A DNA stretch of 64,000 nucleotides, from contig NZ_JAOEGN010000004.1 of the NCBI RefSeq assembly GCF_025446935.1, forward strand, positions 1 to 64,000. The letters are read 5' to 3'. A program made the position numbers and the translations under genes. The notes beneath the pieces were generated by a model. The model had not been told where the DNA came from. It saw only the letters and a list, made by a program, of their open reading frames with translations, and ran no database searches. The DNA comes from Paracholeplasma vituli. Lineage in GTDB: Bacteria; Bacillota_I; Bacilli_A; Acholeplasmatales; UBA5453. Positions 1 through 64,000 of this stretch are shown here, one piece after another; positions within the stretch are counted from its first letter, which is position 1, and every line of letters begins with the position of its first letter.

Positions 1-1
1 C

Positions 2-52
2 TACAAAATGACTAAGAACGCTCCAATCGCCGACATGGCGGGAATGGACTAA
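2..52 (+). CDS. C-terminal end of a gene cut by the window edge (product unknown)
   Basis: One frame reads open from the window edge to a TAA at 50-52 and encodes a tail ending ADMAGMD. A strong hairpin terminator follows after 10 bases, which supports a real gene end. The stretch is visibly richer in G and C than what follows. Sixteen residues are too few to name the protein. A chaperonin-like or other Met/Gly tail is possible but not supported. Confidence 0.35.
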   Translation, partial: YKMTKNAPIADMAGMD

Positions 53-62
53 CAGTGACGAA

Positions 63-97
63 AACGCCCAACAGTGCAAACTGCTGGGCGTTCTTTT
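63..97 (+). terminator. Rho-independent terminator of the edge gene
   Basis: AACGCCCA at 63-70 pairs with TGGGCGTT at 85-92, and CAGT pairs with ACTG inside, with one mismatch. A CTTTT tract follows. It closes the partial gene at the window edge. Confidence 0.8.
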
Positions 98-293
98 AAT
101 CTTAGGGTGTAGTTATTTGACGTTTACCGAAAGGTCAATAAAAACACGAAAGAAGAAGGCTTTCTAATACACTGATATTAATCAGAAACTAGGTGTGATA
201 TAATTGTGAATATAGAATGCTCGATAAATTGTTAAGTTATAGGGCTATTAAAAGAATTTTTGTATGAACTTTAAAAAGAAAGCTATTATAAGG

Positions 294-612
294 TTGACAT
301 TAATAATTATGTATGATATAATCATTTTGATGAAATTAAATATATAAATTCTATGAAGAGAAAGAGTAAACTAATTATTTGTCCTACAGAGAGTTGGCGT
401 TATGCTGAGAGCCAATGTTCAAAGATTAATTGAAAATCATCTCTGAGAAGCAGAACTGAAATTTATATAGTAAGTAATGCAGGTAGTCCACCTTTAAAAG
501 GAACACGTATTATAATGTACGATAATGAGTGTTATAAATTAATTATATTAATTTATAAAATTTGGGTGGTAACGCGGGTATAACTCGTCCCTTTTATAGG
601 GACGGGTTTTTT
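294..612 (+). promoter_or_regulatory. Promoter and T-box leader of brnQ
   Basis: A near-perfect promoter (TTGACA 294-299, 17-base spacer, TATAAT 317-322) precedes a leader with T-box hallmarks. The T-box sequence GGGTGGTAACGCGG lies at 564-577. It is followed by a terminator, ACTCGTCCC 583-591 pairing with GGGACGGGT 599-607, then a T run. The 5' domain has CAGAG (387-391) pairing with CTCTG (441-445). It encloses a TTGGC/GCCAA hairpin and an ATC triplet at 436-438 in the place expected for the specifier. Known T-box biology: uncharged tRNA pairs with the specifier and the T-box and prevents termination. An ATC (Ile) specifier fits the downstream branched-chain permease, but the codon is inferred. 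Stem I looks shorter than usual. Confidence 0.88.
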
Positions 613-657
613 TTATTTCTAAAATGATATTATAATAAGCAGCAAGGGGGAATGGTA

Positions 658-723
658 ATGGAAAGTGATATTGATATTAAGATTAGCGACCATAAAAGAA
701 AAAGAATAAAATGGAGGTTTTAG
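658..723 (+). CDS. Possible 21-residue upstream peptide of brnQ
   Basis: AAGGGGG at 644-650 is an excellent ribosome binding site seven bases before ATG 658. The frame runs 21 codons to a TAG at 721-723, one base before the brnQ ATG. The peptide starts MESDIDIKIS and ends in a basic, Trp-containing tail. It has four Ile codons, near its start and close to its end. Its own stop lies just past the brnQ ribosome binding site, so translation could be coupled. It could be a leader peptide, a decayed gene or chance. No homologue is recognised. Confidence 0.4.
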   Translation: MESDIDIKISDHKRKRIKWRF

Positions 724-724
724 T

Positions 725-2044
725 ATGGAGAATCTTAAAAAAAAGAGGTTATTTTTTGTTAGTTTGATGCTATTTTCAATGTTTTTTGGTGCAGGTAATT
801 TAATATTTCCACCACAATTAGGACAATTATCAGGAACAAATATGCCATTAGCAATGGGAGGATTTTTAATTTCGGCAGTGGGTCTTCCTATACTTGCAGT
901 TGCTGTAGTAGCTAAGACAGGAGGACTTCATATATTGGCAAGTCGTGTACATCCCAAATTTGCATTTGCATTTACTGTCTTGATTTATTTATCAATCGGA
1001 CCTTTCCTTGGCATACCGAGAGCAGCCAGCTTAGCCTTTGAAATGGGCATTTCGCCATTTTTATCTAGTTCTATAGGTGTAAGCAAAATCCCTTTATTTG
1101 TATATTCCTTAGTTTTTTTTGGAATAGCCTATTGGTTATGCTTATCACCTTCGAAGCTGGTAGATAGATTCGGAAAATTTTTAACTCCGACACTATTGGT
1201 ATTAATTACTAGTATATTTGTATTTAGCTTATTTAAACCCATAGGAGGATTTTCTGCTCCTATTGGTGATTATGTGCATTTTCCTTTGCTTAAAGGATTT
1301 GTAGAAGGATATAACACCATGGATGCCATTGCTGCACTTAATTTTGGGATTGTAATTACTATTGCTTTAAAAGAAATGGGAGTAACAGATGAGAAAAGGC
1401 TTGTATCCAATACTATAAAGTCAGGAGCCATAGCAGGCTTATTTCTAACAATCATATATTTAATGCTTTCATATTTGGGGGCTACTTCAATGTCAAAGTT
1501 CGGCACAACTGAAAATGGAGCTCAAACACTTACAAATGTAGTATTCTATTTATTTGGACAAAAAGGATCTGTATTATTAGGGTTAATATTTTCTCTTGCT
1601 TGTTTAACAACATCAGTAGGACTTTTAACTTCCTGTAGTCAATACTTTGCAAAGATAATGCCTAAGATTTCATATAAAGCTTGGATTACAATACTCTCTG
1701 TATCAAGTATGATATTTGCAAATGTAGGATTGACACAAATACTTAAATTTTCGTTCCCAGTTTTGATAGCTATATATCCAATGGCAATTGTTCTTATGGT
1801 CCTTGCATTCTTTCATAATTTATTCAAGGGGAATTCTTATGTATATTTATTTACAATGGTATGCACTTCCTTTGTCAGTATCTTAGAAGCCTTAGGACAT
1901 TTTGGATTAAAAGTTGGTATTCTAAACAATCTACCATTTTATTCTAAAGGACTTGGCTGGATTATCCCAGCAGCTGTTGGCTTAGTAGCAGGATTGATTT
2001 ACGGAAGCCTAAAGAAGAAAAGATTTGAGAACAATATAAGATAA
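725..2044 (+). CDS. brnQ: Branched-chain amino acid:cation symporter BrnQ
   Basis: This 439-residue inner-membrane permease of the LIVCS family takes up leucine, isoleucine and valine with Na+ or H+. The N-terminal FFGAGNLIFPP motif (about residues 20-30) is the family signature. About twelve hydrophobic helices follow, and the length is typical. AATGGAGG lies just upstream and supports ATG 725. It is the only intact gene downstream of the T-box leader, so it should be induced when the cognate charged tRNA (probably tRNA-Ile) is scarce. T-box control and sequence style suggest acquisition from or sharing with Clostridia-like Bacillota, and the surroundings are gene fragments. The transport family is clear. 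The preferred substrate is not visible. Confidence 0.93.
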   Translation: MENLKKKRLFFVSLMLFSMFFGAGNLIFPPQLGQLSGTNMPLAMGGFLISAVGLPILAVAVVAKTGGLHILASRVHPKFAFAFTVLIYLSIGPFLGIPRAASLAFEMGISPFLSSSIGVSKIPLFVYSLVFFGIAYWLCLSPSKLVDRFGKFLTPTLLVLITSIFVFSLFKPIGGFSAPIGDYVHFPLLKGFVEGYNTMDAIAALNFGIVITIALKEMGVTDEKRLVSNTIKSGAIAGLFLTIIYLMLSYLGATSMSKFGTTENGAQTLTNVVFYLFGQKGSVLLGLIFSLACLTTSVGLLTSCSQYFAKIMPKISYKAWITILSVSSMIFANVGLTQILKFSFPVLIAIYPMAIVLMVLAFFHNLFKGNSYVYLFTMVCTSFVSILEALGHFGLKVGILNNLPFYSKGLGWIIPAAVGLVAGLIYGSLKKKRFENNIR

Positions 2045-2103
2045 AACTTATATTTAAAGGTAATAATTTAAATATAAAAGACACTTTTTAAATATAAATA
2101 AAC

Positions 2104-2232
2104 ATGAATGCTGATGTGATTCTTGTAATGAAGGGTGGCGATATTATCGAAAGTGGCAGCCATAAAGAGTTGCTTGAAAAGAACGGTTTCTATGCGGAAC
2201 TGTACAACAGTCTGTTTGAGACTGAGGTATAG
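2104..2232 (+). pseudogene. C-terminal remnant of an ABC exporter ATPase subunit
   Basis: The 42 codons encode the very end of an MsbA/MdlB-type exporter: a DVILVMKGGDIIESGSHKELL stretch matches the conserved segment after the H-loop, and FYAELYNSLFE is the usual tail. Walker A, the signature motif, Walker B and the membrane domain are all missing, and nothing related lies upstream. The fragment is less AT-rich than its flanks, which suggests a piece left by a transferred gene. Confidence 0.8.
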
Positions 2233-2348
2233 CAAAATTTGTAGAAACATTTAAGGGGTGATTGAGAATCTTGATCAAAGATATAAGTACTGTAAATACT
2301 AATCCCCACAGTCTTAAAGAAAAAACTTATTAGAAAAGGAGCATTATT

Positions 2349-3026
2349 ATGCAAGCAATTATAGAAACATTATTTGACATTGTATATCTATCTACTGTAA
2401 TCATTATGGGTATCATGATGATAAAAAACAGTAACGGTAACAAGCAATATAAGCTATTTGGAATTATGGCAGTAACCTTAGGCTTAGGTGATGCCTTCCA
2501 CCTTGTACCCAGAGCATTAGCACTTAATACAACAGGGCTTGAAAACTTCACTGCTGCGTTAGGAACCGGCAAGTTTATCACCTCAATAACAATGACTGTA
2601 TTTTATATAATATTGTATTATGTTTGGCGTTTACGCTATAAGGTTGATGAAAAGGGTGCATTAACTATTTCAGTTTATGCATTAGCAATTATAAGGATTG
2701 TACTTAGCTTTATGCCGCAAAATGCATGGACTAGCGATACACCGCCATTAGCTTGGGGTATTTATCGTAATATTCCTTTTGCCGCGATGGGTATTCTAAT
2801 TATTGTGCTGTTTTATCAAAGTACTAAGAAAACAAATGATATTGCCTTTAAATACATGTGGTTGACCATCGTTCTTAGTTTTGCGTTTTATATCCCTGTA
2901 GTTTTATGGGGCGATGTTCACCCTCTTATAGGAATGCTTATGATACCCAAAACATTAGCTTATGTTTGGACAATATATATTGGATTCAGCGAAATGAGAA
3001 GATTAAATAAACAGAAAGTGTCATAG
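2349..3026 (+). CDS. Seven-helix integral membrane protein, function unknown
   Basis: The 225-residue protein consists almost entirely of seven hydrophobic segments, at about residues 5-25, 34-55, 76-95, 105-122, 141-157, 169-188 and 197-217. A conserved-looking GDAFHLVPR lies at the second helix and WGDVHP near the sixth loop. AAAAGGAG before ATG 2349 supports the start. A terminator follows directly, so the gene is monocistronic. I do not recognise a characterised family. The His, Asp and Arg residues within membrane segments would suit a transporter, sensor or enzyme, but none is claimed. Confidence 0.75.
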   Translation: MQAIIETLFDIVYLSTVIIMGIMMIKNSNGNKQYKLFGIMAVTLGLGDAFHLVPRALALNTTGLENFTAALGTGKFITSITMTVFYIILYYVWRLRYKVDEKGALTISVYALAIIRIVLSFMPQNAWTSDTPPLAWGIYRNIPFAAMGILIIVLFYQSTKKTNDIAFKYMWLTIVLSFAFYIPVVLWGDVHPLIGMLMIPKTLAYVWTIYIGFSEMRRLNKQKVS

Positions 3027-3048
3027 TTGTTTTTAATGAAAGCTAGAG

Positions 3049-3084
3049 CCTTACCACGGAATTAAGAATGGTAGGGTTTTTTTT
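3049..3084 (+). terminator. Rho-independent terminator
   Basis: CCTTACCA (3049-3056) pairs with TGGTAGGG (3069-3076), with one G-T pair, and is followed by eight T. It ends the membrane-protein gene. Confidence 0.8.
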
Positions 3085-3553
3085 CATCACTACACTGTGC
3101 TTCTATTTCTGCGCCGTTTTTAAAAGTTAATCATACATTGTCTTTATATTAAACAGTAGCATGATCCACAAGATGTTGAGCTTTAGTAAGGTAAAAGTGG
3201 TAAAACATTCCGTTGTAACGTGCTTGAGAAATTAGGTCATAGCATATGTATACCAAGAAAGACTGCCTAAAGGTATTATCATCAAGGTGCAGCTTAACAT
3301 AATTTCCAATTGTTAATATGCGGTATAGTATAAACAATAATTTTACCAAATCGAAAAAAAGTTATTTACACCAGATGATTTTAGTGAATTTCTATTAAAA
3401 TATACTTTAGAAAAATAGTATAAATTTATAGGGATATTAACTAAATAGTAATATCTAAATTATATATTATAAATAGGATATTAGATAAATCCAGTGTAAA
3501 CTTTCAAGTTGTCGGGATAAAGTTGAAAAGGAAAATTGTTAATTTATAAGGGG
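3085..3553. other. Non-coding AT-rich stretch with no supported gene
   Basis: No ORF here has a convincing ribosome binding site. A 21-codon open stretch ending in TAG at 3416-3418 (reading KKLFTPDDFSEFLLKYTLEK) has protein-like composition and might be a remnant, but it is too short to assign. Confidence 0.4.
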
Positions 3554-3699
3554 ATGAGACGTATAAAAAAAATATTATATTTAATGTTAATTGTGTTTCA
3601 GATACTATTTTAATAGTTTTGGGTTTCGTTGGTATTTGCTTAATTATAGTTGGTGCCTTAGGATTGAGGAAAGTTACGAGAAAAAAATTTATAGTATGA
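3554..3699 (+). pseudogene. Possible small membrane protein, frameshifted
   Basis: ATG 3554 follows AAGGGG and reads MRRIKKILYLM before stopping early. Another frame contains a clear membrane helix with a basic tail (LGFVGICLIIVGALGLRK, then KFIV and TGA at 3697-3699). The two pieces would join as one roughly 49-residue single-span protein if the run of eight A at 3564-3571 had one base more. That makes a homopolymer frameshift likely, either real or a sequencing error. The call is weak because the reading is so short. Confidence 0.3.
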
Positions 3700-3755
3700 A
3701 ACCGTGAATAGTAATTTGTCGTACTATTAAGAGTAACTTTGAGAGGAGTTTAGAA

Positions 3756-4151
3756 ATGAAAAAAATCGTTGTGTTTTTAATTATCTTTATTGTGATTTTT
3801 GGATTGACAGCTTGTAAAAAAGAAGGTATATCATTATATGAGGCTACTGGCTTTGAAATAGGAAACATAGAAAGCGCAGGTTGTAACACTTCTTTAGTTC
3901 AATCTTATGCATGGGAATTTGATAGGAAATTTTATCAGCATTTAGATGTTCTATATGAAATTACTGATTCTAATATAAATGATAAAATGAATGCAAGATT
4001 AATTGTTTATGTTTATACAAACAATGGTGATTCTACAATTTTCTATTTTATAAATGACTTTATATATTTTAGAAATGATAACACAAATACTAACTATGTT
4101 TCAATTAAAAAAACAAATATTGATTACAGTAAGGTTATCCAAAATATCTAA
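3756..4151 (+). CDS. Small lipoprotein, function unknown
   Basis: The 131-residue protein has a classic lipoprotein signal: a Lys-Lys start, a hydrophobic core of isoleucines and phenylalanines, and a lipobox ending at Cys20 (GLTAC). Mature protein would be lipid-anchored on the outer face of the membrane. GAGAGGAG before ATG 3756 supports the start. The mature part is about 110 residues with many Asn, Tyr and Phe and no motif I recognise. Composition is even more AT-rich than neighbouring genes, as is common in transferred DNA. Confidence 0.78.
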   Translation: MKKIVVFLIIFIVIFGLTACKKEGISLYEATGFEIGNIESAGCNTSLVQSYAWEFDRKFYQHLDVLYEITDSNINDKMNARLIVYVYTNNGDSTIFYFINDFIYFRNDNTNTNYVSIKKTNIDYSKVIQNI

Positions 4152-4254
4152 TCTAATTTATAGAAAGAAAAATTAGATAATATAAATCGAGCGACAACTT
4201 CCAATTTATCGATTTTGTTAAAATGTTTTTCCCCATTTCAATGTTAAAAAGGAT

Positions 4255-4304
4255 GGGTACGAAAAAATGAACAGGGGTGCGAACTTTTCAACTAGGCGTA
4301 CGAA
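4255..4304 (+). repeat. Three 20-bp-spaced short direct repeats
   Basis: GGGTACGAA (4255), GGGTGCGAA (4275) and GGCGTACGAA (4295) lie exactly 20 bp apart, close to two helical turns. Spaced terminal repeats like these are known at the ends of IS21-family elements, but no IstA or IstB gene is near. I read this as a possible insertion-sequence relic. Confidence 0.4.
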
Positions 4305-4344
4305 TTGTATCAAAAAGGTAAAGCACACACATATTACAAGCATG

Positions 4345-4394
4345 GGTTTGATACATAGGCGAATGAGTGATTCGCCCTAGTATCAAGCCTTTTT
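4345..4394 (+). terminator. Long hairpin terminator
   Basis: GGTTTGATAC and GGCGAAT on the left (4345-4364) pair with ATTCGCC and GTATCAAGCC on the right (4370-4389) through a 20-bp imperfect stem, followed by TTTTT. It is too far from the lipoprotein gene to be certain of its partner and may belong to lost DNA. Confidence 0.6.
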
Positions 4395-4396
4395 AA

Positions 4397-4633
4397 TACA
4401 TTTTCAAAACGCTATTGACAGCTAACGAAGATTTAACGAGTCTGATAGACTATTTTAAAGCGTACATTATCAGTCATTACGCATTCGACAAGATTTTAAT
4501 TCACGTACCATATTTTGATCAGTATTTGATAGATGTACTAAATCAATCATCATTCAAACTAGAAGAGGGTTTTGTCATGATACCCACTTTTGTTGGGGTC
4601 ATTAAACACTTAACTTACTATTCATCAATTTGA
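4397..4633 (+). pseudogene. C-terminal fragment resembling a GNAT acetyltransferase
   Basis: An open frame begins right after a terminator and a stop codon and has only a TTG (4415) as a possible start, with no ribosome binding site. The text FDKILIHVPYFDQYLIDVL followed by SSFKLEEGFVM resembles the last strand-helix-strand of GNAT enzymes, where a neighbour-residue term and a GFK motif recur. The acetyl-CoA loop is absent. I call it a decayed remnant. A chance ORF cannot be excluded. Confidence 0.4.
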
Positions 4634-4668
4634 CTCTCTTTATAAATACCAACAAAATTAAAAAAATC

Positions 4669-4703
4669 AATGGAACTTTCGTCAATTGAGGGGTTCCATT
4701 TTT
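4669..4703 (+). terminator. Rho-independent terminator
   Basis: AATGGAAC (4669-4676) pairs with GTTCCATT (4693-4700), followed by a T run. It isolates the defence-like operon downstream from upstream transcription. Confidence 0.65.
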
Positions 4704-4740
4704 CGTTATTTGTGTAAATATCCTTATATATCTGAATCTA

Positions 4741-4794
4741 TTTTACAAAAAATGTAAAAATATATTGACATAAAATGTAAAAATGGTTTATAAT
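4741..4794 (+). promoter_or_regulatory. Promoter with two palindromic operators for the HTH-OLD operon
   Basis: TTGACA (4765-4770), an 18-base spacer and TATAAT (4789-4794) form a near-consensus promoter. Two copies of an ACA-N5-TGT palindrome lie 23 bp apart. One is centred at 4750 (TTTTACA/TGTAAAA) just upstream of the -35. The other is centred at 4773 and overlaps the 3' half of the -35 and the spacer. This suits repression by a dimeric HTH protein, most simply the product of the first gene. Autoregulation is inferred. Confidence 0.7.
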
Positions 4795-4817
4795 CAAAAG
4801 TGTAAGGGGAGGATATA

Positions 4818-5192
4818 ATGAACGTCAGAGATAAACTAAGAAATATCGGATTCCGCTTAAATGAACTAACAATATATCTGGATATTAGCAGACCCACACT
4901 TTATAAATACTTAGAACTCTTTGAAAAGCAAGAGTTTGATAGTATTGACAAAAAGACGTATGACTTGTTCAAATATATAGAATCCACAAGAGGTATCACA
5001 AAGCCGATTCTAACAGACTATCTATTTAATCAGTATGTCAAAGAATCTAAAGAAGATAAGCCAGATGAGCTTATTGAAAAAATCTCCATTTTACTCAAGT
5101 CAAAAAAGAAACTAGACAAGTCTAAAATTGAGCTAATTAAGAGAATTATAGAAGTAGAAAACATAGATGACTTAGAGAAAGGGATGAACTAA
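4818..5192 (+). CDS. HTH DNA-binding protein, likely regulator of the OLD nuclease
   Basis: The 124-residue protein has an N-terminal helix-turn-helix: FRLNELTIYLDISRPTLYKYL (about residues 12-32) has the spacing of a recognition helix with the SRPTLYKY contact face. A second half rich in Lys, Glu, Ile and Leu is probably helical and may dimerise or bind a partner. AAGGGGAGG before ATG 4818 is a strong ribosome binding site. Its stop lies one base before the start of the nuclease gene, so the two are translated together. Two palindromes in its own promoter suggest that it represses the pair. It could instead be an antitoxin-like partner of the nuclease. No closer family is recognised. Confidence 0.75.
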   Translation: MNVRDKLRNIGFRLNELTIYLDISRPTLYKYLELFEKQEFDSIDKKTYDLFKYIESTRGITKPILTDYLFNQYVKESKEDKPDELIEKISILLKSKKKLDKSKIELIKRIIEVENIDDLEKGMN

Positions 5193-5193
5193 T

Positions 5194-7041
5194 ATGGGTC
5201 ACAGAGTCTTGCAAATTAAGAATTATAAGAATGTTGGTATTGATGAGAAACAAGAATTATTGCTTAACGCTAGTACAAGTAAGGGTGAATTTGGTGGATT
5301 GGTTATTTTGATTGGTCCAAACAATAGTGGTAAAACCAATGTGCTTTCTGCATTGACTGCTATGCGTGACCCTAATTTCGCACCATTTACAGCTGTTGAT
5401 TTACCTGATTTCGATAATGCACAGGGTGATTTAGAAGTTAGCTTAGTCATACATGAAGGAAAAGCAATGTATGGCTTTAACAAGAAATACTCCAATAAGA
5501 TACCTAAGAATCAATATTTTGTTAAGAAAGAAGATGGCGCCAATTTATTCTTCGATAATAAAGATATAACCGAATATGCGATGAATCTAGCTATGTCAAC
5601 TATTAGTAGGTTAATAAGTATGAAAAACTCACATTACCCTAATGATGAGAACTGGATTATAACTAGTGCAGAATGGAAAACTGTAAAGACTATCGATAAA
5701 AATAATATGCGGAATCATGCCACATTAATACACAGTATTCTCAATAAAGTTGTTAACTATCAAAGTTACGGGTACAATTTTTTTAGAAGTCATGTTGATG
5801 GTAGTCTAACAGATGAAAGAATAAAAGGATATATAAATGAGTTTGGCTTCAACAGTGAAAAGTTGGATGTATTGAGAAACTATGAAGAGAAAAACAATTT
5901 TAGTATTTTACCTAACGTAATTTTGTATTCACCTGTTAATTTCAAGAATTCAGATTTAACAATTCAACCTGGAAATATTGATACTTCAAACTTTTATAGA
6001 CACATCTTTAAAGCAATAGACTACGATATTGAAGAATTGAAGAATTGTTATACAAAAGTTAAAGAACAAAATATGCCTGGTCTTCTCAAGAAAACCGCAA
6101 AGACAATTAACATTAAATTAGAAGAGTTAAGCGAGCAGTTCAATAAGTTATTCCATTTGAACAAAAACAAATATACATTTGAAATCACACTTGAAACCAA
6201 TAGTATCTATCTAACGCTTATGCTAAATGAAACGCCTTTACACCTTGATAAACAATCGTTAGGTTTCAAATGGTTCTTTGAGTTCTATTTTACAATGGTT
6301 GCTAAATCGGGATTAAATCGTGGGGATATCATTGTAATGGATGAACCAGCTACTAATCTGCACGTTTCAGGTATTGTTGAACTACGTAAATTTATCAAAG
6401 AGTATGCTGAAAGAAATGAACTAACATTTGTACTAAGTACGCACAATCCATTCTTTATCGATGTGAACTATTTAGAAGAAGTTAGAGTCATAAATCGAGT
6501 TGGTGATCATTCAGTCATTCAAAGTAAATTCCATTTAGTAGAAGATGGTGAGAATGATGATACAGATGCGATTAGACCAATTAAAGATGCTTTAACTGTA
6601 CCAAGACATATATTAGTAGACCCAAATGTACCTACCATATATGTTGAGGGTATAACAGACTATCTTTATCTAACAGCATTTGCAAGTATCTTAAAGATAG
6701 ACAAGTTCCTATTTATGCCAATACAGGGCATAAGTAAAAAGAATCTTGTTGATACCATTCTGAAAATTGATAAGAATCCAATATTCTTAGTAGATGGTGA
6801 TAAACCAGCAATTCAGTTCAAAGAAATGGTATTGAAAAAAGCTTACAAAAATGTAGAGGTCATTTCACTAAAAGAAGTGGACGAAACATTCATGAATATT
6901 GAACAGTTGTTCGATGCAACCGATAGATTGGATAAATCATTTATCAATGCAGCAAACTTCAAGGCAAGAATTAAAAAAGGGAAGTTAAACAAAGTTACAA
7001 AAGACAATTTCGCGAAATTGTTTGACTATATTACCGTTTAA
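5194..7041 (+). CDS. OLD-family ATPase/TOPRIM nuclease
   Basis: The 615-residue protein has the overcoming-lysogenization-defect layout. An ABC/RecF-like ATPase comes first: Walker A GPNNSGKT at 41-48, Walker B IIVMDEPATNLH at 379-390, switch His417 in LSTHNPFF. A C-terminal TOPRIM nuclease follows, with the acidic residue in VEGITDY (Glu485) and LVDGDKPA with Asp534 and Asp536. A long poorly conserved insertion with a likely helical arm lies between Walker A and the signature region, as in OLD proteins. Enzymes of this class cut DNA and several act in phage defence (OLD of P2, GajA of Gabija, related AriA/AriB). Here no UvrD-like GajB partner follows; instead an HTH protein precedes it with a one-base gap. 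Defence by abortive infection is inference. Confidence 0.9.
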   Translation: MGHRVLQIKNYKNVGIDEKQELLLNASTSKGEFGGLVILIGPNNSGKTNVLSALTAMRDPNFAPFTAVDLPDFDNAQGDLEVSLVIHEGKAMYGFNKKYSNKIPKNQYFVKKEDGANLFFDNKDITEYAMNLAMSTISRLISMKNSHYPNDENWIITSAEWKTVKTIDKNNMRNHATLIHSILNKVVNYQSYGYNFFRSHVDGSLTDERIKGYINEFGFNSEKLDVLRNYEEKNNFSILPNVILYSPVNFKNSDLTIQPGNIDTSNFYRHIFKAIDYDIEELKNCYTKVKEQNMPGLLKKTAKTINIKLEELSEQFNKLFHLNKNKYTFEITLETNSIYLTLMLNETPLHLDKQSLGFKWFFEFYFTMVAKSGLNRGDIIVMDEPATNLHVSGIVELRKFIKEYAERNELTFVLSTHNPFFIDVNYLEEVRVINRVGDHSVIQSKFHLVEDGENDDTDAIRPIKDALTVPRHILVDPNVPTIYVEGITDYLYLTAFASILKIDKFLFMPIQGISKKNLVDTILKIDKNPIFLVDGDKPAIQFKEMVLKKAYKNVEVISLKEVDETFMNIEQLFDATDRLDKSFINAANFKARIKKGKLNKVTKDNFAKLFDYITV

Positions 7042-7308
7042 CTTAAATATTTAAGTATTTTATTAATATTCTATAAAAAAGCGGATAAAAATGAAATCAT
7101 CAAAGAAAGAGACAACAAAAAAGTTCAAGTACTCAATATGAAAGCCTTTATATCCAACTTAAATCGTGTCGATGATAAACTCTCGGAATGGAATGAACCG
7201 ATATGGATGCTTTTAGTAAAAAGTGCTGTTGTCCATAGAGATAAAAGCATAACTTTTAAACTAAACAATGGAAATGAGATCAAAAGTTTTGCAAATGGTG
7301 ACAAATAG
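7042..7308 (+). pseudogene. C-terminal remnant of a large serine recombinase
   Basis: The open frame has no start codon of its own. From about 7081 it reads like the end of a large serine recombinase: a helical stretch, then FISNLNRVDDKLSEWNEPIW and LLVKSAVVHRDKSITFKLNNG, matching the conserved LV-x-VHRDGRITFRF-type tail. The catalytic serine domain and recombinase domain are absent. It is immediate evidence that a site-specifically integrating element once ended here, just downstream of the OLD nuclease. Confidence 0.72.
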
Positions 7309-7358
7309 TGACATCAATGACATTATTGAGACAAATGAAGCAGTTGGAGGTAAAATCA

Positions 7359-7448
7359 ATGAAACCTATTGAGAACTTTATTCATGAATTTAAACAAATA
7401 ATGGAACTATTTCAAAGCATATCTTTTGGAGTCAATTTATTTTGGTGA
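7359..7448 (+). CDS. Possible 29-residue peptide, or truncated gene start
   Basis: GGAGG at 7346-7350 stands eight bases before ATG 7359, and the frame reads MKPIENFIHEFKQIMELF before a TGA at 7446-7448. In tandem recombinase loci the next gene starts in this place, so this may be the head of a second gene cut off where the next segment joins. No function can be assigned. Confidence 0.3.
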   Translation: MKPIENFIHEFKQIMELFQSISFGVNLFW

Positions 7449-7450
7449 TA

Positions 7451-7512
7451 TTAGAAAACGGGACAAAATATTCATAAAACACATTGTAAAACGGGACAAA
7501 CAGTTGTATAAT
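7451..7512 (+). promoter_or_regulatory. Upstream pair of AAAACGGGACA repeats and promoter of the AAA ATPase
   Basis: AAAACGGGACA occurs at 7455 and 7488, 33 bp apart in the same orientation. The first lies in the longer TTAGAAAACGGGACAA (7451-7466). A promoter with TTGTAA (7484-7489), a 17-base spacer and TATAAT (7507-7512) overlaps the second copy, so a protein bound there would affect initiation. The same pair recurs after the gene. Confidence 0.65.
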
Positions 7513-7533
7513 ATGATTATCGAGGTGGTTAAT

Positions 7534-8883
7534 GTGTTATTTAGAAAAATTAAGAAGCAAATTGATGATTGGATTCTGAATGGGAATGACGCACTATTAA
7601 TCACAGGTGCTCGACAAGTTGGAAAGTCATTCATCATTCGTGAAACTTTAAAAGAGAAAGCGGAGGACTTCATTGAATTTAATTTTATTAAGCAAACCAA
7701 ATTACTAGAGATATTTAAATCCGCCATTGAAGAAGATGCCGACAAGTTCTTAATGGCTTTACGAGTTGCAGCGAATAAACAACTCAAAGACGGAACGGTA
7801 ATCTTTTTTGATGAAGTCCAAGAATGCAAAGAAATCGTTACAATCATAAAATTCCTAGTTGAACAAGGGAAGTTTAAGTATGTATTAAGTGGATCACTGC
7901 TCGGAGTAGAACTGGTGGATTTACGTTCCGCTCCCGTTGGCTATCTTACAACCATCGATATGTATCCAATGGATTTTGAAGAATTCTTAATCGCAAATGG
8001 ACTTGGAGATGATGTAATCAGTCATTTGAAACAATGTTACACGCAATTAACTCCTGTTGATGATTTTGTTCATGATAAAATCATTGAAGCATTCTACACG
8101 TATTTAATCGTTGGCGGAATGCCTGAAGCTGTTCAAACCTACCTTGATTCCAATGATTTTGTTCAAGTTTCAAAAGTTCATGTGAAAATTCAAAGGGAGT
8201 ATCGAAAAGACTTCACAAGATATGAACAGTCAAAGAAACTGAAACTCATTAAAACGTATGATTTAATTCCAGCTGAGTTGAACACCAAAAACAAACGTTA
8301 CATTTTTACTAACCTTGATAAGGAGCTTCGTTTTGATCGTTATGAAAACAGTTTTAATTGGTTAATTGATGCAGGTGTATCATTACCTGTTTATAACGTA
8401 ACAGAATTCGAAATTCCTTTGGAAGCAAGTAAAAAAAGTAATCTTTTTAAATTATTTCTTTCAGATGTTGGGATGTTAACTAGCGCATATGGGTCAGCGA
8501 CCATTTTAAGGCTTCTTGAAAAAGGTAAAGATATCAATTGTGGCTCAATGTTTGAAAATGCCATTGCACAAGAACTAACGGCTCACGGCTATAAAAATTA
8601 CTATTTCAACAGCAAAAAACATGGAGAAGTAGATTTTCTTATCGAACATAACAATGAACTGCTTCCGATCGAAGTAAAAAGTGGTAAGGATTATCAAAAG
8701 CATTCTGCTTTGTCCTATTTTATGTCAACACGTCAGTTTAATAGCGCAATCGTGCTATCTAATTTCAACGTTAGCGAAAAAGATAGAATCATTTATCTAC
8801 CGATATATATGATTATGTTCATCGAAAAGAATGAAGTGATTAAAAAGAGGGAACCGCTCAAACTGAGTGAATTATCACTTTAG
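7534..8883 (+). CDS. AAA ATPase with DUF4143 nuclease-like domain
   Basis: GAGGTGG at 7522-7528 and the promoter position make GTG 7534 the likely start, giving 449 residues; upstream in-frame codons would precede transcription. The N-terminal AAA_14 ATPase has Walker A GARQVGKS (about 25-32) and Walker B VIFFDEVQE (about 88-95). The C-terminal DUF4143 region carries EVDFLIEHNNELLPIEVKSG, the D-x(n)-EVK pattern of the PD-(D/E)XK nuclease fold. These proteins are widespread, often multicopy in genomes and poorly understood; transfer and defence or toxin-like roles have been suggested. The gene stands alone. It is bracketed on both sides by paired direct repeats, which suggests it moves or is controlled as a unit. 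Confidence 0.88.
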   Translation: MLFRKIKKQIDDWILNGNDALLITGARQVGKSFIIRETLKEKAEDFIEFNFIKQTKLLEIFKSAIEEDADKFLMALRVAANKQLKDGTVIFFDEVQECKEIVTIIKFLVEQGKFKYVLSGSLLGVELVDLRSAPVGYLTTIDMYPMDFEEFLIANGLGDDVISHLKQCYTQLTPVDDFVHDKIIEAFYTYLIVGGMPEAVQTYLDSNDFVQVSKVHVKIQREYRKDFTRYEQSKKLKLIKTYDLIPAELNTKNKRYIFTNLDKELRFDRYENSFNWLIDAGVSLPVYNVTEFEIPLEASKKSNLFKLFLSDVGMLTSAYGSATILRLLEKGKDINCGSMFENAIAQELTAHGYKNYYFNSKKHGEVDFLIEHNNELLPIEVKSGKDYQKHSALSYFMSTRQFNSAIVLSNFNVSEKDRIIYLPIYMIMFIEKNEVIKKREPLKLSELSL

Positions 8884-8927
8884 AAAACGGGACAATAGCA
8901 GGTTATTTATTGTTAGAAAACGGGATA
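8880..8927 (+). repeat. Downstream pair of AAAACGGGA repeats
   Basis: TTAGAAAACGGGACAA at 8880-8895 overlaps the ATPase stop codon and repeats the 16 bases at 7451-7466 exactly. TTAGAAAACGGGA follows at 8913-8925. The cores start at 8884 and 8917, 33 bp apart, the same spacing as the upstream pair and the same orientation. Direct rather than inverted placement argues against simple transposon ends. Confidence 0.65.
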
Positions 8928-9002
8928 TTAGTTTTTTAGAGAATCGATGATTTTCCTCTAATAGATTAATAATCACGTTACGCTTTATTATTAAATATTA
9001 GT

Positions 9003-9313
9003 TATTTAAGGGGTGTGTTAAAAATTTAGTAGGGTGCTAAATCGTATTAACCTCCTTTAACTTAGACATCTAACTAGAATAGGTCTGATACACTAATCAG
9101 GCCTTTTTTGTGCTTAAATTAAGCCGAAACATCGAAAAAATGCCAATTATTAGTCGATTATCAAGCTTTTTTAGCACAGTCGGGTCAATTTAAGGAGTTG
9201 AAACTAACAAGCAACTTGCAGCAACAACATCAGGTTTACACGATTTAAGTGAGGGGTGCTAAGATTTCTACACGATATGAAGAGGGGGTTCTAAAAAATC
9301 TACACGATTTGAT
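9003..9313 (+). repeat. Degenerate repeat array, probable insertion-sequence relic
   Basis: Related units beginning GGGGTG or AGGGTGCTAAATC lie near 9010-9042. TACACGAT recurs at 9237, 9269 and 9301, 32 bp apart. Within this, GAGGGGTGCTAAGATTTC (9251) and GAGGGGGTTCTAAAAAAT (9282) start 31 bp apart. Roughly three-turn spacing and GGGTGCTAA cores resemble IS21-type terminal arrays. No transposase gene is present. Confidence 0.4.
9081..9109 (+). terminator. Rho-independent terminator
   Basis: AGGTCTGAT (9081-9089) pairs with ATCAGGCCT (9096-9104) with one G-T pair, followed by six T. No intact gene precedes it closely except the ATPase about 200 bases upstream. Confidence 0.65.
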
Positions 9314-9485
9314 AAGTCACCATTTAGTGATTTTGATGTCGTTGGACTTTTCATTGATAAAATAGACGTTTTGATTAAAGTCATAAATAATTTACACGAG
9401 AGTATTTTAGTGGCATAAAATCATATCTTGGTCACGAGTTGCGATTTTTAAATGATAGTATTGGCAGTAAAATAAATCGATTCAA
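9314..9485. other. Gene-free stretch
   Basis: Only short open stretches occur (for example one ending TAA at 9417-9419) without ribosome binding sites. I see no function beyond remnant sequence. Confidence 0.4.
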
Positions 9486-9520
9486 GCGACCCAACTCTTA
9501 ATTGATTTGAGTCGTTTTTT
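9486..9520 (+). terminator. Probable terminator
   Basis: GCGACCCAACTC (9486-9497) pairs imperfectly with GATTTGAGTCG (9504-9514), followed by six T. It separates the remnant zone from the chaperonin operon. Confidence 0.55.
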
Positions 9521-9694
9521 CTATGAGTGACAATAATGATTATCAATTAGTGAAGCTAAGAAGAGGAAGCTCCAAATATTGCTGCCGCTTTATGCAGCAG
9601 AAAGGCAAAAATTCTTATTTTATCATATTAAAAAAAAGAGCATTATAAATTAATGAATAGCCAAATAAAATCATCATTTATTAACATTCAGCAC

Positions 9695-9759
9695 TTGACA
9701 ACTTTTTTCATTTGAATATAATAATAACTGGATTGGCACAACACATAAACGAGTGCCAG
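9695..9759 (+). promoter_or_regulatory. groESL promoter and degenerate CIRCE operator
   Basis: TTGACA (9695-9700), a 16-base spacer and TATAAT (9717-9722) are followed by TTGGCACAA (9733-9741), nine bases, and GAGTGCCAG (9751-9759). The 9-N9-9 layout is that of CIRCE, the HrcA operator (consensus TTAGCACTC-N9-GAGTGCTAA). The right arm fits well; the left arm keeps only the inner GCAC. HrcA control is inferred from the family and position just after the -10 box. Confidence 0.82.
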
Positions 9760-9775
9760 AAATGGAGGGATTATT

Positions 9776-10036
9776 GTGATTAGACCATTAGAAGACTATG
9801 TCGTTCTTTCAGTGAAAAAAGAAGAGAAAACCACAGCGAGTGGTATCATTCTTGCCACTGAAGAAAAAGACAGACCAGCGATTGGTAAAGTGATTTCAGT
9901 AGGTCCTAAAGTTGAGAATATCAAGGCAGAGGACGAAGTTATTTATCAATCTTATGCTGGTACTAAAGTCAAGATTGAACAAACAGAATATTTACTTGTT
10001 CAATCAAAAAACATTCTAGCTATTTTAGAAAAATAA
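9776..10036 (+). CDS. groES: Co-chaperonin GroES
   Basis: The 86-residue protein caps the GroEL folding chamber. It starts RPLEDYVVLSVKKEEKTTASGIIL, with the mobile-loop motif TASGI, and keeps the VGPKV and DEVIYQSYAGTKV segments. It starts with GTG at 9776, set by GGAGGG at 9764-9769. It is shorter than the usual 94-97 residues, mainly in the roof-loop region. groEL follows after 25 bases in one heat-shock operon. Confidence 0.96.
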   Translation: MIRPLEDYVVLSVKKEEKTTASGIILATEEKDRPAIGKVISVGPKVENIKAEDEVIYQSYAGTKVKIEQTEYLLVQSKNILAILEK

Positions 10037-10046
10037 ATTATCTTAA

Positions 10047-11672
<1,626 letters not shown>

Positions 11673-11698
11673 AATAAATTGTAATTAAATGAATGATT

Positions 11699-11731
11699 TA
11701 GGGTATCGATGTGTAGATACCCTATATTTTT
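11699..11731 (+). terminator. Terminator of groESL
   Basis: TAGGGTATC (11699-11707) pairs with GATACCCTA (11716-11724), followed by a T-rich tract. Confidence 0.8.
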
Positions 11732-11853
11732 CATCATTTCTAGCATTGGTAGTGTCAAGAACTTTGTGTTAATGAAATGAATTAAAGTATTGGAACTCTC
11801 TTTAGTTGTTTCATGCACTCCCGAGTGTCAGATTGTATAGTATATTTTAGCAG

Positions 11854-12048
11854 TTGAATCAGTTATATCCCGGAAGCACCGAGAAGAGCAAGCCTCAGTT
11901 TGAAGGCTGGTTTCGTGAACCAAAACTCATTCATCAATGGGATTTTAGTGAGGATATAACCGCAGTTGAAATCAGTTTTAGTGCACAAAGTATTACAAAC
12001 TATACAGGCATTACACTGTATGCAAAATGGGTTTCAAATCTAATATAA
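11854..12048 (+). pseudogene. Remnant of an InlB-type (Listeria-Bacteroides) repeat protein
   Basis: The frame has only TTG as a start and no ribosome binding site. It reads PQFEGWFREPKLIHQWDF and ends ITNYTGITLYAKW, the signature end of a Flg_new/InlB B-repeat, as in the intact surface protein at 16066. One repeat and the C-terminal end survive, with no membrane anchor. A hairpin (ATCC-CACAG/CTGTG-GGAT near 12069-12092) follows. Confidence 0.7.
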
Positions 12049-12151
12049 ATATCAAGATAGATTGAAGCATCCGCACAGTAACTGTGAGGATATTTTGATA
12101 ATAAGTATCATCTTTAAGTCTATCAAACGTTCAAAGATGAATGAATATGGA

Positions 12152-12181
12152 TTGACACAACAATATACAGTCACGTAAACT
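12152..12181 (+). promoter_or_regulatory. Promoter of the unknown membrane protein pair
   Basis: TTGACA (12152-12157), an 18-base spacer and TAAACT (12176-12181) precede the gene at 12225 by about 40 bases. Confidence 0.6.
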
Positions 12182-12224
12182 TAAACCCAAACATTATGAA
12201 TACCGCATAGAACAGGAGAAAATT

Positions 12225-13031
12225 ATGCCATTGACAACACAACAGATTTTAGAAGCTTTTTATCAAAAAAACGGACAGTATTATACCAACATCATGGCCA
12301 TTTTGGATAACGAAGCGGATATTAATCTGGTATATGAAACTGTATTTGATCAATTAGAAGAAAACGAAATTCGATTGGTTTTTGAGGACGAATCTAATGA
12401 AATACCAGCTGCGTTTTTACTTTATCGTAAGCAAAATCGCTTGATGATGACCTATATCTTCAAAGAAATAGAACATTTTGAGTTTAATCTCGAGGGATGT
12501 TTGTGGGATTATCCTGAAGTCATTGAGTTGAAACCGAAGGAAATTGCTGAATTAGGGGTTGTGCTCAATCAGGTGATTCTGGATCAAGATTTGCCACTTG
12601 AAATTCACGGGTTAGAAAAATATTCTGTAAAAATGATATATCAATCTGAACAAGATCAAATCGTATTCGATGATCAACAAGTCAAAAGGGTAAAACTGCT
12701 AGCCTATTTTGCCACCTATGGATTTCTTGTTATCATTGCTGGATTAGCCTTAGTGGGACGTAGTATGTTTGATACTGAATATGGCTTAGTGCTTGGCATC
12801 GCATGTGGTCTATTGATGATGGCGATTTATTTGACTATTGGCACAATTTATCGATTTAGACACATCTATTGTATGCATCAAAATCTAAAACGCGAACGGA
12901 TGACGCCCAATGATATTTACTGGAACACGATTCCGAAAAAAGATCTTTATGGCATTCCAATGCTATTTATGGGCTTAGGATTAGTCTCATTATTGTTAAG
13001 TCTATTGGGATTGATGGGCATCATAGCCTAA
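12225..13031 (+). CDS. Membrane protein with cytoplasmic N-terminal domain, unknown
   Basis: The 268-residue protein has about 155 soluble, acidic N-terminal residues and then three hydrophobic helices (about 159-178, 186-207 and 242-266). AGGAG before ATG 12225 supports the start. I recognise no domain. A similarly organised small membrane protein follows after about 50 bases and the two-component genes come next, so it may act in the same signalling or surface pathway. That link is positional only. Confidence 0.72.
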   Translation: MPLTTQQILEAFYQKNGQYYTNIMAILDNEADINLVYETVFDQLEENEIRLVFEDESNEIPAAFLLYRKQNRLMMTYIFKEIEHFEFNLEGCLWDYPEVIELKPKEIAELGVVLNQVILDQDLPLEIHGLEKYSVKMIYQSEQDQIVFDDQQVKRVKLLAYFATYGFLVIIAGLALVGRSMFDTEYGLVLGIACGLLMMAIYLTIGTIYRFRHIYCMHQNLKRERMTPNDIYWNTIPKKDLYGIPMLFMGLGLVSLLLSLLGLMGIIA

Positions 13032-13080
13032 TCATTGAATTGGATTTACTCAAAATAGTCAGTACTTAGGAGAGATGTAT

Positions 13081-13536
13081 ATGGTAGCGTATCATTCAAA
13101 AATGGCAGCATCCTGGATATTGTTATTTGGTTTCATGTTTTTTGGGCTTGGTATCTGGTCGTTATGGTTTGATTTCAACGTAATTCTATCGGTATTGTCA
13201 GTCGTGTTTTGTTTTCTAATTGGCGGGATTTTGGTCCATACGTTTATATATTACATGCGTGTACCCAAAGTCGCATTTGAAATGGATCATCAAAAGATAA
13301 ATATTTATACGAATCATACGATTCAAACCCATGATTTAGTCGATATCAAAAAAGTCGCGTTCAATTTGAATGTGCCTTATCTAGCGATTGCTTTTGTGTG
13401 TGAACTTCATAAAAAAGATGGACATACAGTGGTTATCGCAAGCTTTATTTGCCATCAGGTTCGGGTTTATAAAGCAATGAAAAAGTTGTTTGCAGAACAT
13501 AATATTGAAACGACTAAGACGTTTCGACATTATTAG
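13081..13536 (+). CDS. Two-helix membrane protein with a PH-like tail, unknown
   Basis: AGGAG at 13068-13072 is eight bases from ATG 13081 but only two from ATG 13075, so 13081 is chosen (151 residues). Two helices (about residues 11-30 and 36-58) are followed by a roughly 90-residue beta-rich cytoplasmic domain (KVAFEMDHQKINIYTN and later VCELHKKDGHTVVIASF). The layout is that of bacterial PH-domain membrane proteins, but sequence support is thin. It is probably cotranscribed with the upstream gene. Confidence 0.68.
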   Translation: MVAYHSKMAASWILLFGFMFFGLGIWSLWFDFNVILSVLSVVFCFLIGGILVHTFIYYMRVPKVAFEMDHQKINIYTNHTIQTHDLVDIKKVAFNLNVPYLAIAFVCELHKKDGHTVVIASFICHQVRVYKAMKKLFAEHNIETTKTFRHY

Positions 13537-13680
13537 AATATCAAGGAAATGGTCTATTAGTGAAAGGTAGGGTTCGATTATTCACAAGTGCATTAGGTAA
13601 TCCATAAAAAGGAAACTTGTTATCTGATTACTTAATCCTAAATTTATCGATAAACCATACATAGAACATGTGGGTTATTG

Positions 13681-13686
13681 TATAAT
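13681..13686 (+). promoter_or_regulatory. Probable -10 box of the two-component operon
   Basis: TATAAT lies 30 bases before the response regulator start. The -35 region (TACATA at 13658-13663) is weak, which suits a promoter needing an activator. Confidence 0.45.
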
Positions 13687-13715
13687 GAAGGTACCTAGCG
13701 AGTGGGAGATAACCG

Positions 13716-14444
13716 ATGCGTATTGCGATATGTGACGATTTAGTCGAACAACTGAACATTTTAGAAGCAGCCCTAAAAGCTTATTTTAAACTCAATCCCA
13801 AATTTGTAAAAATCGAGTCGTTTCAACATGCATTCGATTTTTTAGATATCCAATCCAAACAGCCTTTTGATTTGGTCTTGCTAGACATCTGTATGCCAGG
13901 ACTTTTAGGTACAGAAGTTGCCAAAGAGATTCGTCATAAAAACCAACATACAGCGGTTATATTCGTAACCACTTCACCAGAGTTTGCTGTCGAAGCTTTC
14001 GCATTGAATGCCATTCACTATATCATAAAGCCATTCACTGAAACCCAGTTTAATGCTGCTATGGACCGTGCGATGTTCAATATGCAAGAAAAACTGACTC
14101 AAATGATTCAATTGAAATGTCCAAAGGGTATTTATCAAATGGTGGATATTGACCAAATATCTTACATCGAGAGTCGTGCTCACCGGCAACAAGTCTATCT
14201 TTTAGATGAAACTACGATTGAAACGGTTCAGACGTTGATTGAACTCCATCAAAATCTTGAAGCCCTGTCACTAGGACAATTCATTCAGCCGTATAAAGGT
14301 TATATTGTCAATCAACAATTCATTGTACGCATTGAACCTCAACAAATTGTCCTTAAAAATCAGACCTGTATTCCGATTCCAAGAAGAACGTTTAATACGC
14401 TCAAAAAAAGCTATTTTGAGTACATGTTCAAAGGGAGACCGTGA
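13716..14444 (+). CDS. LytTR-family response regulator (AgrA/ComE type)
   Basis: The 242-residue protein has an N-terminal receiver with Asp7-Asp8, the phospho-acceptor Asp57 in LVLLDICMPG, Thr85/Thr86 and Lys105. A C-terminal LytTR DNA-binding domain (about 135-238) includes YIESRAHRQQVYL and the strand-loop VNQQFIVRIEPQQIVL. Such regulators bind direct repeats and activate genes for surface, biofilm or quorum-sensing functions. GTGGGAG precedes the ATG. The stop overlaps the start region of the kinase gene. Likely targets are the operon at 15863, whose promoter has a poor -35 and a repeated AGTCA. Confidence 0.92.
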   Translation: MRIAICDDLVEQLNILEAALKAYFKLNPKFVKIESFQHAFDFLDIQSKQPFDLVLLDICMPGLLGTEVAKEIRHKNQHTAVIFVTTSPEFAVEAFALNAIHYIIKPFTETQFNAAMDRAMFNMQEKLTQMIQLKCPKGIYQMVDIDQISYIESRAHRQQVYLLDETTIETVQTLIELHQNLEALSLGQFIQPYKGYIVNQQFIVRIEPQQIVLKNQTCIPIPRRTFNTLKKSYFEYMFKGRP

Positions 14445-14446
14445 CT

Positions 14447-15742
14447 ATGTGGATCGATATTTTGCCAGATTTATTGAGGGGAAGTACCTCCACATTCTGT
14501 TTGTTGATTTTATTACCGATATTATCCAGAAACAAACTGAAACCACTGATTACTTGGACTTTAATGCCAATGATTATCCTCGTCGATGTAGTGATTTGTG
14601 CACAGTTGTATATGACGAGAAATTATACAGGGGTTCTTTATTATTCTTTAGCCTTTTATGTTGTCTTCATTGTTGGACTTAAAATGCTATTAAAAGATAC
14701 TTATCTTCAATGGCTTTTCAATAGTGTTACGGTATTAAATACCTATGCCATCATTGTAATAGCTAGTTTTTATTTATGTTATCTATTTCCACAACCTGCT
14801 TACGCCAATACAGCAATTCGGTTAGTTTTATTTGCACTTGCAATCGTTTTTTTCAAAAAAATACTTAGACCTTTGTACTTAGAAGTATCTGAAAACTGGG
14901 GTGCGTTCTTATTACCAACTTCAGGTATTTTAGTTGGCTATTTATACATATTAACAGCACTAGACGATGTCGAGTCTTCAATGAATCAGCATTCGGGGTA
15001 TTTCTACCTTTTAATCCTGATTACACTTTTAACGTATTCAGCAATTTTATTATCATTAAAGAGTTTAAGAGGGAAATTCTTATTAAGAGAAGAAAATATA
15101 CGGAGACAAGCGAATGAATGGTTGTTAAAAAGCGAAATCGCGAGTTATGAGAGTACGGTTATCGCAGCGAAACAAACACGGCATGACATCCGCCATCATA
15201 ACGCGATTATCGCAGAGTATTTAAATAGCGAAGATCTCAAAGGTGCCTTGGACTATTTGGCACTTTACGAGTCCAATTTACAAGAACAACCCATAAAAAA
15301 TTACTCCAAACATCCCACAACCAATGCTGTATTTAGATTATTTGAGCGAAGAGCACGTCAAAAAGGGATCAAATTCAGTATTCAGGCAGAAGCCGATCAT
15401 TACTACCATTCTGATGGGGCTGATGTTGGAATAATGCTATCAAACCTATTGGAGAATGCCCTTTCAGCTTGTCAAGCCTGTCACTCAATAGAAAAAATCA
15501 TCGTCTATCGTTCTACCCTTCAAAATGGTAGTTTATTAGTCGAAATCGAAAACAGTTTTGAAGGCAATTTAGAATTTGAAAATGGCTTACCTAAAACCAC
15601 CAAACCGGGTGGAGGGACTGGACTAAAAAGTGTGGTCCGAATGGTTGAAAACTATCCAGGCATGATTACCATCCAACAAAGTATTAATCGGGTGATTGTA
15701 CAAATGATATTCCCAATTGAAACGCCACAACAAAACGCTTAA
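14447..15742 (+). CDS. Membrane sensor histidine kinase, GHKL type (AgrC-like)
   Basis: The 431-residue kinase has about six N-terminal helices and a cytoplasmic half. The phospho-acceptor His is in TRHDIRHHNAII, the N box is SNLLENALSAC and the G box is GGGTGLKSVV. This is the HPK10/AgrC pattern, in which six helices sense a peptide. GGGAG at 14433-14437 favours ATG 14447; GTG 14441 would be too close. No AgrB or AgrD homologue lies in the window, so the signal is unknown. It should phosphorylate the adjacent LytTR regulator. Confidence 0.9.
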   Translation: MWIDILPDLLRGSTSTFCLLILLPILSRNKLKPLITWTLMPMIILVDVVICAQLYMTRNYTGVLYYSLAFYVVFIVGLKMLLKDTYLQWLFNSVTVLNTYAIIVIASFYLCYLFPQPAYANTAIRLVLFALAIVFFKKILRPLYLEVSENWGAFLLPTSGILVGYLYILTALDDVESSMNQHSGYFYLLILITLLTYSAILLSLKSLRGKFLLREENIRRQANEWLLKSEIASYESTVIAAKQTRHDIRHHNAIIAEYLNSEDLKGALDYLALYESNLQEQPIKNYSKHPTTNAVFRLFERRARQKGIKFSIQAEADHYYHSDGADVGIMLSNLLENALSACQACHSIEKIIVYRSTLQNGSLLVEIENSFEGNLEFENGLPKTTKPGGGTGLKSVVRMVENYPGMITIQQSINRVIVQMIFPIETPQQNA

Positions 15743-15762
15743 CCCTTAGGTTGGCGTTTTTT
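15732..15762 (+). terminator. Terminator of the two-component operon
   Basis: AACGC-AACC (from 15734) pairs with GGTT-GCGTT, followed by T residues. It overlaps the kinase stop codon. Confidence 0.7.
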
Positions 15763-15778
15763 CATGCATAAAAACCGA

Positions 15779-15824
15779 CCAGTCATTCAAGTTTGAATAA
15801 TTTAATATCGTAGTCAATTACAAT
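15779..15824 (+). promoter_or_regulatory. Activator-type promoter of the surface-protein operon
   Basis: CCAGTCATT (15779) and GTAGTCAATT (15810) put AGTCA cores 31 bp apart, three helical turns, upstream of TACAAT (15819-15824) with no recognisable -35. LytTR regulators bind direct repeats, so this is a plausible target of the adjacent response regulator. Inference only. Confidence 0.35.
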
Positions 15825-15862
15825 AAGGCTGAAAGAAACCATTCAGATAGGAGATTTTAAAC

Positions 15863-16069
15863 ATGCAGGTGGACAACACCAAAAGTGTAAGCAGAAAAGA
15901 CGAAGCGACACCCATTACGATTCTAGATGGCTGTGACCACTATAAACCCAAACCAGGTAGTCTACTTGTCGTAAAAATGTGTGCATTTTGTCAGTACGGA
16001 CAGTTTGAAGCACAAAATCGCTATGGTTTATGTCAGTATCCTAGAGAGGCCAAGGAGGCAAAAGAATGA
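15863..16069 (+). CDS. Small Cys-containing protein, unknown
   Basis: The 68-residue protein has no signal peptide. Its second half contains MCAFCQYGQFE and, after a short gap, YGLCQYP. With Cys32 in DGCDHY this gives a CxxC plus single-Cys arrangement that could bind zinc or iron or be redox-active. AGGAG precedes ATG 15863. Its TGA overlaps the ATG of the surface-protein gene, so translation is coupled. I do not recognise a family. A regulator or maturation factor for the surface protein is one guess from position. Confidence 0.7.
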   Translation: MQVDNTKSVSRKDEATPITILDGCDHYKPKPGSLLVVKMCAFCQYGQFEAQNRYGLCQYPREAKEAKE

Positions 16070-19000
16070 AACATCTTCAAAACAAGCTTTTACAACTTTT
16101 TTTCATGTGTGTGATGGTTTTAACCATCTGGGGTTTTACAAGTCCTGTCATGAAAGTACAAGCAGAAAATACCGCACCAGACTGTGGTGAATTGACCAAC
16201 TGGGTGGCGTTATCACAAACCGGCGGTCAGCTCAGTGCGGGTAATTATTATTTACCAAATGATGTGACATTACAAAATAACATCACGATTAGTAATGGAA
16301 CCATTAATCTTAATTTAAATAGTAATATATTGACCGGTGCATTCGGGTCAGACCAAAGCATTTTCAGGGTTACCAATGGTACTTTGAATATTTATGATTG
16401 TAGTGCTGTAAAAAAAGTTCACAACTACAAAATCAAATCTGTTGAAGGTGACTTAACTCAAGATATATATACGAATCAACTTGCCTATTCCAATAAATTA
16501 TTTCAACGCTATTACGATTTCTCGGAGGTTGGAGATGGCATTATTGAGGGTGGTATTATTACAGGTGGGCATAAGTTTTCAACTAAAACAGATCTGAAAT
16601 CTAATTACAACTATGCCGGTGGTGGATCAGCAATCCTCATCGGTAATTCAGGCGGTGTTGTGAATTTTTATGGTGGTACCCTCAGCGGAAATACAAGTAC
16701 AACGCTATCCCAATGGGGTGGCAAACGCGAACGAAGTGGTACAGTTGGAGTCATGGATGGTGGTACATTCAATTTCTATCAAGGTCAAATTATCGGGAAT
16801 AGTAGCCGTTATGGTGGCGCTGGGATTTATTTATTCGGTTCTAGCTATATGCCAGCGAGAGTTAACATTTATGGCGGAATCATTGAAGACAATTATTCAC
16901 ATGATACAGCCTATAACTTTCAAAACACAAGTAGCATGTTTATTGGTGGCGGGGGGATTGCAACCGACAATGTGGGTAATGGGGCTTCGATACTATCCTT
17001 GTCAGGTTCACCAAAAATCATAAACAATAAGGCTTATGATTTTGCATCAAATCAATACATATCCACAAACTTGAATTATTCCACCGAATCAGTGAATTCA
17101 ATCAAGATTTTGGATAAATTATACACTGAACAAGCAGGCGTTAAAACGTATGCCAGTATAGGTCTATGGGGCGGTGCAGGAGAACAATTAACCTCAAATT
17201 ATACGCTCAATGGGAACACCCATGAAGATGTGAACAAAATATTCTTTTCAGATAATCCAGCTCAAGCGGTTGCTTATAATACGTCAAATGGTGAATTGAG
17301 ATATGTAGTTTCAAACCTCAATACCTTGACTTATCACTCGAACAATGGATTACTTCAAACTTCAAGTATATCTGTGGTCGATAAAATTAGCATCAGTATG
17401 AATATGTTTTCAAAGATAGGCCACATCTTTTCACATTGGAACACTATAGCAGATGATACTGGTACTCGCTATGAACCAGATGACATCCTTACACTTAGTA
17501 ACAATCAAGCATTGTATGCAATCTGGACACCAGCAACATACACCCTTTCTTATCAAACCAATGGTGGAAGATTCAATGCTGGTGTACCACAAAGTTATAC
17601 TTACTCAACAACACAAGCTTTACCTATCCCAGTTTGGACAGGTAAAACATTTGAAGGGTGGTTTGACAATGCTTTATTAACCGGATCACCACTCACACAA
17701 ATCGAAGAAACAACTGTAGGTAATCTCACTTTATACGCTAAATGGAGTGGCGTGAGTCAGCACACCATCACATCAGCAGCAGGCTTAAATGGATCGATTT
17801 ATCCATCCGGCAGTATTATATATAATGGCACAAGTCAAGATTACTGGGTGATTCCAGCAAATGGTTATAAGATTGGTACATTTACCGTCGATGGTGTGGA
17901 TAAACGCTCAGCTATTTCAAACAACAAGTACGTTGTTTCAGGTGTCACAAGTGATGTAAATATTGAGGTAACCTTCGAAAAAATAGCAACCACTGATATC
18001 ACTGTGTTCGCTTCTAGTGGACAACAAGGTTCAATTACACCCAATGGCTTTAGTGTTGCCGGTATTGGACAGTCAATCACCTACTATATGACACCTAATC
18101 CAGGCTATCGAATCAGTGATGTGAAAGTGAATGGCGTTAGTGTCGGAGCGGTTTCATCCTATACATTATCGAACATCACTTCAACACAGTCGATTATAGT
18201 TGAGTTTTCACCACTCAATACCATCATTCAATCGCCGGTTTCCTTTAATTTAAATGGTGGTCAATTTATGGGTATTTATGTATTACCATCCACCTATACA
18301 GAAGGTTTGGGATTACAGTTGCCATCAGCCTCAGAACTCAGTAAAGCCAATCACACATTTGCTGGTTGGTTCGACAATGAATCCCTAAATGGGACACCTT
18401 CAACCTATATAGCAGTATCAGATACAGGGGAACAAACTTACTGGGCAAAATGGGTTAAAGATTCAACGACAATTACATTTGAATCTAACGGGGGCGATGC
18501 AGTAGCAGCAATCCAACAAGTCGAAGGTACAAACATAGATGCACCAAATCCTCCAACTAAAATAGGATACACATTTGCTGGTTGGTATTCCGATAGTACT
18601 TTAACAACAGCGTACGTTTTCAATACTATGCCAGCTGAAAGTATGACACTTTACGCAAAATGGATTGTTAATGCGTATAATATCCATTTCGAATCAAACG
18701 GCGGAAGTGCGGTAACAACCATCACTCAAAACTTTGATACAGTAGTGACAAAACCAGTTGATCCAACTAAACTAGGACACACATTTGGTGGTTGGTACTT
18801 AGATAGTACTTTAACAACAGCGTATGTTTTCAATACCATGCCAGCATCAGATGTTACACTTTACGCAAAATGGACTATTAATGCATATAATATCCAGTTC
18901 GAATCAAATGGAGGAAGTGCGGTAACAACCATCACTCAAAACTTTGATACAGTCGTGACAAAACCAGTTGATCCAACTAAACTAGGACACACATTTGGTG

Positions 19001-20031
19001 GTTGGTATTCCGATAGTACTTTAACAACAGCGTATGTTTTCAATACTATGCCAGCAGTAGATATAACATTTTATGCGAAATGGAGTATTAATGCGTATAA
19101 TATCCAGTTCGAATCAAACGGTGGTAGTGCAGTAACAACCATTACTCAAAACTTTGATACAGTCGTGACAAAACCAGTTGATCCAACTAAACTAGGACAC
19201 ACATTTGGTGGTTGGTACTTAGATAGTACTTTAACAACAGCGTATGTTTTCAATACCATGCCAGCAGTAGATATAACACTTTACGCGAAATGGACTGTTA
19301 ATACCTATACCATTACTTTTGACACAAAAGGTGGATCAGTGATACAAACAGTATCATTAGAGTTTGGTGAAGCCATTGATGAACCCAATATTCCAACAAA
19401 ATCAGGATTTATCTTCAATGGATGGAACCAATTATTACCAGCGGTCATGCCGGCAGAGGATATCGTTTTAGTAGCCTTTTGGCTAAAAGTTTCAGATACG
19501 TCAAGTGAACACGGGTCATCTAATTCACTTGACTTAATCAATGCGATTGATCCGGCATTAGTTGTCCAAAAAGATGTTGAAGTCAGTATCGTTTTTGAAC
19601 GAAAACTCCCTACAAACATCAGTGAAACTGTTAAATCTAGCATTGAATCCCTCCTTAAACAAAATCAAAAATACGCGATCATGGATATTCGTGTCATTTT
19701 AAAGGCACAAGGACAATCAGATATTGAAATCAATGAATTAAATGAAAAAATCTCAATAACATTGGTGTTATCAAAAGCAGAACAAGGCCATAAAAATTAT
19801 CAAATTATAGCGGTTCACAATGGTCAGGCTAAAGTGATTGACAGTGTATATAATGCAGAAGATAAGACCATTACTTTTGAAACAGATCAATTCTCAACGT
19901 TCGCGATTGTTTATCAAACTAATAGCCAACAATGGGGTTGGTGGTTCTTAATACTATTGATTCCAATCGGTTTTGTAGCCTATAAGTATCGAAATAACTG
20001 GTTATCCCTGATTAACAAAAAACAAAACTAA
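16066..20031 (+). CDS. Large surface protein: beta-helix domain plus InlB-type repeats
   Basis: The 1,321-residue protein begins with a Sec signal peptide (hydrophobic about 8-30). Residues about 45-330 read as a right-handed beta-helix with many Gly, Asn and GG-containing rungs. Then come eight Flg_new/InlB B-repeats, each ending in YAKW or a variant, interrupted by two divergent InlB-type repeats (HTITSAAGLNGSI and the next). A further beta domain precedes one C-terminal helix (WWFLILLIPIGFVAYKY) and a Lys/Asn tail. The protein is thus membrane-anchored, with no LPXTG motif, as expected in a wall-less cell. Adhesion is the usual role of such repeats, by inference. Three repeats are nearly identical in DNA. 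Translation is coupled to the small Cys protein. Confidence 0.88.
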   Translation: MKHLQNKLLQLFFMCVMVLTIWGFTSPVMKVQAENTAPDCGELTNWVALSQTGGQLSAGNYYLPNDVTLQNNITISNGTINLNLNSNILTGAFGSDQSIFRVTNGTLNIYDCSAVKKVHNYKIKSVEGDLTQDIYTNQLAYSNKLFQRYYDFSEVGDGIIEGGIITGGHKFSTKTDLKSNYNYAGGGSAILIGNSGGVVNFYGGTLSGNTSTTLSQWGGKRERSGTVGVMDGGTFNFYQGQIIGNSSRYGGAGIYLFGSSYMPARVNIYGGIIEDNYSHDTAYNFQNTSSMFIGGGGIATDNVGNGASILSLSGSPKIINNKAYDFASNQYISTNLNYSTESVNSIKILDKLYTEQAGVKTYASIGLWGGAGEQLTSNYTLNGNTHEDVNKIFFSDNPAQAVAYNTSNGELRYVVSNLNTLTYHSNNGLLQTSSISVVDKISISMNMFSKIGHIFSHWNTIADDTGTRYEPDDILTLSNNQALYAIWTPATYTLSYQTNGGRFNAGVPQSYTYSTTQALPIPVWTGKTFEGWFDNALLTGSPLTQIEETTVGNLTLYAKWSGVSQHTITSAAGLNGSIYPSGSIIYNGTSQDYWVIPANGYKIGTFTVDGVDKRSAISNNKYVVSGVTSDVNIEVTFEKIATTDITVFASSGQQGSITPNGFSVAGIGQSITYYMTPNPGYRISDVKVNGVSVGAVSSYTLSNITSTQSIIVEFSPLNTIIQSPVSFNLNGGQFMGIYVLPSTYTEGLGLQLPSASELSKANHTFAGWFDNESLNGTPSTYIAVSDTGEQTYWAKWVKDSTTITFESNGGDAVAAIQQVEGTNIDAPNPPTKIGYTFAGWYSDSTLTTAYVFNTMPAESMTLYAKWIVNAYNIHFESNGGSAVTTITQNFDTVVTKPVDPTKLGHTFGGWYLDSTLTTAYVFNTMPASDVTLYAKWTINAYNIQFESNGGSAVTTITQNFDTVVTKPVDPTKLGHTFGGWYSDSTLTTAYVFNTMPAVDITFYAKWSINAYNIQFESNGGSAVTTITQNFDTVVTKPVDPTKLGHTFGGWYLDSTLTTAYVFNTMPAVDITLYAKWTVNTYTITFDTKGGSVIQTVSLEFGEAIDEPNIPTKSGFIFNGWNQLLPAVMPAEDIVLVAFWLKVSDTSSEHGSSNSLDLINAIDPALVVQKDVEVSIVFERKLPTNISETVKSSIESLLKQNQKYAIMDIRVILKAQGQSDIEINELNEKISITLVLSKAEQGHKNYQIIAVHNGQAKVIDSVYNAEDKTITFETDQFSTFAIVYQTNSQQWGWWFLILLIPIGFVAYKYRNNWLSLINKKQN
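18670..19299 (+). repeat. Three tandem 210-bp repeats inside the surface protein gene
   Basis: Units start at 18670, 18880 and 19090, exactly 210 bp (70 codons) apart and nearly identical. They differ at a few positions, such as the YLDSTL/YSDSTL alternation. Near-identity at DNA level means recent duplication or ongoing homogenisation and makes copy-number change by recombination likely. Confidence 0.92.
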
Positions 20032-20035
20032 GGAT

Positions 20036-20068
20036 AAAAGCGATGAGTCCAATGATTCATCGCTTTTT
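20036..20068 (+). terminator. Terminator of the surface-protein operon
   Basis: AAAAGCGATGA pairs with TCATCGCTTTT, followed by further T. Confidence 0.85.
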
Positions 20069-20147
20069 CTGTAGTGGAGAGTCGGCATACATGTGATTTA
20101 TACTGTATAATAATTCTATCAAGCAATGACTAAATGTGGAGGAACTC

Positions 20148-20705
20148 ATGATTTATATCCTAGCAGGACTCGCAAAATCAGGTAAATCACTGATTGCGAA
20201 AAAAGTACTCGAAACTAAACATATTCAGGTCCTATCAACAGATTGGATTATGATGATGCTTTACCACGGAAATCCAAACCTTGGCATTGATGTTCATAAG
20301 AGCGATATCTCAGTGAGTCGCCAACTTGAACCCTATTTAGAAGATTTAATCAAAGCATTGGTATCTTCAAAAAAGGATATCTTGATAGAAGGGGTTCATA
20401 TTCAGCCAGCATTCGCTAGCAAATTAATGGCTGCTTTTCCTAATCGAATCAAAGCTGTTTTTCTAGGCTATAAAACCGTTCATCCTGAACAAAAAGCCAA
20501 AGAACTAGTCAAAAATGCCCACAATATCGATAACCCATGGTATATGAACATGGATGAACCCGATTTGCTAAAACTGACTCATTATCTTCAAAAAGAAAGC
20601 ATTAAACTTGAACAATCGTGTCAACAGTTTCATCAAGTATACATTGAAATCGAGGATGTCATGACGCAAATAGATGACATCATCGATCAACTCTTTGAGT
20701 GCTAA
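20148..20705 (+). CDS. P-loop kinase-like ATPase
   Basis: GGAGG at 20139-20143 sets ATG 20148 as start (185 residues). The N-terminus has Walker A GLAKSGKS (residues 6-13) after a strand. A VLSTDWIMMML segment looks like a substrate-binding region, and DILIEGVHIQPA resembles the Walker-B-like strand of nucleoside, gluconate or 2-phosphoglycerate kinase-like proteins. It is a small-molecule kinase candidate with no visible substrate. The gene stands alone, with its own TATAAT near 20106. Confidence 0.72.
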   Translation: MIYILAGLAKSGKSLIAKKVLETKHIQVLSTDWIMMMLYHGNPNLGIDVHKSDISVSRQLEPYLEDLIKALVSSKKDILIEGVHIQPAFASKLMAAFPNRIKAVFLGYKTVHPEQKAKELVKNAHNIDNPWYMNMDEPDLLKLTHYLQKESIKLEQSCQQFHQVYIEIEDVMTQIDDIIDQLFEC

Positions 20706-20834
20706 TGTTTTATACATAAATAGGATTATCGCCCTTAACCAAATGGTTGAGGGTGATTTGTTATAACTTAGACTAAAAATTGAAATTTTGGATTTTATAA
20801 TTGTGTTATAATCATAACAAAGGAGTTGATGGGA

Positions 20835-22634
20835 TTGAAGAAACAATTACCAAAACGCCATGAAATCGATGTGAAATACACATGGGATATGGCAAATCTA
20901 TTTAAGAGTGAAGCGTTATACCAAGCAGCATTTGACACAGCAGAACAAGATGTAGTCACATTTTGTCAAAAGTTTGAGCAGCAGTTAACGACTAAAGAAC
21001 GTATTAATGAGGCATTAACAACATTTCAGGATATTCAATCTAGATTGACAAGAATTGGTGCATATGCATCACTACAAGCCAGCACAGATTCGATTTCTGA
21101 AGAAAATCAAATGCGTTCTGGCAAAGCCATGATGCGTTTTCAAGCCATCTCTAAACAAATGGCCTTCTTTATTAATGAACTCAAGCAAATTGACGATGCA
21201 TTATTATTAGAAGCAGCCCAATTAAACGTCGATAACCATGATTATCTACTTGAAATCATTGAAGATAAGAAACACACCTTATCCCCAGAAATCGAAAAGA
21301 CACTGGTGGCTTTATCCCCTGTATTAAATGCCTCCTATGGCCATTATAATCGTTTTAAATTGGCTGATATGAAATTCAATGATTTTGAAGTGGCTGGGGT
21401 TAACTATCCGAATTCATTCACATTATTTGAGAATGAATATGAATATGAAGAACAAACAGCGGTCAGAAGACGTGCATATGAAACTTTCTATCAAAAATTA
21501 GCAGAATATCAACATGGCTTTGCTAGCAACTACCAAGCCCATGTTCAAAAAGAAAAAATCCTATCCGAACTTAGGGGCTATCCAAGCGTCTTTGATTACT
21601 TGCTAGATGGTCAAAAAGTATCGAGAGATTTTATGGACCGTCAAATTGATTCAATTATGACAAAACTAGCACCTGCAATGCGTCGATATGCGAAACTCTT
21701 ACAACAAATTCACGGTTTAGACAATATGACTTATGCTGACTTAAAGATTGCTGTCGACCCAAGTTTTGAACCGAAAGTATCAATTGAAGAATCCAAAGCC
21801 CTCTTGATTGAAGGGTTATCCGTTTTAGGCAGTGAGTATAATGAGATTGTCAGACGTGCATTTGATGAACGCTGGATTGATTTCCCGCAAAATCAAGGTA
21901 AATCCACTGGTGGGTTTTGTTCATCCCCTTATGGCGCACCATCCTACATACTGATCAACTGGAATGGACAAATGGATGAAGTCATGGTCTTAGCCCATGA
22001 AATCGGACATGCTGGCCATTTCCAATACGCAAATGCCCATCAAAGTATTCTCAATACACGACCTTCGATGTATTTCATTGAAGCGCCTTCAACCACAAAC
22101 GAATTATTAATGGCAAATCATTTAATCCAAAAAGCACAATCCAGCCGCGAAAAAACCTGGATTCGTTCGGTGATGATTTCAAGAACGTATTATCACAACT
22201 TCGTCACCCATTTATTAGAAGCTGCTTTCCAAAGAGAAGTCTATACGAAAGTGGACCAAAAACAACCCTTGTCTGCCAATATCTTAAAGAACATCAAACT
22301 TGATGTTTTGAAAAAGTTTTGGGGAGAAGCGGTTGATATTCCAGAATGGGCTGGGTTAACTTGGATGAGACAACCACACTACTTTATGGGCTTGTATCCA
22401 TATACGTATTCAGCAGGCTTAACTTTAGGGACTAAAGTTTCCAAGATGATTGAAAACAAAACCATTACACCTCAGGCTTGGATTGAAGTACTTAAAGCTG
22501 GAGGCACAAAGTCCCCATTAGAACTGGCGAAAATGGTCGGTGTCGACTTAACGACGGACCAAACCTTAAATGAAGTTATTGATGAAATCTCGAATATCAT
22601 CGATGACATCATCGCTGAAAAAACCAAAGCATAA
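20835..22634 (+). CDS. pepF: Oligoendopeptidase F (M3 metallopeptidase)
   Basis: AGGAG at 20821-20825 is nine bases from TTG 20835 but only three from ATG 20829, so TTG 20835 is preferred; the protein then starts KKQLPKRHEIDVKYTWDM, as in PepF homologues. It has 599 residues, the usual length. The zinc site HEIGH lies at about 388-392, with GHFQYA after it and the downstream Glu in the EAPSTTNELLM segment. It cleaves oligopeptides of roughly 7-17 residues in the cytoplasm for peptide recycling. lplA follows after 11 bases and is probably cotranscribed. Confidence 0.95.
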   Translation: MKKQLPKRHEIDVKYTWDMANLFKSEALYQAAFDTAEQDVVTFCQKFEQQLTTKERINEALTTFQDIQSRLTRIGAYASLQASTDSISEENQMRSGKAMMRFQAISKQMAFFINELKQIDDALLLEAAQLNVDNHDYLLEIIEDKKHTLSPEIEKTLVALSPVLNASYGHYNRFKLADMKFNDFEVAGVNYPNSFTLFENEYEYEEQTAVRRRAYETFYQKLAEYQHGFASNYQAHVQKEKILSELRGYPSVFDYLLDGQKVSRDFMDRQIDSIMTKLAPAMRRYAKLLQQIHGLDNMTYADLKIAVDPSFEPKVSIEESKALLIEGLSVLGSEYNEIVRRAFDERWIDFPQNQGKSTGGFCSSPYGAPSYILINWNGQMDEVMVLAHEIGHAGHFQYANAHQSILNTRPSMYFIEAPSTTNELLMANHLIQKAQSSREKTWIRSVMISRTYYHNFVTHLLEAAFQREVYTKVDQKQPLSANILKNIKLDVLKKFWGEAVDIPEWAGLTWMRQPHYFMGLYPYTYSAGLTLGTKVSKMIENKTITPQAWIEVLKAGGTKSPLELAKMVGVDLTTDQTLNEVIDEISNIIDDIIAEKTKA

Positions 22635-22645
22635 TTAGGTGTTTT

Positions 22646-23602
22646 ATGAAAACCCTCATCAGTCATTCTACTGACCCCTATTTCAATTTAGCCTGGGAAG
22701 AGTATATCTTTAAACATATTGAATGTGATGAAGATATCCTTTTACTATGGCGTAATGCGCCTTCTGTGATCGTTGGGCGTAATCAAATCATCTATGGGGA
22801 AGTCGAAGTGGCTTATTGTAAAACCCATAATATCCCTATTATTAGACGGATTTCAGGGGGTGGGACTGTCTATCATGATTTAGGTAATCTCAATTACTCA
22901 GTCATTACCAAACAATACAAGGATGTCATCAGTAATTATGCCTATTTCACAAAACCAATCCTCACATTTTTGAATAATCTTGGGATCCATGCGACATTCA
23001 GTGGCAAAAGTGATCTTAAAATCGGCAATCAGAAAATCAGTGGCAATGCGCAGATTTATCATCAAAATCGAATGTTGCACCATGGCACATTGCTATTAGA
23101 ATCTGATTTAAACCGATTAAATCAGGTTATTAAGTTAGAAACAAAAGATATCATTTCGATCGGTGTACCTTCTAATCGCTCGATGGTAACTAATGTCTAT
23201 GATCATTTAAAAACAAAAATGTCATTTCATGATTTTCTTTACAACTTACAAGCACACTGGGTCTACCCTAAAACGATTCAAGAAAGTTCTCTTGAACTTT
23301 CCGTATTAGACTTTCAAGCGATCGAACAACTTAAACAATCTAAATACCACAGTTGGGCTTGGAATTATGGTGAATCACCTGCTTTTGAGATTCATAAAGA
23401 AATTGGAATTAATCAGATTCAAGTCAAAGTGACTGAGGGCTTCATTGAAAAATGTTTGTATACCAATGAATTAAAATCTCAAATCATCACTGCGCTTAAA
23501 GGCATTCCTTTTGATGTAAGTGCCTACCAAACTGCAATTGCACAGTTTGATAATGAACATAAAAAACAACTTGAATCATTCAAAGACATCTTATTTAAAT
23601 AA
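22646..23602 (+). CDS. lplA: Lipoate-protein ligase A
   Basis: The 318-residue enzyme activates lipoate with ATP and attaches it to lipoyl-domain lysines. RRISGGGTVYHDLGN is the lipoate-binding motif. KSDLKIGNQKISGNAQ carries the lipoate/AMP lysine. The C-terminal accessory domain is present. It converges on the pdh operon, whose E2 carries the lipoyl lysine it should modify, so pathway and location agree. The ribosome binding site (AGGTG) is modest, suggesting coupling to pepF. Confidence 0.94.
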   Translation: MKTLISHSTDPYFNLAWEEYIFKHIECDEDILLLWRNAPSVIVGRNQIIYGEVEVAYCKTHNIPIIRRISGGGTVYHDLGNLNYSVITKQYKDVISNYAYFTKPILTFLNNLGIHATFSGKSDLKIGNQKISGNAQIYHQNRMLHHGTLLLESDLNRLNQVIKLETKDIISIGVPSNRSMVTNVYDHLKTKMSFHDFLYNLQAHWVYPKTIQESSLELSVLDFQAIEQLKQSKYHSWAWNYGESPAFEIHKEIGINQIQVKVTEGFIEKCLYTNELKSQIITALKGIPFDVSAYQTAIAQFDNEHKKQLESFKDILFK

Positions 23603-23604
23603 GC

Positions 23605-23632
23605 AAAAAGGCATTCGCGTGAATGCCTTTTT
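23605..23632. terminator. Bidirectional terminator between lplA and pdhD
   Basis: AAAAAGGCATTC and GAATGCCTTTTT form a perfect stem with a four-base loop and T (or A) tracts on both sides, serving both converging genes. Confidence 0.9.
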
Positions 23633-23633
23633 C

Positions 23634-25004
23634 TTATATATGAATGGCTTTATGAATCGCACCAATGGCGGATTCCATCACCGTTTCCGACACGGAAGGG
23701 TGTAAGTGAATCGCATTCGCAATTTCAGCAATGGTTGCTTCAGATTTCATCGCAACAATCACTTCAGCGATTAGATCAGATGCGTTTGAAGCAAGGATGT
23801 GCGCGCCCAAAATCTCACCCGTTTCAGGATTGAATAAAAGCTTCACAAAGCCATCGGTATTGCCTTCAGCGAGAGACCTTCCGTTCGCCAGAAGTGGGAA
23901 TTTACTCGATTTATACAAGCTATTACTCATTTTTAAACTTTGTTCTGTGTATCCTATTGAAGCAATTTCAGGGAATCCATAAATCGCTGCTGGGACATCA
24001 TTAAATGAGAATTTTGTAGACTTTCCAGCAATCGCTTCAACCGCAACAATCCCAGCTGCTGAGGCTGCATGTGCGAGCATCATTTGGCCTGTTACATCAC
24101 CAATCGCATACACATTGGGTAAACTCGTTTTTAGTTGATCATCGACTCGAATCCCTTGTTTTGAGGTTTCCAAGTTTAAAGCTTTAAATGCTGAAAGATT
24201 GGGTTTCATCCCAGCAGAAAGCAGGACAATCTCACTTTCTAGTATTTTGGTTTCTGAGTCTAATGTATAGGACACTTGATGGTCTTTGATTTCGGTAACT
24301 TGAGCTTTTGTGATGATTTCAATGCCATCTTTTTTCAAATAGCGCTGATAGGTTTGGCGAACTTCATCGTCAATGGTAGAAAGGATTTGATCTTGCTTTT
24401 CTAGAATTGTGACTTTCGTTCCGAAACTTGAAAACAGTTGAGCAAATTCAACACCAATCACACCACCACCGATGATGACTAATGACTTAGGAATAGTTGG
24501 ATAATCGAGTAAGCCTTTATAAGTGAGCACATATTTAGATTCTAGATTTTCCGTTAAACCTTTGATTGGAGGGATGATTGGAGAAGCACCCGTCGCGAGG
24601 ATTAGGTGTTTGGTAGTATAAGTTTCATTGTTTACGACCACTGTAGTTCTATTGATCACTTCACCAAACCCTGAAATGACGGTGACGCCATTTTTCTTCA
24701 ATAAGCCTTTTACGCCTTCAGTGAGCGTTTTAACTACTTTCGATTTTCTCGATAATACGTCTTGATAATCATAAGAAATTGTAGCAACATCGACTTTGAT
24801 TCCGTAAGAAGCGCTGTTTTTAATTAGTCTTAAAACTTTCGCACTTTTTAAAAGTGTTTTTGTTGGAATACAGCCTTCATTCAAGCAGACACCGCCAACG
24901 GTGTCTTTTTCAATTAAGGCTACTTTAAAACCCAGTTGAGCGCCTTTGATGGCCGCAACATATCCGCCGGGACCGCCACCTAAGATGATGATATCAAAAT
25001 TCAT
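23634..25004 (-). CDS. pdhD: Dihydrolipoyl dehydrogenase (E3)
   Basis: The 456-residue flavoprotein re-oxidises dihydrolipoamide with NAD+. It has the FAD-binding GGGPGGYVAA, the redox disulfide GGVCLNEGCIPTKTL (Cys40 and Cys45), a second Rossmann GGGVIGVE, and the catalytic HLHPSVSE near the C-terminus (His435, Glu440). No lipoyl domain is fused to its N-terminus, unlike some Mollicute E3 proteins. Its ATG overlaps the E2 stop (TAATG). Confidence 0.97.
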   Translation of the reverse strand: MNFDIIILGGGPGGYVAAIKGAQLGFKVALIEKDTVGGVCLNEGCIPTKTLLKSAKVLRLIKNSASYGIKVDVATISYDYQDVLSRKSKVVKTLTEGVKGLLKKNGVTVISGFGEVINRTTVVVNNETYTTKHLILATGASPIIPPIKGLTENLESKYVLTYKGLLDYPTIPKSLVIIGGGVIGVEFAQLFSSFGTKVTILEKQDQILSTIDDEVRQTYQRYLKKDGIEIITKAQVTEIKDHQVSYTLDSETKILESEIVLLSAGMKPNLSAFKALNLETSKQGIRVDDQLKTSLPNVYAIGDVTGQMMLAHAASAAGIVAVEAIAGKSTKFSFNDVPAAIYGFPEIASIGYTEQSLKMSNSLYKSSKFPLLANGRSLAEGNTDGFVKLLFNPETGEILGAHILASNASDLIAEVIVAMKSEATIAEIANAIHLHPSVSETVMESAIGAIHKAIHI

Positions 25005-26266
25005 TAGGATAACAACATGAATACTGGGTTATTCAGTAAGGATTTAAACATCATGACGAAGCGGCCGGCATCCGCGCCATCAATGATTCTGTGGTCTACA
25101 GCAAATGAGATTGGCATCACATGGGCGATGACTATTGCATTATTTTTAACCACAGGTTTTTGAATGATTTTACCAATACCCATGATCGCGACCTCAGGGT
25201 ATTTGATGATTGGTGTACCATATAAAGCATCGAATGCACCATAATTGGTGATGGTAAAAGTACCATTTTGAATGTCTTTTAATTGTAAGGTACGGTCAAT
25301 CGCTTTGGTTTGGAGGTCTTTAAGTTTCTTAGCTAATTCGTAAACACTTAAGGTATCTGCATCTTTAATGTTTGGAACGACTAAACCTTCTTTGGTATCG
25401 GTTGCGAAACCGATATTCATGAAGTCTTTATAGATGATTTCCCCTTTTTCGTGATCGAAAGAAGCGTTAAAGATTGGGAACTGTTTAATGGTTTTAGTAA
25501 TCGCTTTGATGATAAAAGGCATATAGGTTAAATGAATCCCTTCGGATTTTGCTAAATCCTTTTGGGCATTTCTCAAATTTACGAGTTCTGTCACATCAAT
25601 TTCATCCATTAAAATGGTATGCGGGATGATTTGTTTGGATACAGTCATCGCGTTTACAATCGCTTTACGGAGTTGTGTAACCGGAACGCGTCGGATTTTC
25701 GAATTAGGATCATTTGGAGACACTTTAGGAACTTCAACTTTAGGGGTTGATTTGGTTTCGATTGCGCGTTCGACATCTGTTTTAAGAACTCGACCGAATT
25801 CACCCGTCCCTTTGACGGATTGGATTTCAATTTGATGGTCTTTCGCAAGCATTCTTGCAAGCGGCGAAGCGAGGACTCTACTCGTTTGTTTGGTAGAATT
25901 TTCTTCAACAAAAGCAGGTGCGATAACCTCACTAGAAACTTCTAATTCACCGACAACACCGGCATTTTCGCCTTCACTAACGGTTTCAACAGATTTTTTA
26001 GGTTCTGATGCCACAGTGGGTTTAGCATTCAAATCATCTTGAATCAAAATCAGGGTTTCCCCAACATGGATGATTTCTCCGATTGAGACCCCAAGTTTTT
26101 CAACAATTCCGTTGACTGGGCTTGGCAGTTCAGCGTTTACCTTATCGGTTTCAACAATACAGAGGGTTTCGCCTTCTTTAACAGAGTCGCCAACCTTAAA
26201 AAACCATTTGAGCAATCGTCCTTCATGGATGCCTTCACCAATATCTGGGAATTTAAAATTATACAT
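25004..26266 (-). CDS. pdhC: Dihydrolipoamide acetyltransferase (E2)
   Basis: The 420-residue core subunit has one lipoyl domain with the modified lysine in ETDKVNAE (Lys42). An acidic and Ser/Thr-rich linker follows, then a peripheral-subunit-binding domain (LASPLARMLAKDH through GRVLKTDVERAIE, about 132-170). The catalytic domain ends with DHRIIDGADAG (His392). A very similar layout serves branched-chain 2-oxoacid complexes. Pyruvate is preferred because of the Mollicute context and the E1 sequence, but this is not decisive. The start follows AGGGGGTATTCT. Confidence 0.95.
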   Translation of the reverse strand: MYNFKFPDIGEGIHEGRLLKWFFKVGDSVKEGETLCIVETDKVNAELPSPVNGIVEKLGVSIGEIIHVGETLILIQDDLNAKPTVASEPKKSVETVSEGENAGVVGELEVSSEVIAPAFVEENSTKQTSRVLASPLARMLAKDHQIEIQSVKGTGEFGRVLKTDVERAIETKSTPKVEVPKVSPNDPNSKIRRVPVTQLRKAIVNAMTVSKQIIPHTILMDEIDVTELVNLRNAQKDLAKSEGIHLTYMPFIIKAITKTIKQFPIFNASFDHEKGEIIYKDFMNIGFATDTKEGLVVPNIKDADTLSVYELAKKLKDLQTKAIDRTLQLKDIQNGTFTITNYGAFDALYGTPIIKYPEVAIMGIGKIIQKPVVKNNAIVIAHVMPISFAVDHRIIDGADAGRFVMMFKSLLNNPVFMLLS

Positions 26267-26276
26267 AGAATACCCC

Positions 26277-27260
26277 CTAAGCCTTCACTTCGAATAAGGC
26301 TTTGATTTCGTTCGCAATCTGTTTTGGATGAATCATAAAATGGTGTTCACCACGTGGCAGTGGTACGGTGATGTCTGGCGCTGTTAAGCGTCTAGGTGCC
26401 GCTTCTAAATGATAAAACGCACGTTCGGTGATTGATTGAATGATTTCTGCAGCTGGACCAAATGATTCAACCGCCTCATGAACGACCAAGAGTCGACCAG
26501 TCTTTTTAACAGAAGTGACTAACGTTTCAACATCAAATGGCGCGATGGTTCTTAAATCAATCAGTTCAACAGAAATATGGTCATCTTGAATCAAAGTTAA
26601 CGCTTGTTCGACTTCTCGAACTAACGCACCCCACGCGACAACTGTGATGTCATCGCCTTTTTGAACGATGCGAGCTTTGCCAATCGGTACGACATAATCG
26701 GTATCTGGAACCTCTTGTTTAAAGGCACGGTAAATACGTTTAGGTTCCATAAAAATCACTGGGTCTGGGTCACGCATCGCACTTCTTAATAAGCCTAAAG
26801 CATCATAAGGTGTCGAAGGGATCACTAATTTTAATCCAGGAATGTGTGCGAAGAGGGTTTCTAAGCTTTCTGAGTGGTGTTCTAAGGCTTTAACCCCACC
26901 CCCATAAGGCATGCGAATGACCAATGGGAGTGTATATTTACCTCTCGAGCGGTTACGGTATCTCGCAACATGGGTAACAATTTGGTTATATCCGGGAAAC
27001 ATAAATCCTGAAAACTGCATTTCAACCACAGGTTTTAAACCATTGATGGCCATTCCAACAGCAGAACCAATGATGGCAGCTTCAGCGATTGGGGTATCGA
27101 ACACACGGTCGACACCAAATTCTTTTTGTAAACCTGCTGTTGCTCTAAAGACACCGCCTTCAAAACCAGCATCTTCACCATAAACCACGATAGTAGGGTC
27201 TTTTTGCATCTCGGTTTGTAAGGCTTTATTCACAGCCTCTAGAATGTTGATTAAAGCCAT
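26277..27260 (-). CDS. pdhB: Pyruvate dehydrogenase E1 component, beta subunit
   Basis: The 327-residue transketolase-like subunit has the GEDAGFEGGVFRAT start, DTPIAEAAIIGSAVGMA and the PRRLTAPDITVP C-terminal segment typical of E1 beta. It pairs with the alpha subunit to hold thiamine diphosphate. Its ATG overlaps the alpha stop (TAAATG), giving coupled translation and equal amounts. Confidence 0.95.
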   Translation of the reverse strand: MALINILEAVNKALQTEMQKDPTIVVYGEDAGFEGGVFRATAGLQKEFGVDRVFDTPIAEAAIIGSAVGMAINGLKPVVEMQFSGFMFPGYNQIVTHVARYRNRSRGKYTLPLVIRMPYGGGVKALEHHSESLETLFAHIPGLKLVIPSTPYDALGLLRSAMRDPDPVIFMEPKRIYRAFKQEVPDTDYVVPIGKARIVQKGDDITVVAWGALVREVEQALTLIQDDHISVELIDLRTIAPFDVETLVTSVKKTGRLLVVHEAVESFGPAAEIIQSITERAFYHLEAAPRRLTAPDITVPLPRGEHHFMIHPKQIANEIKALFEVKA

Positions 27261-28343
27261 TTATTGTCCCTCCTGTTCGGTTTGTTTAAGTTTGTTATAT
27301 TGTTCTTTAAGCTTAGGGGTCATGGTTTCATAGGTATGTTCAAAGATTTCTTCTAATGAAACAAAGCCGCTTTCTTCAACCTTCTTAAAAGTATCTAATA
27401 CCAATTGATTTGATGATTCATTTAATGCTTGATCACTGTCTTCAGTGATGAGTTTTTTATTCAGTAAGTAATTCTTAAAGCGTTTGAGTGGGTCTTTATG
27501 TGACCACGCTTCAACCTCTTCATCAGATCGATATATTTTTGGATTATCAGAAGTGGTATGTGGTCCCATACGGTATGTCACCGCTTCAATTAAAACTGGA
27601 CCTTTTCCTGATTTCGCCCATTTGATCGCCTCTTGTGTCGCAACATACATCGCTAATACATCATTCCCATCCACTTGAATCCCAGGAATACCATACCCGA
27701 TGGCCTTTTGAGCTAAAGTTTCCGCTTTAGTCGCTTTTTCACGAGGGGTTGAAATCGCCCAGTGGTTATTTTGGACAATTACAATCATTGGAACTTGGAA
27801 AACAGAACCGAAGTTTAAGCCTTCATGAAACTCGCCGTGAGAAGTACCTCCATCGCCAATGTAGACAATCGCGACTTCATCTTTCTTTTGGATTTTCGCT
27901 GCGTATGCAAGGCCTGCAGCGTGAGAGATTTGTGAACCAATCGGGACGTTCACTGGTAGTACTTTTACGCATTCGTCAAAGTGACTACCTTTTTCATTCC
28001 CATACCAGTACAAAAAATATTGTTCAAGGGTAACCCCTTTATAAAGCATCGCGTTAAACTCACGGAATGCTAAAACAAGCCAGTCGTTTTTTGTTGTCGC
28101 AGCCATAGGACCAATTTGAGCCGCTTCCTGACCCATGTTAGGTGCGTAAGTCAATAAACGGCCTTGTCTTTGGAATTGAATAGCTTTGATATCAGCGATA
28201 CGCCCGAGTGTCATGGTTTCATACATTTTAAGTAATGTTTCTTTAGAAATGGTTGGTTCCCCACTTGGATTTACAACATGACCTTCTGAATCGAGTATTT
28301 GAAATACTTTTTTCTTGAGTGGATCGTACGTTTCAAATAGCAT
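27261..28343 (-). CDS. pdhA: Pyruvate dehydrogenase E1 component, alpha subunit
   Basis: The 360-residue subunit decarboxylates pyruvate on thiamine diphosphate. The TPP motif runs from GDGGTSHGEFHEG to NNHWAIS. The TYRMGPHTTSDNP phosphorylation-loop equivalent is present. GGAGG five bases before ATG 28343 sets the start; a longer frame to 28427 would run upstream of the likely transcription start. It is the first gene of pdhABCD, transcribed leftward. Confidence 0.95.
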   Translation of the reverse strand: MLFETYDPLKKKVFQILDSEGHVVNPSGEPTISKETLLKMYETMTLGRIADIKAIQFQRQGRLLTYAPNMGQEAAQIGPMAATTKNDWLVLAFREFNAMLYKGVTLEQYFLYWYGNEKGSHFDECVKVLPVNVPIGSQISHAAGLAYAAKIQKKDEVAIVYIGDGGTSHGEFHEGLNFGSVFQVPMIVIVQNNHWAISTPREKATKAETLAQKAIGYGIPGIQVDGNDVLAMYVATQEAIKWAKSGKGPVLIEAVTYRMGPHTTSDNPKIYRSDEEVEAWSHKDPLKRFKNYLLNKKLITEDSDQALNESSNQLVLDTFKKVEESGFVSLEEIFEHTYETMTPKLKEQYNKLKQTEQEGQ

Positions 28344-28369
28344 AATTGCCTCCTTGGATAGTAAAAGCA

Positions 28370-28427
28370 TTAAACATATGTTTAACCTTTTCAGCCTAAG
28401 TATACCGTGTATAGTACCTATACCCAA
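28370..28427 (-). promoter_or_regulatory. pdh promoter with 16-bp palindromic operator
   Basis: On the minus strand TTGGGT (28422-28427), a 17-base spacer and TATACT (28399-28404) form the promoter. TTAAACATATGTTTAA (28370-28385) is a perfect palindrome placed about 15-30 bases after the -10, inside the start of the transcript. That is a typical repressor roadblock position. The regulator is not in the window as far as can be seen. Confidence 0.72.
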
Positions 28428-28488
28428 ATGAAACGCTTATAAACCTTTTGAGATTCAAATGATTTGGCAATTTATCAAAAAACAAAAA

Positions 28489-28550
28489 TCATACCTTGAC
28501 AGGTTAGGTATGACCATGGTAGACTAGATACATAAACAGATTAGGTATGG
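28489..28550 (+). promoter_or_regulatory. Promoter with inverted-repeat operator of the PadR operon
   Basis: TTGACA (28496-28501), an 18-base spacer and TAGACT (28520-28525) overlap an inverted repeat TCATACCT (28489-28496) and AGGTATGA (28506-28513). A third half-site, TTAGGTATGG, lies at 28541-28550. The operon ends with a PadR gene, so autoregulation by PadR is the simplest reading. Confidence 0.68.
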
Positions 28551-28559
28551 AGGATTTTT

Positions 28560-30173
28560 ATGAAAGAAAAAATTAAGCAGTATGTCGACCATTATTTCCG
28601 GTTCGATCAAAGAAGTGATTTAGAAAGTTTAAAACAAGAGATTATCGCAAACCTATCCGATAAATATGACGCGATGGTAGAAGCGGGTAAAGACCCTCAA
28701 CAAGCTTACATCGATACAATCAAATCCATGGGGGATTTTAACCCACAAATGGATGACAAAGTATCCCCCGAATTTAATGAACTCCCTGCTTGGCCAGAAT
28801 ATAGTCTACCGAGTTCTGCGATATTAAGCATTTTCGCTGTAATCTTTATTTTCTTTAACACCCTTTTAGGTGGGATTTCAACAGCCGTTAGTATCATCTT
28901 ATATGCAGTAGGTAGCTATTATCTATATGCGAAAGCAATGCATGTGAAATCAGCACAACTCGACATTGAGTTGCATAAAACGTACTTGGCTAAAATATTC
29001 ACTTACATGAAAACAGCGTTTGTGTTTTGGTCACTGAATCTATCCTATATTCTCGCCCTAATTGCACAATCAGTCTTAACCAGAGTCATTTTATGGTTTA
29101 GACCGAGCATTGAATCAGACCCACAAGAGTTAAAGAACTTCATGGATACCACATTAATCGCATCCATCATCTTATTCTTTGTTGCTTTAATCTTATTGTT
29201 AATGTTATCTTACGTCATTTATCGTAAGCTTTTAACAAAATATGTTTTATTAACCGGTGAACCGAATCTTAAAGGCAAAGTGAAAACTTCCTTAGATTAT
29301 TTAAATGTCAAAGCGACTTACGGTAATAGCGAAAAGTGGTTGTTAGGTTTCTTATATGTTTTTGGTTTAGTACCAATCCTACTCATGCCGTTTTGGGATA
29401 TTTACGATCAAGGTCGCTTAATCGTATGGTTTTTCCAAACGGGTATCATTGAATTCCCGTTTATAACAATTTTCATTTTGTTGAGTTACATTAGTCTAAT
29501 TGGGTTATTTATCGTATACCATATAAAGAAAATTCACATCAATTTCCTTGTCATCGGCATCATATCATTTGTCTTATTACATATCTATATTCAAGTTAGT
29601 TTAGTTCATTTCAATGTAGACATTACTGAATGGTATACAATTTTGATTTTGATGGTTAGTGCTTCAATTATGGCAATATACCTCTTAATCCAAGTGTTTA
29701 GGTTGAAGAAAAAACAACAACTGAAAGCATTTTGTCAAAAATACATGAGTATGCGTTTGATGTGGATATTCCTTTCGATATTACCAATCATCCTCTATTT
29801 GGGTACACCACTTGAAATAGTTTATTTAAATGAAAGTAACGTTGAAATACATCGAGAATTTGGATTTTTATCCGAACAATTAAGAAATATGTTTGGTTCA
29901 TCCTTCTTTGGTTCATTAAGCGTAATTAGCATAATCATCAATTTATTCATCGTCTCACCGTTGGTGCTTTTGAATGTCATCAAGAAAAAAATCATCTGGA
30001 TAGTAAATTTAATTACTCTCATAGTCTTATTACCAACCCCATCCACAGATTCAAGTATCATTATCTATCCATTAAGCAATCGAGAATGGATCGTAATTAT
30101 AATTGCATGCCTATCAACAATCCTGTACTGGATTTGGAGTTCGCGTAAACCTATAGTAAAAGAGGTGAAATAA
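28560..30173 (+). CDS. Polytopic membrane protein with HAAS-type N-terminus
   Basis: The 537-residue protein begins with about 70 charged residues (KEKIKQYVDHYFRFDQRSDLE then LSDKYDAMVEAGKDPQQAY), matching the HAAS/DUF1700-type helical domain that precedes membrane segments in PadR-linked proteins. Around ten helices follow. GGAGG precedes ATG 28560. Its end touches the PadR start. In known PadR-HAAS pairs the membrane protein takes part in envelope stress or drug responses. The exact role here is unknown. Confidence 0.8.
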   Translation: MKEKIKQYVDHYFRFDQRSDLESLKQEIIANLSDKYDAMVEAGKDPQQAYIDTIKSMGDFNPQMDDKVSPEFNELPAWPEYSLPSSAILSIFAVIFIFFNTLLGGISTAVSIILYAVGSYYLYAKAMHVKSAQLDIELHKTYLAKIFTYMKTAFVFWSLNLSYILALIAQSVLTRVILWFRPSIESDPQELKNFMDTTLIASIILFFVALILLLMLSYVIYRKLLTKYVLLTGEPNLKGKVKTSLDYLNVKATYGNSEKWLLGFLYVFGLVPILLMPFWDIYDQGRLIVWFFQTGIIEFPFITIFILLSYISLIGLFIVYHIKKIHINFLVIGIISFVLLHIYIQVSLVHFNVDITEWYTILILMVSASIMAIYLLIQVFRLKKKQQLKAFCQKYMSMRLMWIFLSILPIILYLGTPLEIVYLNESNVEIHREFGFLSEQLRNMFGSSFFGSLSVISIIINLFIVSPLVLLNVIKKKIIWIVNLITLIVLLPTPSTDSSIIIYPLSNREWIVIIIACLSTILYWIWSSRKPIVKEVK

Positions 30174-30499
30174 TGGACTTATTCGGAGACGCTTTGCGAG
30201 GTCACACCGACGCCATCATCTTATCGATTTTAGCGGAAGGCGATTCTTATGGTTATCTAATCAATCAAACCATTTCAAAAAGAACCGATGAGAAATTTAT
30301 TCTAACTGAAGCAACACTCTACACGGCCTTTAAAAGACTTGAAGCCGCATACTTCATTGAATCCTATTGGACAGAAGGCATTAATCAAGTCAAAAGAAAG
30401 TATTATAGTATTACCGATAGTGGAAAAAAACACTTAGAAGAAAAACGTAAAACCTTCATTGAAACCACCGAAATCTTAGAAAAATTTTATAAGAAATAA
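30173..30499 (+). CDS. PadR-family transcriptional regulator
   Basis: The 108-residue winged-helix protein matches small (type 2) PadR: DAIILSILAEGDSYGYLINQ at the start, LTEATLYTAFKRLEAAYFIE as recognition helix and wing, and KRKYYSITDSGKKHLEE at the end. The ATG overlaps the stop of the upstream gene (TAATGG). It probably represses its own operon through the AGGTATGA half-sites. Confidence 0.93.
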   Translation: MDLFGDALRGHTDAIILSILAEGDSYGYLINQTISKRTDEKFILTEATLYTAFKRLEAAYFIESYWTEGINQVKRKYYSITDSGKKHLEEKRKTFIETTEILEKFYKK

Positions 30500-30505
30500 C
30501 GCATG

Positions 30506-30555
30506 AATCCAACTTTCTAATAACCCATCCCTCTTGGTTAGATGAAAGTGGGATT
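30506..30555 (+). terminator. Hairpin after padR
   Basis: AATCCAACTTTC (30506-30517) pairs with GAAAGTGGGATT (30544-30555) with one mismatch. Only a weak T tract follows, so termination may be partial. Confidence 0.5.
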
Positions 30556-30637
30556 TCATTTATAGTAAATATGTGAATTTGAGAATATTTTACTGAATTT
30601 ATAAAGTAATACAGTATAATGTTAGTGAGGACTTAAT

Positions 30638-32716
30638 ATGAAGAAATGGCTTTTGTTGGGTTTTATTGTGATATTAGTGGGGTTTTTATCCATTATGATC
30701 GCAGGTTTAATCAAGAAAAAACCCATCGTTCAAATTCAAAATGGGATTACAACCTCTGCCACCATCCACGATGGGGATTTTTATATTTTTAATAACAATA
30801 AACCTAAAAAAATATTCATTAAAGGCGTTAATATTGGCGCGACTAAGCCAGGGTATTTCCCTGGTGAATTAGGCATTACAAAAGAAGATTACTTGAGATG
30901 GTTTGATCAAATCACTAAAATGAATGCGAATACCATTCGAGTCTATACCACGTTGAAACCAGCCTTTTATGATGCCTTATATGAATTCAATCTTGAAAGT
31001 GATGAAAAACTCTATGTCATGCATGGGGTTTGGGTCAATGAGGATCTAATGAAAGCATTGATGGACCCGTATGCAGAAGAGGAAAGGTTGTTAAATGAAT
31101 TCATATCCGATGGAAAAGATTTAGTCGATATTTTTCACGGTAATAAAACCTTAGAGAGTCGTCCTGGATTCGCAAATGGGGTTTACACGAAAGATGTTAG
31201 CCAATATATCATTGGCTGGATTTTAGGCGTTGAATGGGACCCTGAGTTTGTTAAAAATACCAATGAGCTCCATGAGGATATTCAAACTTTTGAAGGCACC
31301 TATTTACATACTCATAATGCTACTCCATTCGAAGTCTTTTTAGCAAGAGTGGGTGAAGCGATTTTAGAATATGAAGCGAATACTTATCAAAATACGAGAC
31401 CGTTATCTTTCACAAACTGGTTAACGACTGACCCACTTGATCACCCTAATGAACCAGACCCTAAAGAAGATCTGGTGAGTGTGAATGTCGAACATATCAA
31501 ACTATCCAAAAAAGCATTTGCTGGACAGTTCGCTTCCTATCACGTTTACCCTTATTATCCAGAGTTTATGAACTTTTCAGAAGAATTAGTAAAAGTATAT
31601 GACCCAGTTAATACCTATAAAGCCTATTTAAAAAAGCTAAACAAGTTTCACAGTATGCCTGTTTTGGTTGCTGAATTTGGCGTTCCAGCCTCACGTGGTA
31701 AAGCCCATGATGCACGTTATTCCGGATTTAATCAAGGACAGCATACCGAACAGCGTCAAGGTGAGATTTTAGCTTCAATGATTAAAGATATTTACGATAC
31801 AGGCAATATCGGAGCTCTCATCTTTGCGTGGCAAGATGAATGGTTCAAACGGACCTGGAATACAATGGATTTTGACCTCGAATGGCAACGTCCATTCTGG
31901 AGTAATGTAGAAACGAATGAACAGATGTTTGGTTTATTATCCTTTGAACCAGGCGAATCTTTAAAAATTAAACTAGATGGTAATGCAAGCGATTGGGATT
32001 TAATCCCTTATATAGGTGAAAACTTAAAAGCCACTCAAGATGAGCGTTATCTCTATTTATACATTGAAAAAAGAAGTCAAGAACCGTTATACATCGGCAT
32101 TGATACGATTCCTAATCAAGGAAACATGACGCATAGTAAAAAGAATATAAGCTTTAGTAGTGGTGCGGATTTCTTGATAACAATGGATCAGACCTCTAAA
32201 ATCGAAGTAGACCCATATTACGACGCATTCAGTCATTTGTATGGTGAAGTCTTAAAGATGGTAGATAAATCTCTAGGTATGGATACCATCAGTAGTGGTT
32301 TATTCACAGGGCTCTACCACGCTTTATCTAAAGCTTTAACCATTCCGATTACAAATGAATATATAGGCTTTTCAAGGTATGAGGCTGGATTATTAAGAAA
32401 AGGCAATTCGGACCCAAATTCAACAAGTTATGATTCCTTATCAGATTATTTTGATACGAATGAATTTGTTGAGATTAGAATCCCATATTTACTACTGAAT
32501 ATCATGGACCCATCGACCAAAACGAGAATGGCGAATTTTAAAGGCCAAACAAGCTTTACTGGTGAACATTTTGATTCAATTCAAATTGGCTTTGGGTATG
32601 CAGGCGAATCCGTTTTATTAAACCCGTATACATGGGAAAACTGGGGTATGCCTACTTATCATGAACGTCTTAAGCAGTCTTATTATATTGTTCAAAATAC
32701 ATTTACAAAATACTAA
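30638..32716 (+). CDS. Membrane-anchored glycoside-hydrolase-like protein
   Basis: The 692-residue protein has an N-terminal helix (about 5-25) that looks like an uncleaved anchor, so the rest faces outward. Residues about 45-430 read as a TIM-barrel of the clan-A glycosidase type. KGVNIGATKPG and NTIRVYTT lie at the first strands, GWILGVEWDPE is a possible acid/base Glu, and PVLVAEFGVP is a possible nucleophile Glu, followed by FAWQDEWFKRTW. The C-terminal 230 residues contain a beta-rich DOMON/CBM9-like segment (LDGNASDWDLIPYIGENLKA). Substrate is unknown; surface glycolipid or capsule glycan is possible. No gene on either side is clearly linked. Catalytic activity is inferred. Confidence 0.72.
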   Translation: MKKWLLLGFIVILVGFLSIMIAGLIKKKPIVQIQNGITTSATIHDGDFYIFNNNKPKKIFIKGVNIGATKPGYFPGELGITKEDYLRWFDQITKMNANTIRVYTTLKPAFYDALYEFNLESDEKLYVMHGVWVNEDLMKALMDPYAEEERLLNEFISDGKDLVDIFHGNKTLESRPGFANGVYTKDVSQYIIGWILGVEWDPEFVKNTNELHEDIQTFEGTYLHTHNATPFEVFLARVGEAILEYEANTYQNTRPLSFTNWLTTDPLDHPNEPDPKEDLVSVNVEHIKLSKKAFAGQFASYHVYPYYPEFMNFSEELVKVYDPVNTYKAYLKKLNKFHSMPVLVAEFGVPASRGKAHDARYSGFNQGQHTEQRQGEILASMIKDIYDTGNIGALIFAWQDEWFKRTWNTMDFDLEWQRPFWSNVETNEQMFGLLSFEPGESLKIKLDGNASDWDLIPYIGENLKATQDERYLYLYIEKRSQEPLYIGIDTIPNQGNMTHSKKNISFSSGADFLITMDQTSKIEVDPYYDAFSHLYGEVLKMVDKSLGMDTISSGLFTGLYHALSKALTIPITNEYIGFSRYEAGLLRKGNSDPNSTSYDSLSDYFDTNEFVEIRIPYLLLNIMDPSTKTRMANFKGQTSFTGEHFDSIQIGFGYAGESVLLNPYTWENWGMPTYHERLKQSYYIVQNTFTKY

Positions 32717-32727
32717 ATGCTAATTTC

Positions 32728-32756
32728 AAAAAGAGCCCTTGAAAAAGGCTCTTTTA
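32728..32756 (+). terminator. Rho-independent terminator
   Basis: AAAAGAGCC pairs with GGCTCTTTT around a nine-base loop. Confidence 0.85.
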
Positions 32757-32877
32757 ATTATACTTGAGGCAAAATGTTTTTATAAACTTATTAATAATTA
32801 ATGAAAATAATTAGGCAATATCTACTAAAAACTGTATAATGAAATTAACATAGTTTAATAGACTGGAGAGATTCATC

Positions 32878-33243
32878 ATGTGTATATTTTGTCAAATGGA
32901 TTCAAAACGTAAAATATATGAAAATAACCATGTTTACGCGATATTAGATGGGTTTCCTGTCAATAAAGGTCATACTTTAATCATCACAAAAAGACATGTC
33001 GGCAATTACTTTAGCTTAAACAGTGATGAACTAAAATCAATCGACGAAGCCCTTAAACATATGAAAAATCAATTAGATGATTTGTATCATCCTGATGGTT
33101 ATAACATCGGTATTAATAACGGAGAAGCAGCAGGTCAAACAGTCATGCATTTACATGTGCACTTAATACCTAGATATAAAGGTGACATGCCTAACCCTAG
33201 AGGTGGCGTTCGTGGTGTTATTCCTGGGAAACAAAAATACTAA
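32878..33243 (+). CDS. HIT-family nucleotide hydrolase or transferase
   Basis: The 121-residue protein has the histidine triad HLHVHL (His91, His93, His95) and an N-terminal CIFCQ half zinc site. The HINT branch of this superfamily removes AMP from adenylated compounds. TATAAT at 32835-32840 (TAGGCA, 17 bases upstream) and GGAGAG give it its own promoter and start. Its TAA overlaps the ATG of an HNH endonuclease gene (TAATG), an unusual neighbour for a HIT protein. Confidence 0.92.
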   Translation: MCIFCQMDSKRKIYENNHVYAILDGFPVNKGHTLIITKRHVGNYFSLNSDELKSIDEALKHMKNQLDDLYHPDGYNIGINNGEAAGQTVMHLHVHLIPRYKGDMPNPRGGVRGVIPGKQKY

Positions 33244-34202
33244 TGGATAACTATATCAAGAAATGGTTTGACATTTTAAATGGGATGTCAAACGATAACA
33301 CATACAAACTCGCTTGGGGTAGAGCCATCATTGAAGCAATTGTATTCAACGAAGGATCAATTATCGATGATCACTATCGTATCCATTTTGATAGGATCTC
33401 TATGCATATTCTAAAGTATTACTGGAATCAATCGTTCTTTTTCAATCTTAAACAAAGTGCTCGTCAATCAAATCCTCCAGTTGTTGTTCAACTTACCGAT
33501 ACATTAATCGATTATTACAAAAGCAAAGTTTCAAATATCCCTGTTTGGTTTGATAAGGTTAAATCGACGATTAACAATGAAATACTTCAAAATAAAGTTC
33601 ATCAAATCAGCACAGTTTTGACTCAAAATGTATCTTGGAGATTTTTGAAAATTGAAGATGAAACCGTCGAGATTTACGTCTTAAACAACAAAGAGCGCTA
33701 TATTGAACTTTCATTAGAAGATGTTGAGAGTATAAAATCATATCATGAAATTCTTATTCAATTATTTAACTATAAATGGGCTCAATTACTTGAAAAATAC
33801 AACATACAACCACGTATTGTATCAAAGATTAAAGGTTCGTCAGATAACCAATTAAAGCGTAATAATCTATCGAAATATAAAGATATATTATTATTACTGT
33901 ATAAAGACGAGATTAAAGATTTTTACACCGATGAAACCTTAAATTTTGAAGATATATCCATTGATCACTTTATTCCTTGGTCTTACATGTATTCAGATGA
34001 TTTATGGAATTTGGTCATAACATCCAAAAGCCGTAATAGTTCTAAATCAAACCGACCACCTACCAAGGAATACATTCAAAAACTTGAAGAACGCAATAGA
34101 AAATTATTAGAAGTTATTCAAGATAGTAATCATAAAGCAGAATTGATGGAGTCTTTAGAACACCATTACATTACTAAGTTTTATCAATCATTAATTTCAT
34201 AG
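33243..34202 (+). CDS. HNH endonuclease
   Basis: The 319-residue protein has about 235 N-terminal residues of unknown, mostly helical type. A C-terminal HNH domain follows: SIDHFIPWSY with Asp241-His242, LWNLV with Asn256, and SRNSSKSNRPP with Asn265. These are the metal and catalytic positions of the family. HNH enzymes of this form are common as restriction-like nucleases. It overlaps the HIT gene by one base and is followed 17 bases later by a second nuclease gene, making a three-gene operon. A role in cutting foreign DNA is inference. Confidence 0.85.
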   Translation: MDNYIKKWFDILNGMSNDNTYKLAWGRAIIEAIVFNEGSIIDDHYRIHFDRISMHILKYYWNQSFFFNLKQSARQSNPPVVVQLTDTLIDYYKSKVSNIPVWFDKVKSTINNEILQNKVHQISTVLTQNVSWRFLKIEDETVEIYVLNNKERYIELSLEDVESIKSYHEILIQLFNYKWAQLLEKYNIQPRIVSKIKGSSDNQLKRNNLSKYKDILLLLYKDEIKDFYTDETLNFEDISIDHFIPWSYMYSDDLWNLVITSKSRNSSKSNRPPTKEYIQKLEERNRKLLEVIQDSNHKAELMESLEHHYITKFYQSLIS

Positions 34203-34219
34203 CGAAAGGATATTTACAT

Positions 34220-34804
34220 ATGAAGGATTTAACAGGATGGAATTACATAGTATATACATTAATAAAGAATAATTTCAAGAATGAACCATTCACACTTGAC
34301 GAACTATATCGTTTTGAATCTTATTTTCAGAAAGTATATCCTGCAAATTTACATGTTAAAGATAAAATAAGGCAAATATTGCAAAATCTTCGTGACAAAG
34401 GATTAATTGAATTTCAATCACGTGGACAGTACCAGTTAATGCAAAAAATTAAAGAATCTGCAAAGGAAACATTCCCTCATGAGGTCGTGTATTTATTGTC
34501 TAATGAAAGTATACCTGGTTGGGTAAAGATTGGTCGAACTAAATCAATTGATGAGAGACTGTTAAAACTATACAATACTTCGGTACCATTGCCTTTTAGA
34601 GTAGTACAGTTAATTTCTACAACCAGCAAAGTAAATTCTACTATTCTTGAGAAAAGCATACATAATATCATTGATACAATTAACCCAGATTTAAGAAAAA
34701 ACACAGATGCCAGCAAAAGAGAATTCTTTAAACTGACACCTGAACAAGGTAAATATATATTTCAACTGGTATCTCAAATTATGGCTATTCCTCAAAATCT
34801 ATAA
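34220..34804 (+). CDS. DpnI-type winged helix fused to T5orf172/GIY-YIG nuclease domain
   Basis: The 194-residue protein has two parts. Residues about 5-75 (GWNYIVYTLIKNNF, FTLDELYRFESYFQKVYP, LHVKDKIRQILQNLRDKGLIEF) match the C-terminal winged helix of DpnI and Dam-replacing proteins, the module that recognises adenine-methylated GATC. Residues about 88-185 (VVYLLSNESIPGWVKIGRT, then ERLLKLY) match the T5orf172/MUG113 branch of the GIY-YIG nuclease superfamily. The known DpnI has its nuclease on the other side and of a different fold, so this is a different arrangement. A modification-dependent endonuclease is a reasonable hypothesis. AAAGG before the ATG is the start signal. Confidence 0.8.
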   Translation: MKDLTGWNYIVYTLIKNNFKNEPFTLDELYRFESYFQKVYPANLHVKDKIRQILQNLRDKGLIEFQSRGQYQLMQKIKESAKETFPHEVVYLLSNESIPGWVKIGRTKSIDERLLKLYNTSVPLPFRVVQLISTTSKVNSTILEKSIHNIIDTINPDLRKNTDASKREFFKLTPEQGKYIFQLVSQIMAIPQNL

Positions 34805-34816
34805 TCACATTTTGTA

Positions 34817-34840
34817 AAACGCTCTGGCTGAGCGTTTTTT
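34817..34840 (+). terminator. Terminator of the HIT-HNH-GIY operon
   Basis: AAACGCTC pairs with GAGCGTTT around a five-base loop, then T. A TATAAT at 34889-34894 then starts the helicase gene separately. Confidence 0.85.
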
Positions 34841-34944
34841 AATTCACTATACGCTTGAAATTGGATAGAGTTAGCCTCAAATTAATGCTATAATTAATTA
34901 TAAGAAATCATTTTTATCAATATATTACTTTTAGGAGCAATCAT

Positions 34945-37900
34945 ATGTTAGGTTTTATTGATATCGAGGTTCAAAAAAACAAAATCATATCGGATATTGG
35001 ATGCCTTAAAGAAAATGGGGATCAGATACATACTAAAAAAATTGACGAGTTTGTACGCTTTGCCAAAAAAGTCGATTATTTTTGTGGACATAATATCATA
35101 AAACACGATATGGTTTTTCTAGAAAAATACCTTCCGCGTAAGTTTATTCATCCCGACTACGCGATTGATACATTGTTTCTATCGGCGCTGTTATTTCCAG
35201 AAAAACCTTATCATAAACTTGTCAAAGACGATAAACTCGATATTGATGGTGAAAATAATCCGTTGAATGATGCTAAACATGCACAACTATTATTAATGGA
35301 TGAAATCGACGCATTTAGGAAATTAGAGGATGAATTAAAAGAGATATATTATAGATTGCTTAAAGATATACCCGGGTTCTCAGGTTTTTTTAAGTATATA
35401 AAATTTGGTCCTAAAGTTAAGAACATAGAAACATTGATTTTGACATATTTCAAAGATAGAATCTGTGGACATGTCAATTTAACCAATCTAATAAGGGAAT
35501 CTCCAATAGAGTTAGCTTATTGCTTAGCACTTAGTACAACCCATAACGATCAAGGCGCACTCATGCCACCGTGGATTATTTTGACCTACCCAAAAGTCGA
35601 GTCTATCATGAATAAGCTTAGAAATACATCCTGTGGGAACTGCCCATATTGTGAAATCAACTTAAGTCCAGTAGCTGCTCTTAAAAGATTTTTTGGATAC
35701 GACAAGTACAGAGAATATAATGACCAACCCTTACAAGAAATGGCAGTTAAGGCTGCGATGGATAGTGAGTCCTTAATTGCAGTTTTCCCTACAGGTGGAG
35801 GTAAATCCATAACCTACCAAATTCCTGCATTGGTTGCAAAAGAAACGACTAGAGGACTGACAGTTGTCATTTCGCCACTACAGTCGCTAATGAAAGACCA
35901 AGTCGATAATCTGGAAGAAAATTCGATTGTCTCAGCAGTTTATATCAATGGTCTCTTAGATCCAATTGAACGTGCTAAAGTCATCGAAAGAGTAGAAGAT
36001 GGCTCTGCTGCGATTTTATATATTGCTCCAGAATCCCTACGATCTAAAAAGATTGAGAAAATGCTGGTAAAACGTCAAATTACACGTTTTGTTATCGATG
36101 AGGCACACTGTTTTTCATCGTGGGGTCATGATTTTAGAGTAGACTATCTCTACATTGGAAAGTTTATTAGTCACATTCAAAAGATTAAAGGGAATCATGT
36201 TAGAATTCCTGTATCTTGTTTTACGGCAACAGCAAAGAAAAATGTGGTTGAAGACATCTTAGGTTATTTTAAGCGTCATCTCGATTTGGACATGAAAGTC
36301 TATCAAACTTCTTCGCGTAGGACTAATCTAGATTACAAAGTTATCAATGTTAGTGACGAAGAGGACAAATATAATAAACTTAGATTCATCATTGAACAGG
36401 AAAACTGTCCAACTATCATTTATGCGTCCCGGACAAAATTAGTAGATAGCATATATGAAAAACTAAAAAAAGACAATTTCGCTGTATCTAAGTTTCATGG
36501 AAAGATGGAAAAAGAAGATAAAGTTGCAGAACAAGACAAGTTCATGAAAGGGATTACGCCCATCATGGTCGCAACTAGTGCATTTGGTATGGGTGTGGAT
36601 AAGAAAGACATTGCTTGTGTTGTTCATTATCAAATCTCGAGTTCCTTAGAAGACTATGTCCAAGAATCTGGACGTGCAGGACGAGATTTCAGCATTCATG
36701 CACAATGCTATATTCTATACAACGAAAATGATTTAAATACACACTTCGAATTACTCAATCAAAGTAAACTGCATCTTAAAGAAATCCAACAAGTTTGGAA
36801 AGCGGTGAAAGATTTGACCAAAGTACGTCAAAGTGTTTCTCAATCTGCATTAGAAATTGCGCGTATTGCAGGATGGGACGAAAGCATATATGGTTTAGAA
36901 ACGCGAGTTACTACCGCCATATCCACATTGGAGGAAGCAGGTTATTTACTGCGAGGGCAAAACACACCACGTGTATTCGCGAACAGTATTCTATCCAAAA
37001 CAATGGCTGATGCAGTCACACAAATCGACGCCAGTGATCTCATCGCTATAGAAGAAAAGCCAACAGCCAAACGAATCATTAAACTCCTCATATCGAGCAA
37101 ACGTAAATCATTGGCTCAGGACGATGAAGCAGAATCTAGGGTAGACTATATTGCTGAGAGTTTAGGTATTGAAAAGCATTTAGTCATCAAAGCCATCAAT
37201 CAATTAAGAGACATTCAAATTTTAGCAGATGACAAAGATTTATCTGTGTTTTTAAAACGCTCAAAAACCCTAAACACCATTCAAAAAACACTGGATTTAT
37301 CCCTGAAAACGATGCGAATGTTGATTTCTTTAATCGATGATAAAACGCATTACTACAACATTAAACAGCTCAATGATGATGTCATCCAAAATGGCATCGA
37401 TACAAACTTAAAACAGGTACGTAATATAATCAATTATTTCGCAATTATGAAATGGATTGATCTCAAGAAAAATGGAAAAGATAACGTAAACATCCTTTAC
37501 ATAGAATCGTCTAATACAATTTTGGGCCGAATCGAACACTACGCTGTTATATCACATGTCATCATTGAATACCTCTATCAATTGATGCAAAACCAAAATA
37601 AATCGACAGAGTTTGTCTCTGTAGATTTCTCAATTGTTGAATTAAAGCGACTTTACGAAAAAGAAAAAGGCATCATGGATGACTCAGTCACCCTAGATGA
37701 CATAGAAGATGCCTTATACTTTATGCAACGCAGTGGCATTCTAACCATTGAAGGTGGTTTCATGGTAATTTACAGTCCACTCAATATTGAACGCATAGAA
37801 ATGAATCCATCAAAACAATTTACGAAACAAGACTATGATAAGCTGGATACGTTCTATAAAAACAAACTTGAACAGGTACATGTGGTTGGTGAGTATGCTA

Positions 37901-39738
37901 CCAAAATGATTGAAAATTATCAATCTGCGTTAATCTTTGTTGACGATTATTTCCAATACGAGTTCAATGATTTTTTAAGTAAATACTTTAAAGGCAACCG
38001 TAAAAAAGAAATAGAACGCAGCATGACTCCGGCCAAATTTAATGCAATTTTTGGGGCTTTATCTCCTGAACAATCTGAAATTGTCCGTGACAATGAACAC
38101 GATCGCATTGTGGTTGCAGCAGGTCCTGGTAGTGGAAAAACACGTTTATTGGTTCATAAACTCGCATCCATCTTGTATACTGAAGATATTCGTACAGAGC
38201 AGTTACTCATGCTTACATTCTCTCGTGCAGCAGTTAGTGAATTCAAACAAAGACTGGTCAATCTCATTGGAGAGGCTGCTTATTTTATTGATATTAAAAC
38301 ATTCCATTCATTTTGTTTTGATATTTTAGGACGCATTGGTAATCTTGAAGAAACTAAAGATAGTGTTAAGAAAGCAGTAGAATTAATACGGTCAGGCGAT
38401 GTCGATAATTCCAAAATCACGAAAATGATACTTGTCATCGATGAGGCCCAAGATATGGTTCAAGATGAATTTGATCTGATTATGGAAATCATTAAACACA
38501 ATGACAATTTACGTGTGATCGCAGTCGGAGATGATGATCAAAACATCTATGAATTTAGAGGATCTAACTCGAAGTATCTATTAGAATTGTTGGATAATGG
38601 TCAAAAACTCTATCAACTTTTAACCAATTATCGAAGTAAGCAAAATTTAGTCGAATTTGCCAATCAATATCTTTCAAATATACCCAATCGAATCAAAAAT
38701 GAACCGATTCATTCAAATACAGTGGAACTAGGACAAATAGAGGTTATCAGACATACAACTAATGAAAATCTCATTGTTGGAGTTGTTAATCAAGTAATTG
38801 CTGACAATTTACCAGGAAAAACATGCATAGTGACGTGGACTAACGAACAGGCTCTATATGCGCTAGGTCTATTAAATTTGCACCAGATTAATGCGACATT
38901 AATTCAAGATAATGACAGAATCAAAATTTATCAAATGGTAGAAATGCGCACTTTTATGAGCTATTTTGATGATGACAACTCACGTTTCATGATATCCAAT
39001 GAAATTTGGAAGAATGCCATTATAAGATTCAGCGATGAGTTCAAAAACACTTCGAATTATGCCATTTTCATTAAAATGTTCAGAAACTTTAGAAGCGAGT
39101 ATCCTCAAGCATTCTATAAGTCGGATTTGGATAACTTTATCTACGAATCGAATCTATCGGATTTCATTGAGGAATCCCCAATATTCATCTCAACATTCCA
39201 CAAAACCAAGGGTAAAGAATTCGACAATGTCTACATATTAGATGATAGTAATCGATTAAATGATGAACAAAAACGCGCTTTATATGTAGGCATTACCAGA
39301 GCTCGTCAATATCTAATCATTCATAGTCTAAATAATCTCTTCAGTTATTACAAAATGAAGAATCTTACCCACAAAACGGATGACAACATTTACCAAAAAC
39401 CAGAACGTTTGATTTATCAAGTCTCCTATGAAGATGTCGCATTAGGGTATTTTAAATTGGTTCAACCTGCAATCCTCAAACTCAAATCTGGCGATGAGTT
39501 AACGATTCAAGAGGATGTATTGAAAAAAGAGGATCGGAAGGTCCTTAAGTTCTCAAAAAAATATAGTGATCAAATATCTGAATTACTCAAATCAGGGTAT
39601 GTATTATCTAATGCTACAGTGAAATACTTGGTGTACTGGAAAGATAAGGATGAAAATCAAGAATATTTGATTGTATTACCAGAATTGCAATTTAACTGGA
39701 GTCATAGTGTTACAGTTGAGACTACAGTAGAAGAGTGA
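34945..39738 (+). CDS. Giant exonuclease-like / RecQ / UvrD double helicase
   Basis: The 1,597-residue protein has, in order: a DEDD-exonuclease-like domain (about 1-120; FIDIE with Asp6 and Glu8, CGHNIIKHD, PLNDAKHAQLL); a CGNCPYC cluster (Cys230, 233, 236); and a RecQ-type SF2 helicase (Walker A PTGGGKS about 282-288, DEAHC at 385-389, QESGRAGRD about 573-581). Long winged-helix-like linkers follow (about 620-950). Then comes a UvrD-type SF1 helicase (AGPGSGKT about 1059-1066, IDEAQD about 1165-1170, GDDDQNIYEFRGS about 1195-1207, TFHKTKGKEFDN, YVGITRARQYL). Both motors keep their key residues. RecQ-SF1 fusions of this size occur sporadically in bacteria with no settled role. AGGAG precedes the ATG. 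A membrane protein follows after eight bases. Confidence 0.88.
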   Translation: MLGFIDIEVQKNKIISDIGCLKENGDQIHTKKIDEFVRFAKKVDYFCGHNIIKHDMVFLEKYLPRKFIHPDYAIDTLFLSALLFPEKPYHKLVKDDKLDIDGENNPLNDAKHAQLLLMDEIDAFRKLEDELKEIYYRLLKDIPGFSGFFKYIKFGPKVKNIETLILTYFKDRICGHVNLTNLIRESPIELAYCLALSTTHNDQGALMPPWIILTYPKVESIMNKLRNTSCGNCPYCEINLSPVAALKRFFGYDKYREYNDQPLQEMAVKAAMDSESLIAVFPTGGGKSITYQIPALVAKETTRGLTVVISPLQSLMKDQVDNLEENSIVSAVYINGLLDPIERAKVIERVEDGSAAILYIAPESLRSKKIEKMLVKRQITRFVIDEAHCFSSWGHDFRVDYLYIGKFISHIQKIKGNHVRIPVSCFTATAKKNVVEDILGYFKRHLDLDMKVYQTSSRRTNLDYKVINVSDEEDKYNKLRFIIEQENCPTIIYASRTKLVDSIYEKLKKDNFAVSKFHGKMEKEDKVAEQDKFMKGITPIMVATSAFGMGVDKKDIACVVHYQISSSLEDYVQESGRAGRDFSIHAQCYILYNENDLNTHFELLNQSKLHLKEIQQVWKAVKDLTKVRQSVSQSALEIARIAGWDESIYGLETRVTTAISTLEEAGYLLRGQNTPRVFANSILSKTMADAVTQIDASDLIAIEEKPTAKRIIKLLISSKRKSLAQDDEAESRVDYIAESLGIEKHLVIKAINQLRDIQILADDKDLSVFLKRSKTLNTIQKTLDLSLKTMRMLISLIDDKTHYYNIKQLNDDVIQNGIDTNLKQVRNIINYFAIMKWIDLKKNGKDNVNILYIESSNTILGRIEHYAVISHVIIEYLYQLMQNQNKSTEFVSVDFSIVELKRLYEKEKGIMDDSVTLDDIEDALYFMQRSGILTIEGGFMVIYSPLNIERIEMNPSKQFTKQDYDKLDTFYKNKLEQVHVVGEYATKMIENYQSALIFVDDYFQYEFNDFLSKYFKGNRKKEIERSMTPAKFNAIFGALSPEQSEIVRDNEHDRIVVAAGPGSGKTRLLVHKLASILYTEDIRTEQLLMLTFSRAAVSEFKQRLVNLIGEAAYFIDIKTFHSFCFDILGRIGNLEETKDSVKKAVELIRSGDVDNSKITKMILVIDEAQDMVQDEFDLIMEIIKHNDNLRVIAVGDDDQNIYEFRGSNSKYLLELLDNGQKLYQLLTNYRSKQNLVEFANQYLSNIPNRIKNEPIHSNTVELGQIEVIRHTTNENLIVGVVNQVIADNLPGKTCIVTWTNEQALYALGLLNLHQINATLIQDNDRIKIYQMVEMRTFMSYFDDDNSRFMISNEIWKNAIIRFSDEFKNTSNYAIFIKMFRNFRSEYPQAFYKSDLDNFIYESNLSDFIEESPIFISTFHKTKGKEFDNVYILDDSNRLNDEQKRALYVGITRARQYLIIHSLNNLFSYYKMKNLTHKTDDNIYQKPERLIYQVSYEDVALGYFKLVQPAILKLKSGDELTIQEDVLKKEDRKVLKFSKKYSDQISELLKSGYVLSNATVKYLVYWKDKDENQEYLIVLPELQFNWSHSVTVETTVEE

Positions 39739-39746
39739 GGTCATAG

Positions 39747-40928
39747 ATGTTTATTGATAAACTCATGGACAAGAATTTGTCCAATATATACAAAATAGTC
39801 CTTTTATCGATCATCACTATAGTTTTATTGTTAGGCTTATGGATTAGAACATTCTATATTCCTTTGAGCATAATCGGTACGATACCTATAATGGGTTTTA
39901 TTTATTATCAAAGAAAAAACGAAATTACCCTAAAGGATTATGAGAAAATAATCCTTTATTTGATTACAATTTTTATTTTTACGTATTCAATTTTTTTAGC
40001 GTACCTTTACCCTTTTAGGATTACATGGTTATCATTAATGGGGATATTCTTATCCACTCTCATAGAAGATAATAGTGTCAAGACAAGATTGTATTCAGAG
40101 GCATTATTACTTTATATCGTTGGTGCGTCCTTGATGCTCAGCCCATGGTATTTGATATTAATTGTAGTCTACTGTGGAACATTGGTTTATCATAAGAACA
40201 TGTTCTCTCAAAAAGGGGAATACTTGGTAGCCTCCTGGACTGCAGCAATCCTAATATTCTTAACCTTAATGATTGCAGTAAGTTGGGTGTATATATTGCC
40301 TATCATATTAATTGGCTTTATTGTATATTTTACTAAATCCTATATGGACTTTTTAAATTCAATCAAATCAATAAAACGTGGCTTTATAATGATAATATTA
40401 GCGTTAGTTTCTTTAGTATTTATCGTTGGAAATGCAACTATATCCATAAATAACTCAAAAGGTTTTCCTAGATCCGATTACAAGTTTGATCATATAGTAA
40501 GAATTCATCAAGGCTATTATATATATGATAGGACAAATACAAATAATCTAGATACAGAGCATGTGTTCGCAGTTTCTTGGGGTAACGGTGCAAGGTATGT
40601 CAATGATCTACATAACCTCTATCTTTCGAACAAAACAATTAACAATAATCGCGGAAACATGGAGTTTGGATATGGTAAAAATCAATTTGAACCCGATAAC
40701 AAATATAAAGGTAATATAGCTAGAGTTCTCTTGTACATGTATGTGACCTATCCAGAAGTGAGAAAAACTAATAAAATAAATATTGAACTCATGAAACAAT
40801 GGAACTTATTAGACCCACCTGATGCTGGTGAGAAAAGAAGAAATGATGCAATAGAAAAGTTTGATAATGGTCAAAACGGTCGAAACATTTTCATTGATTA
40901 TTACTGGATGGCAGCGTTTGTTAAGTAA
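39747..40928 (+). CDS. Polytopic membrane protein behind the giant helicase
   Basis: The 393-residue protein has eight or nine hydrophobic helices in its first 240 residues. A soluble C-terminal part of about 150 residues (from KGFPRSDYKFDH) has many Asn, Tyr and Gly. GAGG precedes the ATG. It is in the same operon as the helicase and ends in its own terminator. I recognise no family. A membrane effector for the upstream DNA-processing protein is only a positional idea. Confidence 0.72.
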   Translation: MFIDKLMDKNLSNIYKIVLLSIITIVLLLGLWIRTFYIPLSIIGTIPIMGFIYYQRKNEITLKDYEKIILYLITIFIFTYSIFLAYLYPFRITWLSLMGIFLSTLIEDNSVKTRLYSEALLLYIVGASLMLSPWYLILIVVYCGTLVYHKNMFSQKGEYLVASWTAAILIFLTLMIAVSWVYILPIILIGFIVYFTKSYMDFLNSIKSIKRGFIMIILALVSLVFIVGNATISINNSKGFPRSDYKFDHIVRIHQGYYIYDRTNTNNLDTEHVFAVSWGNGARYVNDLHNLYLSNKTINNNRGNMEFGYGKNQFEPDNKYKGNIARVLLYMYVTYPEVRKTNKINIELMKQWNLLDPPDAGEKRRNDAIEKFDNGQNGRNIFIDYYWMAAFVK

Positions 40929-40950
40929 AACACCTGTTTGGGTGTTTTTT
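40929..40950 (+). terminator. Rho-independent terminator
   Basis: AACACC pairs with GGTGTT around a six-base loop, followed by T. Confidence 0.8.
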
Positions 40951-41066
40951 ACCGTTTAAATACGACTTACATTATAGATATTTATATATGTTAAATTTAA
41001 ATCTGTTTATTGTATACATTAGTTTTAATTGATATAATCCTGAGTTTCTCAGTTCAATTAAAGAAT

Positions 41067-41107
41067 AAGAGAGGATATCGGCCTACTATAGCCAACATCG
41101 TCTCTTT
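41067..41107. terminator. Hairpin near the end of an insertion-sequence remnant
   Basis: AAGAGA-GAT on the left pairs with ATC-TCTCTT on the right, with internal GG/CC pairs, followed by T on the plus strand. It lies just beyond the transposase stop and could be a terminator or part of the element end. Confidence 0.45.
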
Positions 41108-41114
41108 TTAATCA

Positions 41115-41738
41115 CTATTTTTTTGTAGTACACCAGAAATTATTGAACTGATTTAATGTTTCATACCTAACGATATCTTTATCAAAATCAATTTGAAGTA
41201 GTTTGAATATGGACTTTAAATCTTCATTTGCTGTGACTTTATAAAAGCCTGTCGCGAGCTCAAACGCTTGTGCACTATTCATCGCTTCAATTATTCGCCC
41301 TGCACTATACACCCAGTTCGTTTTATGTTGAAGTACTCTAATCAGTACTAAAGCGAGAAAACATGTCAAAAAGTGTGCTTCAATATGCTCCTCAAGTCTT
41401 ACATAAATAGGTTTTGCGTTGAACTCTGTTTTCGTAACCTTGAAACAGTCTTCGATTTTATATAATTGTCCGTAATATCCAATGATTTCTTCATCACTCA
41501 TTTGGGTTTCACTCGTCACTATCACATTGATTCCGTCAAACTGTTCATCGAATGTAACTTTATCTTCATCAATCGTGATTAAGGGATTAAAGGGTTTTAG
41601 TTCTCCCGTCTTTTTGTCCTTATACTGGATTTCTAAGTATTTCTTCCCACCCTTTTTTGTCGTTTGTCTAAATAGTTCAGGATGAGTCAGTTTTCGCGCA
41701 TAATCTAGGGCGCTGCACTGCCCCATAAGTTGTTCCAA
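41115..41738 (-). pseudogene. C-terminal part of an IS4/IS1634-type DDE transposase
   Basis: The fragment (207 codons from a TTG, no ribosome binding site) contains YYGQLYKIEDCFKVTKTEF, the Y-x(n)-E-x(n)-K element carrying the third catalytic Glu. It continues with IYVRLEEHIEAHFLTCFLALVLIR, both typical of IS4-like DDE_Tnp_1 enzymes. The first two Asp and the N-terminal half are missing. The frame stays open upstream to about 41841 through repeat sequence, showing that the head was replaced. The element cannot move by itself. Confidence 0.85.
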
Positions 41739-41805
41739 AATAGAATAGAGACTTAAGATTTTAGTTCTTGAATACCTCTTGCATTTGAATAGACTGTATG
41801 TCCAT

Positions 41806-41948
41806 GTTTTGCTACCCTCTAAATTTTTGCTACTTGAATACTAGTGACACATAAACATAACGACCATTCTAGTTTTGCTACCCTGTAAATTTTTGCTACT
41901 TGAATACCAGCGGGTCCAGTTATTGGCACACTCACTGGGTTTGCTACC
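41806..41948 (-). repeat. Repeat array at the broken end of the transposase
   Basis: A 39-bp unit beginning GTTTTGCTACCCT and ending GAATAC-AG occurs at 41806-41844 and 41872-41910, 66 bp apart, with two mismatches. Within each, TTTTGCTAC recurs 18 bp apart. A fifth copy, TTTGCTACC, lies near 41940. On the minus strand the core reads GGGTAGCAAAA. It looks like the multi-repeat end of an IS21-type element that inserted beside the transposase. Confidence 0.55.
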
Positions 41949-42105
41949 TGATCAAAATATTACAATAAAACACTTTTTAATTACGATTATATCTTGATGT
42001 TCAACATAATACTATTTATAATGTTATTACAATGAATCTATAGATTTTTCCAAATAACTTACTGTTTTCTTACCAGTCACTAGAATTGAGGAAAAAGGAA
42101 TAAAT

Positions 42106-42618
42106 ATGGTATATTCAAATCTGACTATACGCCCCTTTAAAACTGAAGACCTTTCAAACATCCACGCCTACGCTTCGGATGAAGATACCACCAAATACAT
42201 GTTATGGGGTCCAAATACCTTAGAAGATACCCAAGACTTTTTAAACTATGTCTTATCCTGTTATCAAAAGAACCCAATCACTCATTATGAGTATGGCGTA
42301 GAATTTGAGGGTAAGATCATTGGTGGGATTGCTTTAATCGTTGATTATGAAAACTTGAAAGCAGAAATCGGATGGATTATCCATAAAGACTATCAAAGAC
42401 GAGGCCTCATGTATCAAGCAGCACTACAAATGATCGAATTCGCTAAAACATTAAAGATCAAAACCATTTATGCGACTGCGGATTCAAGAAATGTTGCTTC
42501 ATATAAACTTATGGAGAAACTCGGAATGCACCATGTGAGAAACGATTATCAAGTTCGTTTCAACAAAGTTACTCAACAAAAAGACTTAGACCAAGTCTAT
42601 TACGAAATGGAAATTTAG
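42106..42618 (+). CDS. GNAT acetyltransferase (RimJ/RimL type)
   Basis: The 170-residue enzyme shows the RimJ/RimL layout: LTIRPFKTEDL at the start, IIGGIALIVDYENLKAEIGWI in the core, the acetyl-CoA loop DYQRRGLMYQA, and SYKLMEKLGMHHVR near the end. It would transfer an acetyl group to a protein N-terminus, an antibiotic or a small amine; the substrate is not visible. AAAAAGGA stands a few bases before the ATG. A terminator follows. Confidence 0.9.
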   Translation: MVYSNLTIRPFKTEDLSNIHAYASDEDTTKYMLWGPNTLEDTQDFLNYVLSCYQKNPITHYEYGVEFEGKIIGGIALIVDYENLKAEIGWIIHKDYQRRGLMYQAALQMIEFAKTLKIKTIYATADSRNVASYKLMEKLGMHHVRNDYQVRFNKVTQQKDLDQVYYEMEI

Positions 42619-42635
42619 AAAAAGACGATACTTAG

Positions 42636-42660
42636 ACCCCGCAAAACAGCGGGTTCTTTT
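42636..42660 (+). terminator. Rho-independent terminator
   Basis: ACCC-GC pairs with GCGGGT around AAAACA, followed by a T-rich tract. Confidence 0.75.
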
Positions 42661-42753
42661 GTTTAGTAAAGTAGATTCTAAGAATCAATCATAAATTCTT
42701 TGGAAAACACCCCCTTAATGTTAGAATAGATACATAGATTGGAGGACACAGAC

Positions 42754-45700
42754 ATGGCACTGAAGAAGAATGTATTATTAGAAGCCTTAGACCGCACCCG
42801 TGAACAACTACGAACTGAATTTAAAACGCCATCCGGTGAAACCCCACTTATTTGTAGTGATGAAGTCCTAAAAGAAATTGCTGCTAAAAAGCCTTTGAAA
42901 GTATCGGATTTTCTAGGGATTGCTGGCATTAATGAAGACTTTATGAGTAGGTATGCAACTCGGTTCTTAAATGTGATTAAACTATATCAAACAGTGGTCT
43001 CTGAAGAAAAGGAAGTTTCAAAAGAAGCTTTTAAAGTGTTAGACCATTATAAAGACCGATTAACCAATATCTCGAAGACTAATCCAAACTTGTACATTGG
43101 TCGACTTGAAAAATCGAATGCGTTTGATTTAACCTCAATCCTAAATGAAGAATTACACTATTTCTTACAATCTCCTAAAAAGACGACATTTCATATTAAA
43201 ATCGAATCCGAAACCCACTTAAATCATTTGACTACACTATACCGTGAAGTCAATAAAACGTTTAAAGAGACCGGGTCTTATGATCTTTATATCGCGACAT
43301 TATTTCTTGAAGGGATTTATAAAAAAGACCTCTTCGCGATTAAAGCACCTTTATTATTCATTCCGGTTAAACTCGAACGGGAAAAACGTACTTTTAAACT
43401 CATTAAAGACTTTGATAAAGATATCCTTCTCAATAAGGATTTAATCCTCGCAGCCTCTAAGATGGATGCTTCGAATACTCAAGTTGATTCTGTTGAAATC
43501 AAGGAATATTCGGATAAAGTCGTTAAAGAAGTGGTCATCCCTTTTTATAAGAAACATGGGTTAGATGTATCTGCTGTTGATTTATATACTTATCAACCCT
43601 TTAAGAGTGAACTCAAAGATGTCTTCATGAAACGTAAGAAGGGTGTCTTTGAAACCCAAAACTACCTTTTATTAGGGAGATACCGTTTGTTCTCATCTGA
43701 ACTTCAAAAGGATATGGCTTTAATCCTAAAACAACACAAATACAATAGCCTCTTAGAAGGCCTTATTGAAGAGTCAGGTTTAGATAAGCCTGAAAAAGCC
43801 CTCAATTACGCCCTTTCTAATACCTCAATCAAAGAAGAAAAACTATCCTATATCAATGATTTGAACTATGCTCAAGAAAAGGTCATCGATCTCTTAAACC
43901 AGGAGAAAAAACTCGTGGTTTGGGGCCCACCGGGCACCGGTAAGTCACAAACCATCACCAGTTTAATCGCCTCCTCCGTTTTAAAAGGAGAGAATGTCTT
44001 AATCGTCTCTGAGAAGAAAGTCGCTTTAGACGTCATTTACAAGCGTTTAAAGAGTGCTTCTAAGTATGTAATGTTCATTGATGATATCGAGAATAAACCC
44101 TATTTCTATCAAAAAATCAGTCAAATCCTCGATACCACTGCGCCAAAGCGTACGGTAGAAAATGATATATACCGATTAGAAACTGAGATCAATCAACTTT
44201 TACAAACGATGGATCAAGCCCTCGACTTGATGTATCACCAATCGGTTCAAGACATTCCGATTTATCAGATGTATGAACGCTTTATTAAAGATAAAGATGT
44301 CTTAAATCATCTCTCACCGAAAGCCGTGACAGCTGCGTTCACAAAAGCCTTCACAGTCTTAGACTTTAACATCATCAAGTCACTTGAAGTGGCTTTTAAT
44401 AAGGATACACAACTGAAGAGTTATTTAAACTATGAGAAGATGCTTCAAAACTATCCAGTCATCAATTCATTAGAAAAAGCCATCTCAAGAAGTAGTTTGA
44501 ATGAGTATCAAGCGTTTAACGATGCCTTAACTGAAACCCTAGCGCTTTATGAAAAAGCAGGCGCTTGGCGGAAACGACGCCTCTTAAAGACATTTAAACA
44601 AACGCATTTCGAACGCTTAAGCTTTTTATCCAAAAAGAAACGTGTGGCGTACCGCTTCATCGATACGCTCTTTAAATCGAGTGAATTTATGAATTTCATG
44701 CAAAGTAGTCTGAAGGATTTAAATAAACTTCAAACCAAGCATGACCACTTATCCAAAAACGAACGGTCTTATCTAAGTATGTTACTGAATGACCCGCTAT
44801 TTAGAGACATTGAAGACATCCATAAACTCCGTATTTATATCTTTGATGCGTTATACACGGGCTTCTTAGAAATCTTTAAAGCGAAGAATTCGAAATACTT
44901 ATACATCATTGATGAATTCCATCAAAAACAAGCCGTTCTTCAATCGCGTATTGAAGATAAACGTGTGCTTTCAATTGAATCCTTTGAAATGGAACTCTAC
45001 AAACACGCGTTAGATTTCTCCAATACGAAACGTATTATGGAAATCAAACGCATCTTAGAACTTGACCATAAACCAAGTTTGAAAACCTTCATTTCAACTT
45101 ATCAAGTCGAACTCTTAAATCACGTTAAAGTCTGGATGATGACCCCGGAATTGGTATCGGCGTTATTACCGCTTCAATACGGTATTTTTGACTTAGTCAT
45201 ATTCGATGAAGCTTCACAGCTTTATGTTGAAAAAGGCATTCCTTCAATTTACCGTGCGAAGAAGGTAGTCATCGCCGGGGATCCAAAACAATTAAGACCG
45301 AGTGCCTTAGGTTTTGGTCGAATTACCGATGACGATGAACTCTTCGAACAGGAAGTGTTTAAAGATATTAGATTGGATGCGAAAAGCTTACTCGATTTAG
45401 CCAGATATAAATACAAAGAAACGATTCTTAACTACCATTACCGATCGACCTATGAAGAACTCATCGCTTTCTCAAACCACGCTTTCTATGATGGGAAGTT
45501 GTTTGTTTCGCCAAACGCGAAACCCACAATCATCCCACCGATTGAATACGTATATGTAAAAGAGGGGACCTTTGAGAAACGAAGAAACCTCGAAGAAGCC
45601 AAATCGGTTATCAATCTTTTAAAGAAAATACTCAAGGATAGAACAAATAACGAAACGATTGGGGTCATTACCTTTAACAGTGCACAGCGTGATCAAATCA

Positions 45701-46455
45701 TGGATCTCATCGACCAAGAACTCTTTAAACAGGGCGTGTATCAATCGCGTTTTGAAAAGGAACTCTTTAGAAAAGAAGACGGTGAAGACCAAAGTTTATT
45801 CGTGAAGAACATTGAAAACGTTCAAGGCGATGAACGCGACATCATCATCTTCTCGATGGGTTATGCGAAAAACGAATCGGGGATTGTTGAACGCCGTTTT
45901 GGTTGGCTAAACCATGAAGGCGGACAAAACCGATTAAATGTCGCGATTACACGAGCGAAACAAAAGATTTATTTCGTTTCATCGTTATTACCCGAAGAAT
46001 TCAAAGTTGAAGACCTCGCTGGGTTAGGACCAAGGTACTTAAAATCATTCATGCGTTATTGTTACGCGGTATCTAAGAAGGATACCCTCTTAGCGAAAAC
46101 TGTACTCAGTGAGTTACATGAGATTCCTACGGGTGAAGCAGTTTTATCGAAGTTTGAACAAGACATCAAAGATAAACTCGAAAAACAAGGTTTCACGATC
46201 GAAGCGAAAGTTGGAATTGGCAACTATAAAGTCGACCTCGCCATAAAGGATTCTGAGAATAACCTTTTTTTGATGGGCTTATTAACTGCATTAGACCCTA
46301 AAGACTTTAACTCGAGAAGAGACTTACTTCACCAAGAACGGTTCTTGAAATCACGTGGTTGGCAAGTTTACCGAATCTTTGAATCGAATTGGTATAATAA
46401 CCCGACTAGTGTTATTAAAGACATCAAAGACCGTATCAAGAATAATAATTTATAG
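42754..46455 (+). CDS. Large SF1 helicase with decayed Vsr-like nuclease tail
   Basis: GGAGG at 42741-42745 sets ATG 42754 (1,233 residues). A long N-terminal domain precedes an AAA_11/AAA_12 (Upf1-like) SF1 helicase: Walker A GPPGTGKSQT, Walker B LVIFDEASQ, GDPKQLRPS, VQGDERDIIIFSMG and NVAITRAKQK. A helical insertion separates Walker A from Walker B. The last 100 residues have the shape of the REase_MTES_1575/Vsr-like domain (GFTIEAKVGIGNYKVDLAI, then HQERFLKSRGWQVYRIFESNW). Where the family usually has IE-x-DG it reads LLTALD, so a catalytic acidic residue seems lost. Related proteins occur in defence islands. The downstream gene starts 11 bases later. Confidence 0.85.
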   Translation: MALKKNVLLEALDRTREQLRTEFKTPSGETPLICSDEVLKEIAAKKPLKVSDFLGIAGINEDFMSRYATRFLNVIKLYQTVVSEEKEVSKEAFKVLDHYKDRLTNISKTNPNLYIGRLEKSNAFDLTSILNEELHYFLQSPKKTTFHIKIESETHLNHLTTLYREVNKTFKETGSYDLYIATLFLEGIYKKDLFAIKAPLLFIPVKLEREKRTFKLIKDFDKDILLNKDLILAASKMDASNTQVDSVEIKEYSDKVVKEVVIPFYKKHGLDVSAVDLYTYQPFKSELKDVFMKRKKGVFETQNYLLLGRYRLFSSELQKDMALILKQHKYNSLLEGLIEESGLDKPEKALNYALSNTSIKEEKLSYINDLNYAQEKVIDLLNQEKKLVVWGPPGTGKSQTITSLIASSVLKGENVLIVSEKKVALDVIYKRLKSASKYVMFIDDIENKPYFYQKISQILDTTAPKRTVENDIYRLETEINQLLQTMDQALDLMYHQSVQDIPIYQMYERFIKDKDVLNHLSPKAVTAAFTKAFTVLDFNIIKSLEVAFNKDTQLKSYLNYEKMLQNYPVINSLEKAISRSSLNEYQAFNDALTETLALYEKAGAWRKRRLLKTFKQTHFERLSFLSKKKRVAYRFIDTLFKSSEFMNFMQSSLKDLNKLQTKHDHLSKNERSYLSMLLNDPLFRDIEDIHKLRIYIFDALYTGFLEIFKAKNSKYLYIIDEFHQKQAVLQSRIEDKRVLSIESFEMELYKHALDFSNTKRIMEIKRILELDHKPSLKTFISTYQVELLNHVKVWMMTPELVSALLPLQYGIFDLVIFDEASQLYVEKGIPSIYRAKKVVIAGDPKQLRPSALGFGRITDDDELFEQEVFKDIRLDAKSLLDLARYKYKETILNYHYRSTYEELIAFSNHAFYDGKLFVSPNAKPTIIPPIEYVYVKEGTFEKRRNLEEAKSVINLLKKILKDRTNNETIGVITFNSAQRDQIMDLIDQELFKQGVYQSRFEKELFRKEDGEDQSLFVKNIENVQGDERDIIIFSMGYAKNESGIVERRFGWLNHEGGQNRLNVAITRAKQKIYFVSSLLPEEFKVEDLAGLGPRYLKSFMRYCYAVSKKDTLLAKTVLSELHEIPTGEAVLSKFEQDIKDKLEKQGFTIEAKVGIGNYKVDLAIKDSENNLFLMGLLTALDPKDFNSRRDLLHQERFLKSRGWQVYRIFESNWYNNPTSVIKDIKDRIKNNNL

Positions 46456-46465
46456 GAGATTAAAA

Positions 46466-46942
46466 ATGGATATTATTGAAATTAATACAGAAAAAGCACT
46501 TTTGATTGAGAGCGTTAAAACCGTGGTTTTATCGACACTCGATGAATACAATTATCCCTATGTATCTTACGCACCCTTTATCGAACATGAAGGTAAGTTT
46601 TATGTTATGGTATCGAATGGTGCGAGACATACGCAGTACTTAAGAACCAATCCGAACGCTGGATTATTATTTATTGAGGACGAGTCGAAAGCAAAAAACA
46701 TTTTCTTCAGAAAACGACTTTCATTACAGGTTAAAGCGACTTTAGATACGCTATCGAAAGACATCTTAGAAGCGATGAAAGCCCGTTTTGGTGAAGTAGT
46801 AACGACATTCCTCACAATGGATTTCACCATTGTCGAATTTGAAGCTAAAGAAGGCCAACTGATCTTAGGTCCAGGCCAAGCATTCAAAATCGAAGGGGAT
46901 ACTGTAAGTCATATCAAAGGCGTCAGTCATCAAAGTAAATAA
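46466..46942 (+). CDS. Pyridoxamine-phosphate-oxidase-like FMN-binding protein (HugZ type)
   Basis: AGGAG just before ATG 46466 sets the start; the longer frame to 46355 overlaps the helicase gene and is not used. The 158-residue split-barrel protein has SVKTVVLSTLDEYNYPYVSYAPF, SNGARHTQYLRTNPNAGLLFI and GPGQAFKI, like heme-utilisation HugZ/HutZ relatives. It probably binds FMN or heme. Function is uncertain. Confidence 0.85.
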   Translation: MDIIEINTEKALLIESVKTVVLSTLDEYNYPYVSYAPFIEHEGKFYVMVSNGARHTQYLRTNPNAGLLFIEDESKAKNIFFRKRLSLQVKATLDTLSKDILEAMKARFGEVVTTFLTMDFTIVEFEAKEGQLILGPGQAFKIEGDTVSHIKGVSHQSK

Positions 46943-46945
46943 CAC

Positions 46946-46971
46946 AAAGGGGCGAAATTGAAGCCCCTTTT
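46946..46971 (+). terminator. Rho-independent terminator
   Basis: AAAGGGGC pairs with GCCCCTTT, followed by T. Confidence 0.85.
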
Positions 46972-46993
46972 ATGTTATTCATACGGTAATTAT

Positions 46994-47021
46994 TTGAATT
47001 ATTTCTATTTTATGATAGAAT
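46994..47021 (+). promoter_or_regulatory. Promoter of the CNNM/CorC gene
   Basis: TTGAAT (46994-46999), a 16-base spacer and TAGAAT (47016-47021). Confidence 0.55.
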
Positions 47022-47060
47022 AGTTTCGTTTCAGATATCTATTTAAACAAGGAGTGTGGT

Positions 47061-48368
47061 TTGTCTTATATGGACATAGTTACGATATCGATAGTATTGA
47101 TTTTACTGGTTTTAGTGAATGCGTATTTCGCTGCGGCAGAAATGGCCTTGGTGTCATCGAATCCGAATAAACTCAGAACACTGAGCGAATCAGGGGATGA
47201 TAAAGCTCAAATGGTTTTAGACATTTCGAAGGATTCTAGCCGCTTTTTATCGACCATTCAGGTTGGTATAACCTTAGCAGGATTTTTCTCCTCAGGGTCT
47301 GCTGCGAAATATATCACCGATGATTTAGGTGCTTTAATTAGCAAAATAGACTGGATTGACCCAGCGATTGGTGGAACCATCGCCTTCATCCTAGTTACAT
47401 TTGTTTTATCCTTTTTAACCTTGATATTTGGCGAACTCGTTCCGAAACGAATCGCTTTAAAATACCCTGAAAAAATATCTCGATGGACGGTTAAGCCGAT
47501 TAAAACCATCATGGTTGTATTTAAACCGTTTGTGAAATTACTCTCGACTTCCACCAATCTAGTACTTAAACTGCTTAGAGTGGAAACCAAAGAAACCGAA
47601 GACCGTTTAACCAAATCCGAAATCATCGCGCTCTTAGAAGCGAGTATGGAAAGTGGCGACATTGAACCTGATGAACAGAAGATGGTTTCAGCTGTCTTGG
47701 ATTTCAATGACATCAAAGCCTCTGAAGTGATGATTCCTAGACGGGATGTATTCATGGTCGATTATAAACAGTTTAATCTTGAAGTTTTACATAAAATCAT
47801 CGATGAGAATTATTCAAGAGTGCCTGTCTATTTAGATTCGATTGATAACATCATTGGGATTATATATACCAAATCGATTTTAAGTGCATCTAAAAAAGTC
47901 GGTTTGAATCAAATCAAACTCGATATGATTATGCGTAAGCCGTTCTTCATTCCTGGTAATAAGATGATCGATGATGTCTTAAAAGACTTACAAGCAACCC
48001 GTAACCATATGGCGTGTTTAGTCGATGAATACGGTGGATTCTTAGGGATTGTTACGATTGAAGATATCCTAGAAGAACTCGTGGGTGAAATCGACGACGA
48101 ATACGATGAAAAGACCGTTAAGGTTGAAAAAATCGATGAGGATACATACCGTATCGACGCGACCACAACCATTCGTGAATTGAATGACTATCTTGATTTA
48201 GAAATTTCAGAAGACCAACCGTTCCATACGGTAGCTGGTCTCGTATTGGCACAGCTCGACCATATGCCTAAGCTTCATGAAACGATTGAAGTGGGCAATT
48301 TAGTCCTTACAGTTTCGAAACTCGGGATGACTTGGATCGATGAAGTCATCCTAAAAATAAAAAAGTAA
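47061..48368 (+). CDS. CNNM/CorC-family (DUF21-CBS) transporter
   Basis: The 435-residue protein has an N-terminal DUF21 membrane domain (NAYFAAAEMALVSSN, GELVPKRIAL). Two CBS domains follow (about 205-330, including DVFMVDYKQFNLEVLHK and CLVDEYGGFLGIVTIED), then a C-terminal CorC_HlyC domain. Relatives export Mg2+ or control its level; the older name hemolysin is misleading. GGAG at 47051-47054 is six bases from TTG 47061 and 15 from ATG 47070, so TTG is the start. Confidence 0.92.
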   Translation: MSYMDIVTISIVLILLVLVNAYFAAAEMALVSSNPNKLRTLSESGDDKAQMVLDISKDSSRFLSTIQVGITLAGFFSSGSAAKYITDDLGALISKIDWIDPAIGGTIAFILVTFVLSFLTLIFGELVPKRIALKYPEKISRWTVKPIKTIMVVFKPFVKLLSTSTNLVLKLLRVETKETEDRLTKSEIIALLEASMESGDIEPDEQKMVSAVLDFNDIKASEVMIPRRDVFMVDYKQFNLEVLHKIIDENYSRVPVYLDSIDNIIGIIYTKSILSASKKVGLNQIKLDMIMRKPFFIPGNKMIDDVLKDLQATRNHMACLVDEYGGFLGIVTIEDILEELVGEIDDEYDEKTVKVEKIDEDTYRIDATTTIRELNDYLDLEISEDQPFHTVAGLVLAQLDHMPKLHETIEVGNLVLTVSKLGMTWIDEVILKIKK

Positions 48369-48375
48369 AAGGGTA

Positions 48376-48519
48376 TTGCTTTTCAAAAACAGATGTACTA
48401 TACTGTTAACAGTTTAGGTCCTTTAACGTTTGCCTGTGAGCAAAAGAAGGTATAAGCATCAATCCCATACCCATAACGTTAAGGACACCCATAGGTGTCT
48501 TTTTTGTTAAAGACCTAAC
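48376..48519 (+). promoter_or_regulatory. Promoter and switch-like leader RNA of the nucleobase permease
   Basis: TTGCTT (48376-48381), a 17-base spacer and TATACT (48399-48404) start a leader whose first segment, GTCCTTTAACGTT (48418-48430), can pair with AACGTTAAGGAC (48475-48486). The terminator GACACC/GGTGTC (48484-48499) plus six T shares GAC with that stem, so the two exclude each other. The same first segment can also pair with GTTAAAGACCTAAC (48506-48519) after the terminator. Such mutually exclusive folds mark attenuators and riboswitches. Between the arms lies TTTGC/GCAAA and then a conserved-looking stretch. PyrR-type control or a nucleobase-sensing RNA are candidates. I cannot match it to a named class. 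Confidence 0.78.
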
Positions 48520-48534
48520 GGAAAGGGATAAAGA

Positions 48535-49893
48535 ATGAATAAGTTAAAAGAAGTACTTGTTGGCTATTTGCCAGACGAACGCCCATCTTTGGGCAAGTTG
48601 GTGTTGTTCTCACTACAACACATTATGGTTATGTTTCCAGCAACCGTTTTGGTTGCCTTATTGACAGGGTTTCACATTTCAACCACCATCTTCGCCAGTG
48701 GTTTCGCGACTTTATGTTTCATTTTAGTTACGAAAGGCAAAATCCCGCTATACTACGGATCAAGCTTTTCATACATCGCTGCGATTGTCGGCATTACTGG
48801 TGCTGAGTTTGGTGTGCCTGCTTCGGATGCTTTAATCGGACAAGCCCAATTTGGGATCATCATGTCTGGTTTGGTCTCCATCGCAGCCGGGTTCTTGATC
48901 GACAAATTCGGTGCGAACAAAATTGAAAAAGTCTTACCCCCAGTGGTAACAGGACCCATCGCGATGATCATCGGGTTATCACTAGCCGGGTCTGCGATGC
49001 AACAAGCGTCCGGCTTCAGTGGGTCAAATCCATCTGATTTAGGTGGATACTGGGCGGTCGCACTGATTACCCTCATCTCGATTTTACTCTCCACAGTCAT
49101 CTTCAAAAAAGGTGTCTTATCACAACTGCCAATCCTATTTGGAATCTTAATCGGTTATGTATTCGCTATGATTCTTGACTTTGGATTTGGCTATAACCTC
49201 TTACAGTTCCAAGACTTATTTAGTGGTGCGGTGATTTCAGCCCCACACTTCACGTTACCAGTCCCATCCTGGACAGCAGTCATCGCGATTATGCCGATTG
49301 CACTCGCAACCATTCCAGAATCAACAGCCCATTTGTATCAATTAGACTTATATGTGAATAAACTTGCCGATCAAAAAGGCAAACCTCATTACGACATTGA
49401 AAACCGCTTAGGTCAAAACCTCATCGGGGATGGTGTCGGCGATATGGTTTCTGCCCTCATTGGGGGCCCTGCAGGGACCAACTATGGCGAAAACATTTCG
49501 ACCATGGCGATTACCAAAAACTTCTCGGTATTCGTACTAATCGGTGCTGCCATCATCACGATGGTACTCGCCTTCATCAGCCCAATTGCGAACCTTTTAT
49601 ATACCATTCCAGCCCCTGTTATTGGTGGTGCATCCATCTACCTATTCGGTGTCATTGGTGCTCAAGGGATTGCAATCCTAATCGAGAAAAAAGTCGATAT
49701 GTTTAACTCCAAAAACCTAGGGATTATCGCGGTTATTCTCATTATAGGTCTGGGTGGACACTATGCATTCCCTAATGGAAACATTCCATTCTTAAATTTA
49801 GAATTACCAGCCATCGCGACTGCTGCGATTGTCGGGATTGTCTTACACCTCGTTTTAAATCTTGCAGAACGCTTCTCGACCAAATCTGAGTAA
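48535..49893 (+). CDS. Nucleobase:cation symporter NCS2 (uracil-xanthine permease)
   Basis: The 452-residue inner-membrane permease has about 14 hydrophobic segments. It carries the NCS2 features LQHIMVMFPATVLV near the start, a central PIALATIPESTAHLYQL with the substrate Glu, and GPAGTNYGENIS. UraA-like transporters carry uracil and relatives carry xanthine or guanine. The Glu-His neighbourhood leans towards uracil, but I would not fix the substrate. Expression should depend on the leader RNA. Confidence 0.93.
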   Translation: MNKLKEVLVGYLPDERPSLGKLVLFSLQHIMVMFPATVLVALLTGFHISTTIFASGFATLCFILVTKGKIPLYYGSSFSYIAAIVGITGAEFGVPASDALIGQAQFGIIMSGLVSIAAGFLIDKFGANKIEKVLPPVVTGPIAMIIGLSLAGSAMQQASGFSGSNPSDLGGYWAVALITLISILLSTVIFKKGVLSQLPILFGILIGYVFAMILDFGFGYNLLQFQDLFSGAVISAPHFTLPVPSWTAVIAIMPIALATIPESTAHLYQLDLYVNKLADQKGKPHYDIENRLGQNLIGDGVGDMVSALIGGPAGTNYGENISTMAITKNFSVFVLIGAAIITMVLAFISPIANLLYTIPAPVIGGASIYLFGVIGAQGIAILIEKKVDMFNSKNLGIIAVILIIGLGGHYAFPNGNIPFLNLELPAIATAAIVGIVLHLVLNLAERFSTKSE

Positions 49894-49920
49894 ACTACAT
49901 AAAAGAATCTTTTAAAAGGC

Positions 49921-49945
49921 AAAAGGTGACCCCGTGTCACCTTTT
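49921..49945 (+). terminator. Terminator of the permease gene
   Basis: AAAAGGTGAC pairs perfectly with GTCACCTTTT around five bases. The promoter of the next gene (TTGACA 49949-49954, 17-base spacer, TAAACT 49972-49977) follows at once. Confidence 0.85.
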
Positions 49946-50024
49946 ACATTGACAAAAGGGTGTAAATGCATTAAACTTGATAAGGCTGTCAACAGTTATT
50001 ATATAAATAATAAAGGAGTACCCT

Positions 50025-51644
50025 ATGATTACAGTAAGTAACCTATCCTTAGTCTTCCCGGATAAAAAATTGTTTGAAGACGTCAATATAAAATTTACAG
50101 CAGGTAACTGCTATGGTGTCATTGGAGCGAATGGGGCTGGTAAGTCCACATTCCTCAAGATTTTAGCAGGTGAAAAAGACTCTACTAAAGGGGAAGTCAT
50201 CATCGATAAGGGCAAGCGTTTAGCAACCCTAAAACAAAACCACAACGCCTATGACGATTTTACGGTTATGGAAACCGTAATCATGGGTCATAAAGAGCTT
50301 TATGATATCATGAAACAAAAAGAAGTACTTTATTCAAAAACCGACTTTACCGAAGAAGAAGGCTTTTTACTCGCTGACCTTGAAGTGAGATTCGCAGAAC
50401 TCGATGGTTGGAATGCTGAAGTTGAAGTTGAAAAGCTTTTAAACGGATTGAATGTCCCACAATCAGATTTCTACGCGATGATGTCGGATGTCCTACCTAA
50501 GAACAAAGTCAAAGTTTTACTCGCTCAAGCCCTATTTGGTAATCCAGATATTTTATTACTAGATGAACCGACCAACCACCTTGACTTCGAAGCGATCCAC
50601 TGGTTAGAAGAATTCCTAATCAACTATGACAATACCGTCATTACCGTGTCACATGACCGTCACTTCTTAAACAACGTGTGCACACACATGGTCGATATCG
50701 ATTACTATCAAGCTAAACTTTACCCAGGGAACTATGATTTCTGGATGGAATCCTCACAACTCATTCAAAAATTAATGAATGACAGAAATAAGAAAAAAGA
50801 AGAACGCATGGAAGAACTTAAAGCCTTCATTGCGCGCTTTAGTGCGAACTTATCCAAATCTAGACAAGCGACTTCACGTAAGAAATCCCTTGAAAAGATT
50901 CAACTTGAAGATATCGTACCCTCTTTACGTAAATACCCATTTATTGGATTCGATATCGAAAAACAACTTGGTAAAGACGTCATTGAAGTGGAAAACATAA
51001 ACTATACGTATGAAGGTAAAACCTTATTAAAGAATGTATCGTTCGTCATGACTAGAGGCGATAAAGTTGCTCTACTTGGTGAAAACGACTTAGCGAAGAC
51101 TGCATTACTCCGTATTTTAGCGGGTGAACTAGAACCTGATTCCGGTTCAATCAAATGGGGACAAACCGTTCAAAAAGCGTATTTCCCTGCAGATAATGAA
51201 CCTTACTTCCAAAGCAACATGAACTTAATCGATTGGTTGAGACGTTTCTCGAAGGACCCGGCTGAATCCTATATTCGCGGCTTCTTAGGTAGAATGCTTT
51301 TTACAGGGGATCAACCTTTAAAAGAAGTGAAGTACCTAAGTGGGGGCGAAAAGATGCGATGCATGTTTTCGAAACTCATGATGTCGAATGCGAATACGCT
51401 CATTGTGGACTCACCTACCAACCACTTAGACTTAGAATCAATTGAAGCTGTCAATAACGGTTTATCCAACTACCAAGGTGCGATTATTCTATCCTCACAT
51501 GACCACCGTCTTTTAGATACCGTATGTAATAAGATTGTTGAAATTGGTGATTTAGGGTCAATGATGTATCAAGGTACATTAGATGAATATATCTCAAATC
51601 CAAACTTAAAAGAACGTCAAAAAGCATTATACTCTGCAAAATAA
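50025..51644 (+). CDS. ABC-F family ATPase (YbiT-like)
   Basis: The 539-residue protein has two ATPase domains and no membrane part, so it acts on ribosomes. Domain 1 has GANGAGKST and LLLDEPTNHLD but a degenerate signature (LPKNKVKVLLAQ), as in YbiT relatives. Domain 2 keeps LSGGEKMR but reads GENDLAKT at Walker A and VDSPTNHLD at Walker B, losing a Gly and the catalytic Glu. A linker with coiled-coil character lies between (about 240-300). The family resolves stalled ribosomes or gives antibiotic resistance. AAAGGAG precedes the ATG. Confidence 0.93.
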   Translation: MITVSNLSLVFPDKKLFEDVNIKFTAGNCYGVIGANGAGKSTFLKILAGEKDSTKGEVIIDKGKRLATLKQNHNAYDDFTVMETVIMGHKELYDIMKQKEVLYSKTDFTEEEGFLLADLEVRFAELDGWNAEVEVEKLLNGLNVPQSDFYAMMSDVLPKNKVKVLLAQALFGNPDILLLDEPTNHLDFEAIHWLEEFLINYDNTVITVSHDRHFLNNVCTHMVDIDYYQAKLYPGNYDFWMESSQLIQKLMNDRNKKKEERMEELKAFIARFSANLSKSRQATSRKKSLEKIQLEDIVPSLRKYPFIGFDIEKQLGKDVIEVENINYTYEGKTLLKNVSFVMTRGDKVALLGENDLAKTALLRILAGELEPDSGSIKWGQTVQKAYFPADNEPYFQSNMNLIDWLRRFSKDPAESYIRGFLGRMLFTGDQPLKEVKYLSGGEKMRCMFSKLMMSNANTLIVDSPTNHLDLESIEAVNNGLSNYQGAIILSSHDHRLLDTVCNKIVEIGDLGSMMYQGTLDEYISNPNLKERQKALYSAK

Positions 51645-51650
51645 TAGTTT

Positions 51651-51685
51651 ATACCTAATGTCACAAGCATTAGGTATTTTTTTTT
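51651..51685 (+). terminator. Terminator of the ABC-F gene
   Basis: ATACCTAATG pairs with CATTAGGTAT around seven bases, followed by T. Confidence 0.88.
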
Positions 51686-51751
51686 CGTTTGAATAAAGAT
51701 AAAACGTGCTAAAATGTTAAGTAATAAAACGATCCACATTTAGGAGGCATT

Positions 51752-54418
51752 ATGCTTAAGACAATCGCGAAATCCATTGGTAAAGTAGTTATTTCTTTAT
51801 TGATCCCTTTTAAAGTACTAGCCAAAGGAGTGTACCACGCTTTAAAGGCGGTTTTTATTCCGCTTTATCATCTTTTTAAATCTATGATATTAGGTATTAT
51901 TAAAGGTGTTAAATGGCTTTCGATTGGGATTTATCGGGTATTGATCTATCCAATTTATTTAGTGTTTAAGAAACTATCCGAATGGGGTTATCTTATGGCT
52001 AAAGCCATCGTATTATTCTTTTATAACTATCTCTTAATACCGGTATCCAAAGGCTTAAAGACCATTACTTTATGGTCATACGAAGTGGTTAAATGGCTTT
52101 CAATCGGTTTTTACAAGGTATTCATAAAACCGATTTATTGGGTACTTAAAAAGATATATCAAGGCCTTAGCTGGGTCCTTTCGAAGTTTAGTCATTATTT
52201 GTATCTCTATATTTTGAAGCCAATGTATAAGATCTTAAAATGGCTTATTAAAGGGTTCGTTAAACAAGTTGAAAAACTGATCGATATCTTGATTCAAATC
52301 TACCATTGGATGGTTCTACTTGGTAGAATGCTTTGGCGCTTCATTAAGCCGATACTAAAGTTCATATACGGCGGGTTTATCTTTATTTTAAAGGGGATTC
52401 GGTTCGTATTACGCAAAATCGGCAAGCTTCTCAAATGGCTTTATGAAGGGTTAGAATACTTAATTAGCAAACCTATTGATTTCATCATTTGGATATTTAA
52501 GAAATGCTTCCAAGGCACTCGTTACCTTATCGATGCTTTAGTCAGACTATACCGTAAAATGCCTGAAAGTCTTTACTTAGGTTTAAAAGTGATGGTTATT
52601 TATACAGCACTTGGGATTCATTTTATCTTTTGGATGATTCCGAAAACACTACTATATACAGTACCTAAGTGGATATTTACCAAACTTTGGATTGTATTAA
52701 GACATTTAGTCTTTAAACTATTTGAGCTCATTTTAGAAGGATTTGTCTTACTATCTAACAGCTTAACGAAACTGAGGTATGCACTTTACCCACTAAGTCG
52801 AATCATAAAGGATTTGGTCCATGACTTTAAAGATTATTATTATATATTGTTATTGTTACCCATCCTTTTACCTGTATTTATCCTTTTTTTGGGGGGTGTT
52901 TTAATTGAGGTACTGTTCATTCATTTAGGATTAACGTTGAAAGCACTGTTTACTAAACCAAACACCTTCATCAAGTTACCTTATTTACCAAGTATCAATC
53001 TTTTTAAAGAAGCCGATTTATACATTAGAAAAGTGAAGTTATCCTTAGGATACAATCAAAAATGGCGTAATGCCCATGGTTTAATGGTAACGATTCTTTG
53101 GCCACTCTGTTTCATTATAAGATGGATAATAGCGATTATTTTGTTACCCATAACGATTCTAACGGGACTATTTTATCTTCTAAGATATGGCATGAACCGA
53201 GATTATCTAACGTCTAATATAGCAGATTTCCTAACCATTAAGACCGAGTATCCTGGCATCATTGAAGGTAAACCACTAATACTTTTTGGACATAAAGTCA
53301 CGATTAACGTCAGTGATGCGTATTATGATTCTGAACTCTTTGTCTATGTAGTATCGAATACATGCTCGAACACCCATCTTACCATTGAAATCGATGGTGT
53401 GGCTGCTCATAGCCAATCGATTCGTATCCAAGGCAATCCAAAAACAGAGCTCCTTTATGCGTTTTTAAACTTAGAAGTTGAGATTCAAAAAGATAAGTTA
53501 CCAAGGATAGAGTTACCAATATTAGAAGGCTTTACGGTAATTTATCAGAAAACCCATCAAGCAGACATTCTTTATGACAATGTACTCACGATTCGTGATT
53601 ATTCGAACAAGACAGACCTTACAGTAAAAATACAGTTAAGTGAAAGACGATATTACGAACGTACATTTGAAGTTGTTAAGATCAACACACAGCGTTTAGA
53701 TGTATTATTCTTTCAAGACTACTATCAAATTTATCAAAATCAAACGGTATTATCGTTACTTGATCCTAAACTCAAATATACATTCTTAGAGAACCCATAC
53801 TTAAATAATACAAAGGTATGTTCAAAAGAACCTCAGTTTGAAGTCCAGTTTAAAGTCTTAGGTCTCGATCATATCTACACTTTACCACTTAAAACTATCA
53901 ATAACCCAATAAGCGGATTGTTAGTTAAGAACACAATCCAAAAACCAAATTATGACGTCCAAACAAAAAGGTTTAAACTACAAACTCAAAGTGTTGTGAA
54001 CCGGTTTGTGGTAGATATTAAGTGGACAATCGATAATCAAAAAGTTGAATCGGATGTTTCACTCGAGTCCTTAGAAATCATACCTTACCATCGATTTGTC
54101 GGTTCATATACACAAGATTTTAATACATATAGCGAAACATTTATAATAAAAGACCATAGGTATGAGGCTTACACCTATGAATTTGAACGCAAGCACTTAG
54201 AAGAAGCACTCAATACTAATAGTGCGTTCGCACTCACTCATATCGTATTACCGACTTTTCAACTTAAACCCATTTGGGCGTGTTTCTTCATATCAAAAGA
54301 CCCTAGTATCATCAAATCTACAGGATACATCCAATCCTCAGGTGTTTCAACTTTTGAAGTCATCTTGTATAAGCATTTATTCAAGTTCAAAAAGGTATGG
54401 ATTCAGATAAAACAATAA
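51752..54418 (+). CDS. 888-residue membrane protein with 30-residue repeats, unknown
   Basis: The first 270 residues are a strikingly regular mix of hydrophobic, aromatic and Lys residues. Prolines recur at 37, 67, 97, 127 and 157, exactly 30 residues apart, each in a P-[LIVM]-[YS]-x-x-[LFV]-K context; KWLSIG recurs at 54 and 114, 60 apart. Later repeats are less regular (Pro200, Pro241). Two to four standard membrane helices follow (about 275-400 and 450-480). A C-terminal region of about 390 residues is beta-rich and Asn/Thr/Lys-rich. AGGAGG sets ATG 51752. No family is recognised. The repeats could form amphipathic membrane-lying helices or hairpins. It has its own promoter (TTTGAA, 16-base spacer, TAAAAT). 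Confidence 0.78.
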   Translation: MLKTIAKSIGKVVISLLIPFKVLAKGVYHALKAVFIPLYHLFKSMILGIIKGVKWLSIGIYRVLIYPIYLVFKKLSEWGYLMAKAIVLFFYNYLLIPVSKGLKTITLWSYEVVKWLSIGFYKVFIKPIYWVLKKIYQGLSWVLSKFSHYLYLYILKPMYKILKWLIKGFVKQVEKLIDILIQIYHWMVLLGRMLWRFIKPILKFIYGGFIFILKGIRFVLRKIGKLLKWLYEGLEYLISKPIDFIIWIFKKCFQGTRYLIDALVRLYRKMPESLYLGLKVMVIYTALGIHFIFWMIPKTLLYTVPKWIFTKLWIVLRHLVFKLFELILEGFVLLSNSLTKLRYALYPLSRIIKDLVHDFKDYYYILLLLPILLPVFILFLGGVLIEVLFIHLGLTLKALFTKPNTFIKLPYLPSINLFKEADLYIRKVKLSLGYNQKWRNAHGLMVTILWPLCFIIRWIIAIILLPITILTGLFYLLRYGMNRDYLTSNIADFLTIKTEYPGIIEGKPLILFGHKVTINVSDAYYDSELFVYVVSNTCSNTHLTIEIDGVAAHSQSIRIQGNPKTELLYAFLNLEVEIQKDKLPRIELPILEGFTVIYQKTHQADILYDNVLTIRDYSNKTDLTVKIQLSERRYYERTFEVVKINTQRLDVLFFQDYYQIYQNQTVLSLLDPKLKYTFLENPYLNNTKVCSKEPQFEVQFKVLGLDHIYTLPLKTINNPISGLLVKNTIQKPNYDVQTKRFKLQTQSVVNRFVVDIKWTIDNQKVESDVSLESLEIIPYHRFVGSYTQDFNTYSETFIIKDHRYEAYTYEFERKHLEEALNTNSAFALTHIVLPTFQLKPIWACFFISKDPSIIKSTGYIQSSGVSTFEVILYKHLFKFKKVWIQIKQ

Positions 54419-54441
54419 AAAAACGAAAGGCTGGCATTTGT

Positions 54442-54960
54442 TTAAATGAGATTATGGTGTAAGATGGGGGTATATGTGAGAACCCCGTCTATGGAATGAC
54501 TTTCAAATAATGTAATACTAGATACTTCAATGAGACTTTCATCAAGGGATGTAAGTTTAAAAAAAGGCAGAGCTCTTCCTTGACGGATGAGCGTGATGTG
54601 AGGATGAAACGCGCCACTCACTGTTAAACTTAAAGGTTTGATGTGTTCGATAACTTTCTGATAAAGTTCATGTAAAGCAGCGCTTGGTTTTAAGGATGTA
54701 AAGTATATGTAGCGTTCGCCTTTTTGAAAGTAACTGGTTTGGTCTGTATAGAGTTCAAATCGTGGGTAATCAAGGGTTTGAAGTGATGTCTTTATCAATT
54801 CACATTGGGCTTCATCCACCTCACCTAAATAAGCGAGGGTGATGTGGTAGTTATCAACGCTAGTTGCACGACCCATCGTGTCTTTCACTAGATTTTGACT
54901 TAAGGTATACAGTTTTTGTTTTAAATCTGTATTGAGTGCTAAACCAATAAATAGTCTCAT
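54442..54960 (-). CDS. thpR: RNA 2',3'-cyclic phosphodiesterase (2'-5' RNA ligase family)
   Basis: The 172-residue protein has the two HxT motifs of the 2H phosphoesterases, YHITLAYLGE near residue 43 and FHPHITLIRQ near residue 125, and starts MRLFIGLALN like ThpR. It opens 2',3'-cyclic phosphates on RNA ends. It converges on the membrane-protein gene and diverges from the DUF1624 gene. Confidence 0.9.
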   Translation of the reverse strand: MRLFIGLALNTDLKQKLYTLSQNLVKDTMGRATSVDNYHITLAYLGEVDEAQCELIKTSLQTLDYPRFELYTDQTSYFQKGERYIYFTSLKPSAALHELYQKVIEHIKPLSLTVSGAFHPHITLIRQGRALPFFKLTSLDESLIEVSSITLFESHSIDGVLTYTPILHHNLI

Positions 54961-55009
54961 AGAATCACCATTTATATTATAACAGTATCTTAATCAAAGG
55001 AGGTAGTCT

Positions 55010-56221
55010 ATGAAACGAATTCAATCGATTGACCTATTAAGAGGCTTAGGGGTGTTCTTTGTTATTATCCTGCATACTGCGTTTTACTATTTTGATGGCA
55101 TTTATGATGTGGATATGGATAACCCAAGTTTAATCATTACACTCATCGGTTTTTTACTCATGTTTGCGGGTTTGTTCGCGATGTTATCTGGCGCGTCTTA
55201 TACGCTACAATTCTTACATACTAAAGACCAAAAACAACGCATTAAACATATGGGTTTATCTGGGGCTTTGATGATGGTGATTGCTTATCTGTATTTTATA
55301 TTTACAGGTCCTGGCATCATCAACTTCGATACCCGTAGTATGGACGAATCGCTTTTAGTCTCGTTAATACGTGATGGTAAGTTTCAAACCTTAACACTTG
55401 AAAGACTCTTTTATGTCGATAGTTTGGTCATGATTGCGTTAAACATATGGCTATTGACCCTTTTATTTCATTTAATAAAGAAATGGATCTACCATGAAAA
55501 AGCAGCCCTCTATATTCTAGTTGGTGCGACCCTCTTCATGGGGCTATCGTATATCAGAATTCCACTCTATAACGTTTATCTCGATGCGAGAGATTCCAAT
55601 AATTATGTGTTATGGGTATTATTGAACTACTTTGTTTCCAAAAACAATCCAATCTTCCCATTTTTCGCGTTCGCGCTCTTTGGCGTATGGGTGGGCTTAC
55701 TCATTAACCGTAAAGACGATACCCATATGCGTAAATGGATGATTCCGGTAGCGCTGTTTTACATCGTGATTGGCGTAACTGGCTACATTCTAGCACCTGA
55801 AACGATGCTAGAGCGCGCCATTGACCCAACATGGTATTTCATTATGGTCATTCAAATTGGGTTATTCTTAGCTATGATTTTAGGCGCTTATTATCTATAT
55901 GATGTTAAAAAACGTAAACTGAACCCAGTGTCACGATTCATCCAACGTTTTGGCGTTGCGGGCTTAACACCGTTTTTCTTCGAACAGATTACGAGTGCCT
56001 TAATCTTTGGTGTAATCACACTATTTTTCGATTTGAAACTAGATATTCCTCTAGCAATTATATTTGGAGTCATTCATGTTACACTCTGGGGATTTGTTTT
56101 AAAGTATTGGTCAACTAAAGGTTACAAGTACAGCCTCGAATGGGGATTTTCACAAATGATTAATCGTATCTCAGTATCTTCAAAGCTTCAAGCATTAGAG
56201 GGTAAAGATGGGATTCATTAA
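55010..56221 (+). CDS. DUF1624-type membrane acyltransferase-like protein
   Basis: The 403-residue protein begins KRIQSIDLLRGLGVFFVIILH, the signature of the DUF1624/HGSNAT and OpgC-like acyltransferase superfamily, where a membrane His often takes part in acyl transfer. About ten helices follow. AAAGGAGG precedes the ATG. Its last 14 bases overlap the start of a PaaK-like adenylating enzyme, so the two proteins are made together. That invites the idea that one activates a carboxylic acid and the other moves the acyl group. Inference. Confidence 0.82.
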   Translation: MKRIQSIDLLRGLGVFFVIILHTAFYYFDGIYDVDMDNPSLIITLIGFLLMFAGLFAMLSGASYTLQFLHTKDQKQRIKHMGLSGALMMVIAYLYFIFTGPGIINFDTRSMDESLLVSLIRDGKFQTLTLERLFYVDSLVMIALNIWLLTLLFHLIKKWIYHEKAALYILVGATLFMGLSYIRIPLYNVYLDARDSNNYVLWVLLNYFVSKNNPIFPFFAFALFGVWVGLLINRKDDTHMRKWMIPVALFYIVIGVTGYILAPETMLERAIDPTWYFIMVIQIGLFLAMILGAYYLYDVKKRKLNPVSRFIQRFGVAGLTPFFFEQITSALIFGVITLFFDLKLDIPLAIIFGVIHVTLWGFVLKYWSTKGYKYSLEWGFSQMINRISVSSKLQALEGKDGIH

Positions 56222-57524
56222 AGACTATTTTTACTTAAAGAAAAACCGAAGAAGGTCACAAGAAGCGATTAATCAATTACAGTGGAAAGCAATCCAAAAG
56301 ATGTTAGAGTATGCGAAAGCAAACAGCCCATATTATCAAAATCAATACCAAAATATAGATATAGTAACACTTGAAGATTTTCAAAAACTTCCAACGATTA
56401 ACAAGCAAATTATGATGGAACATTTTACAGACCTTAACACCTGTGGTTTAAATAAAGAAGATGTCATGAATTATGCAGTTCAAAAGGAACTTAATAAGGA
56501 TTATCTAGGGTATTATCAAGATAAGTATGTAGTAGGGTTATCATCAGGTACTTCAGGGAATAAAGGGTTATACATCACACCCAAATCGATGACCAAACGC
56601 TTACCGGGTGTTTTCTTAGCACGGGGTGGTATTGAACTTAAAGAACTGCCTTTACGAATACTTTTTTGCTTAAGAGTGTTCTCACAAGGATTTGATGACA
56701 TCAACGCACCGTTACTCAAACTCAAATACATTTCGACGATGACACCAGTTCTAGACGTTATTCAAAAGATGAATCAAGACAACATCAATCTTTGGATGGC
56801 ACCGCCATCATTCATTCGACAAGTCTTACCATTTAAAGACCAAATCAGGATAAAACTCAAGAAGATTATTACCTACGCAGAGGTCTTAAGTGCAGCTGAT
56901 AAGGCACAGTTTGAAGCTGCATTTAATACGAAAGTAGTCGAAATCTACCAAGCTTCAGAAGGACAAATGGCTTCTCCTTGTAAGTTAGGTCATTTACATA
57001 TCAATGAAGATATGGTTTATATCGAACTTTATGACCAAAACAATAGATTGATAACGACCCCAAATGTGGTGGGTCATAAAATGATTGTTACGAACTTAAT
57101 CAATTTCGCTCAACCGCTCATTCGTTATGAGATGAACGATATGATTGTATTAGATAGCCCATGTCCTTGTGGGTCTCATTTCCGAAAAATTAAACAAATC
57201 ATTGGTAGAAGTGATGACAATCTATGGTTTTATGATCAAAATCACGAACCACGAATCGTTTATTCGGATCTATTTTCACGATGGATTATCACAGAAAGTG
57301 ACCAAATTAGAGAATTTCAAGTTACCCAAAAGGCAATTTCAAAACTTGAAATTACATTAGACCTCATCGGTGATTTTGATCCAAAACAATTAGAAAGAAG
57401 ACTCTTAAAAGAACTTAATGAGCTCGGATTAAGTGTAGAAATTCACTTTTCAATAAACCCTTTAAGTTTACCGACACACTTTAATAAATACAAGCGATTC
57501 GTAAGCCTAATTAAAAACCCATGA
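56208..57524 (+). CDS. PaaK-like adenylate-forming enzyme
   Basis: The 438-residue protein has the phenylacetate-CoA ligase layout: YAKANSPYYQNQYQN near the start, KLPTINKQIMMEHF, the AMP-binding SSGTSGNKG (about 106-114), ASEGQMASPCKLGHLH, NLINFAQPLIRYEMND, and a CPCGSHFRKIKQIIGR segment. Such enzymes activate a carboxylate with ATP. The true substrate is unknown; paa catabolism genes are absent here. Overlap with the upstream acyltransferase-like gene suggests a shared pathway. Confidence 0.88.
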   Translation: MGFIKDYFYLKKNRRRSQEAINQLQWKAIQKMLEYAKANSPYYQNQYQNIDIVTLEDFQKLPTINKQIMMEHFTDLNTCGLNKEDVMNYAVQKELNKDYLGYYQDKYVVGLSSGTSGNKGLYITPKSMTKRLPGVFLARGGIELKELPLRILFCLRVFSQGFDDINAPLLKLKYISTMTPVLDVIQKMNQDNINLWMAPPSFIRQVLPFKDQIRIKLKKIITYAEVLSAADKAQFEAAFNTKVVEIYQASEGQMASPCKLGHLHINEDMVYIELYDQNNRLITTPNVVGHKMIVTNLINFAQPLIRYEMNDMIVLDSPCPCGSHFRKIKQIIGRSDDNLWFYDQNHEPRIVYSDLFSRWIITESDQIREFQVTQKAISKLEITLDLIGDFDPKQLERRLLKELNELGLSVEIHFSINPLSLPTHFNKYKRFVSLIKNP

Positions 57525-57588
57525 ACTGTTTAAAAGCCCACGCATTTTTCTAAAAGCCGTGTTATAATCGTTTCGAAGGAAGTGTCGT

Positions 57589-58122
57589 ATGATTGTATTA
57601 GTTGGCGCAAGTGCCAGTGGGAAAACTGAATTGGCTAAACTCTTATACCGTGATTATGGGTATAAAAAATGCATTACCACCACCACCAGACCGATGCGTC
57701 AAAATGAAGTCGATGGCATCGATTACCATTTTTTAAGTGAAGAAGCCTTTAAAGATAAAATGGCAATGGATGCGTTTTATGAAGTAACCGAATACGCCAA
57801 TCGCTATTACGGAATCCAAAAACAAGATGTGATTGAAAACGGTGTCGTCATTGTCGACCCAAATGGAGCGAATGCGCTAGCAGATCACGCAAGTGACGTC
57901 TACGTTGTGTTCGTTGAAGCCTCAGAAGCGCTTCGTAGAGCCCGTATGGAGTTACGTGGAGATCCGAAAGACCAAATCGAAAAAAGGATACTTGGAGACC
58001 GCTCCGTGTTTCAATTAAAACAGTTTCACCGTATCGATTTACACATCTATAATGAAGAAGTGACGCTTTCTGAACTCGCCTCTTGGGTTCATAGTCACTA
58101 TCAAAAAAGACATCAAAAATAA
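57589..58122 (+). CDS. Guanylate kinase-like protein
   Basis: The 177-residue protein has the P-loop GASASGKTE, then TTTTRPMRQNEVDGIDYHFLS, the GMP-binding segment of guanylate kinases, and an ADH-region with FVEASEALRRARMELRGD. It is a little short for Gmk (about 200). It might be the main enzyme converting GMP to GDP or a second copy. AGGAAG precedes the ATG. Confidence 0.85.
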   Translation: MIVLVGASASGKTELAKLLYRDYGYKKCITTTTRPMRQNEVDGIDYHFLSEEAFKDKMAMDAFYEVTEYANRYYGIQKQDVIENGVVIVDPNGANALADHASDVYVVFVEASEALRRARMELRGDPKDQIEKRILGDRSVFQLKQFHRIDLHIYNEEVTLSELASWVHSHYQKRHQK

Positions 58123-58147
58123 GGGAAAGTCACAGTGACTTTCCCTT
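58121..58147. terminator. Bidirectional terminator
   Basis: AAGGGAAAGTCAC pairs perfectly with GTGACTTTCCCTT with a minimal loop, serving the kinase gene and the converging cyclase gene. Confidence 0.88.
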
Positions 58148-59404
58148 TTACTTATAGTTTCCATTTTTGACATTATTTTTATTTTCATACATGTAATGAT
58201 CAGCGATTTTAATGTCTTCATAGATATCTTGGTTTTTCGTTGTTCGAATCTCAAATCCATAGGCAATAGAAGGCACAAAAGTTTCAATGCGCATCTTTTT
58301 AAGCGTATCAAATAAAGTTTTTCGATAGGTTAGGGTTTGATTTAAATCGGTATCCGATAAGAAAATTAAAAACTCATCCCCACCCATTCGGAATAAGTAT
58401 TCTGAGGGTAAAATGGTCATAATTAAAGAAGCGACCTGCTTGATATAAAAGTCTCCCATGTGGTGGCCATAAGTATCATTGACTTGTTTTAAATCATTTA
58501 AATCAATCGATATGATCGATAGCGGATAATGATCTAAAGAGTCAATCTCTTTTAAACAGTGGTCAAGGTAGTGGCGATTATAAAAACCAGTTAAGAAGTC
58601 ATGGTAGGATAAGTACTCAATTTCCCGTTGTTTTTCAACGAGTGCAGTAATATCTCTCGTTATCCCTGAAAAGCCGACGACTTCGCCCTCTTCATAAATG
58701 GCTGAAGCATTCGACTCATAATACCTATAAAAGCCTAAAACGTGTTTAAATCGGAAATTGCTGATGGTTTGAGATTCTTTATTGTCTTTTAGTTTGCTGA
58801 AGAACTGTTCTAATCGAGGTAAGTCATCGGGATGAACGAAAGGTTTAAAAGACCTGCCGACGGTTTCAGTATTGGTATACCCTAATCGTTTTGTCCAAGC
58901 TTTTGAGACAAAACAGAAGACATTATGGATATCAATACAGTAGATGATATCAAAGGCATGGTCGATGATTTGGGATAGATTTCGTTCACTTTTCTCAAGT
59001 TCCATTTGAGCCTTTTTAGTGTGGCTGATGTCGATGTGTGTACCAATCGCAACGAGCGGTTTACCATCCTCACTCCACTCAAAGATTTGACCACTGTCTA
59101 ATACCCAAATCCAATGACCATCACGATGTTTCATACGCACTTCGACGGTGTAATAGGTTTCCTCTTTTGTAAAGAGCTTTTTAAGCATTGAATTAGAGCG
59201 CTCTAAATCATCTGGATGAACTAAATCACTCCAGGTCTTTAAACTAACAGGCTTAAGTTCATCTAATGTATAGCCGATGATTTCTGCCCAACGTTCATTA
59301 TATATGGTTTCATTGGTTTTAATATTCCAAAACCATGTCCCCGCATTCATGGCTTTGATGATGATGCTGTCAAACGGATTCAAGTTTACATATTTATTAT
59401 GCAC
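58148..59404 (-). CDS. PAS-PAS-GGDEF diguanylate cyclase
   Basis: The 418-residue protein has two PAS/PAC domains (about 13-130 and 135-250; WFWNIKTNETIYNERWAEIIG, HPDDL twice). A GGDEF domain follows with the intact motif at 341-345 and the substrate-site NDLKQVNDTYGHHMGD. It should make cyclic di-GMP. The RxxD inhibition site before GGDEF is absent (PSEY), so product feedback may be missing. It has no transmembrane helix. The signal sensed by the PAS domains is unknown. Confidence 0.93.
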   Translation of the reverse strand: MHNKYVNLNPFDSIIIKAMNAGTWFWNIKTNETIYNERWAEIIGYTLDELKPVSLKTWSDLVHPDDLERSNSMLKKLFTKEETYYTVEVRMKHRDGHWIWVLDSGQIFEWSEDGKPLVAIGTHIDISHTKKAQMELEKSERNLSQIIDHAFDIIYCIDIHNVFCFVSKAWTKRLGYTNTETVGRSFKPFVHPDDLPRLEQFFSKLKDNKESQTISNFRFKHVLGFYRYYESNASAIYEEGEVVGFSGITRDITALVEKQREIEYLSYHDFLTGFYNRHYLDHCLKEIDSLDHYPLSIISIDLNDLKQVNDTYGHHMGDFYIKQVASLIMTILPSEYLFRMGGDEFLIFLSDTDLNQTLTYRKTLFDTLKKMRIETFVPSIAYGFEIRTTKNQDIYEDIKIADHYMYENKNNVKNGNYK

Positions 59405-59585
59405 ACGACATCCCCACCATTCAGAATTGTTATAGAATTTTCATCATTATATACCTAAATTAATAAAAACAAATTTCAAATCTATTTCTTTAATTAAAAA
59501 GATTGGTTTTATGGCTTTAACCGTGACATTTAATATAGATTATGAATAAAGAATACTGTAAAATGTCACTAAGAGGTGAACCACA

Positions 59586-60248
59586 ATGGAATTTAAAATT
59601 GAAGGTGGACAATTACCGGTCGTAATTGTTGAGTTAGAAGAAAACGAAAAGATTGTCACTGAAGGTGGTGGCATGTCTTGGATGACTGAAAACATGCATA
59701 TGGAAACGAAGGGTGGCGGTTTAGGTAAAGTATTTGGCAGAATGCTTTCCGGTGAATCCTTATTTCAAAATATTTATACCGCGAAAAACGGTAGAGGGAT
59801 GATTGCGTTAGCCTCCTCAATGCCAGGGACCATTATGGCAGTAAAAATCGAACGAGACAAACCGTTTATCGTCCAAAAAAGAGCGTTTCTAGGCGCGGAA
59901 GCATCTGTTGAACTCTCGATCTTTTTCCAACGTAAACTGGGTGCCGGGTTCTTTGGCGGGGAAGGCTTTATTATGCAAAAGCTTTCAGGTGAGGGCACAG
60001 CCTTCATCGAAATCGATGGTTATGTCAAAGTCTATGAATTAGATCGTGGTGAAAAGATGATTATCGATACTGGTTATCTAGCAGCGATGGAATCTACCGT
60101 TTCGATGGATATCAAAACTGTTGGTAACCTTAAGGATATGGTCTTTGGTGGAGAAGGCATTTTTCACACAGTCGTTACAGGTCCTGGTAAGATTTACTTA
60201 CAATCGATGCCAGCTTCGAAGTTTTTACCCATAACACATACAAAATAA
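59586..60248 (+). CDS. AIM24-family protein (DUF124)
   Basis: The 220-residue beta-rich protein has the AIM24 features: VEGGGMSWMTENMHMETKG-like start (TEGGGMSW), an FGGEGFIMQKLSG core and FFGG/GEGIFHT repeats with many glycines. Bacterial relatives are widespread with no settled function; the name comes from a yeast mitochondrial protein. AAGAGGTG precedes the ATG. The next gene overlaps its stop. Confidence 0.88.
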   Translation: MEFKIEGGQLPVVIVELEENEKIVTEGGGMSWMTENMHMETKGGGLGKVFGRMLSGESLFQNIYTAKNGRGMIALASSMPGTIMAVKIERDKPFIVQKRAFLGAEASVELSIFFQRKLGAGFFGGEGFIMQKLSGEGTAFIEIDGYVKVYELDRGEKMIIDTGYLAAMESTVSMDIKTVGNLKDMVFGGEGIFHTVVTGPGKIYLQSMPASKFLPITHTK

Positions 60249-60775
60249 TGCGTAAAGTCATCCTGTACATCGCGATGTCATTAGATGGCTATATCGCAAG
60301 AGAAAACGACGCTATTGATTTTTTAGGTGGTCAAACCAATAGTGAGGTCGATTACGGATTTGAGGCTTTTTTGGATTCTGTTGACACCCTCATTATGGGA
60401 GCGAAAACTTACCATGAGATTCATGAAGTGATTTCTCCAAACGTATGGCCTTATCCGAATAAAGAAGTATTCGTCTTCTCAAACAGTTATATAGGAAGAA
60501 CCGAACACGTCGAATTCATCTCAGGCGATATTGTAGAGTTTATCTCTAAACAAAGCCATAAATCAGGTAAAGACATTTGGATTATTGGTGGCCGTAGTGT
60601 GATTGAACCACTTATTACGAAAGACCTAATCGATCGCTATGTGATTACCATAATGCCTATATTGATTGGGTCTGGAAAGAGATTATTCTCAGAATATCCA
60701 AACGATATCTTGTTGAATCACGTTAGTACAGAAGTCTATGACGGTATGGTGATGTTGACCTATGAAAAAAGATAA
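60248..60775 (+). CDS. RibD C-terminal/DHFR-like reductase
   Basis: The 175-residue protein starts KVILYIAMSLDGYIARENDAIDFLGG and has GAKTYHE, WIIGGRSVIEPL and MPILIGSGKRLF, the pattern of the YyaP/YwjB family related to dihydrofolate reductase and RibD. It probably uses NADPH; the substrate is unknown. ATG 60248 overlaps the upstream TAA. Confidence 0.9.
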   Translation: MRKVILYIAMSLDGYIARENDAIDFLGGQTNSEVDYGFEAFLDSVDTLIMGAKTYHEIHEVISPNVWPYPNKEVFVFSNSYIGRTEHVEFISGDIVEFISKQSHKSGKDIWIIGGRSVIEPLITKDLIDRYVITIMPILIGSGKRLFSEYPNDILLNHVSTEVYDGMVMLTYEKR

Positions 60776-60785
60776 TTACAAAACG

Positions 60786-60811
60786 AAAGGGCGATAAAAC
60801 GCCTTTTTATT
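60786..60811 (+). terminator. Probable terminator
   Basis: AAAGG-GCG pairs with CGCCTTT around ATAAAA, with one bulge, followed by a T-rich tract. Confidence 0.6.
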
Positions 60812-60884
60812 TTTGTGAATATTTCAATATAATCATTTTTCTATTTCTAACATGGTATAATGTAACTAGAAAAGTGGTGATTCG

Positions 60885-61556
60885 ATGGCTCAAATCATAC
60901 TTAAAAACATTAAGAAAACATACGACCCGGATGTGTTGAAAAAACCGGTATTAAATCAGTTATCTCTATCCATTGAAGCAGGGGAATTCGTAGGCATCGT
61001 AGGGCCTTCAGGGTCTGGTAAAACGACGCTTCTTTACGTCATGTCTGGACTAGAAAAGGTGGATTCGGGAGAAGTCCTTTTGTTCAATAAACCACTTTCA
61101 ACTTACTTAGAAAGCGATCGTGCGATGTTACGTCGGGATCTCATTGGATTTGTCTTTCAATTTTTCAACTTAATTCCGAATTTATCCATTTATGATAACT
61201 TGAAATTGGCCAATGTCATCATCAAGAATAAGGGTTTAACGATTGAAGAAGCCTTAAATCTTGTGGGTCTTAAAGATGTTATGCATAAATACCCATCCGA
61301 ACTATCCGGTGGGATGCAACAACGCGCTTCCATTGGTAGAGCCATTTTAGGTGAGAAGAAAATTATTTTCGCTGATGAACCAACCGGTAATTTAGATTAT
61401 CAAACCAGTTTAGATATCATGGGTTTATTCAAAGAACTCAACCAAAAACTCGGTATTACCATTGTAATGGTTACCCATAATGAAGCCTTATTATCCTATA
61501 CGAACCGAGTCATTCGACTACTAGATGGGAAAATTGAGAAAGATGAAAAGAGATAA
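60885..61556 (+). CDS. ABC transporter ATPase (LolD/MacB type)
   Basis: The 223-residue ATPase has Walker A GPSGSGKTT, a Q-loop in FQFFNLIPNLS, signature LSGGMQQR, Walker B IIFADEPTGNLD and H-loop MVTHN. The sequence around FQ-FFNLIP and EPTGNLD marks the MacB/LolD/FtsE group that powers mechanical work on exported substrates. TATAAT at 60856-60861 is the likely -10. It overlaps the permease gene. Confidence 0.95.
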   Translation: MAQIILKNIKKTYDPDVLKKPVLNQLSLSIEAGEFVGIVGPSGSGKTTLLYVMSGLEKVDSGEVLLFNKPLSTYLESDRAMLRRDLIGFVFQFFNLIPNLSIYDNLKLANVIIKNKGLTIEEALNLVGLKDVMHKYPSELSGGMQQRASIGRAILGEKKIIFADEPTGNLDYQTSLDIMGLFKELNQKLGITIVMVTHNEALLSYTNRVIRLLDGKIEKDEKR

Positions 61557-63993
61557 ACTTACTTTCATGTTCAAGTTTGCCAAACAAAACCTCGTAAAGA
61601 GCCCTTTACGAAGTTTTTTATTGTTGTTTGGTTTCACGTTTATGATGGTCGTGATCAGTCTTGCTTTATCGATGAAAGGGGTTATGGAAGCTTATTACAT
61701 CCATGCTTACCAAAGCAGGAGTGAACACATTGATTTAGAAATGACCACAGGCCCCAATAGTTCAACACGTTATTTTTCAACTAGAGATTTAGATGAGTTA
61801 AACCTTAATAATCATGCCAATGTATTTAAAATCGATACCTTAACCAATCAAGATACCTATCTAACCGTTCTAGCAACCAACCCTACCGATTTTGAAATCC
61901 TTTATGGTGAGTACCATGTAGTTTCAGACACTGAAATCATATTAACGGATACTGGTGCTAAAAAACTTTCTTTAGAAGTTGGTGATACTTTAAGCCTCAC
62001 GGTCGGAAGTAGTACCTTAGAGTTTACAGTCAAGGCTATCCTACAAGATTATGGCATCTTTCAAGGTGACCTCGCATACATAGCACATGATCCCCATGTC
62101 GCGACCTTACTAAAAACCTTAGTCCCCCCTTTAGAGATTTATCCAAATACTTTTTTTAGTAATTTTAATAATACGGTTTATTTTGATACCTTCGATGTTT
62201 TAGAAACCCAATCGGTCCTCACTAGTCTTGAAACATATAAGGATTTGGACTTTAAAGAAAGCCTTCCGATGCCTTATATCAAACAGCTTGTGAACCGTGC
62301 GGTATCACTATTTCAATTGATGTTGATCTTTATTGGATTAGCGGTATTTTTATTGATTCAAACGACATTCGTATTGGTCTTTAAGGAAAAAGAACAATCG
62401 TTATCGATAATCAAATTGCTGGGTGGGTCATTAGCTTTCGGATTCATAATCTGGGCGATTGAAATGGTTATATTGATGATCCCTGCAGCGTTGATTTCGT
62501 ATTTATTAACCTATGGTATCATTCAAATCGGTTTAATGGTATTGATGCCTGGGTTATACTATCAGATTGCGTTTAGACTAATTTTATTGAGTTTAGGGGT
62601 TGTATTATCGATTTTTATTCTAACTACATTGGCTTATAGCCTCGCTTGGAAGAAACAAAGTGAAGTCTCTCGGTTAAGTTATAAACCAGATAAATCATGG
62701 CCTATTTTAGTGCATTGTGGACTTGTAGTGATTGTTTTAGCACTTTATTTTATCATCGATCATCAAACCTTGAGTACCACACTGACCAGTCTTTTATTAT
62801 CAATAGTCTTAGCCTATAGTTTGCTTAAAGTCATATCCCATGGGATTGGGTACTTTATTCTAAAATTCAAAGACTCGAGTTTGCCGTACTTATTTAAAAT
62901 GACCTATGTTAAAAAGTCGTTTTACCGTTTTATGACTTTAGCCTTAGCCACGTATGTATCAGTTATTTTACTATTTCAAACAACAGGTTATATTCGGTTA
63001 AAAGCTTCATACATAGAAAGAGAATATCAAGCCGATTTACTGGTTTCAAATGTACTTACCAACATCGATACTGTAGAAGAAGAAATCGCCCTGTTAGAAG
63101 GTGTTGATAACAGCACAAAAGTAGGCATTTTTAGGAATGTAGCGATTACCCCAAGTGGACAAACGTTCTCTGCGGTTTATATGTTAGCCCCAAATGAAAT
63201 CACAAGCTATTTTGGAATGTCTAGTGAATCAAATTCATTAGTTGATTTTCAAAACACCAGTGAACCATCCATCTGGCTTCCAATGCGGTATCAAGCCGTT
63301 TACGGGATTAAAAAAGACGATATCATTCATTTGGACTTGAATAAGAAATATTCATCAGTCCCTTTAAAGGTTGTCGGATTTTTTGATGAAGCTGTGGGTA
63401 ACACCGCCTTCATCAATGTTCATCAGTTTTCTGGTTACGAGGGGTTAAAACAAACCCATATTTTGATTAAAACCGATGACCCAAAGAGCTTACAACAAAC
63501 TTTGATGCATAACTATGGGCATCGTTTAATCTACATATATGACTTCCAAGCAGGAGCGAAAGCCTTATCGAGTGAAGTCATCGCTTCGATGAACTACGCA
63601 ACCTTTGTTATATTAATTATTTTAGTCGGTCTATTGTTGTCCTTATTGAATCAAGGGCTCATTCTATTTGACGAGCTTAAAAGTAATTATATGCGGGTAT
63701 CCCTATTAGGGTATTCAACTAAAAACTTATCATGCTATCTTTTAATAGAAGGCTTTTGGATGATGGTGACACTCAGTTTAAGTACAGCAGTGATTGTATG
63801 TTTAATAGACCCACTCATTAAACCATTGTTACTCTTATTTGACGAATACGAGAAAATCACATTTATGCTTAATGATTTCTGGATAGGGTTGGCGTTATCA
63901 AATGGATTATTACTCTTGACCAGAATCGTCTATTTGAAAGGTTTAAGAAATATGGACCTTGTTCGAATTCTAAAAATGCATCAAATGGCGTAG
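61543..63993 (+). CDS. FtsX/MacB-like ABC permease
   Basis: ATG 61543 is preferred over 61525 because AGAAAG is nearer it; it overlaps the ATPase stop by 14 bases. The protein (816 residues) has one N-terminal helix, a large extracellular domain, then a three-helix FtsX block (about 265-380). A second helix, another extracellular domain and a final FtsX block (about 690-810) follow. With the ATPase it should form a type VII exporter that moves lipoproteins, peptides or drugs. Substrate unknown. It ends seven bases before the window edge. Confidence 0.9.
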   Translation: MKRDKLTFMFKFAKQNLVKSPLRSFLLLFGFTFMMVVISLALSMKGVMEAYYIHAYQSRSEHIDLEMTTGPNSSTRYFSTRDLDELNLNNHANVFKIDTLTNQDTYLTVLATNPTDFEILYGEYHVVSDTEIILTDTGAKKLSLEVGDTLSLTVGSSTLEFTVKAILQDYGIFQGDLAYIAHDPHVATLLKTLVPPLEIYPNTFFSNFNNTVYFDTFDVLETQSVLTSLETYKDLDFKESLPMPYIKQLVNRAVSLFQLMLIFIGLAVFLLIQTTFVLVFKEKEQSLSIIKLLGGSLAFGFIIWAIEMVILMIPAALISYLLTYGIIQIGLMVLMPGLYYQIAFRLILLSLGVVLSIFILTTLAYSLAWKKQSEVSRLSYKPDKSWPILVHCGLVVIVLALYFIIDHQTLSTTLTSLLLSIVLAYSLLKVISHGIGYFILKFKDSSLPYLFKMTYVKKSFYRFMTLALATYVSVILLFQTTGYIRLKASYIEREYQADLLVSNVLTNIDTVEEEIALLEGVDNSTKVGIFRNVAITPSGQTFSAVYMLAPNEITSYFGMSSESNSLVDFQNTSEPSIWLPMRYQAVYGIKKDDIIHLDLNKKYSSVPLKVVGFFDEAVGNTAFINVHQFSGYEGLKQTHILIKTDDPKSLQQTLMHNYGHRLIYIYDFQAGAKALSSEVIASMNYATFVILIILVGLLLSLLNQGLILFDELKSNYMRVSLLGYSTKNLSCYLLIEGFWMMVTLSLSTAVIVCLIDPLIKPLLLLFDEYEKITFMLNDFWIGLALSNGLLLLTRIVYLKGLRNMDLVRILKMHQMA

Positions 63994-64000
63994 TTATTCA

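Follow-up and report, generated by a model that had tools for sequence, protein, structure and literature searches.

Does joining a DpnI-type methylation reader to a different nuclease make a new kind of modification-dependent enzyme, and what would such an enzyme do in its host? The question arises from one gene in the 64,000-nucleotide stretch of DNA that we analyzed (hereafter, the window), in which the first-pass annotation had proposed a DpnI-type winged helix joined to a GIY-YIG-like nuclease domain. The open reading frame (ORF) is intact, with exactly the coordinates that the annotation gave, and the gene and its two domains are as follows.

34220 to 34804, + strand: gene for the predicted wH-GIY-YIG endonuclease, 194 amino acids, with an ATG start and an AAAGGA ribosome-binding-like site upstream
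34235 to 34435, + strand: DpnI_C winged-helix reader, residues 6 to 72, assigned from Pfam, a PDB sequence match and a fold match
34484 to 34765, + strand: T5orf172 / GIY-YIG nuclease domain, residues 89 to 182, assigned from Pfam and alignment A1

Both domains scored far above chance against Pfam. DpnI_C (PF17726) matched residues 6 to 72 with 76.6 bits (E = 1.6e-21; curated cutoff of 23 bits), and T5orf172 (PF10544) matched residues 89 to 182 with 51.0 bits (E = 2.3e-13; curated cutoff of 20 bits). The related nuclease model MUG113 matched residues 102 to 178 with 41.6 bits (curated cutoff of 22.3 bits). When the PDB was searched by sequence using phmmer, DpnI (4esj) was the sole significant match, again at residues 6 to 72 (E = 9.9e-13). 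The first half of the protein also matched the PADLOC model of a methyl-directed type II enzyme. PDC-S57, a T5orf172 candidate defense family in PADLOC, has the nuclease domain in common with the window protein, but the T5orf172 and PDC-S57 models cover the nuclease half only (E = 1.7e-25 for PDC-S57), leaving the DpnI_C reader outside the match. The order of winged helix followed by GIY-YIG in one chain is kept in other genomes too. As in DpnI, the winged helix is a G6mATC-type reader, with 41–44% identity over ~70 residues. Unlike DpnI, the window protein has its reader at the N-terminus, where just residues 1 to 5 precede it; the Pfam and PDB searches found no PD-(D/E)XK catalytic domain, and the cut is expected outside GATC rather than inside it.

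We compared the predicted structure with DpnI using an AlphaFold2 model built on eight homologous sequences. The mean pLDDT was 72.6, indicating middling confidence, with lower values in the GIY-YIG half and a low-confidence linker at residues 76 to 86. The winged helix was present in the model, whose N-terminal half was closest in fold to DpnI entry 4kyw (Z = 9.8, 2.1 Å over 69 residues, 44% identity). A second DpnI entry, 4esj, gave a Z score of 9.7, and DpnI occupied Foldseek ranks 1 to 3. The GIY-YIG nuclease Slx1 appeared at Foldseek rank 8 with a probability of 0.90 but an E value of 0.09, a match that is weak on its own. The winged helix is therefore well backed by fold, whereas the nuclease half is assigned mainly from Pfam.

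The residues expected to carry recognition and catalysis are largely kept. The recognition helix HVKDKIRQ (residues 45 to 52) is nearly identical to the aligned helix of DpnI, HIKEKIRQ, with K49 and R51 in the positions of DpnI K229 and R231. In DpnI, the α-helix of the winged helix contacts the methyl groups, and the K229A and R231A variants have impaired activity. The annotation had also pointed to the aromatic methyl pocket of DpnI as a place to look. That part of the comparison does not carry over: the pocket (Leu129, Arg135, and Trp138) sits in the catalytic domain of DpnI, not in its winged helix, and is absent here, and it is the reader-helix residues that are retained. In the nuclease half, the signature Y91, K103-I104-G105, R113, E144, and H148 is invariant across the eight homologs of alignment A1, with the second GIY-YIG tyrosine replaced by lysine (KIG) throughout the set. 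Pfam, the PDB sequence match, the structure model and residue conservation thus agree on a DpnI-type winged helix and a GIY-YIG-like nuclease in one ORF.

The first-pass annotation went further, suggesting that a reader with a different cutter would be a new kind of modification-dependent enzyme. This was not borne out, because such enzymes are already known from Acholeplasma. Helbrecht et al. (2024; PMC11037411) screened winged-helix fusions, named the wH-GIY-YIG class, and expressed and purified Ahi29725I and Apa233I, which in the presence of Mg2+ cut Dam+ but not Dam− DNA. Both enzymes cleave outside G6mATC, Ahi29725I at N1-23. Fully methylated DNA is preferred by Ahi29725I, and Apa233I takes hemimethylated DNA as well, a difference that those authors left unexplained. 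Our full-text literature search for the term wH-GIY-YIG returned no paper besides PMC11037411. The window gene is a further member of this published family.

We then related the window protein to the two tested enzymes. The published masses are 24.62 kDa for Ahi29725I and 24.17 kDa for Apa233I; we computed 24.14 kDa for the protein of genome G016 and 23.69 kDa for that of genome G021. Because each lies the same 0.48 kDa below the published value, the G016 protein is probably Ahi29725I and the G021 protein probably Apa233I. The window protein shares 64–67% identity with the former (64% using MAFFT) and about 51–54% with the latter. It resembles both in its N-terminal winged helix and C-terminal GIY-YIG domain, length class, type of reader helix, nuclease signature, and Acholeplasma-type host. 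It differs in its species and in its neighbors, which are a HIT-HNH pair upstream and a helicase downstream, and it is an enzyme predicted from sequence.

In our judgment, the gene very probably encodes a stand-alone type IV wH-GIY-YIG endonuclease that reads G6mATC, cuts outside the site, and spares a host with no GATC methylase. Judged by the close relatives that have been assayed, the window enzyme most likely depends on methylation and cuts outside the site. The winged helix would put its recognition helix into the major groove at G6mATC and would sense both methyl groups together, without base flipping. A flexible linker (residues about 75 to 87) may then let the GIY-YIG domain reach a variable short distance beyond the site, where this domain, presumably of weak sequence specificity, would cleave with Mg2+. 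Host DNA would escape because the cell lacks an adenine methylase for GATC. With host DNA spared, the target would be phage or plasmid DNA arriving from Dam-type hosts, and from this we infer a role in defense.

The host genome (1.86 Mb, 99.99% complete) contains one DpnI_C protein, that of the window. Genome-wide searches found neither a D12 (Dam-type) methylase nor DpnII, which fits the expectation for a stand-alone type IV enzyme. One N6/N4 DNA methylase is present; it is prophage-like, carries a ParB domain, and has no assigned site. A second, weak methylase match is a protein resembling an RNA methyltransferase. Across the order, near-full-length copies of the enzyme occur in 10 of 160 genomes, and seven of the ten copies are unlinked to DpnII. 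No D12 match was found in the seven genomes with an unlinked copy, compared with 70 of the 160 genomes overall (P = 0.016, in a post hoc comparison that is uncorrected for kinship and includes some incomplete genomes). Co-occurrence with DpnII among the 160 genomes was not significant (3/10 versus 16/150, P = 0.10).

GATC is the most depleted of the 16 four-base palindromes in the 64-kb window (135 seen, 312 expected, ratio of 0.43). We considered taking this depletion as evidence for the enzyme and dropped it, since ratios of 0.34–0.83 are common across the order, also in genomes without the enzyme (samples of 5–64 kb).

Could the winged helix direct cutting to a mark or context other than fully methylated G6mATC, for instance 6mA within SATS sites, hemimethylated GATC, or a different modified base? 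The published work gives this some footing, as hypermethylation enhances cutting and only ~10% of winged-helix fusions carry the full 6mA/GATC motif (PMC11037411). The reader helices of the family also differ among members, and the presence of the prophage-like N6/N4 methylase in the host is a further point in favor. Nevertheless, the reader helix of the window protein is nearly that of DpnI, and the closest tested relative is G6mATC-dependent. We therefore regard recognition of another mark as improbable.

The neighborhood of the gene raises a different question, namely whether the enzyme acts alone. The adjoining genes are as follows.

32878 to 33243, + strand: HIT-domain protein gene, overlapping the start of the HNH gene
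33243 to 34202, + strand: HNH endonuclease gene (HNH_4, Cas9-like HNH), directly upstream of the wH-GIY-YIG gene with a 17-bp gap
34945 to 39738, + strand: downstream gene for a 1,597-amino-acid fusion of an N-terminal DEDD-exonuclease-like part (identified by eye) with RecQ and UvrD helicases

A terminator scan of positions 32600 to 35200 found no site; by eye, a hairpin followed by a run of T can be made out at about 34817 to 34841, and we gave it no weight. The close packing of the HIT, HNH, and wH-GIY-YIG genes on one strand might indicate that the enzyme is a component of a defense system with HIT and HNH, and perhaps with the DEDD-RecQ-UvrD helicase, that works only in complex. The order HIT-HNH-wH-GIY-YIG is kept at two further loci (L002 and L003, the latter apparently a contig of genome G004), where a zinc-ribbon/Adenine_glyco-like gene is additionally inserted ahead of the helicase gene. 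The HIT-HNH pair is also present in G005, where only a winged helix follows. We rejected a conserved HIT-HNH-wH-GIY-YIG-helicase system, however, because the order, including the adjacent HNH gene, is kept in close relatives only. Elsewhere the ortholog has no such HNH beside it, its neighbors being SF1 helicases, genes of DpnII cassettes, or unrelated genes; it comes after an SF1 helicase gene at L005 and L006 and in G424, and the others lie near different genes. Conversely, genome G036 has adjoining HNH and helicase genes without wH-GIY-YIG. Moreover, the purified relatives are active on their own (PMC11037411). An obligate multi-gene complex is accordingly very unlikely, and we read the HNH-helicase interval as a slot with varying cargo among defense-type genes, in which the enzyme is self-sufficient. 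Least credible of all is a nuclease-dead, methyl-dependent DNA-binding regulator: the YIG tyrosine is indeed a lysine, but the remaining signature residues are invariant and the KIG form occurs also in the proteins that are probably the active enzymes Ahi29725I and Apa233I.

A stand-alone endonuclease thus remains the preferred reading, and the window gene adds an intact and probably active ortholog to a characterized family, in a variable slot among defense-type genes. A search of viral contigs with the family alignment yielded no relative. In phages and plasmids, no match reached 80% coverage of the query, and the nuclease half accounted for most of the matches.

Several observations concern the cargo of this slot and its surroundings. 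The Adenine_glyco (methyladenine glycosylase) zinc-ribbon gene directly follows wH-GIY-YIG at 10580 to 11470 of L003 and at 7619 to 8509 of L002. In G005 (L071, 4243 to 6400), HIT-HNH is followed by a divergent winged helix of 74–76 amino acids without a nuclease, then by AIPR, and then by the helicase. This lone winged helix matches DpnI_C with an E value of 5.5e-24 and may be a 6mA-type reader that stands by itself, or else a remnant. The HNH gene of G036 directly precedes a DEDD-RecQ-UvrD-type helicase, with about 49% identity to the window counterpart. In the window itself, an OLD-family AAA/TOPRIM nuclease-like protein was recognized by eye at 5194 to 7041, after a small gene at 4818 to 5192. 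A short transposase-like ORF, also recognized by eye and probably an insertion sequence remnant, lies downstream of the helicase region at 41115 to 41738 on the − strand.

Members of the family do not always live in hosts free of GATC methylation: in three related genomes the enzyme occurs together with a GATC methylase, a finding that we count against the stand-alone proposal. In G013 (A. equifetale, L009/L045), G017 (L038), and G021 (L039), the wH-GIY-YIG gene stands at the end of a DpnII cassette whose genes, all on the same strand, encode a D12 methylase, a DpnA-like methylase, DpnII, a small ORF of 82–88 amino acids, and then wH-GIY-YIG, with a resolvase beyond. The G013 copy contains an internal TAG, and the D12 gene of that genome is interrupted too. 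The arrangement looks like a self-conflict. Should G021 be A. palmae, Apa233I, an enzyme shown to cut G6mATC, would adjoin a GATC methylase. Fewer than 100 potential conflicts were reported by Helbrecht et al., who raised expression control as a possibility (PMC11037411).

The cassette-linked copies differ from the others in the reader helix. All three have glutamate at the position of DpnI K227 (HIEAK, YIEEK, and HIEDK), and the G017 protein also lacks the RDK that follows. The unlinked copies mostly read HIKDK or HVKDK in this region, with HIQEK at L004. In the tree, the cassette-linked copies cluster with moderate support (0.76). We offer, as a tentative and on balance unlikely explanation, that in this branch, with its changed helix, the enzyme has become the second of two blades in a GATC system that works from both sides. 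Its role there might be to attack hemimethylated or half-modified DNA, for instance, or to act as a suicide switch, and the window copy would be the stand-alone form. The juxtaposition of a GATC methylase and a cutter of methylated GATC in three genomes raises the question of how these hosts avoid cutting themselves. The same cassette arrangement raises the question of whether it explains the acceptance of hemimethylated DNA by Apa233I, unlike Ahi29725I. In a fourth genome, G009 (L040, 2216 to 2851), a T5orf172 protein without a winged helix follows a DpnII cassette that carries an additional DpnA-like methylase.
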